A stretch of 64,000 nucleotides of DNA. Origin: Actinomadura coerulea. GTDB lineage: Bacteria > Actinomycetota > Actinomycetes > Streptosporangiales > Streptosporangiaceae. Below are positions 1 to 64,000 of the stretch, piece after piece. The stretch spans positions 1,426,001 to 1,490,000 of the forward strand of contig NZ_JACHMQ010000001.1 of the NCBI RefSeq assembly GCF_014208105.1, written 5' to 3'. The position numbers and the translations under genes were made by a program. Position 1 is the stretch's first letter. Each line of letters begins with the position of its first letter. The notes under the pieces were generated by a model. That model was given only the letters and a program-made list of their open reading frames with translations. It searched no databases and was not told the origin of the DNA.

Positions 1-1
1 T

Positions 2-745
2 TCCAAATGGGCGACGACCAAGCACAAGAAGGCGGCCCTCGACGCCAAGCGGGGCAAGCTCTTCGCCAAGCTGATCAAGAACATCGAGGTGGCGGCCCGC
101 ACGGGCGGCGGCGACCCCGACGCGAACCCCACCCTCTACGACGCCATCTACAAGGCGAAGAAGAACTCGGTCCCGAACGACAACATCGAGCGCGCCCGCA
201 AGCGGGGCGCCGGTGAGGAGGCCGGGGGCGCCGACTGGCAGAACATCACCTACGAGGGCTACGCCCCGGGCGGTGTCGCCGTGCTCATCGAGTGCCTGAC
301 CGACAACCGCAACCGGGCCGCCTCCGAGGTCCGGGTCGCCCTGACCCGCAACGGCGGCTCCCTCGCCGACCCGGGCTCGGTCTCCTACATGTTCAACCGC
401 AAGGGCGTCGTGATCGTCCCCAAGGCGGGCACCAGCGAGGACGACGTGATGATGGCCGTCCTGGACGCCGGAGCCGAGGAGGTCAACGACCTCGACGAGG
501 AGAACTTCGAGGTCGTGAGCGAGGCCGGCGACCTGGTCGCGGTCCGCTCGGCGCTGGTGGACGCCGGGATCGACTACGAGTCGGCGGAGAGCAAGTTCCT
601 GCCGAGCGTCACCGTCCCGCTCGACGAGGACAACGCCAAGAAGGTGTTCCGGCTGCTGGACGCCCTGGAGGACTCCGACGACGTCCAGGAGGTCTACGCC
701 AACTTCGACGTGAGCGACGAGGTCATGGCCTCCATCGACGCCTGA
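2..745 (+). CDS. YebC/PmpR family translation/transcription regulator, 5' partial
   Basis: The open frame enters from the left edge at [12 protein letters not shown], which is the conserved start of YebC (MSGHSKWAT...), so only about four residues are missing. The visible 247 residues match the family length of about 250. The family (TACO1 in mitochondria) was long annotated as DNA-binding regulators; some members act on ribosomes stalled at proline-rich stretches. Conserved blocks seen are the lysine-rich N-terminal bundle, [16 protein letters not shown], and the [10 protein letters not shown] segment. It lies just upstream of the ruv genes, as in most actinobacteria, separated from them by the Eis-like gene. 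Family assignment is secure; molecular role is inferred. Confidence 0.95.
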
Positions 746-828
746 CGCGCCGTCGCACCGCGAACGCCGCCGCCGCCCGCCCGGGTGCGGCGGCGTTCCC
801 GTCGGCGCCGTCGCATACGGTCTGGATC

Positions 829-1980
829 ATGGAGATTCGCGCTCTCGCACCTGACGAGGCGGACACCGTCCGCGACATCCGGGCCCGCGCCTTCGGGCCG
901 CTGCCCGACGAGGTGTGGGCGCGGCGGTCCCGCCTGGTCCGGCAGTCGGCGGAGGCGGGGAGGCAGTTCGCCGGCCTCGACGGCGGCGCGGTCGTCGCCA
1001 CGGGGGCCCTGCTCGACATGACGCAGTGGTGGCACGGGCGGGCGGTCCCGGCGGCCGGCGTCAGCGCGATCACGGTGGCCCCCGAGGAGCGCGGCCGGGG
1101 GCTCGGCCGACGCCTGATGTCGGACCTGCTGGAGCGGTGCGCCGATCTCGGCCACCCGCTCGCCATGCTCTATCCGGCCACGACGCGGCTCTACCGGTCG
1201 CTCGGCTGGGAGCACGCGGGGGGCTGGCACCACGTCGACCTGTCCACCGAGGCCCTGCGCACGATCGCGGCCGAGCGGGTCCCCGTCCGCAGGGCCGGGC
1301 CCGGCGACGCCGCGGAGGTGGCCGCCGTGGTCGGCGGCACGCACCGGACCGCGCTCGACTCCGGCCCGGTCGGCTGGCCCGAGGCGAGGTGGCGCGTGCT
1401 TCTGGACGACCCGGACGCCTACCACTACCTGGCCGAGGACGGGTTCCTCTCCTACCGCTGGGCGGAGGGCAACGCCGGGCTGGAGGTCTCGCGACTCGTC
1501 GCCTCGTCCGAGAGGACGCTGAGGGCCCTGTGGGCCATCGTCGGGTCCGGTTCGTCCACCGCCGAGTCGGTGCGGGCCTGCGTGTCGCCGATGGACCCGG
1601 TGCTGTGGCTGCCGCGCGAGCGCGAGCGCGAGGCCGTCCACCGCTCCCAGTGGATGCTGCGGGTGGTCGACGCGCCCGCGGCGATCGCGGCGCGCGGCTA
1701 CCCGGCCGGGGTGGCCGCCGGCGTGCCGCTGGAGATAGACGATCCCCAGCGTCCGGCCAACTCGGGCCACTGGCGCCTGGAGATCGAGGACGGACGGGGA
1801 CGGCTGGAGCGCTCCGCCGCCGGCTCCGGCGCCGTGCGCCTCGGACCGCGCGGCCTGTCGGCCCTCTACTGCGGGATCCCGGTGCCGACCCTGCGCCGCG
1901 CCGGGCTGCTGGAGGGCGGCGACGCGGAGGCGCTCGGGGCCGCCTTCGCGGCCACGCCGTTCTCACTGGATTACTTCTGA
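829..1980 (+). CDS. Eis-like GNAT family N-acetyltransferase
   Basis: 383-residue protein with the two-GNAT plus sterol-carrier-like architecture of the Eis (enhanced intracellular survival) family. The first GNAT domain shows the acetyl-CoA loop [10 protein letters not shown] near residues 86-95 and a conserved YRSLGW motif with Tyr122, at the position of the catalytic Tyr126 of mycobacterial Eis. The protein ends in Phe, as does Eis, whose terminal carboxylate takes part in catalysis. Eis enzymes acetylate several amines of aminoglycosides and also protein lysines; the natural substrate here cannot be read from sequence. The ATG at 829 lies 84 bp after yebC with no strong ribosome-binding site. 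It separates yebC from ruvC, a position not usual in the core gene order. Confidence 0.85.
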
Positions 1981-2035
1981 CCGGCCGCGCGGATTGATAG
2001 CGTTGGCGGCCGAACAGATGATCGAAGGAGCGGCC

Positions 2036-2611
2036 GTGCGGGTGATGGGGGTGGACCCCGGGCTCACCCGGTGCGGGGTCGGGGTCGTCGAGGGCGCCCC
2101 GGGGAAGCGGCTGCACCTGGTGCACGTGTCGGTCGTGCGGACCGCCCCCGACGAGGACCATGCCCTGCGCCTGCTGGGCGTCGAGACGGGCATCGCGGCC
2201 GTCATGGACGAGCTGCGCCCCGACGCCGTCGCCGTCGAGCGCGTGTTCTCCCAGCACAACGTGCGGACCGTGATGGGCACGGCCCAGGCCGCCGGGATCG
2301 CCATGCTGCTGGCCGCCCGGCGGGGCCTGCCCGTCGCGCTGCACACGCCCAGTGAGGCCAAGGCCGCCGTCACCGGGAACGGCCGCGCCGACAAGGCGCA
2401 GGTGACCAGGATGGTGACCCGGCTGCTGTCCCTGGAGACGGCGCCGAAGCCGGCGGACGCCGCGGACGCGCTCGCCCTGGCGATCTGCCACGTCTGGCGT
2501 GGGGGAGCGCAGCGGCGGCTCGCGCACGCGCAGGTGTCGCGCGTCGAGGAGGCGGCCAGGGCCGAACGGGAGCGGCTCGCCGCCCGGAGCAGAGGAGGAA
2601 ACGTCCAGTGA
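2036..2611 (+). CDS. ruvC: Holliday junction endonuclease RuvC
   Basis: 191-residue crossover-junction resolvase that cuts Holliday junctions after RuvAB branch migration. The RNase H-like fold is recognisable from the first acidic residue in MGVDPG (Asp7), the second in VERVFS (Glu68) and the C-terminal [12 protein letters not shown] helix that carries the last acidic residues. The GTG at 2036 is chosen because GAAGGAG lies five bases upstream and the protein then starts at the conserved VMGVDPG strand; an upstream in-frame start at 1994 would add an unconserved leader. The stop overlaps the ruvA start by four bases (GTGA), so translation is probably coupled. Confidence 0.96.
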
Positions 2612-3216
2612 TCGCCTTCGTCAGCGGCCGGGTGGCCGCGGCCGGTCCCGACGGGGCGGTGATCGACGTGCACGGCGTCGGCCTCTCGCTGCAGTGCAGC
2701 CCCGCCACGCTGGCCGGCCTGCGGGTCGGGGAGCAGGCGCGGGTGCCGACCTCCCTCGTCGTCCGCGAGGACTCCCTCACGCTGTTCGGCTTCGCCGACG
2801 ACGACGAGCGCACCGTCTTCGAGCTGCTCCAGACCGCCAGCGGCGTCGGGCCCCGCCTCGCCCTGGCGATGCTGGCGGTCCACTCGCCGAACGCGCTGCG
2901 CCGCGCCGTGTCCACCGAGGACGTGACGGCGCTCACCAAGGTGCCCGGCATCGGCAAGAAGGGCGCGCAGCGCATCGTCCTGGAACTGCGGGACCGCCTC
3001 GGCGGCCCGGTCGGCGACGACGGCGGCGACCTGCGCGCGCCCGCGCGCGCCGAGCCGTGGCGCCAGCAGGTGCAGATGGGCCTGGTCAACCTCGGCTGGT
3101 CGGCCAAGGACGCCGACTCCGCCGTGGACGCGGTCGCGGCCGAGCTCGACGGCGGCGAGACGCCCCCGGTCGCGGCCCTGCTGAGGTCGGCTCTGAAGAA
3201 GCTGAGCAAGCAGTGA
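2608..3216 (+). CDS. ruvA: Holliday junction branch migration protein RuvA
   Basis: 202 residues, the normal size of RuvA, the tetrameric junction-binding subunit that positions RuvB rings on a four-way junction. Domain I is the OB-fold with [20 protein letters not shown] at the N terminus. Domain II carries two helix-hairpin-helix motifs, seen as [13 protein letters not shown] and [13 protein letters not shown]. Domain III at the C terminus (about residues 145-202) is the RuvB-contacting three-helix bundle after a flexible acidic linker. The GTG start overlaps ruvC by four bases and has AGGAGG 5-10 bases upstream. It is the middle gene of the ruvCAB operon. Confidence 0.97.
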
Positions 3217-3245
3217 TGGATCCCGGGGAGGCGCGGGGAGCGGGG

Positions 3246-4319
3246 ATGAGCGGGCCCGACGAGACAGGGCGGCTGGTGTCGGCGGACGCCGACGGGGTCG
3301 AGGAGCAGCAGATCGAGGCCGCGCTGCGGCCGAAGAAGCTGGACGACTTCGTCGGGCAGGAGCGGGTCCGCGAGCAGCTCTCGCTGGTGCTGCACGGCGC
3401 ACTGGGGCGCGGCCGGACCCCCGACCACGTGCTGCTCTCGGGCGGGCCCGGGCTCGGCAAGACCACCCTCGCCATGATCATCGCCACGGAGCTGGGGCAG
3501 CCGCTGCGGATCTCCTCGGGTCCGGCGATCGAGCGGGCCGGCGACCTCGCGGCCGTGCTGTCGACCCTCGCCGAGGGCGAGGTGCTGTTCCTGGACGAGA
3601 TCCACCGGCTGGCGCGGCCCGCCGAGGAGATGCTCTACATGGCGATGGAGGACTTCCGCGTCGACGTCGTCGTGGGCAAGGGCCCCGGGGCGACGGCGAT
3701 CCCGCTCGACATCGCGCCTTTCACGCTGGTGGGGGCCACGACGCGGGCGGGCATGCTGCCCGGCCCGCTGCGCGACCGGTTCGGCTTCGTCGCGCACATG
3801 GACTTCTACGAGCCCGCCGAGCTGGAGATCATCGTCCGCCGGTCGGCCCGGCTGCTGGACGTGGAGATCGCCGATGACGCCGCCGCCGAGGTCGCCGGGC
3901 GCTCGCGCGGCACGCCCCGCATCGCCAACCGGCTGCTGCGCCGCGTCCGCGACTATGCCGAGGTCCGCGCCGACGGCGTGGTCACGCGGGAATCGGCCCG
4001 CGCGGCCCTGGCGTTGTACGAGGTGGACGAACGGGGCCTTGACCGGCTCGACCGTTCCGTCCTGGAGTCGCTGATGCGCAAGTTCGGCGGCGGGCCGGTG
4101 GGCCTGTCGACGCTGGCCGTGTCAGTGGGGGAGGAGCCCGAGACCGTCGAGGTCGTCGCGGAGCCGTTCCTCGTCCGGCAGGGGCTGCTCGCCAGGACCC
4201 CGCGCGGAAGGGTCGCCACCGCGGCGGCGTGGGCGCACCTGGGGCTTCCCCAGCCGCCGACGGCGCCGATGGCGGGCACCCTGTTCGACCTGGACAGGGA
4301 CGCCGGCCGGACGGAATAG
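3246..4319 (+). CDS. ruvB: Holliday junction DNA helicase RuvB
   Basis: 357-residue AAA+ motor that drives branch migration with RuvA. The Walker A motif GGPGLGKTT is at residues 66-74, Walker B is LFLDEIH near residue 116, sensor 1 lies in VGATTRAG, and the arginine finger lies in GPLRDRFG. The C-terminal winged helix ([17 protein letters not shown]) is complete. I chose ATG 3246 because GGGGAG sits five bases upstream and the product begins like other RuvB proteins (RLVSADAD). An in-frame ATG at 3216 overlaps the ruvA stop (TGATG) and would add ten residues; it lacks a clear ribosome-binding site. Confidence 0.96.
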
Positions 4320-4372
4320 TGATCATCTGATAACGGGTTGGGAACTTCCCGGCGTCACCGATCGTCGCCTCG

Positions 4373-4401
4373 TTGCCGGGGTCTCGCGTACTCTCTAGAC
4401 T
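4373..4401 (+). promoter_or_regulatory. Candidate sigma-A-type promoter for yajC-secD-secF
   Basis: TTGCCG at 4373-4378 and TAGACT at 4396-4401 are separated by exactly 17 bases. They lie in the 178-bp gap between ruvB and yajC, about 90 bases before the yajC start. Spacing and the TAGACT hexamer fit the vegetative actinobacterial consensus. Transcription start not known. Confidence 0.6.
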
Positions 4402-4497
4402 CCGGGACTTGGTTCACCGTCTCCAGCCGGCGGTCCCGTTGCACGTGACCGGTCTGGTCACAGGCTGGGCAATCGACATCGGAAGGATGCCCCAGTA

Positions 4498-5034
4498 ATG
4501 GGCAGCGACATGATTCTCGCGGCGAACTCCGGCGGTAGCGGGGCTTTCAACCTGCTCCTGCTCCTCGCCGTGCCACTGGTCTTCTACTTCCTGCTGATCC
4601 GGCCGCAGAGCAGGCGCCGGAAAGAGCAGATGCAGATGCAGAACGCCATGGAACCGGGCGCTCGCGTCCTCACGACCAGCGGCATCCGCGCGACCGTCGT
4701 GTCGGTCGACGACGACGGCATCGTTCTGGAGATCGCCGACGGCGTCGAGGTCCGGTTCGTCAAGCAGGCCGTGATGCAGGTCCTCAAGGACGACGAGCCC
4801 GAGGAGCTCGACGACGAGCACGACGGCGACGACGAGCCCGCCGAGGAGGAGGACGGCGACCGCGTCGACCTGTCCAAGGACGGCTCCGAGGTCGACCTGT
4901 CCAAGGACGGCTCCGAGGTCGACCTGTCCAAGGACGGCGACGACGAGGCCGCGGACACCGCGGGCGAGGACGGCGAGCCCGAGTCCAAGCCGAAGGGGAA
5001 GGCGAAGGTCGAGGCGGGCGACAAGCCCGCCTGA
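4498..5034 (+). CDS. yajC: Sec translocase accessory subunit YajC with long acidic tail
   Basis: 178 residues. Residues 18-37 (FNLLLLLAVPLVFYFLLIRP) form the single membrane helix and the RPQ hallmark of YajC; the KOW-like cytoplasmic domain with GARVLTTSGIRATVVSV follows. YajC joins SecDF at the SecYEG channel. The bacterial protein is usually 85-130 residues. Here the extra C-terminal part is a strongly acidic tail containing a threefold VDLSKDGSE repeat, then a Lys/Glu/Pro-rich end. GGAAGGA lies about ten bases before the ATG at 4498; an alternative ATG at 4510 would remove four residues. First gene of the yajC-secD-secF operon. Confidence 0.92.
   Translation: MGSDMILAANSGGSGAFNLLLLLAVPLVFYFLLIRPQSRRRKEQMQMQNAMEPGARVLTTSGIRATVVSVDDDGIVLEIADGVEVRFVKQAVMQVLKDDEPEELDDEHDGDDEPAEEEDGDRVDLSKDGSEVDLSKDGSEVDLSKDGDDEAADTAGEDGEPESKPKGKAKVEAGDKPA
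4864..4938 (+). repeat. In-frame 27-bp tandem repeat inside yajC
   Basis: Two identical 27-bp copies (4864-4890, 4891-4917) and a third truncated to 21 bp (4918-4938) encode VDLSKDGSE, VDLSKDGSE, VDLSKDG. The copies appear identical at the DNA level, which suggests recent slippage or duplication. The copy number is likely to vary between strains. Confidence 0.9.
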
Positions 5035-5076
5035 CCCCTCTCACGGCGACGATTACGACGGGAAGTACGACGACAA

Positions 5077-6885
5077 GTGGCTCCGCCCAAGAATGCTCCC
5101 AAGCCCGGGCGCACGCTCCTCGCGCTCTTCGCGATCATGGTGGTCATGGCCGGTCTGGCGGTCTGGCAGGGGCAGACGAAGCCCAAGCTGGGCCTGGACC
5201 TCGCCGGCGGGACGACCGTGACGCTCACGGCCAAGACCGTGAACGGCAAGAACCCCCCGGCGAACCAGATGGACCAGGCCGTCAAGATCATGACGAAGCG
5301 CGTCAATGGTCTGGGGGTGTCCGACGCCGAGGTCGCCAAGCAGGGCAGCAACAACATCGTGGTGAACGTCCCCGGTGAGGGGCAGGGCCGCGTCGTCAAC
5401 CTGATCGGGACGACGGCCAAGCTGCAGTTCCGCCAGGTGTTCGCGGTGGCCGACGGGAAGCCGTCGACCGGGGCGGCGCCCGCCCCGTCCCCCAGCCCGT
5501 CGAAGAGCGCGGGGGAGAAGAAGGACGGGAGCAAGAGCCCGTCGCCGTCCGCGTCGGCCTCCCCCTCGGGGGGCGCGTCGCCGTCGGCGTCGTCAACTCC
5601 GCGCGGCAGGGCCCTGTCGGGGGCGATGACGGCCCCGACGCCCAAGCCGTCCGGGTCGGCCGCGCCGTCCGCCGCGCCGTCGGCGTCGTCGCCGCTGGGC
5701 CAGCCGTCCGGCCGGCCCACGGCTCCCACGCAGGAGTACCCGGGCGTCACCGACAAGGCCGTGATCAGCCAGTTCGAGGCGCTGAACTGCTACGGCGGCG
5801 ACCGGCGGGCCCCGGGGTCCAACGACCCGAACCGCAAGTTCGTCGCCGCCTGCGACCAGGACGAGGAGAGCGGCCAGGCCGCCAAGTACATCCTCGGCCC
5901 GGTCCGGGTCCTGGGCGAGAGCGTCTCCTCGGCGAGCGCGATGCCGCCGAACGCGCAGCAGGGCCAGGCCAGCTGGTCGGTCTCGCTGAAGTTCAACGGC
6001 ACGGGCGCCCGCCAGTTCGGCGAGGTCACCACCGCCGCGTCCCAGGCCTACCAGCAGAACCCGTCCTCCCCGCAGGCGCAGGTCGCGATCGTGCTGGACG
6101 GCCAGGTCGTCTCCGCGCCCAGCATCCGCGAGGGCGCCATCACCGGCGGCACCGCCAGCATCGACGGTCCGCCCGACAGCTTCAACGAGCAGTACGCCAC
6201 CGACCTCGCCAACGTGCTCAAGTACGGGGCGCTGCCGCTGGAGTTCAAGCAGAGCTCCATCGACGAGGTGTCGTCCACGCTGGGCTCCGACCAGCTGACC
6301 GGCGGGCTGATCGCCGGCGCGATCGGGCTCGGCCTGGTGGTGCTCTACTGCCTGTTCTACTACCGGGGCCTCGGCGTGGTGGCGGTCACCAGCCTGGTCG
6401 TGGCGTCGGTCATCACCTACGAGGCGGTGGTGATCCTCGGTGAGGGGATGGGCTTCCGGCTCTCCCTGCCGCACATCATCGGCCTGATCGTGTCCATCGG
6501 CATCACCGCCGACTCGTTCATCGTCTACTTCGAGCGGCTGAGGGACGAGCTGCGGGCCGGGCGCAAGCTGCGCTCGTCGGTGGAGAACGCCTGGAAGCGG
6601 GCGCGGCGCACGATCCTCGTCGCCGACGCCGTCACCTTCCTCGCGGCGCTGGTGCTGTACTTCCTCGCGGTCGGCGGCGTGGCCGGGTTCGCGTTCGCGA
6701 TGGGCCTCACCACGCTCATCGACGTCGTCGTGGTGTTCTTCTTCACCAAGCCGATGGTCGCGCTGCTGGCGCGCACGAGCTTCTTCGGACGCGGGCATCC
6801 GATGTCCGGACTCGATCCGAGGCGCCTGCACAAGCCGCAGGACACCTCCGCCCCAGCCGCCCGCACGACGAGCCAGGAGGCCTGA
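5077..6885 (+). CDS. secD: Protein translocase subunit SecD
   Basis: 602 residues; the RND-type subunit that pulls exported proteins from the Sec channel using the proton gradient. TM1 is at residues 13-31, followed by the D1 motif region LGLDLAGGT. The periplasmic P1 domain is interrupted at residues 128-220 by a low-complexity stretch of Pro, Ser and Ala, longer than in most SecD proteins. The C-terminal five membrane helices begin at GGLIAGAIGLGLVVLYC and include the SIGITADSFIVYFERLRDE motif. The GTG at 5077 has GGAAG eleven bases upstream. secF starts two bases after the stop. Confidence 0.96.
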   Translation: MAPPKNAPKPGRTLLALFAIMVVMAGLAVWQGQTKPKLGLDLAGGTTVTLTAKTVNGKNPPANQMDQAVKIMTKRVNGLGVSDAEVAKQGSNNIVVNVPGEGQGRVVNLIGTTAKLQFRQVFAVADGKPSTGAAPAPSPSPSKSAGEKKDGSKSPSPSASASPSGGASPSASSTPRGRALSGAMTAPTPKPSGSAAPSAAPSASSPLGQPSGRPTAPTQEYPGVTDKAVISQFEALNCYGGDRRAPGSNDPNRKFVAACDQDEESGQAAKYILGPVRVLGESVSSASAMPPNAQQGQASWSVSLKFNGTGARQFGEVTTAASQAYQQNPSSPQAQVAIVLDGQVVSAPSIREGAITGGTASIDGPPDSFNEQYATDLANVLKYGALPLEFKQSSIDEVSSTLGSDQLTGGLIAGAIGLGLVVLYCLFYYRGLGVVAVTSLVVASVITYEAVVILGEGMGFRLSLPHIIGLIVSIGITADSFIVYFERLRDELRAGRKLRSSVENAWKRARRTILVADAVTFLAALVLYFLAVGGVAGFAFAMGLTTLIDVVVVFFFTKPMVALLARTSFFGRGHPMSGLDPRRLHKPQDTSAPAARTTSQEA

Positions 6886-6887
6886 GC

Positions 6888-8057
6888 ATGGGAACGCGTG
6901 CGGCCATCTCCCGGATCTACCGGGGCGAGATCAGCGCGGACATCGTCGGCCGGCCGAAGATCTGGTACACGATCTCCGGGCTGCTGCTGGCGCTGTCGAT
7001 CGCGGGCCTGCTGGTGCAGGGCCTGAACTTCGGCGTGGAGTTCAAGGGCGGCTCCGTCTTCACCTTCAAGGCGCCGAGCGCCTCGATCGAGCAGGTGCGC
7101 GGCGCCGTCACCGACGGCGGCGCCCACCAGGTGATCGTGCAGAAGGCGGGCGGCGACTGGCGGGTCACGACCGAGAGCCTGTCCTCCGACCAGGTCACCG
7201 AGGTCAAGACGAGCGTCTCCAAAGAGCTGACCGTCCCCGCCGACAAGGTCAGCACGCAGGTCGTCGGCGCCTCGTGGGGCGGTGAGATCCAGAAGAAGGC
7301 CTGGCAGGCGCTGCTGGTCTTCATGGTCCTGATCATCGCCTACCTGTCGGTGGCGTTCGAGTGGCGGATGGCCGTGGCCGCGGTCGTGGCGCTCGTCCAC
7401 GACCTGGTGATCACGGCGGGCATCTACGCCTGGTCCGGCTTCGAGGTGACCCCGGCCACGCTGCTCGGCTTCCTGACGATCCTCGGCTACTCGCTGTACG
7501 ACGCGGTCGTCGTCTTCGACATGATCAAGGAGGTCACCAAGCCGCTCGGCCCGACCTCCAGGACGACCTACAGCGAGGCGGCCAACCAGGCGCTCAGCAG
7601 CACGCTGGTCCGGTCGCTGAACACCTCGCTGGTGGCGATCCTGCCCGTCGGCGCGATCCTGTTCATCGGCACGACGCTGTTCGGCGCCGGCACGCTGAAG
7701 GACCTGTCGCTGGCCCTGTTCGTCGGCATGATCGTCGGAACGTACTCCTCGATCTGCGTGGCGACGCCGCTGCTCGTCCAGTTCAAGGAGCGCGAGCCGA
7801 AGTACAAGCAGATCCGGCAGAACATCGCCCGGCGCGAGCAGAGCTCCAAGCGGACGTCGAAGGCCAAGGTCAGCGCCGGGGCCGGCGCCTCCTCGCCCAG
7901 CGCGGGGGAGAACGGCCCGTCCGACGACGACGGCGGCGGAGACCAGCAGGGCACCCCCGAGATCCGCAGCACGGTCACCGTGCGGAAGGTCGTGCAGAGC
8001 GGGTCGCGGCAGCAGCCGAAGCGCGGGTCGCGGCAGCAGCGCCGCGGCGGCAAGTAG
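6888..8057 (+). CDS. secF: Protein translocase subunit SecF
   Basis: 389 residues; partner of SecD in the Sec accessory complex of the plasma membrane. TM1 lies near residues 29-47 (SGLLLALSIAGLLVQGLNF) and is followed by the GVEFKGG motif typical of SecF. Five more helices follow, with LTILGYSLYDAVVVFDMIKE matching the conserved RND motif of SecF TM4. The C-terminal 90 residues are a charged cytoplasmic tail with Gly/Ser/Lys-rich sequence ending in repeated GSRQQ units. The ATG follows secD after two bases, with AGGAGGCCTGAGC before it. Confidence 0.96.
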   Translation: MGTRAAISRIYRGEISADIVGRPKIWYTISGLLLALSIAGLLVQGLNFGVEFKGGSVFTFKAPSASIEQVRGAVTDGGAHQVIVQKAGGDWRVTTESLSSDQVTEVKTSVSKELTVPADKVSTQVVGASWGGEIQKKAWQALLVFMVLIIAYLSVAFEWRMAVAAVVALVHDLVITAGIYAWSGFEVTPATLLGFLTILGYSLYDAVVVFDMIKEVTKPLGPTSRTTYSEAANQALSSTLVRSLNTSLVAILPVGAILFIGTTLFGAGTLKDLSLALFVGMIVGTYSSICVATPLLVQFKEREPKYKQIRQNIARREQSSKRTSKAKVSAGAGASSPSAGENGPSDDDGGGDQQGTPEIRSTVTVRKVVQSGSRQQPKRGSRQQRRGGK

Positions 8058-8069
8058 GGCGGGGACGCA

Positions 8070-8594
8070 GTGGACCTCGGCAAGCTGATCCAGGAGCGGA
8101 TCCGCGACATCCCCGACTATCCCAAGCAGGGGGTGATGTTCAAGGACATCACCCCCCTGCTGGCCGACCATGTGGCGTTCGCCGGGGTGGTCGACGCCGT
8201 GGTGAACCACCACGGCCGCGGCACCATCGACAAGATCGTCGGTATCGAGGCCCGCGGGTTCATCCTCGCCGCGCCCGTCGCCTACCACTTCGGGGCGGGC
8301 TTCGTCCCGGTGCGCAAGAAGGGGAAACTGCCCTCGGCGACGGACGCGGAGACCTATGATCTCGAGTACGGGAGCGAGACGATCGAGATCCACCTCGACG
8401 CCTTCGACCCCGGCGACCGGGTACTGATCGTCGACGACGTCCTGGCCACCGGGGGCACGGCCAGGGCCGCCGCCGAACTCGTCCGGCGGGGCGGCGGAGA
8501 AGTCGTCGGGCTGTCGGTCCTCCTTGAGCTGTCGTTCCTGCACGGACGCGACAAGCTGGGGAATCTGGACGTTCACTCCCTGGTTACGGTCTAG
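8070..8594 (+). CDS. apt: Adenine phosphoribosyltransferase
   Basis: 174 residues, type I phosphoribosyltransferase that salvages adenine plus PRPP to AMP. The PRPP-binding motif VLIVDDVLATGGTA is intact, and the adenine-specific YPKQGVMFKDITPLL segment and the GIEARGFI loop are present. Length is normal for bacterial Apt (170-180). The GTG at 8070 starts 12 bases after secF and is preceded by GCGGGGA. Placement between secF and rel is the common actinobacterial order and joins purine salvage to the purine-nucleotide alarmone gene. Confidence 0.96.
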   Translation: MDLGKLIQERIRDIPDYPKQGVMFKDITPLLADHVAFAGVVDAVVNHHGRGTIDKIVGIEARGFILAAPVAYHFGAGFVPVRKKGKLPSATDAETYDLEYGSETIEIHLDAFDPGDRVLIVDDVLATGGTARAAAELVRRGGGEVVGLSVLLELSFLHGRDKLGNLDVHSLVTV

Positions 8595-8697
8595 TACGAA
8601 ATAGGGCCGGATACACTGACGCCATCAGGGTCCGGCGGGAACGGGCGCGGCCCGCGCGAACGAGCGGTGCGGCGCCCGGGTGGACTAGGGAGGCTGG

Positions 8698-11184
8698 GTG
8701 CCAGGTGAGGTGGTATCGACCGACGCGGTGAACACCGCCGCCGAGGAACGGCGCGCGCCTCCACCGCCCGACGTCCGGCCGCCCGAGCCCGACGAGCCCG
8801 CCGTGCGGACGCCCGCGTCCGCCCCGCCCGCCCAGCCCTCGTCGGGATCCGATGTTCCCCCAGCCCCAGACCCAGGCCCCGGCGCCCCGGACGACGATGA
8901 CGCGTCCGGGTCCGCCGCCCCGTCCAGGCCCACGCAGGCCACGATTCCGCCGTCCGCCGCCCGGGTGCGCCGCAGGCTCGCCAGGCTGGGCGCCCAGCGC
9001 GGTCCCGCTATGAACCCGGTACTCGAACCACTGATCAAGACGGTCCGCAACACGCATCCCAAGGCGGACCTCCGGCTCATCGAGCGCGCCTACGACGTGG
9101 CCGCGCACTACCACCGGCACCAGAAGCGCAAGAGCGGCGACCCGTACATCACCCATCCGCTCGCGGTCGCCACGATCCTCGCCGAGCTCGGCATGAACAC
9201 CGAGACGCTCTGCGCCGCGCTGCTGCACGACACCGTCGAGGACACCCCCTACACCCTCGACCAGCTGAGCGCCGAGTTCGGCGACGAGATCGCCGCCCTG
9301 GTCGACGGAGTCACCAAGCTCGACAAGGTCAAGTACGGGGAGGCCGCGGAGGCCGAGACCGTCCGCAAGATGGTCGTGGCCATGTCCCGCGACATCCGCG
9401 TCCTGGTGATCAAGCTCGGTGACCGGCTGCACAACATGCGCACGCTGCGCTACATGCCGCGGCACAAGCAGGAGAAGAAGGCCCGCGAGACCCTGGAGGT
9501 GTTCGCGCCGCTCGCGCACCGCCTCGGGATGAACACGCTGAAGTGGGAGCTGGAGGACCTCGCGTTCGCCACGCTGTACCCCAAGCGGTTCGACGAGATC
9601 GCCCGCCTGGTGTCCGAGCGCGCCCCGCGCCGCGACGTCTACCTGCAGGAAGTGATCGAGAACGTCTCCACCGACCTGCGCGAGGCCCGGATCAAGGCCA
9701 CCGTGACGGGCCGGCCCAAGCACTACTACTCGATCTACCAGAAGATGATCGCGCGGGACGTCAGCTTCGACGACATCTACGACCTGGTCGGCATCCGGGT
9801 CCTCGTCGACAGCGTCCGCGACTGCTACGCCGCCCTCGGCTCGATCCACGCGCGATGGAACCCGGTCCCCGGCCGGTTCAAGGACTACATCGCGATGCCG
9901 AAGTTCAACATGTACCAGTCGCTGCACACGACGGTGATCGGCCCGGAGGGCAAGCCCGTCGAGCTGCAGATCCGCACCTGGGGCATGCACCGCCGCGCCG
10001 AGTACGGCGTCGCCGCGCACTGGAAGTACAAGGAGGAGACGGTCGGCGGCCGCAAGGCCGGCGACATGCAGTGGCTGCGCCAGCTCCTCGACTGGCAGAA
10101 GGAGACCGCCGACCCGGCCGAGTTCCTGGAGTCGCTGCGCTTCGACCTGTCGGTCTCCGAGGTGTTCGTGTTCACGCCGAAGGGCGACGTGATCGCGCTG
10201 CCGCAGGGCGCCACGCCCGTCGACTTCGCGTACGCGATCCACACCGAGGTCGGGCACCGATGTATCGGCGCCCGCGTCAACGGGCGCCTCGTCCCCCTCG
10301 AATCGACCCTCGACAACGGCGACACTGTCGAGGTCTTCACCTCCAAGTCGCAGGACGCGGGCCCGAGCCGCGACTGGCTCGGCTTCGTCAAGAGCGCCCG
10401 CGCCCGCAACAAGATCAAGCACTGGTTCTCCAAGGAGCGCCGCGACACCGCGATCGAGTCCGGCAAGGACGCCATCGCCCGCGCGATGCGCAAGCAGAAC
10501 ATGCCGCTGCAGCGGATGATGTCCGGCGAGGCCCTCCTCGCCCTCGCCCGTGACATGCGCTACCCGGACGTGTCGTCCCTGTACGCGGCGGTGGGCGAGA
10601 GCCAGGTCTCCGCGCAGCACGTCGTGCAGCGCCTCGTGGACGCCCTCGGCGGTGTGGAGAGCGCCGAGGAGGACCTCGCCGAGATCGCGCTGCCGACGCG
10701 CCGCAAGCGCAGCCGCCCCGCCGGCGACCCGGGCGTCGTCGTCGCCGACGACCCCGACGTGTGGGTCCGGCTGTCGCGCTGCTGCACCCCGGTGCCCGGC
10801 GACGACATCGTCGGCTTCGTGACCCGCGGCCACGGCGTCTCCGTCCACCGCTCCGACTGCGCCAACGTCGAGAGCCTGAGGTCGCAGCCCGACCGCCTGA
10901 TCGACGTCAAGTGGTCCCCGGGCGAGGACTCGGTCTTCCTCGTCGCGATCCAGGTGGAGGCGCTCGACCGTCCCCGCCTGCTGTCGGACGTGACCCGCGT
11001 CCTGTCCGACCAGCACGTCAACATCCTGTCGGCGTCGGTCACCACGACCCGCGACCGCGTCGCCGTCAGCCGCTTCACCTTCGAGATGGGCGACCCGAAG
11101 CATCTCGGGCACGTCCTGAAGGCCGTCCGCTCCATCGACGGCGTCTACGACGTCTACCGGGTGACCAGCGGCGCCACCAAGTAG
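8698..11184 (+). CDS. Bifunctional (p)ppGpp synthetase/hydrolase Rel
   Basis: 828 residues with the full long-RSH layout. After an unconserved Pro/Ala-rich N-terminal extension of about 85 residues comes the HD hydrolase domain with an intact His177-Asp178 (ALLHDTVED), so ppGpp hydrolysis is predicted. The synthetase domain ([13 protein letters not shown] ... DLVGIRVLV) follows, then TGS ([26 protein letters not shown] split by nothing unusual), a Cys-containing zinc/helical domain with [15 protein letters not shown], and a C-terminal ACT domain. The GTG at 8698 has GGGAGG five bases upstream. Stringent-response control of rRNA and amino-acid genes is the known family role. The gene ends at a perfect bidirectional terminator. 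Confidence 0.95.
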
Positions 11185-11190
11185 GGGCAC

Positions 11191-11234
11191 GCACGCGAAA
11201 GGGCGGCCGCGGGCGCGGCCGCCCTTTCGCGTGC
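11191..11234. terminator. Bidirectional hairpin terminator between rel and aspS
   Basis: Perfect inverted repeat: a 20-bp arm at 11191-11210, a four-base loop (GGGC) and a 20-bp arm at 11215-11234. It sits in the 53-bp gap between two convergent genes and has AAAG/CTTT inside the stem rather than a long T run, as is common in actinobacteria. Confidence 0.9.
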
Positions 11235-11237
11235 GGG

Positions 11238-12998
11238 TCAGCTGTCGGCGGGCTCGTCCTCGGGGACGAAGTCGACCCCGGCCTCCGCGCGCTGCTCGGG
11301 GGTGATGGGGGTCGGCGCGGCGGTCAGGGGGTCGTAGCCGGAGGCGGCCTTCGGGAAGGCGATCACGTCGCGGATCGACTCCTGGCGGGCGAGGAGCATG
11401 ACCACCCGGTCCCAGCCGAACGCGATGCCGCCGTGCGGGGGCGGGCCGAACTTGAACGCCTCCAGCAGGAAGCCGAACTTGGACTCCGCCTCCTGCTTCG
11501 ACAGGCCCAGCACGTCGAAGACGCGCTGCTGCATCTCGGCGCGGTGGATACGGATGGACCCGCCGCCGATCTCGTTGCCGTTCAGGACGAGGTCGTAGGC
11601 GTCGGCGAGGGCGGTGCCGGGGTCGTCCTGGAAGGTGTCGGCGTACTCGGGCTTGGGCGCGGTGAACGGGTGGTGCACCGACGTCCAGCCGATCTGCTCG
11701 CCCTTGTCGTCCTCGACGGGCTCGAAGATCGGCGCGTCCACGACCCAGACGAACTTCCAGGCGGACTCGTCGATCAGGCTGCGGCGGCGGCCGATCTCCA
11801 GGCGGGCGGCGCCGAGGAGCTCCTGCGTGGAGTGCCGCTTGCCGGCGCCGAAGAAGACCGCGTCGCCGGGGGAGGCGCCGGTCTTGGCGGCGAGGCCCTC
11901 CTTCTCGGCGTCGGAGAGGTTCTTGGCGACCGGGCCGCCGAGGGTGCCGTCCTCCTGGACGAGCACGTAGGCGAGGCCGCGGGCGCCGCGGGCCTTCGCC
12001 CAGTCCTGCCAGCCGTCGAGCTCCTTGCGGGTCTGGGACGCGCCGCCGGGCATGACGACCGCGCCGACGTACGGGGCCTGGAACACGCGGAACGACGTGC
12101 CGGCGAAGTACTCGGTCATGTCGGTCAGCTCGTTGCCGAACCGCAGGTCGGGCTTGTCGGAGCCGTAGCGGGCCAGCGCGTCGGCGTAGGTGATGTGGGG
12201 GATCGGGAGGGGGATCTCGTACCCGGCGATCTCCTTCCACAGGCGCGCCACGAGGGCCTCGCCGACCGACAGGACGTCGTCCTGCTCGACGAACGACATC
12301 TCGATGTCGATCTGGGTGAACTCGGGCTGCCGGTCGGCGCGGAAGTCCTCGTCGCGGTAGCAGCGGGCGATCTGGTAGTAGCGTTCGAGGCCGCCGACCA
12401 TGAGCAGCTGCTTGAACAGCTGCGGCGACTGCGGGAGCGCGTACCAGTGGCCGGGCTGGAGCCGGACGGGGACGAGGAAGTCGCGGGCGCCCTCCGGGGT
12501 GGACCGGGTGAGGGTGGGCGTCTCGACGTTCACGAAGCCGTGCGCCCGCATCACCTCGTGCGTCAGGAACGAGGCCTCCGACCGGACCTTCATCGCCCGC
12601 GCGACGCTCTCGCGGCGCAGGTCGAGGTAGCGGTACTTGAGGCGGATCTCCTCGTTGACGTTGACGTCGCCCTCGATGGGGAACGGCAGCGGCGCGGCGT
12701 CGGAGAGGACCTCGATGCGGGCGGCGGCGACCTCGACCTCGCCGGTCGGAAGCTCGGGGTTCTCGTTGCCCTCCGGCCGGACGCGGACCTCGCCGACGAC
12801 CTTGACGCAGTACTCGGCGCGCAGGTCGTGCGCGGTGTCCTCCTCGCGGAAGACGACCTGCGCGGTGCCGGAGGCGTCGCGCAGGTCGATGAACGTGACG
12901 CCGCCGTGGTCGCGGCGCCGGCCGACCCAGCCGGCCAGCGTCACCTGCTGCCCGGCGTGCTCCTTGCGGAGCGTCCCCGCCTCGTGGGTGCGGATCAT
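11238..12998 (-). CDS. aspS: Aspartyl-tRNA synthetase
   Basis: 586-residue class II synthetase of bacterial type. It has an N-terminal OB-fold anticodon domain ([19 protein letters not shown]), the flexible hinge, motif 2 with [20 protein letters not shown], the GAD insertion typical of bacterial AspRS, and motif 3 [13 protein letters not shown]. The ATG at 12998 overlaps the hisS stop by four bases; a much longer open frame upstream is only an extension through hisS. Distal gene of the leftward MBL-hisS-aspS operon. Whether it also charges tRNA-Asn cannot be decided here. Confidence 0.96.
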
Positions 12999-14275
12999 TT
13001 CGAGAGCCTTTCCTTCAACGTCGTGGTGAGGTCGGTGAGCGGGACGGCGGTCTGCTCGCCCTCGGCCAGGTCCTTGACCTGGGCGACGCCGTCCGCGATA
13101 TCTCGCTCCCCGAGGATCACGGCGTACCGGGCGCCCGAGCGGTCCGCGTCCTTCATGGCGCCCTTCAGCTTCTTGCCGCCGAACGCCATGTCGGCGGCGA
13201 TCCCGGCGCGGCGCAGCTCGGCGACGAGCGCGAACAGGCGCCGCTCGGCGGTGTCGCCGAGCGGCACGCCGAACGCCTCGCAGCGCGGCTTGGCGGCGAA
13301 CGCGGGGCCCTGCCCGCCCGAAGACTCGGCCTCCAGGGCGAGGATCGTGCGGTCGAGCCCGAGCCCGAACCCGATGCCGGGCAGCGGGGGGCCGCCGATG
13401 TCCTCCGACAGCCCGTCGTAGCGGCCGCCGCCGCCGATGCCGGACTGGGCGCCGAGCAGCGGGTGGTCGAACTCGTAGGTGGTGCGGGTGTAGTAGTCCA
13501 GGCCGCGGACGAGGGTCGGGGTGTCCTCCCACGCGATGCCGAGGTCGCCGAGCAGCTCCCGGACGCGGTCGTGGTGCGCCTTGCACGCCGGGCACAGGTG
13601 GTCGGCCATCAGCGGGGCGCCCGCGAGCTGCTCGCGGACCTTGGGGCGCTTGTCGTCCAGCACCCGCAGCGGGTTGATCTCGACGCGGGCCCGGGTGTCC
13701 TCGTCCAGGTCGAGGCCGCGCAGGAAGTCCTGCAGCAGGGCCCGGTAGGCGGGGCGGCACTCCTTGCAGCCGAGCGAGTTCAGCAGCAGCCGCACCCGGG
13801 TCAGGCCGAGGGACCGGTACCAGTTCCACGCGATCGCGATGGTCTCGGCGTCGACCTGCGGGTCCTCGCTGCCGATCGCCTCCAGGTCGAGCTGGTAGAA
13901 CTGCCGGTAGCGGCCCTGCTGCGGGCGCTCGGCCCGGAACGCGGCCCCGGTCGTCCACACCTTGACCGGCAGCGGGCCCTTGTGCAGGTTGTTCTCCAGG
14001 ACGGAGCGCAGCACCGACGCGGTGAACTCGGGGCGCAGCGTCAGCGACCTGCCGCCCCTGTCCTCGAAGGTGTACATCTCCTTGGACACCACGTCGGTGG
14101 ACTCGCCGACGCCGCGCCGGAACAGGTTGGTGTCCTCGAACACCGCCAGTTCCAGGTAGCCGTAACCGGCCAGCCTCGCCTGCTCGGCGAAGGCCTCCCG
14201 GATGGCGTAGAAGAGGTCCGCGCGCGGCGGAACGTATTCGCTGACCCCCTTCGGGGCCCGGAAACTCGAACTCAT
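12995..14275 (-). CDS. hisS: Histidyl-tRNA synthetase
   Basis: 426-residue class II enzyme. Motif 1 region [13 protein letters not shown], motif 2 [16 protein letters not shown], the histidine-specific motifs [15 protein letters not shown] and GGGGRYDGL, and motif 3 [13 protein letters not shown] are all present. The C-terminal anticodon-binding domain is complete. The ATG at 14275 follows the MBL-fold gene after 11 bases, and the stop overlaps aspS (ATGA), which fits a single leftward transcript. Confidence 0.97.
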
Positions 14276-14286
14276 GGTCTTTTAGA

Positions 14287-14982
14287 TCAGAATCCCTTGT
14301 CAGGTCCGTCCGCGGGGACCAGTTCCGAGAGGAACGGATTGGTCGCGCGCTCGCGGCCGATTGTGGTCTGCTCGCCGTGGCCGGGCAGGACGGCCGTCTC
14401 GTCGGGCATCGTGAGGCACACGCGGGACAGGCTGGCGAGGATCTCCTCGTACGATCCGCCCGGCAGGTCGGTGCGCCCGATGGAGCCGGCGAACAGCAGG
14501 TCGCCGCTGAACATCACGTCCGGGACCTGCTGGGCCTTCGGCGTCCGGAACGTCACCGACCCGGGCGTATGGCCCGGCGCGTGGTCGACGGTGAAGCTCA
14601 GCCCGGCCAGCTCCAGCACCGCCCCGTCGGCCAGTTCCCGCACGTCGTCGGGCTCGGACAGCTCCAGGCCCCCGAACAGCTGCTGCCCGGCGCCCAGGGA
14701 CAGCCCCTTGGCCGGATCGGTCAGCAGGTCGCGGTCGTCCGGGTGGACGTAGGCCGGGACGTCCTTGGCGCCGCAGACCGGGGCCACCGACCAGACGTGG
14801 TCGAGATGGCCGTGCGTCAGCAGCACCGCGACCGGCTTCAGCCGGTGCTCGCGCAGGATCTCCTCGATCCCGCCCTCGGCGTCCTGGCCGGGATCGATGA
14901 TCACGCACTCCTCACCGGCGGCGGGCGCCACGACATAGCAGTTCGCGGCGAACGATCCAGCGGGGAACCCGGCGACGAGCAC
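14287..14982 (-). CDS. MBL-fold (glyoxalase II-like) metallohydrolase
   Basis: 231 residues. The zinc motif THGHLDH (His57, His59, Asp61, His62) and the later metal ligands in APGHTPGSV and [15 protein letters not shown] identify a metallo-beta-lactamase-fold hydrolase of the hydroxyacylglutathione hydrolase-like group. Actinobacteria lack glutathione, so the natural thioester or persulfide substrate is unknown. The GTG start at 14982 has GGAAGGA five bases upstream. First gene of an operon with hisS and aspS, a conserved actinobacterial association. Confidence 0.88.
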
Positions 14983-15201
14983 GGTCGTCCTTCCTTAGAA
15001 CCATCTCGGTGGGCGTGTCCGAGGGTACCGGCGCGGCCGCGGCCACCGCGAACGAGTTGGCGCGGCCGACGTGTCGCGGGGCGCGGCCCGCCGGGGCGCG
15101 GCCGGGCGGGAACGCGCTCCCTGAACGCGGAGGCGCTTTTACTCCCGGGTACCGCTACTATGCGCTGCACGTTCACCTGATCACACCGGAAGGCGAGGCA
15201 C

Positions 15202-15951
15202 GTGGCGGCGAAGGACCGCAAGAAGCAGCTCGCGCGGCAGCGCTACGAGCGGCAGCGGCAGCGGCAGGCGCAGGAGGCGGCGCGGGCGCGCCGACTCAAG
15301 ATCATCACTGCCGCGGCGGTGGTGGCGGTCATCGTCGTCGGCGGCGCCGCGTTCATGGTGCTCACCAAGGACGACAAGTCCACCGCCGCCGGGCCGCAGT
15401 GCACCTACAAGGCGGCCCAGCAGGACGGTGCGCCCAAGGGCGTCGGCACCCCTCCGGGCAAGCCCGCCTACACGGACGTCGTCCAGACGACGATGAAGAC
15501 CAACCAGGGCGACGTGGAGGTGCAGCTGTACGGTGGCAAGGCGCCGTGCACGGTGAACTCCTTCGCGTACCTGGCGCAGAAGAACTTCTTCGACAAGACC
15601 TCGTGCCACCGGTTGACGAGCGGCGGGCTCAACGTCCTGCAGTGCGGCGACCCGACCGCGAAGGGCACCGGCGGGCCGGGCTACCAGTTCGCGAACGAGA
15701 ACACCGACGGCGCCATGTACACCGAGGGCACGCTCGCCATGGCGCACAGCAGCCTGCCGGACTCCAACGGCAGCCAGTTCTTCATGGTCTACAAGGACTC
15801 CCAGCTCCCGCCGGACTACACGGTGTTCGGAAAGATCACCAAGGGGCTGGACGTGCTGAAGAAGATCGCCGACGCGGGCTCGGACCCGAAGGGCGACGGC
15901 AAGCCCAAGAAGAAGGTAGAGATCCAGGACGTCACGATCGCCGGGAAATAG
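15202..15951 (+). CDS. Membrane-anchored cyclophilin-type peptidyl-prolyl isomerase
   Basis: 249 residues. A charged Arg/Gln-rich cytoplasmic N terminus leads into one membrane helix at residues 33-54, and the rest faces outside. The cyclophilin domain (about residues 88-248) contains NSFAYLAQKNFFDKTSCHRL, MAHSSLPDSNGSQFFMV and YTVFGKITKG. Both catalytic-core signatures (Phe and Gln in GSQFF) are kept; the usual Arg of FHRV is shifted to CHRL. It probably assists folding of exported proteins. The GTG at 15202 has GGAAGGCGAGG upstream. Transcribed divergently from the MBL operon across a 219-bp gap. Confidence 0.9.
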   Translation: MAAKDRKKQLARQRYERQRQRQAQEAARARRLKIITAAAVVAVIVVGGAAFMVLTKDDKSTAAGPQCTYKAAQQDGAPKGVGTPPGKPAYTDVVQTTMKTNQGDVEVQLYGGKAPCTVNSFAYLAQKNFFDKTSCHRLTSGGLNVLQCGDPTAKGTGGPGYQFANENTDGAMYTEGTLAMAHSSLPDSNGSQFFMVYKDSQLPPDYTVFGKITKGLDVLKKIADAGSDPKGDGKPKKKVEIQDVTIAGK

Positions 15952-16024
15952 GCGAACGGGACACTAAGGTGTGGAGGGTCCGGTCGCCGTGAGCGCGTCC
16001 GGACCCGCGATTCAGGAGGCAAGG

Positions 16025-17260
16025 GTGTCCAGCGCGACCGATCCCTGGGGCCGGGTGGACGAGGACGGCACCGTCTATGTCAGGACGGCCGACGGCGAGC
16101 GGGTCGTCGGGTCCTGGCAGGCCGGGGCGCCCGAAGAGGCCCTGGCCTACTTCAAGCGCAAGTACGACGCGCTCGTCACCGAGATCGGCCTGCTCGAGCA
16201 GCGGGTCCGCACCACCGACCTGCAGCCGGCCCAGGCGCAGCAGGGCATCGACCGGCTGCGCGAGGCCGTCACCGACGCGCACGCGGTCGGCGACCTCGAC
16301 GCCCTGCTGCGCCGCCTGGACGGCCTGTCGGAGCGGGTCGGGCGGCGCCGCGAGGAGGTCAAGGCCCAGCGCGAGCAGCACCGGCACGAGGCCCGCGACA
16401 CCAAGGAGCGCATCGTCGCCGAGGCCGAGCGCATCGCCGTCGAGGAGACGCACTGGAAGAACGGCGGCGAGCGCCTGCGCCTGCTGGTCGAGGAGTGGAA
16501 GGCCGCCGACCGCATCGACCGGCCCACCGAGACCGCGCTGTGGAAGCGGCTGTCGGCCGCCCGCAACGCCTTCACCAAGCGCCGCAAGGCCTACTTCGCC
16601 ACCCTCGACGACCAGCGCGATGAGGCCCGGCGGGAGAAGGAGCGCCTCGTCGCCGAGGCCGAGGCGATGTCGGGTTCCACCGACTGGGGCGACACCGCGG
16701 CCGCCTACCGCGACCTGATGCGCCGCTGGAAGCTCGCCGGGCGCGCCTCCCGGGACGTCGAGGAGGACCTGTGGGCCCGCTTCAAGGGCGCCCAGGACAC
16801 CTTCTTCCAGGCCCGCAGCGCGGCGTTCGCCGAGCGCGACGCCGAGTTCCGCGGCAACGCCGAGGAGAAGGAGAAGATCCTCGCCGAGGCCGAGCGGCTG
16901 CTGCCGGTGCGGGACGTCCGGCAGGCCCGCCAGTCCCTGCGCGCGATCCAGGAGCGCTGGGAGGCCGCCGGGATGGTGCCGCGCGACCAGCGCGACCGCC
17001 TCGAGGGGCGGCTCCGCAAGGTCGAGGAGGCCGTGCGCTCAGCCGAGGAGAACGAGTGGCGCCGCACCAACCCCGAGGCGCGCGCCCGCGCCGAGGCCAC
17101 GGTGGGGCAGCTGCGCAGCTCCATCGAGCAGTTGGAGAAGCGGCTCGGCAAGGCCCGCGAGGCCGGTCGCCAGAAGGACGTCAAGGAGGCCGAGGAGGCC
17201 CTCAGCGCCCGCCGCGCGTGGCTGGAAGAGGCCGAGCGCACGCTCGCCGAGTTCTCCTGA
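16025..17260 (+). CDS. DUF349 coiled-coil protein
   Basis: 411 residues, mostly charged alpha-helix with repeated DUF349 units (W-K-x-A, R-F-K-x-A-x-x-x-F motifs such as LWARFKGAQDTFFQAR). An N-terminal small domain (DPWGRVDEDGTVYVRTADGE) is typical of the actinobacterial members. I chose GTG 16025 because AGGAGG lies five bases upstream; a GTG at 15971 in frame would add 18 unconserved residues. No enzyme motif is visible. DUF349 proteins are of unknown function, and the coiled-coil content suggests a scaffold or RNA/ribosome-associated role. The gene meets the next one tail to tail with ten bases between. Confidence 0.85.
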   Translation: MSSATDPWGRVDEDGTVYVRTADGERVVGSWQAGAPEEALAYFKRKYDALVTEIGLLEQRVRTTDLQPAQAQQGIDRLREAVTDAHAVGDLDALLRRLDGLSERVGRRREEVKAQREQHRHEARDTKERIVAEAERIAVEETHWKNGGERLRLLVEEWKAADRIDRPTETALWKRLSAARNAFTKRRKAYFATLDDQRDEARREKERLVAEAEAMSGSTDWGDTAAAYRDLMRRWKLAGRASRDVEEDLWARFKGAQDTFFQARSAAFAERDAEFRGNAEEKEKILAEAERLLPVRDVRQARQSLRAIQERWEAAGMVPRDQRDRLEGRLRKVEEAVRSAEENEWRRTNPEARARAEATVGQLRSSIEQLEKRLGKAREAGRQKDVKEAEEALSARRAWLEEAERTLAEFS

Positions 17261-17270
17261 CCCGCGGCTC

Positions 17271-17834
17271 TCAGGCCGAACGGCCCAGGAAGGCGAGCAT
17301 GCGGGTCTGCTCGTCGGCGCCGCGCGGAGCGGGCAGGGGCGGCGCCAGATGCCCCTCGGACCGCAGTGAGGCGGCGACCACCTGGGCCGTGGCGAACGCG
17401 TGGTGGACGAGGTCCGGGTCGAGGCGCGACGGCTGCCCGGTCGCCCGGGCCAGGTCCCAGGCGTGCACCAGCGGCTCCAGGATGTAGCCCTCCAGGAAGT
17501 CGCCCAGCGGCAGCTCGCCCAGCCCGTCGAAGGGGATGAGGCGGTCGAGTGCGTCGGGGGTGAGCGCGGCCGCGCACTCCTTGCGGGCCGCCCGCCAGCT
17601 CATCAGGACGTCCCCCGCGACGAACCGCGCGGGGTCGGCGTTGACGTCCGGCTCGGGCTGTCCCGAGGCCAGCGCCCGGACCAGGAACTGGCCGCCGGTC
17701 ACATGGCCGGCGACGTCCCGGGCGGTCCACCCCGCGCAGGGCGACGGCGCGTCCCACCCGTCGCGGTGGACGCCGGCCACCAGGCCCTCGAAGAGGTCGA
17801 GGGCCCGGTGGTAGCCGCTGAGGTTGTGAGCCAT
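17271..17834 (-). CDS. TIGR03086-type mycothiol-dependent DinB-fold protein
   Basis: 187 residues with the N-terminal four-helix DinB-like fold of the maleylpyruvate isomerase/TIGR03086 family. The hallmark CAGWTARDVAGHVTGG has the Trp and metal-ligand His, and another His lies in PLVHAWDLARATG. Such proteins bind a divalent metal and are thought to use mycothiol in detoxification or isomerisation; the substrate here is unknown. The ATG at 17834 has no ribosome-binding site, whereas TTGACA lies 24 bases upstream of a weak TCACTG hexamer placed six bases before the ATG, so leaderless expression is possible. An in-frame TTG at 17870 would overlap that TTGACA. Confidence 0.8.
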   Translation of the reverse strand: MAHNLSGYHRALDLFEGLVAGVHRDGWDAPSPCAGWTARDVAGHVTGGQFLVRALASGQPEPDVNADPARFVAGDVLMSWRAARKECAAALTPDALDRLIPFDGLGELPLGDFLEGYILEPLVHAWDLARATGQPSRLDPDLVHHAFATAQVVAASLRSEGHLAPPLPAPRGADEQTRMLAFLGRSA

Positions 17835-17899
17835 GGTGGTCAGTGACGCGCGATCCGGCGGCGCTGTCAAGCGCTATCGGGAACCTCGCGGGGACCGGC

Positions 17900-18526
17900 T
17901 CACACGGCGGGGGAGCCGCGCTGCCGGAGCATCGCGTTCATCTGCGCGATCTCGGACTGCTGCCCTTCCGCCATCGTGCGGGCCAGCCGCCGCACCCGGT
18001 CGTGCCGGGTGCGCTCCAGCACCGCCCGCGCCATGCCGACGCCGCCGCGATGATGCGCGATCATCAGCTTGAGGAACAGCACCTCGGCGGCGCGGCCGGA
18101 CGCCTTCTCCAGGTCGGAGAGCTGCCCGCGGGTCGCCATCCCCGGCATCGGGGCCCCCTCGCCGCGGTGGCCGCCGTGCCCGGACATCCAGCGCATGCGG
18201 CCGGACGGGTCGGCCTTCGGCAGGCCCCACTCGTCCAGCCAGGCCGTCATCATGCCGATCTGGGCGGACTGGGTGTTGATGATGTCGTAGGCCAGCAGCC
18301 GGGTCTCGGGATCGTCCGTGCGGTCCCTGACGATGAACGACATCCGCACCGCCTGGGCGTGGTGGACGCTCATGTCGCGGGCGAAGCCCGCCTCCGGACC
18401 GTCCGTGCCGGGCCGTTCCGAGCGGGAGATGGCGAGCGCGACCAGGACGGCTCCCGCGACCAGGACCAGGGCCGCGAGGACGGCGGTGGCCCGCCGCCCC
18501 CGCGGCGCCGCGGGGCCCTCGCTCAC
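17900..18526 (-). CDS. DUF305 membrane-anchored protein
   Basis: 208 residues. One N-terminal membrane helix (residues 13-33) is followed by an exported DUF305 four-helix domain. The characteristic paired histidines occur in MSVHHAQAVRM and MIAHHRGGVGMA, with Met-rich surroundings and an MSGHGGH segment. DUF305 proteins occur often beside copper-handling genes, so metal binding is a reasonable inference, not shown. The GTG start overlaps the upstream DUF3105 stop by four bases (GTGA), so the two are translationally coupled. Confidence 0.85.
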   Translation of the reverse strand: MSEGPAAPRGRRATAVLAALVLVAGAVLVALAISRSERPGTDGPEAGFARDMSVHHAQAVRMSFIVRDRTDDPETRLLAYDIINTQSAQIGMMTAWLDEWGLPKADPSGRMRWMSGHGGHRGEGAPMPGMATRGQLSDLEKASGRAAEVLFLKLMIAHHRGGVGMARAVLERTRHDRVRRLARTMAEGQQSEIAQMNAMLRQRGSPAV

Positions 18527-19158
18527 GGGGTGTCCTTGCCGCCGGAGCAGGCCGCGCCCGGCTCGGGGGTCTGCGGGCCCTTCACGAAGGCCCGCAGGAA
18601 CTGGTCCACCCGCGCGTCGGCGGCCTGCTGGAGATTCACCTGCCTGCCCCATGCGGTGAGGATGACCGGAGAGTCCTGGTCCGGGTAGGGGCTGAGCAGG
18701 GTGTAGTCGGTCGCGGCGACCTTTCCCTTGAGCGCGTCGAGCTGGTCCGCGGGAAGGCCGGGCCGGTAGGTGATCCAGACGGCGCCGTGCTCCAGGGAAT
18801 GGACGGCGTGCTCGTTCAGCAGCGGCGTCTCGTAGACGCGGCCGTCGCAGTTCTGCCACACGGGGTTGTGGTCGCCGCCCATCGGCGGGCCGGCGTCGTA
18901 CTTGACGCTGCCGCCGACGTGGCCGCGGCCGAGGCCGTCCTTGGTCACGAGGCCGCGGATGGAGGCGGAGCCGTCGGCGGACGACGACCTGGTCTGCATG
19001 AACGTGAAGCCGATGGCGACGACCGCCACCAGGCCGATCACGGCGAAGAACGCGATGCCTCCCCATGGGACCTCGCGCCGCGTCAGCGCGTTCTTCGTGG
19101 CGGCCTTGCCGCGCGGGTTCACGTTCCGGGCGTTCTTGTTGCGGGCGCTCTTGGACAT
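18523..19158 (-). CDS. DUF3105 membrane-anchored protein
   Basis: 211 residues. A basic N terminus and a membrane helix at residues 33-54 place the remainder outside the membrane. The DUF3105 domain (about 75-195) carries the conserved YDAGPPMGGDHNPVWQNCG-like core (here ending QNCDG) and HAVHSLEHGAVWITY with an H-x3-H arrangement that could bind metal. DUF3105 and DUF305 genes are commonly paired in actinobacteria. The ATG at 19158 has AGAGGA upstream. Function unknown; the pairing suggests a joint role at the outer face of the membrane. Confidence 0.85.
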   Translation of the reverse strand: MSKSARNKNARNVNPRGKAATKNALTRREVPWGGIAFFAVIGLVAVVAIGFTFMQTRSSSADGSASIRGLVTKDGLGRGHVGGSVKYDAGPPMGGDHNPVWQNCDGRVYETPLLNEHAVHSLEHGAVWITYRPGLPADQLDALKGKVAATDYTLLSPYPDQDSPVILTAWGRQVNLQQAADARVDQFLRAFVKGPQTPEPGAACSGGKDTP

Positions 19159-19261
19159 GCGGGCGTCCTCTCAGGTGCTGTAGGTCAGAACGGACAGGGC
19201 AGCGCCGCATCCGGCTTCGGTGTGGACGCGGGCGGTGCGGACGGCCGGAGGGCCGGTCCTT

Positions 19262-19747
19262 CTACAGCCGGAGAACCTGGAGGGAGGGCGAGGACCCGGG
19301 GGCGAGCCGGGTGCAGGGCGGAGGGGCGAACGTCCAGCCGAGACGGGCGGGCAGGCGCGAGACGGGCCGGCGCGGCACGGCGGCCAGGCCCAGCAGGACG
19401 AGGGTGAACAGAACGGCCAGGCACAGGCACGCGTCCATGGGGACGTGCGCGGGCGCCTTCGTCGGGGAGGCGGCCGGCATCAGGGATGCGGCCGGCGCGC
19501 CCTGCGCGGGGCCGTGAGAGCCGCTGAGCGGCGCGGCCCCGGCGTCCGGCTGTTCGTGGCCCGTGGACGCAGCCACGGCGCCGACGGGAACGCTCACGGC
19601 GTGCTGGGTGCACACGCGCGGCGGGGGTGCGTGGCCCAGCCCGTAGCTGAACACCAGCCCGCCCACGACGAACAGCGCCACGAGCAGCCCTGCCAGCCCG
19701 TGGCGTCGACGGGGGGCCGTACCGGACACCGTCACGCTCCTGGTCAT
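19262..19747 (-). CDS. DUF6153-like small membrane protein
   Basis: 161 residues. Two hydrophobic segments are seen: residues 18-37 (GLAGLLVALFVVGGLVFSYG) and about 107-124 (CLCLAVLFTLVLLGLAAV), joined by a Pro/Ala-rich loop with scattered Cys and His. The protein resembles the DUF6153 group of actinobacterial membrane proteins that often neighbour DUF305 genes. The ATG at 19747 has GGAAG two bases upstream, a short spacing. It is 103 bp upstream of the DUF3105 gene on the same strand and may be co-transcribed. Function unknown. Confidence 0.65.
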   Translation of the reverse strand: MTRSVTVSGTAPRRRHGLAGLLVALFVVGGLVFSYGLGHAPPPRVCTQHAVSVPVGAVAASTGHEQPDAGAAPLSGSHGPAQGAPAASLMPAASPTKAPAHVPMDACLCLAVLFTLVLLGLAAVPRRPVSRLPARLGWTFAPPPCTRLAPGSSPSLQVLRL

Positions 19748-19850
19748 GTCTTCCGGGGTGGTCCAACGCCGCAGCCGCCCCGCGGGTTCCCGCCCGCGCG
19801 GGCCTGCGGGGCCGTCCGGGGCTGTCAGCGCCGCGAGATAGTGTCGGAGC

Positions 19851-21254
19851 GTGGCCAGCAGGGTGGAATCGGACGAGCCGGAGGGCCTTTTCGACGCTCC
19901 GGAGCGGGACGGTGCGGCCCCGGCGGACGTGCGGGCGGAGCCGCCGGCGGCGCCGGCCCGGGGCGGCGCGGAGCAGCCCCTCGCGGTCCGCATGCGTCCC
20001 CGCGCCCTCGACGAGGTCGTCGGGCAGGGGCACCTGCTCGGCCCCGGCACGCCGATCCGGCAGCTCGTCGACCGCGACGTGCCGATGTCGCTCGTGCTGT
20101 GGGGGCCGCCGGGCACGGGCAAGACCACCCTCGCCACCGTCGTCAGCCACGTCACCTCCCGCCGGTTCGTGGAGGTCTCCGCGGTCAGCGACGGCGTCAA
20201 GCGCGTCCGCGCCGAGATCGACCTGGCGCGCCGGGAGCTCGGCATGACGGGCCGGCAGACGGTCCTGTTCGTCGACGAGGTGCACCGCTTCAACAAGGCC
20301 CAGCAGGACGCCCTGCTGCCCGCCGTGGAGAACCGCTGGGTGTCCTTCATCGGCGCCACCACCGAGAACCCGTTCTTCTCCGTCATCAGCCCGCTGCTGT
20401 CGCGGTCGCTGCTGCTCACCCTGGAGCCGCTCGGCGAGGACGACCTGCGCGAGGTCGTCCGCCGCGCCCTCACCGAGGAGCGCGGGCTGAACGGGGCGGT
20501 CACCCTCGACCCCGCCGCCGAGGACCACCTCATCCGGCTGGCCGGCGGCGACGCCCGCCGCACCCTCACCTACCTGGAGGCGGCCGCGCTCGTCGTCGAC
20601 GACGGCGGGGTGATCGACGCCGACGTGCTGGAGAAGGCCGTCGACCGGGCCGCCGTCCGCTACGACCGCGAGGGCGACCAGCACTACGACGTCATCAGCG
20701 CGTTCATCAAGAGCATCCGCGGCAGCGACGTCGACGCCGCGCTGCACTACCTCGCCCGCATGATCGAGGCCGGCGAGGACGCCCGGTTCATCGCCCGGCG
20801 GCTGATCGTGCACGCCAGCGAGGACGTCGGCATGGCCGACCCGACCGCGCTGCAGACCGCGGTCGCCGCCGCGCAGGCGGTGGAGTTCGTCGGCCTGCCC
20901 GAGGCCCGCATCAACCTGGCCCAGGCGGTGATCCATCTCTCCCTCGCGCCGAAGTCCAACGCGGTGATCACGGCGGTGGACGGCGCGCTCGGCGACGTCC
21001 GCAAGGGGCTCGCCGGGCCTGTGCCGGGCCACCTGCGCGATGCCCACTACCAGGGCGCCGCGAAGATCGGCCACGGGCAGGGCTACAGGTACGCGCACGA
21101 CCACCCCGGCGGCGTGGTCCGCCAGCAGTACGCGCCCGACGCGGTCGACGGACGGGAGTACTATCGCCCGACCAGGCACGGCGCGGAAGCCCGGTTCACC
21201 GAGGTGCTCGCGCGGATCCGATCCGTCCTGCGCGGCACCGCGGACCGGCGGTGA
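19851..21254 (+). CDS. Replication-associated recombination protein RarA (MgsA)
   Basis: 467-residue AAA+ ATPase of the RarA/MgsA/WRNIP1 family, related to clamp loaders and acting at stalled replication forks. Walker A is GPPGTGKTT at residues 85-93, Walker B VLFVDEVH follows near 141, sensor 1 is in [10 protein letters not shown] and the C-terminal tetramerisation domain ([16 protein letters not shown]) is complete. The GTG at 19851 is preceded six bases upstream by TAGTGT, which could be a -10 element for a leaderless message; no good -35 is visible. First gene of the rightward group that continues to alaS. Confidence 0.94.
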
Positions 21255-21359
21255 TCGTTCTTCGCCGGCCGTTGCTCCCGCCAAGCGGCGTGGTGGACCG
21301 GTAAGGTCTGTCAGGCCATGCCCGGCCCCGTGCCGACCTCACGCGAACGGAAAGCCCTG

Positions 21360-21776
21360 ATGCTTAGTGGTGGACAGCTAGCAGGCCTCATCGTGGCCGT
21401 GTTCTGGGCGGTGCTCGTCTCGTTCGTCGCGCTCACCCTGCTGAAGCTCTCCAAACTGCTCGACGAGGCCGGCGAGCTCGTCCGCGACATCGGCGAGCAG
21501 GCCGGCCCGCTGATGGAGGACATGACCCGGACGGTCAAGCGCGCCAACGAGCAGCTCGGCCGCACCGACGTCATCACCCGGCAGGTCGCCGGCGTCACCC
21601 AGAACGTCTCGGCCGTCACCACCGTGATGACGTCGGTGGTCGGCGGGCCGCTGGTGAAGGCCGCCGCCTTCTCCTACGGCGTCCGCAAGGCCCTCGGAAA
21701 CCGCGACGGGGAGGAGCGCGCCGCGTCCGGACGCCCGGAGCTTCCGGCCCGCTCCCCGGGTAGGGGGCGCAGATGA
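21360..21776 (+). CDS. DUF948 membrane-associated protein
   Basis: 138 residues. An N-terminal membrane helix (residues 4-23, GGQLAGLIVAVFWAVLVSFV) is followed by an amphipathic coiled coil with regular hydrophobic spacing (LLDEAGELVRDIGEQAGPLMEDM), as in DUF948. Function unknown; the family sits between rarA and alaS in many actinobacteria. I chose ATG 21360 because it starts directly at the conserved MLSGG and has GGAAAG five bases upstream. An in-frame ATG at 21318 would add 14 polar residues. The stop overlaps the next start (ATGA). Confidence 0.82.
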   Translation: MLSGGQLAGLIVAVFWAVLVSFVALTLLKLSKLLDEAGELVRDIGEQAGPLMEDMTRTVKRANEQLGRTDVITRQVAGVTQNVSAVTTVMTSVVGGPLVKAAAFSYGVRKALGNRDGEERAASGRPELPARSPGRGRR

Positions 21777-22082
21777 GGCGGCTGTTCTGGATCTCCGTCG
21801 GTGCGGGCGCCGGCGTCTACGCCACGCACCGCGTCAAGCGGCGCGTGGAGCGCTTCACCCGCGCCCTGTCGCCCGAGAGCGTCGCCGCGCGGGCGGTGTC
21901 GAGCGGGCAGAGCGCCGGCGAGCGGCTGAGGCTTTTCGCCTCCGACGTCCGTACCGAGATGCGGGCCCGCGAGGAGGAGCTGCGCGAGGCCGTCCGCATG
22001 GACCAGGCCCCGCCGGACGGCGGGGGGCCGCAGGCCCGCCGCGTGCTCAAGGCGAGATACACGATCATCGAGAACGACAAGG

Positions 22083-22093
<11 letters not shown>
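21773..22093 (+). CDS. DUF6167-like small protein
   Basis: 106 residues beginning [19 protein letters not shown], a short hydrophobic anchor, then a basic amphipathic helix and a Glu/Arg-rich tail. The pattern matches the DUF6167 proteins that accompany DUF948 upstream of alaS in actinobacteria. The ATG overlaps the DUF948 stop by four bases and the C terminus overlaps the alaS start by about 11 bases, so the three genes are tightly coupled. Function unknown; co-conservation suggests the pair works together at the membrane. Confidence 0.78.
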
Positions 22094-24764
<2,671 letters not shown>

Positions 24765-24819
24765 GCCCGGCACGACGGGACAGGAGAAACGAGTCTCGCC
24801 GCCGAGCGGAGGCGAGGCG

Positions 24820-24948
24820 ATGAGGCCCGTGAGGAGCGCGGCGCCGGGTGGACTGAGGAGCGCGCGGAGCGACGGAGGAGTGAGCACGCGACGAGGGAAG
24901 CCGGTGCCGGGTTGCGCTCCGAGCCGCCGAGCGGAGGCGAGGCGATGA
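24820..24948 (+). CDS. Possible 42-residue ORF in repeat copy 1
   Basis: ATG at 24820 with GGAGG seven bases upstream opens a 42-codon frame starting MRPVRSAAPGG and ending RRAEARR. Its TGA overlaps the ATG of the next copy (ATGA). The peptide is basic and Arg/Ala/Gly-rich, with no recognised family. It may be only a by-product of the duplicated start region; the coupling geometry is the sole argument for translation. Confidence 0.25.
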   Translation: MRPVRSAAPGGLRSARSDGGVSTRRGKPVPGCAPSRRAEARR

Positions 24949-25073
24949 GGCCCGTGAGGAGCGCGGCGCCGGGTGGACTGAGGAGCGCGCGGAGCGACGG
25001 AGGAGTGAGCACGCGACGAGGGAAGCCGGTGCCGGGTTGCGCTCCGAGCCGCCGAGCGGAGGCGAGGCGATGA
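24945..25073 (+). CDS. Possible 42-residue ORF in repeat copy 2, coupled to ruvX
   Basis: Same 42-residue frame as in the first copy, again with GGAGG upstream. Its TGA at 25071-25073 overlaps the ruvX ATG at 25070. If translated, it would couple ruvX translation to the repeat. No family match is recognised and coding is unproven. Confidence 0.25.
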   Translation: MRPVRSAAPGGLRSARSDGGVSTRRGKPVPGCAPSRRAEARR

Positions 25074-25528
25074 GGCAGGGCGTGCGACTGGGGGTCGATG
25101 TCGGGAGCGTGCGCGTCGGGGTCGCCCGGTGCGATCCGGGCGGGATCCTCGCTTCTCCCCTGGAGACCGTGAAGAGCGGCAAGGGCGACGTCGACCGGCT
25201 CGTCGACCTGGTCGCCGAGCACGGGGCGATCGAGGTCGTCGTGGGGCTGCCGACGTCGCTGTCGGGCCGGGAGGGGCCCGCGGCGCGGTCGGCCCGCAGG
25301 TTCGCGGCCAGGCTCGCCGACCGCCTCCCCCCGGAGACCGTGCGGCTGCACGACGAGCGGCTCACCACCGTCACCGCCGAGAGCGGCCTGCGGGCCGGCG
25401 GCGTGCACGGCCAGGCCCGGCGCAAGGTGGTCGACCAGGCCGCCGCGGCGGTCCTGCTCCAGGCGGCCCTCGACGCCGAGCGGTTGACCGGACGCCCCCC
25501 GGGCGAGATCGTCCAGGGGAGCCCATGA
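25070..25528 (+). CDS. ruvX: Putative pre-16S rRNA nuclease / Holliday junction resolvase RuvX (YqgF)
   Basis: 152 residues, RNase H-like fold. The first acidic site is in LGVDVGSVRVGVA, the second region is VVVGLPTSLSGREGP, and the third includes HDERLTTVTAE and the final VDQAAAAVLLQ. YqgF trims the 16S rRNA 5' end in E. coli and was named for resolvase similarity. The ATG at 25070 lies in the partial third copy of the tandem repeat with GGAGG upstream; a TTG at 25037 is in frame but lies inside repeat sequence. The stop overlaps mltG by four bases. Confidence 0.93.
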   Translation: MRQGVRLGVDVGSVRVGVARCDPGGILASPLETVKSGKGDVDRLVDLVAEHGAIEVVVGLPTSLSGREGPAARSARRFAARLADRLPPETVRLHDERLTTVTAESGLRAGGVHGQARRKVVDQAAAAVLLQAALDAERLTGRPPGEIVQGSP

Positions 25529-26685
25529 ACGACTTGGACCTCTTCTCCGACCCGTACGGCGACGGGCCTCCGTCCGAGGAGCCGCGCGGCAGGCGGGACC
25601 AGCGGCGGCGGCGCAAGCGCCAGAAGCGCCGCAAGCGCAGCGGGCGCGCCGCCGCGCTGTTCGCGATGGCGTTCCTCGTGGCCGTGTTCGGTACCGGCGG
25701 CGTCCTCGGGTACGCGTGGCTCGACAACAAGTGGCATCCGCCGGACTACGACGGCGCGGGGTCCGGCAAGGTCACCGTCCAGATCAAGGACGGCGCGACC
25801 GGGTCGGTGATCGGGACGACGCTGGAGCAGCACCAGGTGGTCAAGAGCTCCGAGGCGTTCGTGAAGACCTACAACAAGGAGACGCGCGCCTCCAGCATCC
25901 AGCCGGGCTTCTACCAGATGCGGCTGCGGATGTCGTCGGCCGCGGCGGTGGCGCTGCTGCTGGACCCGAAGTCGCGGGCCGGGAACCAGGTCGTGATCCC
26001 CGAGGGCCGCCGGGCCGTCGAGGTCTACGAGCTGCTGGCGAAGAAGACCGGCATCTCCGTCAAGGAGTTCCAGGCGGTGGCGAAGCGGCCGAAGAGCCTC
26101 GGGCTGCCCGCCTACGCGCGGGGCAAGGTCGAGGGGTACCTGTACCCGGGGCGCTACGACCTTGACCCGAACGGCACCGCGGAGCAGATCCTCAAGGAGA
26201 TGGTGGGGCGCTTCAACAAGGAGGCCGCCGGCGTCGACCTCGTCGCCGAGGCGCGCAAGGCGAACATGAACCCGGCGACGGTCATCACGCTCGCCAGCCT
26301 GGTCCAGGCCGAGGGCGGCAAGCCCAGCGACCTGCCGAAGATCTCCCGGGTCATCTACAACCGGGTGGAGAAGGGCATGAAGCTGCAGTTCGACACCACG
26401 GTCCTGTACGCGCTGAACGAGCGTCGGCTCACCGTCACCGAGAAGGACCTGCTGACCCCCTCGCCCTACAACACCTACCTGCACGCGGGTCTGCCGCCCG
26501 GCCCGATCTCCAATCCGGGCCCGGACGCGATCGAGGCGGCGCTGGCCCCGGAGGAGGGGACGTGGCTGTACTTCATCGCCACCGACCCGACGAACAAGGT
26601 CACCAAGTTCGCCACGACGGAGCAGCAGCGGCTGGCGATCGAGAAGGAGTTCCGGGCATGGCAGAAGGCGCACCCGGGCCAGTGA
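25525..26685 (+). CDS. mltG: Endolytic murein transglycosylase MltG
   Basis: 386 residues. A polar N terminus with an Arg/Lys cluster precedes one membrane helix (about residues 46-66). The outside part has a LysM-like region (VTVQIKDGATGSVIG) and the YceG catalytic domain. MltG cuts nascent glycan strands and sets their length. The active-site stretch reads TLASLVQAEGG: the second Glu of the E-x-E pair found in many bacteria is kept, while the first is Gln, as I recall from other actinobacterial members. The ATG overlaps the ruvX stop (ATGA). Confidence 0.93.
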   Translation: MNDLDLFSDPYGDGPPSEEPRGRRDQRRRRKRQKRRKRSGRAAALFAMAFLVAVFGTGGVLGYAWLDNKWHPPDYDGAGSGKVTVQIKDGATGSVIGTTLEQHQVVKSSEAFVKTYNKETRASSIQPGFYQMRLRMSSAAAVALLLDPKSRAGNQVVIPEGRRAVEVYELLAKKTGISVKEFQAVAKRPKSLGLPAYARGKVEGYLYPGRYDLDPNGTAEQILKEMVGRFNKEAAGVDLVAEARKANMNPATVITLASLVQAEGGKPSDLPKISRVIYNRVEKGMKLQFDTTVLYALNERRLTVTEKDLLTPSPYNTYLHAGLPPGPISNPGPDAIEAALAPEEGTWLYFIATDPTNKVTKFATTEQQRLAIEKEFRAWQKAHPGQ

Positions 26686-27515
26686 CCGGCGGGGCGGGCC
26701 GCCGCGCGGCGGTGCTGGGGTCGCCGATCGCCCATTCGCTGTCGCCGGTGCTGCACCGGGCGGCGTACGCGGCGATGGGGCTGGACGACTGGTCCTACGA
26801 CGCGGTCGAGTGCGGCGAGGACGGCCTGGCCGCGGTGCTGGAGGGGCTCGGGCCCGAATGGGCGGGCCTGTCGCTGACCATGCCGCTCAAGCGCGTCGCG
26901 CTCGGCCTCGTGGACACGGTCTCGGACCTCGCGGTGAAGGTCGGGGGCGCGAACACGATCGTTCTTCGGGACGGGCGGCGGCACGGCGACAACACCGACG
27001 TGCACGGCATCGAGACCGCGCTCGCCGAGGCGGGGCTGAAGGCTCCGGCCACGGCGCTGGTGCTGGGCGGCGGCGCGACGGCCGCGTCCGCGCTGGCGGC
27101 GCTCGCCCGGCTCGGCACGCGCGAGGCGGTCCTCGCGGCGCGCACCCCGGAGCGCGCCGCGGGCGCGGCCGGGGTGGGGGAGCGGTTCGGGCTCGCGGTC
27201 CGGGTCGTGAAGCTCGACGAGGCGCCGGCGCACCTCCCGGCGGAGCTCGTGGTGTCGACGCTGCCCGGGCGGGCCGCCGACGCGTTCGCCGCCCCGGTCG
27301 CCGAGTCCGGCGCGGCCGTCTTCGACGTCGTGTACGCGCCGTGGCCGACGGCGCTCGCGGTGGCCGTCGAGCGAGCGGGCGGCACGGTCGTCGGCGGGTT
27401 CGCGATGCTCCTGCACCAGGCCGTCCGGCAGGTGGCCCTGATGACCGGCCGCGACGACGTGCCGGTGGAGGCGATGCGCGCCGCGGGCGAGGCGGAGCTC
27501 GCCCGCCGCGCCTGA
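26658..27515 (+). CDS. aroE: Shikimate dehydrogenase
   Basis: 285 residues; reduces 3-dehydroshikimate with NADPH in aromatic amino-acid synthesis. The substrate site GSPIAHSLSPVLH, the catalytic Lys in LTMPLKRVAL and the NADP-binding GGGATAASALAAL are present; the C-terminal GFAMLLHQA matches the family. ATG 26658 has AAGGAG eight bases upstream and overlaps mltG by 28 bases. A GTG at 26682 overlapping the mltG stop (GTGA) would begin eight codons later and is also plausible. Other aro genes that often follow aroE in actinobacteria are absent; a convergent accessory gene follows instead. Confidence 0.92.
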   Translation: MAEGAPGPVTGGAGRRAAVLGSPIAHSLSPVLHRAAYAAMGLDDWSYDAVECGEDGLAAVLEGLGPEWAGLSLTMPLKRVALGLVDTVSDLAVKVGGANTIVLRDGRRHGDNTDVHGIETALAEAGLKAPATALVLGGGATAASALAALARLGTREAVLAARTPERAAGAAGVGERFGLAVRVVKLDEAPAHLPAELVVSTLPGRAADAFAAPVAESGAAVFDVVYAPWPTALAVAVERAGGTVVGGFAMLLHQAVRQVALMTGRDDVPVEAMRAAGEAELARRA

Positions 27516-27521
27516 CCCGCC

Positions 27522-28910
27522 TCAGGGCGGGGCGCGCTGGGCACGGCGCCGCTTCACCGACTCGTCGATGCTGGTGAGGACGATGGGCAGGATCACGCTG
27601 AGCCAGAAGTCCTTCCAGCCCCACACGCCGGCGGCGACGCCGAGCGCGCTGCCGGCGCACACCAGGCTCAGCAGGCACGCCGCCCAGTGCCGCTGGACCA
27701 TCCCGACCGGGTCGACGATGGGGCGGTGCGGGAGCAGGTCGGCCAGCGGACGCTCCCGGGCGTGGGCGCGCTGCACGACCATCGCGTCCGGAAGCCAGTG
27801 CAGGACGTCGGCGTTCCCGGCGAGCGGGACCCGGGAGAGCGCGACCAGCGTCTCCAGCCGCCACCACAGCGTCCACAGCGACGTGAGCCCGCTGCCCGGG
27901 TAGCCGTTCCAGCGCGGGTCGGCGACCTCGCCGCGCACCAGCGTCCGGAACGCGCGGGCGACGGTCGGCCCGTGCGGTCCGCGCGGGTCCCGCAGCAGCG
28001 CGGTGAGCGCGATCGGCAGCCCGTAGTGCCACAGGGCGAGCCGCCACACCGGCTCCGGCCCGGCGCCGCGTCCCGACAGGGTGCTCGGCGAGACGCCGTA
28101 GGTCTCTATCCAGGTGTGGTCGTCGTCGGGGTCGAGGTTCCTCAGCAGCCAGTCGTAGGCGTCCATCAGCCGCTCGGTCCTCAGGTCCGGGCGCGCCTCG
28201 GCCAGCGTCACCAGCGCGAACGCGGTGTGCGTGACGGTGGGCCGGGACGCCTGCGTCGGGCCCCAGGCGGGACGGTGCGCGGTCCGGTCCGCCGTCAGCC
28301 ACTCCACGCCGCGGTCGACGGCGGGGTCGTAGGGGTTGAGCGCGCTGAGCGCGCGCAGCGCCAGGCAGGTCAGCCACACCCGGGACGGGCAGCCGTGCAG
28401 CGAGCCCCATCCGCCGTCGGGGTTCTGGTTGTACAGCAGCCACCGGTAGGCGCGCTCCAGGTCGGGAGCGTCCTCGCGCAGGCCGCAGCGGGCGCGGGCG
28501 AGGAAGCGCGCGATCCAGCCGGTGGCCTCGACCACCGGCATGCCGAGGCTGGTCTTGGTGGCCCAGCCGCCGTCGCGCAGCGGGTCGTCGGACCGGGTCT
28601 GCCGGGCGGCGAGGAGTTCCAGGCCGTCGTCGAAGTGCTCGAACGGCCGTCCCGCCTCGGCGAACGCCATCAGTCCGAGGGCGGTGGCGGTGGTGCCGGG
28701 CTCCGGCCGGGCGAGCTCGTGGTACCAGCCCCCGCCGGCGCCGAGCGCGGGGGCGTAGGTGTCGCGCAGGACGTCCAGGGACTCGTTCAGGCGGGCGTCG
28801 AGGACGGCCAGGTCGATGCCCGGGGCGTCGGCGCCGCGGCGCCAGGCGGCGGAGCGGGCGGCGCGGGGCGCACGGGGCGCACGGGAAGGGAGCGGGGGTG
28901 TCTGGTTCAC
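27522..28910 (-). CDS. Prenyltransferase/squalene-cyclase-fold protein with C-terminal membrane segment
   Basis: 462 residues. The body contains repeated alpha/alpha-toroid motifs such as YNQNPDGGWGSLHG, RDGGWATKT and AGGGWYHEL, the QW-like repeats of terpenoid cyclases and prenyltransferases. No DXDD or DDXXD cyclase motif is evident, so catalytic activity is uncertain. About residues 412-447 form one or two hydrophobic helices (WAACLLSLVCAGSALGVAAG), which would anchor the protein. The GTG at 28910 has AGAAGG seven bases upstream. It meets aroE tail to tail with six bases between, and faces the HIT gene across 152 bp. Role unknown. Confidence 0.72.
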   Translation of the reverse strand: MNQTPPLPSRAPRAPRAARSAAWRRGADAPGIDLAVLDARLNESLDVLRDTYAPALGAGGGWYHELARPEPGTTATALGLMAFAEAGRPFEHFDDGLELLAARQTRSDDPLRDGGWATKTSLGMPVVEATGWIARFLARARCGLREDAPDLERAYRWLLYNQNPDGGWGSLHGCPSRVWLTCLALRALSALNPYDPAVDRGVEWLTADRTAHRPAWGPTQASRPTVTHTAFALVTLAEARPDLRTERLMDAYDWLLRNLDPDDDHTWIETYGVSPSTLSGRGAGPEPVWRLALWHYGLPIALTALLRDPRGPHGPTVARAFRTLVRGEVADPRWNGYPGSGLTSLWTLWWRLETLVALSRVPLAGNADVLHWLPDAMVVQRAHARERPLADLLPHRPIVDPVGMVQRHWAACLLSLVCAGSALGVAAGVWGWKDFWLSVILPIVLTSIDESVKRRRAQRAPP

Positions 28911-29062
28911 GTTCTTGCCTTCTGCTCTTGTTATTCCCGGCGGGCCAGGATTTGTACCTCGCCCGTTCCGCGTCTGTATCCGCCGCCGCAGCGAGCGCGG
29001 GGGTGCGGTACCGGGCACGCTTGAGGAAGACCGCTCCCACGTTCCGCGATGCTGGAGGTGGC

Positions 29063-29764
29063 TTGGCCGAACCGACCGTCCAGAACGAGCCCGATCACGA
29101 CTGCGTCCTGTGCCCCCCGCTGCGGTTCCGCTTCAACGCCATGGCCGGCCTGCCCGGCGAGGCGGGCGTCATCGCCGGTGACCGCGACTTCTTCCTGATC
29201 CCGGACGTCGCGCCGCTCGCCGACGGGCACCTCCTGCTGGTGACGCGCGAGCACCACCAGTGCGCCGGAGACTTCTCCGGGCCGATGTGGGAGCGCGCGC
29301 TGGGGTGGCGCGACCGCGTGGCCCGCCTCTACCGGGAGGCGTACGGATCCGGTGGCCTGCTGCTGTTGGAGCACGGACCGGCGAGCTCCCAGGGCGGCGG
29401 CGCGTGCATCGACCACGCGCACTGGCACTTCCTCCCCGGCATGACGGGCGTACGCGCGGTCGTGGAGGGGCAGGGGCACCCGGGTGTTCCGGCTGATCAT
29501 GCGGCTCTCCGGGCCCGCTACCGCGCCGGTCGCTCCTACCTGCTGATCGAGGAGGACGGCGTCGCGACCGTCCACCCGGGCGACGGCGTGCCGAGCCAGT
29601 TCCTGCGCTGGGCCGTGGCGTCGGCCGACCCGGGCCGGGCCTGGCGGTGGCAGGAGACCTTCGGGCTGCCCACCACCAGGCGACGCTTCCTGCGCACGCT
29701 GCGGGCGATGCGGGCGGCGGCCGCCCCGTCCGGCACGGATCAGCCTCCCGACAGCCACCAGTAG
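29063..29764 (+). CDS. HIT family hydrolase/transferase
   Basis: 233 residues. The histidine triad HAHWHFLP is at residues 118-125 (His118, His120, His122) and an N-terminal C-x2-C pair (DCVLCPP) resembles the zinc site of HIT proteins. HIT enzymes act on nucleotidyl phosphates such as Ap4A or adenylated compounds. The protein is longer than most HIT hydrolases (about 140), with an unassigned C-terminal 90 residues. The TTG at 29063 is chosen because GGAGGT lies four bases upstream; a GTG at 29003 is in frame but has no such site. The 3' end overlaps the convergent kinase gene by 25 bp. Confidence 0.75.
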   Translation: MAEPTVQNEPDHDCVLCPPLRFRFNAMAGLPGEAGVIAGDRDFFLIPDVAPLADGHLLLVTREHHQCAGDFSGPMWERALGWRDRVARLYREAYGSGGLLLLEHGPASSQGGGACIDHAHWHFLPGMTGVRAVVEGQGHPGVPADHAALRARYRAGRSYLLIEEDGVATVHPGDGVPSQFLRWAVASADPGRAWRWQETFGLPTTRRRFLRTLRAMRAAAAPSGTDQPPDSHQ

Positions 29765-30687
29765 AGCTCGCACGAGGTCAGCCGGTCCCCGTACCCCGCC
29801 CGCGGCGCCCCGTCTCCGTAGCCGGTGGAGTACACCACCGGCGGCCGTCCCCGCTGGTGGGCGAGCACCCGTTCCAGGGACGTCGGACCGAACCGCAGCA
29901 GCCACAGGGGGCCTCCGGGGACGGCGCGGTCGAGGACCGGCAGCAGATCCCGCGGTTCCCGGCCGCCCTCCGGCGGCGGCTGCCCGAGCAGGCGCGCGAG
30001 GGTGTGCGCCTCCGAGACGACGAGATCGGCCCGCCGCAGGACCGGCAGTACGCAGGACGCCGGGACCCGCGCGTCCATGTCGTGGGGGACGACGTCGAAC
30101 GCGACCCGCGTGCCCGCCGCGCGCGCCGTGCGCACCGCCTCGTGGACCGCCTCCCGGGACCCGGGGGCCAGCAGCGAGTATCCGTCCACGGCCAGCACGT
30201 CGGCGTCCTCGATCCCGTCCGCGGCCGCGCGCACGTCCGCCGCGGTGAGCCGCCGGGCGGGCGGCTCGTCCTGGACGACCAGCAGCCGGACGCCGGGTCC
30301 GCCGCCGTCCGCGGCGGAGCCGTCGAGCAGCATCACCGACACGCCGTTCGGGACGCCGGGCTCGACGACCAGGCGGTGGGCCGCGCCGATCCGGCCCAGT
30401 TCGCGGCGGATCGCCTCCGTGTAGTCGTCGTCGCCGACCTTGGCCAGCACGCCGACCCGGCGGAAGTGGCGCACCGCGCAGCGGGCGAGGTTGACCGCGG
30501 TCCCCGCGGCGAGCACGCGGGCCGGCGCGTAGCAGAGCCGGTCGGCGTCGAGTTCGGCGAAGCGGACGCCCGACAGGCTCGCGCGCACCTCGATCACCGC
30601 GTCCCCGATGACGAAGAGCGCGAAGCGGCGCTCGGCGGCGCCGTCGAGACCCGGCCATTCGAGGGGCGATCGGAACGGCGCCGTCAC
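29740..30687 (-). CDS. PfkB-family carbohydrate kinase
   Basis: 315 residues with the ribokinase fold. The N-terminal GDAVIEVRASL strand, the AAGTAVNLARCAVRHF region (equivalent to the GGxxxN sugar-site motif) and KVGDDDYTEAIRREL are recognisable. The anion-hole motif near the C terminus is STGYGDG (Asp292 as likely base), a variant of DTxGAGD. A second GYGD occurs nine residues later. The sugar substrate is not predictable. The GTG start at 30687 lies five bases after the NUDIX stop, which implies an operon. The tail overlaps the HIT gene by 25 bp. Confidence 0.75.
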   Translation of the reverse strand: MTAPFRSPLEWPGLDGAAERRFALFVIGDAVIEVRASLSGVRFAELDADRLCYAPARVLAAGTAVNLARCAVRHFRRVGVLAKVGDDDYTEAIRRELGRIGAAHRLVVEPGVPNGVSVMLLDGSAADGGGPGVRLLVVQDEPPARRLTAADVRAAADGIEDADVLAVDGYSLLAPGSREAVHEAVRTARAAGTRVAFDVVPHDMDARVPASCVLPVLRRADLVVSEAHTLARLLGQPPPEGGREPRDLLPVLDRAVPGGPLWLLRFGPTSLERVLAHQRGRPPVVYSTGYGDGAPRAGYGDRLTSCELYWWLSGG

Positions 30688-30692
30688 CCGGC

Positions 30693-31184
30693 TCAGCCGA
30701 TCGGAAGCAGGAAGGCCCGCATCACCGGGCGCAGGCTCGGGATGAGGTCGTACCCGCCGGCCTCGCGCAGCGGCACCCAGGCGCACCGGTCCAGATGGTC
30801 GCTGACGTCCTGGTTCTCCAGGGTGGCGTCCAGGGTCACGGGCCGGCAGCGGCGCGCCGCCGCCACCACCCGGATCTGCCCGCCGGGATGCCCGCGGTCG
30901 GGCATGAACCACTGCCACAGGTGGAACGGCGGCCCCGGATCGATCTTCAGACCGACCTCCTCCCAGACCTCGCGGCGGATGTGGTCGTCGAGATCGAGGT
31001 CGGCCTCCTCCTCCAGCCGCCCGCCGGGCACCTCCCAGCGGCCGGGGTGGAACGGGTCCGTGGCGGCCTTGCGGACCAGCAGCAGCCGCCCGCCCGAGAC
31101 GATGAACGCCTTCTGCGCGAACTGGAGCCGGGCCGGCGGCGTGGCGGTGAGCGGGCCGGCGGCGCCGGCGTCGACCGAGGGCAT
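30693..31184 (-). CDS. NUDIX hydrolase
   Basis: 163 residues. The Nudix box is recognisable as GGRLEEEADL followed by REVWEEVGL, but the spacing between its halves is about three residues longer than the consensus G-x5-E-x7-REUxEExGU. The catalytic REVWEEVG part is intact, so pyrophosphohydrolase activity is likely; the substrate is unknown. The ATG at 31184 has GGGAGG about eleven bases upstream. First gene of a two-gene unit with the PfkB-type kinase. Confidence 0.83.
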   Translation of the reverse strand: MPSVDAGAAGPLTATPPARLQFAQKAFIVSGGRLLLVRKAATDPFHPGRWEVPGGRLEEEADLDLDDHIRREVWEEVGLKIDPGPPFHLWQWFMPDRGHPGGQIRVVAAARRCRPVTLDATLENQDVSDHLDRCAWVPLREAGGYDLIPSLRPVMRAFLLPIG

Positions 31185-31425
31185 CGCGGGGAAACCTCCC
31201 TGGTGCCGGCCCCACCGGGCCGTCTCGGCTCTACCGTAACAATCGGCGGCCCGCGCGCCGAGACGCCCGCCCGGCCAGAACACTCTCACTTGTCCGCGGG
31301 CCGCGGGCACCGGGAATGGCGCCGCCTCCCTGCCTGTTGTACCGGAAGGCGTACCCTCATCCGGGCTCTCGCGCGGTATGCGGCGGGAGAGCGTCCGGCA
31401 TGACGCACCCGGCCCCACTGGGTGG

Positions 31426-31700
31426 TATTCTTGGTGGTCGACCGGCCTTGTGCGCGCGACCAGATGGTGGCGCGTGCCGGGCGCTCAAGCGGAGGCCACC
31501 TCCCACCTGACCGGCTGCAAGGCCGGTGGGTCTCGGTCCGGCGAACGGGCGCTGAGCCCGTCCCGTCGTCGTTTCCGGGCGGCGTGTCCGTCCCGGGAGA
31601 CCGAAGGTGGCCCCGTGCGTGAGTCGTGCGGGGCTTTTCTCGTGGAAGCCTCGGGGTACGACCGGTCCAATGAACTTGCGAACGGCCCCTAGGAGGTCCC
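31426..31700 (+). promoter_or_regulatory. infC 5' leader with structured RNA and attenuator
   Basis: The 516-bp gap between the NUDIX gene and infC contains no convincing gene. TATTCT at 31426-31431 is a candidate -10 with a poor -35. Downstream are stem-loops: ACCGGC/GCCGGT (31510-31527), ACGGGC/GCCCGT (31545-31561) and a terminator-like hairpin with arms 31610-31619 and 31625-31634 followed by TTTTCT. infC begins 60 bases after that T run. In other bacteria infC-rpmI-rplT leaders are controlled by L20 or attenuation; this arrangement suggests the same. Confidence 0.6.
31610..31640 (+). terminator. Intrinsic terminator/attenuator in the infC leader
   Basis: Ten-base arms (31610-31619 and 31625-31634, two G-T wobble pairs) with loop TGAGT and a following TTTTCT. 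It points toward infC and lies before its ribosome-binding site, so it would act as an attenuator rather than the end of a gene. Confidence 0.7.
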
Positions 31701-32249
31701 ATCAGCGCCGAACCGCGTATCAACGACCGCATTCGCGTGCCCGAGGTCCGGCTCGTCGGCCCGAACGGCGAACAGGTGGGCATCGTGCCCATCGCCAAGG
31801 CCCTTGAACTCGCGCGTGAGTCGGACCTCGACCTCGTCGAGGTGGCGCCCACCGCGCGTCCGCCCGTCGCGAAGCTCATGGACTACGGCAAGTTCAAGTA
31901 CGAGTCCGCGATGAAGGCGCGTGAGGCGCGGAAGAACCAGGCGCACACGGTCATCAAGGAGATCAAGCTCCGCCCGAAGATCGACCCGCACGACTACGAG
32001 ACCAAGAAGGGTCACGTGGTGCGGTTCCTGAAGGCCGGGGACAAGGTGAAGGTCACGATCATGTTCCGTGGTCGTGAGCAGTCCCGTCCCGAGCTCGGTT
32101 TCCGGCTGCTGCAGCGGCTCGCCGACGATGTCGAGGAGCTCGGCTTCGTCGAGTCGCGGCCCAAGCAGGACGGCCGAAACATGATCATGGTGCTCGGTCC
32201 GCACAAGAAGAAGACGGCCCGCGGGCAGGAGTCGGAGACCACCGTCTGA
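31701..32249 (+). CDS. infC: Translation initiation factor IF-3 (AUC start)
   Basis: 182 residues. The conserved N terminus [20 protein letters not shown] begins at an ATC codon, and AGGAGG at 31691-31696 lies four bases before it. An in-frame TGA at 31671 and the lack of any ATG, GTG or TTG between it and 31701 leave ATC as the only start that keeps the conserved N terminus; GTG at 31737 would delete it and has no ribosome-binding site. E. coli infC likewise uses a rare codon (AUU) for autoregulation. The C-terminal domain contains [19 protein letters not shown]. First gene of infC-rpmI-rplT. Confidence 0.95.
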
Positions 32250-32380
32250 CGGCCGTTTCCGGGGCCGGCCTCGCGGCGGTCCCCATCGCGGCCTCGCGGT
32301 CGAGCGAAGTCGCGGCGTACGTACATTGAAGCCTGACCTGGCGCGTCCACGCATCGTCGTGCGATGCGCCGATCAGGCGC

Positions 32381-32406
32381 GCCTCCGTGCCGGTCGGCAC
32401 GGAGGC
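32381..32406 (+). promoter_or_regulatory. Hairpin in the infC-rpmI intergenic region
   Basis: Perfect 11-bp arms at 32381-32391 and 32396-32406 with loop GGTC, 25 bases before rpmI. A smaller stem GCATCG/CGATGC lies at 32351-32367. No T run follows. It could be a regulatory or processing site in the 182-bp infC-rpmI gap, perhaps for ribosomal-protein autoregulation; this is inference. Confidence 0.5.
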
Positions 32407-32431
32407 CGGAAAGAGGGAGACGACGGCGACC

Positions 32432-32626
32432 ATGCCGAAGACCAAGACCCACAGCGGTGCCAAGAAGCGCTTCAAGCTGACCGGCTCCGGCAAGGTGATG
32501 CGCCGCCGCGCCAACAAGAACCACCTGCTCGAGCACAAGCCGACCAAGCGGACGCGCCGGCTGTCCGGCCCCGCCGTGGTGGCCGACGCCGACGCCAAGA
32601 ACATCAAGAAGCTGCTGCGCAAGTAG
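32432..32626 (+). CDS. rpmI: 50S ribosomal protein L35
   Basis: 64 residues, the standard size. [20 protein letters not shown] at the N terminus and the basic KLLRK end are diagnostic. The ATG at 32432 lies 12-17 bases after GAGGGAG, a loose spacing. Upstream in-frame GTG codons would add residues not found in L35. Middle gene of the infC-rpmI-rplT operon. Confidence 0.97.
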
Positions 32627-32696
32627 CACTCGACCAGGAACATCAGCCGACCGGCCGAGGCCAGCACGGCCCCGGCCCCCACGAAGGAGTCAGCAC

Positions 32697-33074
32697 GTGG
32701 CACGCGTGAAGCGGGCGGTCAACGCCGCCAAGAAGCGTCGGGTCGTCCTGGAGCGGTCGAGCGGCTACCGCGGGCAGCGCTCGCGCCTGTACCGCAAGGC
32801 CAAGGAGCAGCAGCTCCACTCGATGACCTACGCCTTCCGGGACCGCAAGGACCGCAAGGGCCAGTTCCGCCGGCTGTGGATCCAGCGGATCAACGCCGCG
32901 GCCCGCGCCAACGGCATCACCTACAACCGGTTCATCCAGGGCCTGAAGGCCGCCGAGGTCGAGGTCGACCGGCGCATGCTCGCCGAGCTCGCCGTCAACG
33001 ACGCCCCGGCTTTCGCCGCCCTGGTCAAGGTGGCCAAGGACGCGCTGCCGGCCGAGGGTTCGGAGGCGGCCTGA
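32697..33074 (+). CDS. rplT: 50S ribosomal protein L20
   Basis: 125 residues. [20 protein letters not shown] and the [20 protein letters not shown] segment are typical of L20, an early 23S-binding protein needed for assembly. The GTG at 32697 has AAGGAG seven bases upstream. In several bacteria L20 represses its own operon by binding the leader; the structured infC leader and the infC-rpmI hairpin are candidate targets. Confidence 0.97.
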
Positions 33075-33108
33075 GCCGGGGGGCCGGCACACGGGCGATC
33101 ACAGCGAC

Positions 33109-33948
33109 ATGGCGGGCCGCGAGCTGACCTCTCTCCGATCACCACGGGTGAAGGCCGCTCGGCGGCTCGCCAAACGCGCGTTCCGGCGCCGTGAGAACCG
33201 GTTCCTCGCCGAGGGGCCGCAGGCGGTGCGGGAGGCGCTGCGGATCCCCGGCGGGCTCGCCGAGCTTTTCACCACGGCCGAGGCGGAGGCCCGCCACCCC
33301 GAGCTGGTGCTCGCCGCCGAGCGCGCCGGCGCGCCGGTGCTGCGCGTCAGCGGCGAGATCATGGCGGAACTCGCCCAGACCGTCACCCCGCAGGGGCTGC
33401 TGGCGGTCTGCGAGTTCGTCGACGTCCCGCTGGAGCGGGCGCTGGAGAACGGCCCGCGGCTGGTGACCGTGCTGGCGCACGTCCGCGACCCCGGCAACGC
33501 GGGAACCGTCCTGCGCACCGCCGACGCCGCGGGCTCGGAGACGGTCGTGTTCACCGACGCGTCCGTCGACCCCTACAACGGCAAGTGCGTCCGCGCCTCC
33601 GCGGGCAGTCTGTTCCACCTGCCGGTCGTCGTCGGCCCCCGGTTCGACACGCTGATCCCCGAGCTGAAGGGCGCGGGCCTGACGGTCCTCGCCGCCGACG
33701 GCGCGGGCGACCGCACCCTCGACGAGGCGATCGACGAGGGGGTGCTCGCGCGCCCCACCGCCTGGGTGTTCGGGAACGAGGCGTGGGGGCTGCCCGAGGA
33801 GATCCTGCGGCATGTGGACGAGGTCGTCCGCGTGCCGATCTACGGGCATGCCGAGAGCCTGAACCTCGCGACGGCCGCGGCCGTATGCCTCTACGCGTCC
33901 GCCCGCGCCCAGCGCGGCTCCCAGGGTGAGGGCCCGCGCCGTACGTGA
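33109..33948 (+). CDS. TrmH/SpoU-family RNA 2'-O-methyltransferase
   Basis: 279 residues. The N-terminal substrate-binding domain opens with SLRSPRVKAARRLAKRAFR. SPOUT motif 1 is RDPGNAGTVLRTADAAG, motif 2 WVFGNEAWGLPEE and motif 3 VPIYGHAESLNLATAAAV, which together form the knotted AdoMet site. These enzymes methylate ribose in rRNA or tRNA; the target nucleotide is not predictable, although the TsnR/RlmB-like set is closest. The ATG at 33109 follows rplT after 34 bases, a common actinobacterial arrangement. The 271 bp after the stop (33949-34219) contains no gene I can support. Confidence 0.9.
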   Translation: MAGRELTSLRSPRVKAARRLAKRAFRRRENRFLAEGPQAVREALRIPGGLAELFTTAEAEARHPELVLAAERAGAPVLRVSGEIMAELAQTVTPQGLLAVCEFVDVPLERALENGPRLVTVLAHVRDPGNAGTVLRTADAAGSETVVFTDASVDPYNGKCVRASAGSLFHLPVVVGPRFDTLIPELKGAGLTVLAADGAGDRTLDEAIDEGVLARPTAWVFGNEAWGLPEEILRHVDEVVRVPIYGHAESLNLATAAAVCLYASARAQRGSQGEGPRRT

Positions 33949-34219
33949 CGCACGGCGAGGTCGCGGTGTTTCACTGCATTCTGTGATCGAATGGCCGCAT
34001 GCGGTCGCCATTGGCGCCGCCTCGTGACAGGTGAGCTGGGAAGATGGTCTCCGCGTGGACGCGGGGGCACGGGGGCCCGCCGCCGCGCGGGGCTCGTCCG
34101 CGGGTAGGAGCGAGAACCGCGACCGGCGGGGGATCACGCCGTCGCGGAACCGCGCCTAACGTGTTGATCAGTGGGTTGACCAGGGCGGCGATGGGGCCGC
34201 ACAGAGTGGGGGCGAGCGT

Positions 34220-34723
34220 ATGACCGAGGACAGCAGGCGGGCCGGAAGGGCGGGCCGGCGTCCACCGGCGGTGCGGTGCCGGGCCGGAGCGGTCCGGGCC
34301 TCCGCCGTCCCGGACGCCGCCCCCGGCGTTTCCGGCGCGCACGCCGGCGACGGGCTCCGCATCGAGACCTCCCGGGTCGCGGCCGGCACGGCCGTCGTCG
34401 CGGTGGCGGGGGAGATCGACCTGCGCACGGCCGGCCCGCTGCGCGACCGGCTCGTCGAGACGCACGGGCGGCTGCCGGGGACGGGGCCGCGCCGCCTGGT
34501 GGCCGACTTCGCCGCCGTCCCGTTCTGCGACGCGGCCGGGCTCGGCGCGCTGGTCGCCGCGCACAACCAGATCTCCGCCGACGGCGGCGAGATCGCGCTC
34601 GCCGGTGTGCGGCCCGCCCAGCTGCGGCTGCTGAGGATCACCGGCCTGCACCGGCTGTTCGCGATCCACCGCGACGTCGAGGCCGCGCTGTCCGGTCATG
34701 ACTCGCCCACGAGGTCCGGATGA
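34220..34723 (+). CDS. STAS-domain (anti-sigma antagonist-like) protein
   Basis: 167 residues. After about 45 variable residues a STAS domain runs from LRIETSRVAAGTAVV to the C terminus, with AGEIDLRTAGPLRDRL typical of SpoIIAA-like proteins. At the position of the phosphorylated serine the motif reads FCDAAGLGALV: Ala106 replaces the Ser of the D-S-S-G motif. If it binds an anti-sigma factor, it cannot be switched off by phosphorylation at that site. The ATG at 34220 is preceded by GGGGGCGAG. The next gene is a histidine kinase on the same strand. Confidence 0.78.
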   Translation: MTEDSRRAGRAGRRPPAVRCRAGAVRASAVPDAAPGVSGAHAGDGLRIETSRVAAGTAVVAVAGEIDLRTAGPLRDRLVETHGRLPGTGPRRLVADFAAVPFCDAAGLGALVAAHNQISADGGEIALAGVRPAQLRLLRITGLHRLFAIHRDVEAALSGHDSPTRSG

Positions 34724-34886
34724 GGGCGCGAACCGCTGATGAGGCCCTCCGGGGGAGACGGCGACACCCGGCCGGGAGGCTACACATGCCTTGCCGCGAG
34801 GCGGTTTCCGGGTCCCGTTAGGGGCCCGACTCCGGCTAGAGTCTCTTTCCGACAGGCCGCGTTCCCATCGGTGTCTGGAGGCCGCT

Positions 34887-35999
34887 GTGGGCGGAGAGGA
34901 ATCCCCTCTCGTGGCCGCGCGCGGACCCGGGACGGGGTCCGGGCCGGGCCTCGAGGGGGGCGGCCCGGACGACCTGCCCGACGGGCTGATGGTCGCCGGC
35001 CGGGACGCCCGCGTCATCGTGTTCAACGCCGCCGCCGCGCGGATCACCGGGGTTCCCGCCGGATCGGCGGTGGGCCGCGACTTCCGCGACGTCCTGCCCC
35101 TGCACGACGCCGAGGGCCGCGACTGGTGGAAGTGCCTGGCCCCCTACGACGGCCTGTCCACCCGGACGCGCCATCCCGAGCGCGTGCTGTTCCTCCCCGG
35201 CGGCACCGAGGTGCTCGTGACCGCGGCGTACCGGCGCGACGCCGACCGCCGTGTGGAACGCTTCACCGTGTGCCTGCGCGACGCCCTGCACCGCGCCCGG
35301 CAGGAGCGCGACCGCGCCGACCTCGTCTCCACCGTCGCCCACGAGCTGCGCTCCCCGCTCACCAGCGTCAAGGGGTTCACCGCGACGCTGCTGGCCAAGT
35401 GGCACCGCTTCAACGACGACCAGAAGCGGGTGATGCTGGAGACCGTCAACGCCGACGCCGACCGGGTCACCCGGCTGATCACCGAGCTGCTGGACGTGTC
35501 CCGCATCGAGTCGGGGCGGCTGGAGATGCGCCGCCAGGTCGTCGATCTCCCCGACGAGGTCCGCAAGGTCATCGCGGGCCGCGTCGCGGCCGGGGAGCCG
35601 GAGGACCGCTTCCGCTTCGAGACGCGCGGCGAGCTGCCCGAGATGTGGCTCGATCCCGACAAGATGGATCAAATCCTCGGCAACCTCGTCGAAAACGCGG
35701 TGCGCCACGGGGCGGGCACTGTCACCATTGTGGTGGAGCCGGACGCACACAAGGAGGGGGCGGCCGTGTCGGTGCGCGACGAGGGCGAGGGCATTCCGCC
35801 CGAGGCCGTCCAGCGCGTCTTCCGGCAGTTCTGGCGCGGCCCCGGCGGCAGCCGCCGCGGCGGCACCGGGCTCGGGCTCTACATCGTCAAGGGGCTGGTC
35901 GAGGCGCACGGCGGTGTGATCACCGTGCGGCGGGCGCCCGGCGGCGGCGCCGAGTTCCGATTTACCGTGCCCGCAGGGGCCCCCGACTACGCCGGCTGA
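34887..35999 (+). CDS. Soluble PAS-domain sensor histidine kinase
   Basis: 370 residues without membrane helices. A PAS domain (about residues 30-130; LPDGLMVAGRDARVIVFNAAAARITG) precedes the phosphoacceptor box STVAHELRSPLTS with His152, then the ATP-binding domain with NLVENAVRH (N box), DEGEGIPP (G1) and GGTGLGLYIVKG (G2). All catalytic boxes are intact. The GTG at 34887 has GGAGG five bases upstream; an in-frame start at 34791 adds 32 unconserved residues. TAGAGT at 34837-34842 may be a -10 element. No response regulator lies next to it in this window, so it is an orphan kinase. Confidence 0.87.
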   Translation: MGGEESPLVAARGPGTGSGPGLEGGGPDDLPDGLMVAGRDARVIVFNAAAARITGVPAGSAVGRDFRDVLPLHDAEGRDWWKCLAPYDGLSTRTRHPERVLFLPGGTEVLVTAAYRRDADRRVERFTVCLRDALHRARQERDRADLVSTVAHELRSPLTSVKGFTATLLAKWHRFNDDQKRVMLETVNADADRVTRLITELLDVSRIESGRLEMRRQVVDLPDEVRKVIAGRVAAGEPEDRFRFETRGELPEMWLDPDKMDQILGNLVENAVRHGAGTVTIVVEPDAHKEGAAVSVRDEGEGIPPEAVQRVFRQFWRGPGGSRRGGTGLGLYIVKGLVEAHGGVITVRRAPGGGAEFRFTVPAGAPDYAG

Positions 36000-37240
<1,241 letters not shown>

Positions 37241-37241
<1 letters not shown>

Positions 37242-39718
37242 TGCGGGCCCCGCTTTCCTGGCTGCGCGAGCACGTCGAGCTTCCGGCCGACGTCACGGGC
37301 CGCGCGCTGGCCGCCGAGCTGATCGCGGCGGGCCTGGAGGTCGAGACGGTCGAGTCGCCCGGCGCCGACATCGCCGGCCCGCTCGTGGTCGGCGAGGTCC
37401 TGGCGATCGAGGAGCTGACCGGCTTCAAGAAGCCGATCCGGCACTGCCAGGTGGACGTCGGCGACGCCAACGGCACGGGGGAGCCGCAGAGCATCGTCTG
37501 CGGCGCCGTCAACTTCTCGGTCGGCGACCGCGTCGTGGTCATCCTGCCGGGGGGCGTGCTGCCCGGCGGTTTCGAGATCGGCGCCCGCAAGACCTACGGC
37601 CGGATGTCGGCGGGCATGATCTGCTCGGTGGACGAACTCGGGATCGGCGAAGACCACGGCGGGATCCTCGTCCTGCCGCCGGACACCCCCGTCGGCACGG
37701 ACGCGATCGAGCTGCTCGGGCTGCGCGACGACGTCCTCGACATCGCCGTGACGCCCGACCGCGGCTACGCGCTGTCCATCCGCGGCATCGCCCGCGAGGC
37801 GGCCATCGCCTACGGCGTGCCGTTCAAGGACCCGGCGGCCGTGGAACCGCCCCCCGAGGACGCGCCGAGCTACCCGGCGAGCATCGGCGACCCGTCCGTG
37901 TGCGACCGGTTCGTCCTGCGCGAGGTCAGCGGCTTCGACCCGGACGCGCGGACCCCGGTGTGGATGCAGGTGCGCCTGTACCGCGCGGGGATGCGGCCGG
38001 TGTCGCTGGCGGTCGACATCACCAACTACCTGATGCTGGAGCTCGGGCAGCCGCTGCACGCGTTCGACCGGAACAAGCTGACCGGCCCGATCGTCGTGCG
38101 GCGCGCCGAACCCGGCGAGCGGCTGGAGACGCTGGACCACGTCAAGCGGACCCTCGACCCCGACGACATCCTCATCACCGACGCGTCGGGGCCGATCTCG
38201 ATGGCCGGGACGATGGGCGGCCTCGCCACCGAGATCGACGACCGGTCGACCGACATGGTCGTCGAGGCCGCGCACTTCGACGCCATGGGCACCGCCCGGA
38301 TGAGCCGCCGGCACCGGCTGCACAGCGAGGCGTCCCACCGGTTCGAGCGCGGCGTCGACCGCGAGCTGCCGCTGTACGCCTCGTACCGGGCGGTGCGGAT
38401 GCTCGCCGAGCTGGGCGGCGCGAAGATCGTGGCCGGTGTCACGCACGCCGAGGCGCCGGTCGAGCGGCCCGTGGTGACGATGCCGGCCGGGCACCCCGAC
38501 CGGGTGGCGGGCGTGGTCTACGGCCGCGACGCGGTCGTCCGGCGCCTGGAGCAGGTCGGCTGCGCGGTGTCCGGCGACGACGTGCTGACGGTGACGCCGC
38601 CGTCCTGGCGTCCCGACCTCACCGCGCCCAACGACCTCGCCGAGGAGGTCATCCGCCTCGAGGGGTACGAGGACATCCCGGCCCGGGCGCCGCGCCCGGC
38701 GGCGGGCAAGGGCCTGACCGCCGAGCAGCGGCTGCGCCGCCGGGTCGGCCGCGCGCTCGCCGGCGCCGGGTACGTGGAGGCGCTCGCCTTCCCGTTCGTC
38801 GCCGAGAAGGACCTGGACGGCCTCCAGCTCCCGGCGGACGACGCGCGGCGTCGGACGCTGCGGCTCGCGAACCCGATGTCGGAGGAGGAGCCGCTGCTGC
38901 GCACCACGCTGCTGCCGGGCCTGCTCAAGGTGCTGGCGCTCAACACGGGGCGCGGCTTCGGCGACACCGCCCTGTTCGAGATCGGTGTGGTGTTCCGCCC
39001 GCGCCCGGACGCCCCGGAGCGGGCGCCTCGGCTCGCCGTGGACCGCGGCCCGACGGCCGAGGAGGTCGCCGGGCTGGAGGCCGCGCTGCCCGACCAGCCG
39101 TACCGCGTCGCGGTGGTGCTGTCGGGCGACCGCGAGCCGTCGGGCTGGTGGGGCGGGGGCCGTCCGGCGCTGTGGGCGGACGCGGTGGAGGCCGCCCGCA
39201 CGGTGGCCCGCGAGGTCGGCGTCGAGCTGGCGGTGAAGGCCGACCAGCACGCGCCCTGGCATCCCGGCCGCTGCGCCGCGCTGTACGCGGGCGACACCCT
39301 CGTCGGGCACGCCGGCGAGCTGCACCCGCGCGTCACGAAGGCGTACGGGCTGCCCGCGCGGTCGTGCGCGATGGAGCTGGAGCTGCGCCGCCTCGGCGAG
39401 CCGGCGACCGTCCGCGCGCCGCACGTGTCGTCCTACCCGGTCGCGATGCAGGACGTCGCGCTGGTCGTGGACTCCGCGGTGCCGGCCGCGGAGGTCGAGG
39501 CGGCCCTGCGCGACGGGGCGGGCGGGCTCCTGGAGGCGATCCGGCTGTTCGACGTCTACACGGGCGAGCAGGTGGGCGAGGGCCGCAAGTCGCTGGCGTA
39601 CTCGCTGCGGTTCCGCGCCCCGGACCGGACGCTGACGGCCGAGGAGGCGTCGCAGGCCCGCGACTCCGCCGTGGCCGCCGCCTCCGAGCGGACCGGAGCC
39701 GCCCTGCGCGGCGCCTGA
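37241..39718 (+). CDS. pheT: Phenylalanyl-tRNA synthetase beta subunit
   Basis: 825 residues. An N-terminal EMAP/tRNA-binding domain ([19 protein letters not shown]) is followed by the B3/B4 editing domain ([24 protein letters not shown]), the B5 domain, and the catalytic-like and C-terminal FDX-ACB domain ([18 protein letters not shown]). Length is normal (about 800). Forms an alpha2-beta2 enzyme with PheS and clears Tyr-tRNA(Phe). Ends shortly before a long hairpin. Confidence 0.97.
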
Positions 39719-39729
39719 CGGAACGCGGG

Positions 39730-39764
39730 CGTGCCCCGGATCCTCGCGCGGGGTCCGGGGCACG
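39730..39764 (+). terminator. Hairpin terminator after pheT
   Basis: 14-bp arms at 39730-39743 and 39751-39764, with one G-T wobble, seven-base loop, starting 12 bases after the pheT stop. No T tract follows, as is usual for high-GC actinobacteria. Confidence 0.75.
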
Positions 39765-39799
39765 CTCGCGTCCCGGCCGAGACCAAGTCCTAACGCTAC

Positions 39800-39828
39800 T
39801 TGTGTTGCGATAGGCCGTCGGGTAGTCT
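39800..39828 (+). promoter_or_regulatory. Promoter of the ABC-F gene
   Basis: TTGTGT at 39800-39805 and TAGTCT at 39823-39828, with a 17-base spacer. It lies just after the pheT terminator and would start transcription near 39835, giving an untranslated leader of almost 200 bases. Confidence 0.65.
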
Positions 39829-39835
39829 CGACCGC

Positions 39836-40031
39836 GTCACATCGCCGCCCGGTAGGGGAGTCCATTGAGGATCTGAGGTCCGACACCGCGCAGTGGCCGC
39901 TCTCCGGCCCGCGCACGTGACCTCAGTGCGGACTCTTCCCCGCCGGGCTTTGCCATGCCCGCCGGCGCGTCGCGCGTTCCGCGGTGTCTCCATGCGTTCC
40001 GCATCTTTTTCACCACCATGGAGGCCGCCCA
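39836..40031 (+). promoter_or_regulatory. Structured attenuator-like leader of the ABC-F gene
   Basis: About 196 bases before the ABC-F start. CTGAGGTC (39873-39880) pairs perfectly with GACCTCAG (39919-39926), and GAGTCC (39858-39863) with GGACTC (39930-39935). GACACCGCG (39882-39890) pairs with CGCGGTGTC (39980-39988). A small hairpin ATGCG-TTC-CGCAT at 39992-40004 is followed by CTTTTTC, resembling a terminator. AGGGGAG at 39854-39860 precedes a possible three-codon ORF (TTG AGG ATC TGA, 39865-39876). ABC-F resistance genes in other bacteria are controlled by ribosome-mediated attenuation, so drug-dependent read-through is the favoured inference. Confidence 0.55.
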
Positions 40032-41648
40032 ATGTCATTCGCCATCGTGTGCTCGGACCTGTCGTTCGCGTGGGAGGACGGCACCGTCGTGCTGGACGGG
40101 CTGGACGCCGCGTTCGGCACCGGCAGGACCGGCCTGATCGGCGTCAACGGCTCCGGCAAGTCGACCCTGCTGAGGATCATCGCCGGCGAGCTGCGCGCCG
40201 GGTCGGGCACCGTCAGCGTCGACGGGGAGACCGGCTACCTGCCGCAGAACCTCGTCCTCGACGACACCGCCACGGTCTCGGACCTGCTCGGCGTCACCGC
40301 GACCCGCGCGGCCCTGCACGCGATCGAGCGCGGCGAGGCCACCGAGGAGAACTTCGCCGCCGTCGGGGACGACTGGGACGTCGAGGAGCGCGCCGCCGCC
40401 GAGCTCGACCGGCTCGGCCTCGGCCACCTGGGGCTCGACCGCACGGTCCCCACGCTGTCGGGCGGTGAGGCCGTGATGGTCGGGCTGGCCGCGCGGTTCC
40501 TGGCCCGCCCCGACGTCCTGCTGCTCGACGAGCCGACCAACAACCTGGACCTGGACGCGCGCGACCGCCTGTACGAGGCGGTGGAGACCTGGACGGGCGT
40601 GCTCGTCGTCGTCAGCCACGACCGGGAGCTGCTCGACCGGGTCGACGAGATCGCCGACCTGCGGGAGGGCTCCGTCCGGTCCTTCGGCGGCAACCTGTCG
40701 GGCTACGAGGACCTGCTCGCGGTGGAGCGGGAGGCCGCGGAGCGGACGGTCCGGGCCGCCGAGACCGACCTGCGCCGCCAGAAGCGCGAGCTGGAGGAGG
40801 CGCAGGTCAAGCTTGCCCGCCGTAAGCGCTACGGCAACAAGATGCAGGAGAGCAAGCGCGAGCCGAAGATCGTGATGGGCGAGCGCAAGCGGCAGGCGCA
40901 GGTCTCGGCCGGCAAGCACCGCATCATGCACGAGGAGCGGCTCGCCGGCGCCCGCACGCGGCTCACCGAGGCCGAGGGGGCCGTCCGCGAGGACGCCGAG
41001 ATCCGCGTCGAGTTGCCCGCCACCCGCGTCCCGGCGGGGCGGACGGTGCTCACCGTCACGGGTCTCGCCGCCCCCGAGCCGGAACCCGGCACGCTGGAGG
41101 AGCTGATCGTCCGGGGACCGGAGCGGATCGCGCTGGTCGGGCCCAACGGCTCGGGCAAGACCACGTTCCTGCGGATGCTCGTCGGCGACGGCGTCCCCGA
41201 GGGCGCGGCCGTGAAGATCGGGGTGGACGGGGTGCGGTATCTGCCGCAGCGGCTGGACGTCCTGGACGGTGACCTCAGCGTGGCCGAGAACGTCCGGGCG
41301 CAGGCGCCGTCCGCGCCGCCGGCGCGGATCCGGGCGGGGCTGGCGCGGTTCCTGTTCCGCGGCGCGCGGGCCGACCAGCCGGCCGGGACCCTGTCGGGCG
41401 GCGAGCGGTTCCGCGCCGTGCTGGCGTCGCTGCTGCTCGCCGAGCCGGCCCCGCAGCTGCTCCTGCTGGACGAGCCGACGAACAACCTCGACATGGCCAG
41501 CGCCGCGCAGCTCGGGCAGGCGCTCGCGGCCTACGAGGGGGCTCTGATCGTGGTCAGCCACGACGTGCCGTTCCTGCGCACTCTCGGCATCACCCGCTGG
41601 TTGCGGATGGACCGCTCGTGCGGCCTCACGGAGGTCGAGCCGATGTAG
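40032..41648 (+). CDS. ABC-F family ATPase (ribosome-protection type)
   Basis: 538 residues with two ABC domains and no membrane segment. The first has Walker A GVNGSGKST (residues 37-45), signature LSGGE and LLLDEPTNNLDLDARD; the second has GPNGSGKTT near residue 370, LSGGE and LLLDEPTNNLD. The linker between them (about residues 235-310) is a long basic helix pair, the part that reaches the peptidyl-transferase centre in resistance ABC-F proteins. Housekeeping EttA-like roles are the alternative. The ATG at 40032 has GGAGG seven bases upstream. The long leader favours an inducible resistance factor. Confidence 0.87.
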   Translation: MSFAIVCSDLSFAWEDGTVVLDGLDAAFGTGRTGLIGVNGSGKSTLLRIIAGELRAGSGTVSVDGETGYLPQNLVLDDTATVSDLLGVTATRAALHAIERGEATEENFAAVGDDWDVEERAAAELDRLGLGHLGLDRTVPTLSGGEAVMVGLAARFLARPDVLLLDEPTNNLDLDARDRLYEAVETWTGVLVVVSHDRELLDRVDEIADLREGSVRSFGGNLSGYEDLLAVEREAAERTVRAAETDLRRQKRELEEAQVKLARRKRYGNKMQESKREPKIVMGERKRQAQVSAGKHRIMHEERLAGARTRLTEAEGAVREDAEIRVELPATRVPAGRTVLTVTGLAAPEPEPGTLEELIVRGPERIALVGPNGSGKTTFLRMLVGDGVPEGAAVKIGVDGVRYLPQRLDVLDGDLSVAENVRAQAPSAPPARIRAGLARFLFRGARADQPAGTLSGGERFRAVLASLLLAEPAPQLLLLDEPTNNLDMASAAQLGQALAAYEGALIVVSHDVPFLRTLGITRWLRMDRSCGLTEVEPM

Positions 41649-41654
41649 CGCACA

Positions 41655-41694
41655 CGGCGGCCCCCGCGCGGAGGGTTCCGCGCGGGGGCCGCCG
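41655..41694. terminator. Bidirectional terminator between ABC-F and ABC-2 permease genes
   Basis: Perfect 17-bp arms at 41655-41671 and 41678-41694 with the loop AGGGTT, between two convergent genes. Confidence 0.9.
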
Positions 41695-41703
41695 CGGTGC
41701 CGG

Positions 41704-42543
41704 TCAGGTCAGCACGCGCTTGGTGAAGGTGCGGGTCGCCCCCCACGTCAGCAGGACCGTCCCGCCGACGATGGCGAGCATGAACGCCCACACCGGCATG
41801 TGCGGGATCTCCGGCGTGAGCGCGCTGCGCAGCCCCTCGCTCACGTACACGAGCGGGTTGAACAGGCTGAGGATCTGGAGCCAGCGGATGTTGTCCAGCG
41901 CCGACCAGGGGTAGTAGACGCAGCCGAGCATCGTCATCGGCAGCAGGACCATCGCGAACAGCATCTGGACCTTCTGCGGGTTCATCAGCGTTCCGAGGAG
42001 CAGCCCGCCGGACGCCGACATCAGCGCCCCGACCACCATCACGGCGATCAGCACCGGCCAGTTGTCCACGTGCACCTCGGGCGACTGCCCGTCGGCGTGG
42101 ATGAACAGCACCGCGGGGAACACCAGCAGCCCGCCGATCAGGCCCTGCACCGCCGCCGCGATGATCTTCTGGACGGCCAGCAGCGGCACCGGGACCGGCG
42201 CCAGCGCACGGTCGGTGATCGACTTCTGCCAGTTCAGCTCCATCATCAGCGGGAAGATCACCGCCATCATCGCCTGCATGATGATCGACGACCCGACGAG
42301 CCCGGGCAGCAGGATGGTGGAGAACGTGGGCCCGCCAGGCCCGCCCGCCATGGCGCCGCCGCCGAGCTTCGGCAGCACGTAGGCGAACACGAACACGAAC
42401 ATGACCGGCTGCACCAGCACCCGGACGAACGTGGACAGGAAGTTCTTGCGCATCACCCGCGCCTCGCGCGCCATCATCGCGGCGAACGTGCGGGGGACGG
42501 TGGCCCGCGCCGGCGGCGGCGGTGCCAGAACGGTGACGCTCAT
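41704..42543 (-). CDS. ABC-2 type permease (DrrB-like)
   Basis: 279 residues with six predicted membrane helices, including LVQPVMFVFVFAYVLPKLG, FSTILLPGLVGSSIIMQAMMAVIFPLMM and the ABC-2 signature region MLGCVYYPWSALDNIRWLQ. This topology matches the DrrB group of actinobacterial drug exporters. It is the membrane part of the transporter whose ATPase is encoded next upstream. ATG at 42543 with GGAGGAAAG upstream. An intercistronic hairpin separates it from the ATPase gene, which may set the ratio of the two subunits. Confidence 0.88.
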   Translation of the reverse strand: MSVTVLAPPPPARATVPRTFAAMMAREARVMRKNFLSTFVRVLVQPVMFVFVFAYVLPKLGGGAMAGGPGGPTFSTILLPGLVGSSIIMQAMMAVIFPLMMELNWQKSITDRALAPVPVPLLAVQKIIAAAVQGLIGGLLVFPAVLFIHADGQSPEVHVDNWPVLIAVMVVGALMSASGGLLLGTLMNPQKVQMLFAMVLLPMTMLGCVYYPWSALDNIRWLQILSLFNPLVYVSEGLRSALTPEIPHMPVWAFMLAIVGGTVLLTWGATRTFTKRVLT

Positions 42544-42597
42544 TGCTTTCCTCCATCGCGGCCACGAATCGTGGCAGGAGTGATGCTTCTGGTGACG

Positions 42598-42626
42598 CCC
42601 GGTCGGTGAGAACTGAACCGACCGGG
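42598..42626 (-). terminator. Intercistronic hairpin between transporter ATPase and permease genes
   Basis: Perfect 10-bp arms at 42598-42607 and 42617-42626 with a nine-base loop, in the 130-bp gap inside the operon. It may be a partial terminator or an RNA-processing stop. A smaller palindrome (GGGTT/AACCC) lies at 42641-42652. Confidence 0.45.
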
Positions 42627-42673
42627 TCTACCGCTGGGCTGGGTTGAAACCCGTTGCTTGGGCAGGGACGGGG

Positions 42674-43642
42674 TCAATCGCGGTAGTCCCTTCCGGTGAG
42701 GGAGAGGAAGACGGTCTCCAGACTGGGACGCAGTTGGCTGGCGTCGGTGACTCCGACGCCGGCCACGGACCCGATTTCCACGAGCTCGCCGAGGATCCCC
42801 TCGGGCTCGGCGGCGAACACGCGCACCTGGCCGTCGTTGACCTCGACCTTGCTGATGCCCTCCCGGTCGGCGAGGGCCTTGATCCCGTCGGGGGCGGGGG
42901 AGTCGTAGGCCACGGTGATGACCGTGTCCGCGCCGGCGCTGGACTTCAGCTGGTCCACCGTGCCGCTGGCGAGGACCTTGCCGTGGTCGACGACGGCGAC
43001 CCGGTCGCAGAGCGCCTCGGCCTCCTCCATGTAGTGGGTGGTGAGCAGGATCGTCTGCCCGCCCGCCTGGAGCCCCCGCAGAACGTCCCAGAGGTTGGTG
43101 CGGGTCTGCGGGTCGAGCCCGGCGGTCGGCTCGTCCAGGAACAGCACCTCGGGGCCGTGCATGAGGGCGCGGCAGATCATCACGCGCTTGGCCTGCCCGC
43201 CGGAGATCTCGAACGGGTTGCCGCCGCGCTGCTCGGTCAGCCCGAACAGCTCCAGCAGCTCGGCGGCGCGCTTGCGGGCGTCCCGCGCGCCGAGCCCGAA
43301 GTACCGGCCGCGGAACTCCAGGTTCTCGGCGACGGTGAGGTCGCTGTCGAGCGTGTTGTTCTGCGAGACGACGCCGATGCGGCGCTTGATCTCGACCGCG
43401 TCGCGGACCACGTCCAGGCCGGACACGCTGGCGGTGCCGCCGGTCGGGACGACGAGCGTGGTGAGCATGCCGATGGTGGTCGACTTGCCCGCGCCGTTCG
43501 GGCCGAGCAGGCCGAAGAACTCGCCGCGCGGGACCTCCAGGTCGATGCCCTGGACGGCGGGCACCGCCGGACGCGGGCCGGACGCGGGATAGGTCTTCTT
43601 CAGGTCGACTGTGCGAACGGCGGTTTCGGGGGGATTGGTCAC
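42674..43642 (-). CDS. DrrA-like ABC transporter ATP-binding protein
   Basis: 322 residues. Walker A is LGPNGAGKSTT, the signature is ISGGQAKRVMI (Gln in place of the common GGQ/R context is normal for DrrA-type proteins), Walker B is VLFLDEPTAGLDPQ, and the H loop follows in LLTTHYMEEAE. The C-terminal part matches the DrrA extension that regulates the transporter. The GTG start at 43642 overlaps the MarR stop by four bases (GTGA), so regulator and pump are translated together. Confidence 0.92.
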   Translation of the reverse strand: MTNPPETAVRTVDLKKTYPASGPRPAVPAVQGIDLEVPRGEFFGLLGPNGAGKSTTIGMLTTLVVPTGGTASVSGLDVVRDAVEIKRRIGVVSQNNTLDSDLTVAENLEFRGRYFGLGARDARKRAAELLELFGLTEQRGGNPFEISGGQAKRVMICRALMHGPEVLFLDEPTAGLDPQTRTNLWDVLRGLQAGGQTILLTTHYMEEAEALCDRVAVVDHGKVLASGTVDQLKSSAGADTVITVAYDSPAPDGIKALADREGISKVEVNDGQVRVFAAEPEGILGELVEIGSVAGVGVTDASQLRPSLETVFLSLTGRDYRD

Positions 43643-44136
43643 GCGCCGTCTCCCTTTCCTTCTTCGTCGGGGGAGTAGTTCTCGAACTTGTGGATCAGCT
43701 TGAGCAGGAACCGGCGGACGGCCGCCTCGTCGTCCTCGCCGACGACGTCGTAGAGGCCGGAGAGGTCGCGGCCGATGGGGCCGGACTTCTCGGCGAGGAA
43801 CCGGCGGCCGGAGTCGGTGATGAGCAGCATCACGCCGCGCCGGTCACGGTAGGAGCGCTCGCGCCGGACGTGGCCGTTGCGCTCCAGCGTGTCGACGACC
43901 GAGGTGACCGTGGCGGGGGTGACCATCAGGCGCTTGGCGACCTCCCCGGGGCGCAGGCCGTCCTCGACGATGAGCAGGCGGAGCAGGAAGAAGCCCGCCG
44001 GGCTGATGCCGTGCCGCTCGATGATGCGCCACACGATGGGGCCCGACAGCCGTGAGGCGGCGCCGAAGAGCCGCCCGATCGGCCACTCCTCCACGGGACC
44101 GAACGTCTTCAGGTCGTCGAGGCCGGGGTTCTCCAT
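43639..44136 (-). CDS. MarR family regulator
   Basis: 165 residues with a winged helix-turn-helix: helix GLRPGEVAKRLMVTPATVTSVVDTLERNGHV and wing RERSYRDRRGVMLLIT. The start at 44136 (ATG) has no ribosome-binding site, but a good promoter ends seven bases upstream, so a leaderless message is predicted; a TTG at 44172 would sit inside the -35 box. It heads the operon with the DrrAB-like exporter and probably represses it until a drug or metabolite binds. Divergent to argC. Confidence 0.88.
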   Translation of the reverse strand: MENPGLDDLKTFGPVEEWPIGRLFGAASRLSGPIVWRIIERHGISPAGFFLLRLLIVEDGLRPGEVAKRLMVTPATVTSVVDTLERNGHVRRERSYRDRRGVMLLITDSGRRFLAEKSGPIGRDLSGLYDVVGEDDEAAVRRFLLKLIHKFENYSPDEEGKGDGA

Positions 44137-44143
44137 GCGAGCG

Positions 44144-44188
44144 ATGTTAGGGCCCTGATGTTTAGATAGCAAATCATTAGATACCTAA
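44144..44188 (-). promoter_or_regulatory. Leaderless marR promoter with overlapping operator
   Basis: On the minus strand TTGCTA (44172-44167) and TAACAT (44149-44144) are separated by 17 bases, and the marR ATG lies seven bases after TAACAT. Immediately upstream, TTAG-GTAT-CTAA (44177-44188) is an inverted repeat, and TTAGATA occurs twice nearby. The patch is AT-rich in a GC-rich genome. This is the expected layout for autoregulation by a MarR dimer. Confidence 0.7.
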
Positions 44189-44238
44189 CTACCTCTCACT
44201 GTGGCGCTCGTCTCAACGGTGTGAAAGACGTTACCCGT

Positions 44239-50131
<5,893 letters not shown>

Positions 50132-50172
50132 TCCGCGGGACGAGGCGGATCCGCCGTACGCTGTTGCGGACG

Positions 50173-50213
50173 ACGGCACCGCCGTGTTCCCCCCGCGGGG
50201 GCGTCCGTGCCGT
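50173..50213 (+). other. Hairpin between argR and argH
   Basis: Outer arms ACGGCAC (50173-50179) and GTGCCGT (50207-50213) enclose an inner palindrome CCCCCGCGGGGG. It lies in the 153-bp argR-argH gap, about 40 bases after argR, and could be a terminator or partial stop; TTGACC at 50246-50251 downstream may belong to a separate argH promoter whose -10 is unclear. Confidence 0.45.
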
Positions 50214-50284
50214 GCCCGGCAGAGGGCGGCATGGTGAGATGGCAGTTGACCGAACGACCAGTGGTGGGAAGTAGAGGATTCTCC

Positions 50285-51703
<1,419 letters not shown>

Positions 51704-51791
51704 CCCGGCGGGACGGGGGCGGCCGCCGCGGTGCGGGCCGCCCCCTAGGCTGGTCGACCGGCGGAGCTGTCCCCTAGACCACGGTGAGGCG

Positions 51792-52427
51792 ATGGACGGA
51801 GCGTTGCTGCCCCGGGCGTTCTTCGACGGCCCGGTGGAGGAGGTCGCGCCCGCGCTGCTCGGGCACGTGATCAGCCACCGCACCCCGGAGGGGGAGGTGG
51901 CGGCCCGGCTGACCGAGGTGGAGGCCTACGCGGGCCCGCTCGACCCGGCCTCGCACGCCTACCGGGGCCGGACGCGGCGCAACGAGGTCATGTTCGGGCC
52001 GCCCGGGCACGTCTACGTCTACTTCACCTACGGCATGCACTTCTGCATGAACCTCGTGTGCGGGCCGGACGGGACGTCCATGGCGGTGCTGCTCCGCGCC
52101 GGTGAGATCATCGCGGGGGAGGATGTCGCCCGGGCGCGCCGCCCGCGCTCGACCGTCCGCGACCTGGCCCGCGGCCCGGCCCGGCTCTGCCAGGCCCTCG
52201 GCGTCGCCCGCGAGCAGAACGGCCTGGACGTGTGCGCGCCGGGGGGACCGATGACGGTCCGGAGAGGCGAGCCCGCCGACCCCGCGCTGATCCGCAACGG
52301 TCCCCGGACCGGCGTCAACGGCGCCAAGGAGGTCCCGTGGCGGTTCTGGATCGACGGCGACCCCACCGTCTCCCCCTACCGCCCGCACGTCCCGAGGCGG
52401 CGCGGGAAGATCACCGCCGAGGGCTGA
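51792..52427 (+). CDS. DNA-3-methyladenine glycosylase (AAG/Mpg family)
   Basis: 211 residues. The AAG fold is seen from [32 protein letters not shown] (with the active-site Glu and the conserved DPASHA) and [18 protein letters not shown]. Removes alkylated purines from DNA. The ATG at 51792 has GTGAGG upstream, and TAGGCT at 51746-51751 may be a -10 element. It commonly neighbours argH and tyrS in actinobacteria. Confidence 0.94.
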
Positions 52428-52558
52428 CCCGCCGCGGCCACCCTGGTCGGCCGGTAGCCGCCCCGCCACGGCGGACGTTGAATATCGTTGGCGTGACAGC
52501 CGCCCGCCAGTGCAGCCTGGGGGCGTACACCGAAAGCAAGCCGGAGACGAGGGAGACC

Positions 52559-53836
52559 GTGACCGACATTTTGGATGATCTCGCGTGGCGCGGCCTGATC
52601 GCGCAGTCCACCGACCTGGACGAACTGCGGGCCATGCTCGCCGCGGGACCGGTCACCCTCTATTGCGGCTTCGACCCGACGGCGCCCTCGCTGCATCTCG
52701 GCAACCTCATCCAGATCCTCACGCTGCGCCGCTTCCAGAAGGCCGGGCACCGGCCGATCGGCCTGGTCGGCGGCGCCACGGGCCTGATCGGCGACCCGAG
52801 CGGCAAGAGCGCCGAACGCGTGCTGAACTCCGAGGAGACCGTCGCCGGCTGGGTCGAGCGGGTCCGCGGCCAGGTGTCGGCGTTCCTCGACTTCGACGAG
52901 GGCCCGACCGCCGCGACGATGGTCAGCAACCTCGACTGGACCGGCCCCATGTCGGCCATCGAGTTCCTGCGCGACATCGGCAAGCACTTCCCGGTCAACC
53001 GGATGCTGGCCCGCGAGACCGTCAGGGCCCGGCTCGACTCCACCGGGATGAGCTACACGGAGTTCAGCTACGTCCTGCTCCAGTCCATGGACTTCCTTGA
53101 GCTGTACCGGCGCCACGGGTGCCGGCTTCAGACCGGCGGAAGCGACCAGTGGGGCAACCTCACCGCGGGCGTCGACCTGATCCGCCGCGTGGAGGGGGGA
53201 AGCGCGCACGCGCTGACCACGCCGCTGCTGACCAAGGCGGACGGGTCCAAGTTCGGCAAGACCGCGGGCGGCGAGACCTACTGGCTCGACCCCGAGCTGA
53301 CGTCGCCCTACGCGTTCTACCAGTTCTGGATCAACGCCGACGACCGGGACGTGGAGAAGTTCCTGAAGTTCTTCAGCTTCCGTTCCCGCGAGGAGATCGA
53401 GGACCTCGCCAAGCAGGGCGCCGACCGCCCGGCCGCGCGGGCCCCGCAGCGGGCGCTCGCCGAGGAGATGACCACGCTCGTGCACGGGGCGGACGAGACC
53501 GCCCGGGTCATCGCGGCCTCCCGCGCCCTGTTCGGGCAGGGCTCGCTGGAGGAACTGGACGAGCGGACGCTGCACGCGGCCCTCTCCGAGGTGCCCCGCG
53601 CGGAGGTGCCCGTGGGAGAGCTGCCTTCCGTGGTGGACCTGCTGACGGCTTCCGGCCTGTGCAAGAGCAAGTCGGAGGCCCGCCGTGCCATCGCCCAGGG
53701 CGGCGCCTACCTCAACAACGCCAAGGTCGAGTCGGAGGAGGCGGTACCGGCGTCCGCCGACCTGCTCCACGGCCGCTTCCTCGTCCTGCGGCGCGGCAAG
53801 CGCAACGTGGGCGGCGTCGAGGTGACCGCGTCCTGA
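52559..53836 (+). CDS. tyrS: Tyrosyl-tRNA synthetase
   Basis: 425-residue class I enzyme. HIGH-type motif PSLHLGN, the TyrRS GSDQWGNL and KMSKS-type loop ADGSKFGKT are present, and an S4 RNA-binding domain ends the protein (about residues 362-425, SKSEARRAIAQGGAYLNN). The GTG at 52559 has GAGGGAG four bases upstream; in-frame codons further upstream read through a 131-bp gap that shows no T-box or other riboswitch I can recognise. Transcript ends at a strong hairpin. Confidence 0.96.
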   Translation: MTDILDDLAWRGLIAQSTDLDELRAMLAAGPVTLYCGFDPTAPSLHLGNLIQILTLRRFQKAGHRPIGLVGGATGLIGDPSGKSAERVLNSEETVAGWVERVRGQVSAFLDFDEGPTAATMVSNLDWTGPMSAIEFLRDIGKHFPVNRMLARETVRARLDSTGMSYTEFSYVLLQSMDFLELYRRHGCRLQTGGSDQWGNLTAGVDLIRRVEGGSAHALTTPLLTKADGSKFGKTAGGETYWLDPELTSPYAFYQFWINADDRDVEKFLKFFSFRSREEIEDLAKQGADRPAARAPQRALAEEMTTLVHGADETARVIAASRALFGQGSLEELDERTLHAALSEVPRAEVPVGELPSVVDLLTASGLCKSKSEARRAIAQGGAYLNNAKVESEEAVPASADLLHGRFLVLRRGKRNVGGVEVTAS

Positions 53837-53846
53837 AGCGCCTTCC

Positions 53847-53880
53847 GACCGCCCGCCCGGACCCTTCCGGGCGGGCGGTC
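53847..53880 (+). terminator. Hairpin terminator after tyrS
   Basis: Perfect 14-bp arms (53847-53860, 53867-53880), loop ACCCTT, starting ten bases after the tyrS stop. Confidence 0.85.
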
Positions 53881-54005
53881 GTCATGAGGACGGCAAACTT
53901 CGGTAGATACACGTCACAGTGCGGTTACGACGGCCGGTGACCGGGCATGGTGGGAGGACTGAAAACAGCAGATGACCTGCGGATTCATGCCCCGCCCCGG
54001 CTGAT

Positions 54006-54034
54006 TTGACGGTCCTGGCGGCGGGACCTAGTGT
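54006..54034 (+). promoter_or_regulatory. rrn promoter P1
   Basis: TTGACG (54006-54011) and TAGTGT (54029-54034) with a 17-base spacer, about 415 bases before 16S. Strong match to vegetative actinobacterial rRNA promoters. Confidence 0.8.
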
Positions 54035-54159
54035 TCTACACGCCCCACGGGGGAGCGGGACGCCGAGAGGCGGCCGGCCCCGAGGGGAAACCTCCACAGA
54101 CCCGGATGGGTGCACTACGTTGTGCGCAAAAGGGACTAGCGAGGCCGAACCGCCCGAAG

Positions 54160-54189
54160 TTGGTTAAACCGGGATGGATCGGGTAAGCT
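54160..54189 (+). promoter_or_regulatory. rrn promoter P2
   Basis: TTGGTT (54160-54165) and TAAGCT (54184-54189) with an 18-base spacer. Multiple promoters are usual before actinobacterial rrn operons; this is the second candidate. Confidence 0.55.
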
Positions 54190-54247
54190 GGAGGGGTTGC
54201 CCCGGAGCCGGGGACCGCGAGAGCGGGTCCGGCGCGGTGGGTGTCCG

Positions 54248-54270
54248 TTTCTTGAGAACTCAACAGCGTG
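54248..54270 (+). promoter_or_regulatory. rrn leader boxA-like antitermination element
   Basis: TTTCTTGAGAACTCAACAGC lies about 180 bases before 16S. The TTGAGAACTCAA core occurs in rRNA leaders across actinobacteria, and a related copy (TTGAGAACTGCACAG) occurs in the 16S-23S spacer at about 56284-56300. Role in Nus-dependent antitermination is inferred from known mycobacterial leaders. Confidence 0.65.
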
Positions 54271-54450
54271 TTAAAAGCCAGTGCCTTTATCGGCTCGGCC
54301 ATGTTTTGGCCGGGTCGCCCCGTGCCGCTCCACTTTGTGGGGTGGTGGGGATTTCTTTGAGGCAATGCCATCCCCTTGGGGATGGTGATGCCGGGATTGT
54401 TTCCTGAGGTTTGGCCGGCTGGGGTTCGCCCCCTGGTTGGTCGTTGGACC

Positions 54451-59527
<5,077 letters not shown>

Positions 59528-59691
59528 ACTGAACGTTCAGAGTGAGTCGCTGCGAGACGATGTTCGCGTCCCTGTGTGGTTCCCAGGAAACAACTGGGTG
59601 ACCGCTGTTTTGATAAGTGAATTCTGAGCCGAATGGTTCGGACGTGGATTTGCACGCCCCCTTGGTTTTGTGGGGGGTGGTGCGTTAAGAC

Positions 59692-59808
59692 GTTCGGTGG
59701 TTTTGGCGAGGGGGAAACACCCGGTCCCATCCCGAACCCGGAAGTTAAGCCCTTCAGCGCCGATGGTACTGCATGGGAGACCGTGTGGGAGAGTAGGACA
59801 CCGCCGGA
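59692..59808 (+). rRNA. rrf: 5S ribosomal RNA
   Basis: About 117 nt. GTTCGGTGGTTTTGGCGAGG opens it and CCCGAACCCGGAAGTTAAG and GAGAGTAGGACACCGCC are diagnostic. Ends are approximate. The 23S-5S spacer (59528-59691) has no other gene. Confidence 0.95.
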
Positions 59809-59820
59809 CACATATTGCAG

Positions 59821-59849
59821 AAAGGCCCCGCCGTCACGGCGGGGCCTTT
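59821..59849 (+). terminator. rrn operon terminator
   Basis: Perfect 13-bp arms (59821-59833, 59837-59849) with loop TCA; the second arm ends in TTT and is followed by CTCATTT. Starts about 12 bases after 5S. Confidence 0.92.
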
Positions 59850-59866
59850 CTCATTTCCGCGGTTCC

Positions 59867-60493
59867 TTATCGTCCCGGGCGAGCCGGCACCTCGGTGGCC
59901 TTCTTCAGGGGTGCGTCGCGGGCTTGGCGCTCGGCGTCGAGCGCCGGCCTGTTCCGCGCGATGGCGCGTTTCTGGTGAGCGGCCTCCACGCCGGCCCAGA
60001 CGTCCACGAGGCGCACCTCGCGTTCGCAGTGCACATCGGCCACGGCCGTCGCCGTCTCAAGAGGGCCGACCCGGTGTTCGGGTCTGTCCAGGAAGCGCCG
60101 GTCACGGGTGGCATCTCTCGGATTCGCGTAGAAGCGGCCGGCGCGCTTCATACAGGCGCTCCACCGCGCGAACGCGGCGCCGACGCGGCGGTCCTTCGCC
60201 GACATCTCCAGGGTCGTGAGCGAGCCGATCGGCGAGATTCCCGCTCGTCTGGGCGCGGAGCGGAGCGTCCGGGCCGCTTCGGCCACGCACCCGCCGTCTG
60301 GCACGTCACGCCCGTGAAGTCTGGCGGGGCCCTCTCCCCAGGCGGCCTGCCGTGCCTTCGCCGGCAGGCCGGGCCTCGCCGGACGCTTGCTGATCTCCGG
60401 CGTGCTGTAGCCGAGCCTCCTCGCCCGGGACTCGTCGGCGAGGCCGTAGCGGCGGGTGTTCTGCCCGAACGGGGGAGAAACCGCATCGGGCAC
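59867..60493 (-). pseudogene. Possible 5'-truncated remnant of a secreted hypothetical protein
   Basis: An open frame of 208 codons runs leftward from a GTG at 60493. Its C-terminal half is protein-like (FARWSACMKRAGRFYANP, TAVADVHCEREVRLVDVW, AHQKRAIARN) and resembles a family of secreted hypothetical actinobacterial proteins with paired Cys. Those normally begin with a signal peptide and a longer N-terminal region. Here the frame starts with PDAVSPPFGQNTRRYG and no signal peptide, and the next gene starts 34 bases away. It may be a truncated remnant, or a cytosolic variant. No ribosome-binding site is visible at the GTG. Confidence 0.55.
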
Positions 60494-60526
60494 ATGTCGC
60501 CTGAGGCCGATGGCTAGGCTCGGTGG

Positions 60527-60949
60527 ATGGCGTCGCTCTCACCCCGGCTTGCCGAGATCGTGGACGCGTTGCCGCTCGCGGCCGGCATGAGGGTGCTGGA
60601 GATCGGATGCGGACCGGGCGCGGCCGCGCGTGCCGTCGCCGCCCGCCTCGACGGCGGGCACATCGTCGCGATCGACCGCTCGCCCAGGGCGGTCGCCCAG
60701 GCGGAGGCGGCCTCGGCCGGAGAGATCCTTGCAGGGCGGATGAGCGTCCGGCAGGCCGCCGTCGAGGATTTCACGCTCGACGCCGGCGAAGCACCCTTCG
60801 ACCTCGTCTTCGCCGTCCGGGTGGGGGCGCTCGACGGCCGCCATCCCCGAGCCGGCCGCGACGCCCTGCGGCGCATCGCCGCGGTCCTCGGTCCCGGCGG
60901 CCGCGTCTTCATCGACGGAGGCGACCCCCTGCGGGAGATCACCCCCTGA
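60527..60949 (+). CDS. Short class I SAM-dependent methyltransferase
   Basis: 140 residues. Motif I VLEIGCGPG (residues 23-31) binds AdoMet, an acidic Asp after strand 2 is in IVAIDRSPRAV, and AVRVGAL and LGPGGRVFID follow. The protein stops early after the fifth strand, shorter than typical (200 or more), so part of the fold is missing or the family is minimal. TAGGCT at 60515-60520 lies six bases before the ATG and no ribosome-binding site is visible, so a leaderless transcript is likely. The substrate is unknown. The gene ends 18 bases before a convergent TetR gene. Confidence 0.72.
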   Translation: MASLSPRLAEIVDALPLAAGMRVLEIGCGPGAAARAVAARLDGGHIVAIDRSPRAVAQAEAASAGEILAGRMSVRQAAVEDFTLDAGEAPFDLVFAVRVGALDGRHPRAGRDALRRIAAVLGPGGRVFIDGGDPLREITP

Positions 60950-60967
60950 CTTCGGGGAGGGGGCGGA

Positions 60968-61576
60968 TCAGCGGCCGAGCGCCCGGTCGAGCGTGGCGGC
61001 CCACTGGCCGAGCAGACGGGCGCGGCGTGCCGAGTCGTCGGTGAGGAGATCGGCCAGTCCCAGACCGCGGACCAGGTCGAGCGTCGCCTGGACCGTTTCC
61101 CGGACACCGGGTACCGACTCGTCCGCGCCCAGGGCCTCCACGGTGAGGCGGTGGGCCTCGCGCCCGACCCGCGCCTCCAGGGGGACGACCTGTGCGCGGA
61201 GCTGCTCGTCCGAACTGGCCGCGACCCACAGCTGGAGCGCGGCACGGAAGAGCGGGGTCGTGTACATCTCGCCGAGCAGCGTGACGACGTCCAGGGTGGA
61301 GGGGCGGCGGTCGGCGAGCGCGTCCAGGCGTTCGCGCATCTGCGCCATCCGCACGTCCGAGCCGTACTCGACCGCCGCCGTCACCAGTTCCTCGCGCGTG
61401 CGGAAATGGTGCTGGGCGGCGCCCCGGGAGACGCCCGCTCGCTCGGCGACCACCGCCACCGTCGTGCCCGCCCAGCCAACGGAGGCCAGGCAGCCGATGG
61501 CGGCCTCCAGGAGGCGCCGCCGCGTGGCGCGGCTGCGGTCCTGCTGCGGTTCGCGGGGGACTGCCTGGGCGGTCAT
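60968..61576 (-). CDS. TetR family regulator
   Basis: 202 residues. The N-terminal DNA-binding domain has RRLLEAAIGCLASVGWAGTT and AERAGVSRGAAQHHFRTREEL, the TetR helix-turn-helix. The C-terminal domain (residues 70-202) is a ligand-binding TetR_C domain without a recognised specificity. The ATG at 61576 is divergent to the AtuA-type operon with a 102-bp gap holding an inverted repeat, so it probably represses that operon and itself. Confidence 0.9.
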   Translation of the reverse strand: MTAQAVPREPQQDRSRATRRRLLEAAIGCLASVGWAGTTVAVVAERAGVSRGAAQHHFRTREELVTAAVEYGSDVRMAQMRERLDALADRRPSTLDVVTLLGEMYTTPLFRAALQLWVAASSDEQLRAQVVPLEARVGREAHRLTVEALGADESVPGVRETVQATLDLVRGLGLADLLTDDSARRARLLGQWAATLDRALGR

Positions 61577-61629
61577 GAGGTCCTCGAAGTCGGTGGCCCT
61601 CCAGTCAACCAAACGATCAGGCGAAGAAA

Positions 61630-61645
61630 CAATCATGCACGATTG
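61630..61645. promoter_or_regulatory. Candidate TetR operator between tetR and atuA-like genes
   Basis: CAATC-ATGCAC-GATTG, a perfect inverted repeat with five-base arms, lies midway between the two divergent starts. A TetR-like half site ACCAAACGATC lies at about 61608-61618. The patch is AT-rich (followed by TGATTTTTTAG). Confidence 0.55.
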
Positions 61646-61678
61646 ATTTTTTAGAGGCGGGCTGGCAGGGTTCTGGCC

Positions 61679-63391
61679 ATGAGCCAACCGCTGCGGGTCG
61701 GTAACGCCTCGGGCTTCTACGGCGACCGCTTCTCCGCGGTGCGGGAGATGCTGGAGGGCGGGCCGCTGGACGTCCTCACCGGCGACTACCTCGCCGAGCT
61801 GACGATGCTGATCCTCGGGCGCGGGAGGATGAAGGACCCGGACGCCGGGTACGCCGCGACGTTCCTGCGGCAGATGGAGGAGTCCCTCGGCCTGGCCGCG
61901 GAGCGCGGCACCGCGATCGTCGCGAACGCCGGCGGGCTCAACCCGCGGGGGCTGGCGGACCGGCTGCGCGAGCTGGCCGCCCGGCTCGGGATCGACGTGC
62001 GGATCGCCCACGTGGAGGGCGACGACCTGCTGCCCAGGGCGAAGGAGCTCGGCCTGGCCGACGGCCGCCGCGGAGGGCCGCTCACCGCCAACGCCTACCT
62101 GGGCGCCTGGGGGATCGCCGAGTGCCTGCGGGCCGGTGCGGACGTGGTGGTGACCGGCCGCGTCACCGATGCTTCCCTGGTCGTGGGCCCCGCCGCCGCG
62201 CACTTCGGCTGGGCGCGCGACGACTGGGACGCGCTCGCGGGCGCGACGGTCGCCGGGCACGTCCTCGAGTGCGGCGCGCAGGCGACCGGCGGCAACTACG
62301 CCTTCTTCCAAGAAATCTACAATGTAAAGGCGCCGGGCTTTCCGATCGCCGAGATCCGTGCCGACGGGTCCAGCGTGATCACCAAGCACGACGGAACGGG
62401 CGGCGCCGTAACGGCCGAGACCGTGACGGCCCAGCTCCTGTACGAGATCGGCGCGCCGTCCTACGCCGGACCCGACGTGACGACGCGGTTCGACACGATC
62501 GCCCTGGCGCAGGACGGGCCCGACCGGGTGCGGATCAGCGGCGTCCGGGGCCTCCCGCCGCCGCCGACCACCAAGGTGTGCCTGAACCACCTCGGCGGCC
62601 ACCGCAACGAGATGACCTTCGTTCTCACCGGACTGGACATCGAGGCCAAGGCGGAGCTTGCGAAGGCGCAGCTGGAGGCAGCCTTCGCGGACGCCCGGCC
62701 GTCCCGCGTCGAATGGACGCTCATCGGCGCCCCCCGGCCGGACCCGGCCACGCAGGGGGAGGCCACCGCCCTGCTCCGCTGCGCCGTCCTCGACCCGGAC
62801 CCGGAGAAGGTCGGCCGCGCGTTCAGCGGCGCCGTCGTGGAACTCGCCCTCGCCGGCTATCCGGGCTTCACCATGACCTCCCCGCCGGGGAAGGGCGGCC
62901 CCTACGGCGTCTACACGCCCGCTTACGTCCCGAACGAGGCCGTCGAGCACGTCGCGGTGACCCACGAGGGCGAGCGCGTGACCATCCCGGCCGCGCCTCT
63001 CGTATGCGAACTCGACACCCCCGGCGAGTCTCCACCTGCCGGGGGAGTTCCGCCGGGCGCCGCCGTTCGCGCACCGCTCGGCCGTGTCGCCGGGGCGCGG
63101 AGCGGGGACAAGGGCGGGGACGCCAACATCGGCGTGTGGGCCCGGACCGCCGCGCAGTGGCACTGGCTGGAGCCCTTCCTGACCACCGAAAGGCTTCGCG
63201 AGCTGCTGCCGGAGACCCGCGAGCACACCGTCCGCCGGCATGTCCTGCCGAACCTCCGTGCGGTGAACTTCGTGATCGAAGGGCTGCTGCAGGAGGGTGT
63301 GTCCGCCTCGACCCGGTTCGACCCGCAGGGCAAGGCCCTGGGGGAGTGGCTGCGGTCCCGCCTCGTCGACATCCCGGAGGCAGTCCTGTGA
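61679..63391 (+). CDS. AtuA-type DUF1446 protein (acyclic terpene or branched acid utilisation)
   Basis: 570 residues. The N-terminal DUF1446 domain (about 5-450) has GNASGFYGDRF, IVANAGGLNPRGLADRL and AHVEGDDLLP; the C-terminal part (residues about 465-565) carries AGARSGDKGGDANIGVWAR and matches the small AtuA C-terminal domain. AtuA is needed for citronellol-type terpene degradation in Pseudomonas; its exact reaction is unclear. The ATG at 61679 has only a weak GGCAGGG upstream. The stop overlaps the carboxyltransferase start (GTGA), which links it to an acyl-CoA carboxylation step. Confidence 0.87.
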   Translation: MSQPLRVGNASGFYGDRFSAVREMLEGGPLDVLTGDYLAELTMLILGRGRMKDPDAGYAATFLRQMEESLGLAAERGTAIVANAGGLNPRGLADRLRELAARLGIDVRIAHVEGDDLLPRAKELGLADGRRGGPLTANAYLGAWGIAECLRAGADVVVTGRVTDASLVVGPAAAHFGWARDDWDALAGATVAGHVLECGAQATGGNYAFFQEIYNVKAPGFPIAEIRADGSSVITKHDGTGGAVTAETVTAQLLYEIGAPSYAGPDVTTRFDTIALAQDGPDRVRISGVRGLPPPPTTKVCLNHLGGHRNEMTFVLTGLDIEAKAELAKAQLEAAFADARPSRVEWTLIGAPRPDPATQGEATALLRCAVLDPDPEKVGRAFSGAVVELALAGYPGFTMTSPPGKGGPYGVYTPAYVPNEAVEHVAVTHEGERVTIPAAPLVCELDTPGESPPAGGVPPGAAVRAPLGRVAGARSGDKGGDANIGVWARTAAQWHWLEPFLTTERLRELLPETREHTVRRHVLPNLRAVNFVIEGLLQEGVSASTRFDPQGKALGEWLRSRLVDIPEAVL

Positions 63392-64000
63392 CCCTGAGGA
63401 GCACGCTGGACACGCGGAGCCCGGAGTACCGGGAGCGCCGCGCGGCCATGCTGGAGAAGCTGGCGGCCCTGGACGCCGAGCACGCCAGGGCGCTGGAGGG
63501 AGGCGGCGAGAAGTACGTCGAGCGGCACCGCCGGCGCGGCAAGCTGCTGGCGCGCGAGCGGATCGAGCTGCTGCTCGACCCGGATTCGCCGTTCCTCGAA
63601 CTGAGCCCGCTCGCCGCGTGGGGCAGCGACTTCCCGGTCGGCGCGAGCGTCGTCACCGGCATCGGCGTCGTCGAGGGCGTCGAGTGCATGATCGTGGCGA
63701 ACGACCCGACGGTGCGGGGCGGGTCCAGCAACCCGTGGACGGTGAAGAAGAGCTTCCGGGCGTCCGACATCGCGCTGGAGAACCGGCTGCCCGTCATCAA
63801 CCTGGTCGAGTCGGGCGGCGCTGACCTGCCGACGCAGAAGGAGATCTTCATCCCGGGCGGCCGCATGTTCCGCGACCTCACCCGGCTGTCGGCCGCGGGG
63901 ATCCCCACGATCGCGCTCGTGTTCGGCAACTCCACTGCGGGCGGCGCCTACATTCCGGGCATGTGCGACCACGTCGTCATGGTCAAGGAGCGCGCGAAGG
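63388..64000 (+). CDS. Acyl-CoA carboxylase carboxyltransferase subunit, 3' partial
   Basis: The first 204 residues are seen before the window ends. The GTG at 63388 overlaps the AtuA-type stop by four bases. The N-terminal half of the biotin-dependent carboxyltransferase is clear from KYVERHRRRGKLLARERIELLLD, GVVEGVECMIVANDPTVRGG, NLVESGGADLPTQ and GNSTAGGAYIPGM. The last motifs resemble the beta subunits of methylcrotonyl-CoA and geranyl-CoA carboxylases, so leucine or acyclic-terpene breakdown is likely. The biotin-carrying alpha subunit should follow beyond 64000. Confidence 0.92.
   Translation, partial: MTLRSTLDTRSPEYRERRAAMLEKLAALDAEHARALEGGGEKYVERHRRRGKLLARERIELLLDPDSPFLELSPLAAWGSDFPVGASVVTGIGVVEGVECMIVANDPTVRGGSSNPWTVKKSFRASDIALENRLPVINLVESGGADLPTQKEIFIPGGRMFRDLTRLSAAGIPTIALVFGNSTAGGAYIPGMCDHVVMVKERAK

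Follow-up and report, generated by a model that had tools for sequence, protein, structure and literature searches.

The leader in front of an ABC-F gene of Actinomadura coerulea is very probably an ortholog of the Streptomyces coelicolor are5sc leader and, like it, a ribosome-mediated attenuator for a gene of ARE5 type. The window in which it lies is a stretch of 64,000 nucleotides from a genome of 8.19 Mb in a single contig, and the leader takes up about 196 bases before the ATG at 40032, a length given in an earlier note on this DNA; its conservation is far above background. A conserved Shine–Dalgarno (SD) sequence with a tripeptide upstream open reading frame (uORF), mutually exclusive conserved pairings, and the orthology with are5sc strongly support the core claim of attenuation, and they also support the earlier note, which had proposed that this ABC-F gene lies behind an attenuator that senses drugs. 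We infer the drug response in Actinomadura from the Streptomyces leader, and by the same analogy lincosamides, streptogramin A, and pleuromutilins would be the expected inducers. The earlier note had also named macrolides among the drugs to try; erythromycin, however, causes no stalling on the Streptomyces are5sc uORF (PMC12421871).

The gene (40032–41648, plus strand) encodes a protein of 538 amino acids. The protein has two ATPase domains and no membrane part, in accord with ABC-F architecture, and ABC-F models and solved ABC-F proteins match it over its whole length. Its best curated matches are ribosome-protection models, each below its own cutoff: NF000355 (general ABC-F protection) gives 334 bits versus 380 and NF000171 (TlrC/CarA/OleB/SrmB) gives 213 bits versus 800, both being models without ARE5 specificity. 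Assignment to ARE5 is putative and is based on the shared leader and on the ~66% identity to Streptomyces relatives. The product is probably an Are5sc-like, ARE5-type ribosome-protection ATPase, with a presumed resistance activity. A protein search found its close relatives in Actinomadura species.

In S. coelicolor, are5sc (SCO6720) has a 232-base leader with overlapping uORFs, MLV with a TTG start and MRS/LRS (PMC12421871). In the presence of lincosamides, pleuromutilins, or streptogramin A, ribosomes stall on the MLV uORF, and antibiotics induce transcriptional fusions to are5sc (PMC12421871). The window leader can be aligned with Streptomyces leaders that carry MLV and LRS uORFs, and in the Streptomyces relatives of the window gene the uORF frames match the published are5scL1 and L2. 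The uORF of these relatives is TTGCTCGTCTGA (MLV; TTG CTC GTC TGA), overlapped by CTGAGGTCCTGA (LRS; CTG AGG TCC TGA). When the sgRNA target published for are5sc served to search for SCO6720, the best matches had two mismatches and were found at the expected protein site, in keeping with the assignment but not decisive for it. On the alignment and the matching uORFs, the window leader is taken as the Actinomadura ortholog of the are5sc leader, with the link to SCO6720 itself resting on the identity of the uORFs.

The likeness between the two systems covers the ARE5-type ABC-F gene, the long leader (the published 232 bases and the window's 196 or so), a TTG-start tripeptide uORF with its TGA stop inside CTGAGG, and terminator/antiterminator folds, which in the window are predicted ones. 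The long-range helix C and helix A, described below, are common to the Streptomyces relatives. The differences lie in the tripeptide, which is MLV there and MRI (or MRN, MKN, MEI, MEN, MEF, MRF) in Actinomadura; in the overlapping LRS frame, which has no stop in Actinomadura (CTG AGG TCC GAC); and in the outer stem and anti-SD sequence, which are unlike.

The uORF of the window reads TTG AGG ATC TGA (MRI; 39865–39876, plus strand). It was absent from the earlier note, as were the outer stem (39847–39852/39943–39948) with its T run and the anti-SD helix. All 61 aligned Actinomadura leaders have the form TTG-NNN-NNN-TGA, 60 of them counted with a regular expression and L033 read by eye. Variation is restricted to codons 2 and 3, where M is followed by R, K, or E and then by I, N, or F; MRI occurs in 36 of the 61, followed by MRN, MKN, MEI, MEF, MEN, and MRF. 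The SD of the uORF, GGGGAG (39855–39860, plus strand), is found in 60/61 leaders, with the one exception (L033) carrying an inserted A to give GGGAGAG. The base opposite the A of GGGGAG is unpaired in 27/61 leaders, and leaders without the pairing partner still retain the SD, so its conservation is not explained by the needs of pairing.

The uORF is also maintained over greater distances. In a second set of 80 loci, taken from a genome scan with the ABC-F protein, a pattern search found the tripeptide uORF at the same place in 78; an in-frame 3-base insertion gives L168 a frame of four residues, and at L103 no leader could be recognized. Reading frame and start codon (TTG or GTG) are maintained across families, with GTG AGG ATC TGA in Nonomuraea and TTG GAG ATC TGA in Planobispora. 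A second clade of ABC-F genes, found in other genomes, whose products share 57–62% identity with the window protein, repeats the leader plan; its uORF TTG CGC/CGT ATC TGA spells MRI with other arginine codons (L232–L239 and L225) and in L239 ends in TAG.

These changes bear on whether the conserved leader could be a small-molecule riboswitch or another RNA structure that works independently of the ribosome. That start type, frame, and stop persist through the TTG/GTG, AGG/CGC/CGT, and TGA/TAG changes argues against it, and the TTG is invariant within an unpaired loop while the six bases after it vary, an invariance for which structure alone is no explanation. A riboswitch would suit the very high sequence conservation of the leader and the pseudoknot-like topology of helices A and C. 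Nevertheless, an Rfam search with the leader returned no family match, only rRNAs, and the Streptomyces counterpart acts through ribosome stalling (PMC12421871), leaving a ribosome-independent structure as a highly improbable explanation for what is best read as an attenuator.

The three pairs of complementary segments listed in the earlier note are exact in the sequence. Pairing A joins CTGAGGTC (39873–39880) to GACCTCAG (39919–39926) over 8 bp, pairing B joins GAGTCC (39858–39863) to GGACTC (39930–39935) over 6 bp, and the long-range pairing C joins GACACCGCG (39882–39890) to CGCGGTGTC (39980–39988) over 9 bp. The outer stem is formed by GCCCGG (39847–39852) and CCGGGC (39943–39948); all of these arms are on the plus strand. 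In the 61 leaders, pairing A is 98.8% paired (99.1% across families) and pairing B 91.4%, the outer stem is paired in 96.7% of cells, and A, B, and the outer stem together are 96% paired with three compensated pairs. Four sequences show a G-C to A-U compensation in A, and the outer stem has double-sided changes at two pairs. Helix C is 100% paired in the 61 leaders, compared with 25–65% when it is slid by 1–3 columns. Its 3′ arm is near-invariant and covaries with the 5′ arm: At 2/9 pairs (8 cells) A-U has become G-C on both sides, which 0/500 shuffles reached, and in the second ABC-F clade the helix is changed on both sides to CACCACGCGG/CCGCGTGGTG. The checks for covariation and conservation proposed in the earlier note thus came out in favor of the pairings, with compensatory changes in A and C and retention in 62/65 same-genus genomes.

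Folding the leader alone, another of the proposed checks, gave −82.3 kcal/mol (z = −2.34 versus dinucleotide shuffles). In the free fold of the window sequence, the uORF hairpin and the anti-SD hairpin are formed (P about 0.99–1.0) and helix C is absent. When 39850–39881 is masked to mimic a ribosome sitting on the uORF start codon, C goes from P 0 to 1.0 and both A and the outer stem from about 1.0 to 0. The 5′ arm of C begins immediately 3′ of the region that a ribosome stalled there would cover. Over the 61 leaders, the mean P for downstream pairing of the C arm goes from 0.01 to 0.77 with the mask and is 0.15 with a control mask; in 62 Streptomyces leaders, it goes from 0.20 to 0.79, with a weaker contrast to the control mask (0.57). 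This modeling supports a two-state switch driven by a ribosome on the uORF.

In the proposed mechanism, ribosomes would clear the MRI uORF quickly when drug is absent, allowing the uORF region to fold into a long hairpin (outer stem, B, and A), and transcription would stop at the T run after 39948. In any transcripts that read through, the ABC-F SD would stay paired with the anti-SD strand. A drug that binds the peptidyl-transferase center (lincosamide, streptogramin A, or pleuromutilin) would stall a ribosome at the uORF start, and the footprint of the stalled ribosome (about 39850–39881) would cover the 5′ arms of the hairpin, blocking the terminator. The segment 39882–39890 would then pair with 39980–39988 and thereby open the anti-SD hairpin at its outer end; the ABC-F protein made would clear the drug from ribosomes.

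Among the conserved elements, the uORF-sequestering hairpin at 39847–39948 with its T run is the most likely site of transcriptional shut-off, since runs of 3–6 T follow the hairpin in most relatives; the window has only TTT after CCGGGC (39943–39951, plus strand). The hairpin spanning 39845–39955 has a predicted energy of −59.9 kcal/mol. We infer the exact terminator position from hairpin energy and T-run counts, and with the terminator placed there a short drug-free transcript would be expected to end near 39950, not 40011. Without the terminator, GGGC at 39945–39948 has an alternative partner in GCCC (39957–39960, plus strand), part of a conserved GGGC–T-rich–GCCC arrangement, and this hairpin appears in the masked fold. 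The earlier note had placed termination further downstream, at a small hairpin, ATGCG-TTC-CGCAT, followed by CTTTTTC (39992–40010, plus strand). The hairpin and its T run do exist in the window, where they form a canonical terminator-like site and the only such match of a simple scan, but the terminator role assigned to them did not carry over to the 61 aligned leaders: Most relatives lack the T run yet retain the remainder of the leader, which makes termination there very unlikely.

A second level of control may be added by the anti-SD hairpin, acting on translation. The anti-SD strand GCGGT..CTCCATG (39981–39994, plus strand) pairs with CATGGAGGCCGC (40017–40028) and in the predicted fold sequesters the ABC-F SD region CATGGAGG (40017–40024, plus strand). 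The hairpin has an energy of −17.2 kcal/mol, and its 7-bp core (39988–39994/40017–40023) is 90.8% paired in the 61 leaders, with weaker covariation, at one pair. Because the 3′ arm of helix C is transcribed after the proposed terminator, the helix cannot act on termination there; its effect should come at a later step, when it takes apart the outer portion of the anti-SD hairpin. In the masked fold, the core of the anti-SD hairpin is still largely formed (about 0.8) and mean SD accessibility goes from 0.06 to 0.10 only, so that the modeling lends weak support to release of the ABC-F SD through helix C.

This nearly unchanged accessibility tells against a purely translational attenuator, in which the large hairpin is no terminator and a stalled ribosome would free the ABC-F SD by way of helix C, as do the T run directly 3′ of the hairpin in most leaders and the response of the related are5sc leader in transcriptional fusions (PMC12421871). 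A case for the translational reading can be made from the short T runs, from helix C, which is the best-conserved pairing and shares bases with the strand extending the anti-SD hairpin, and from S. coelicolor tiaA, where regulation appears to be translational (PMC12421871). One leader (L058, in genome G005) likewise favors it, in that the uORF and helix C persist there although the 3′ arm of the outer stem and its T run are gone; this leader offers a natural test of the terminator's role. Overall, a wholly translational switch is unlikely, and transcriptional attenuation at the uORF hairpin is preferred.

The leader was found by BLAST in 61/65 same-genus genomes, and a covariance model adds one more (G041), for 62/65. 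The remaining three hold only a homolog that is 54–56% identical, compared with 80% for that of G041; these genomes seem to be without an ortholog of the ABC-F gene, and the leader therefore appears to go with the ortholog. A second BLAST match in one genome (G053, C1:7870204) proved unrelated, with no uORF and no ABC-F gene there. Outside the genus, the same leader precedes 63–71% identical ABC-F relatives in Planobispora, Nonomuraea, Thermomonospora, and Streptomyces. Most of the leaders that a cross-family model (R2) finds belong to the family of the window or to a second one, taken to be the Streptomyces family. The R2 matches examined with E up to about 5e-6 all lie before ABC-F homologs, as do two weaker ones (G659 and G094) from those two families. 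The other weak matches examined (E > about 1e-5) came from other families, had no adjoining ABC-F gene, and were rejected as false positives. The source genome contains about six further ABC-F-like genes (G000 contig C1: 2311267, 7763831, 1961491, 7265938, 7460286, and 4119777), and the leader covariance model matches the window's copy only, not these other loci.

Two other attenuators share parts of this plan. The cplR leader of Clostridioides difficile has the consensus uORF MR(I/M), sequesters the uORF in a 5′ hairpin and the SD in a 3′ hairpin, forms an antiterminator upon stalling, and combines transcriptional with translational attenuation (PMC10201436). It belongs to another ABC-F group and phylum, the likeness being one of plan, and its terminator is the SD hairpin with poly-U (PMC10201436), whereas in the window the uORF hairpin is the likely one. 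The lmrC gene of Streptomyces lincolnensis is likewise an ARE5 ABC-F gene under ribosome-mediated transcriptional attenuation, induced by lincosamide, streptogramin A, and pleuromutilin; it differs in that terminator formation needs translation of uORF2 and in lying within an antibiotic gene cluster (PMC8546547).

The earlier note had suggested that such an attenuator might be undescribed in this organism. No description in Actinomadura was found in the literature, although the leader family is known from Streptomyces; what is new here is that the leader occurs in Actinomadura and the form it takes there, along with its tripeptide variants and the support from covariation, the class itself being already described. 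The range of a drug-sensing RNA switch tested in Streptomyces now takes in Actinomadura and several further genera, which shows the depth to which the sensor is conserved. About 140 natural tripeptide uORF variants are now available, making it testable whether drug specificity in ABC-F induction depends on the codons that follow the start. It is conceivable, as a tentative wider picture, that this is an old switch retained by ABC-F genes of two actinobacterial families and of two paralog clades, that the two variable codons (MRI, MRN, MKN, MEI, and MEF versus MLV) tune the inducing drugs, that MRI was independently reached in Clostridia, and that helix C is a conserved translational step.

The leader would be transcribed from a sigma-70-like promoter. 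The hexamers TTGTGT (39800–39805) and TAGTCT (39823–39828) reported earlier are present with their 17-base spacer at 39800–39828 on the plus strand, and the −10 form TAnnnT is kept in the 61 relatives. Conservation of the leader begins at 39836 in these relatives, and transcription probably starts near 39834–39836. Just inside, the near-invariant CATCGC (39840–39845, plus strand) can pair with GCGGTG (39981–39986) as a second possible partner of the long-range arm; in the 61 sequences, RNAalifold pairs the corresponding columns, with many C-G/U-G alternations.

The surroundings provide several further observations. The −35 element is overlapped by an imperfect inverted repeat, CTAACGC-TACTTGTGTT-GCGATAG (39790–39813), the CTTGTGTnGCG core of which is kept in 33/61 relatives, some with a perfect TTATCGC/GCGATAA; the source genome has one close match only. 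This repeat may serve as the operator of an additional regulator acting on the leader promoter. A strong inverted repeat, GTGCCCCGGATCC...GGGTCCGGGGCAC (39729–39766), lies between pheT and the leader promoter and is probably the pheST terminator. In the list of open reading frames, a long frame begins at 39893. From reading of the translations, pheS–pheT lie upstream of the ABC-F gene, and an ABC-2 exporter, a MarR-type regulator, and argC lie downstream. The exporter permease, its ATPase, and the MarR-type regulator adjoin the ABC-F gene on the minus strand (41704–44172) and are a possible second drug-response unit.
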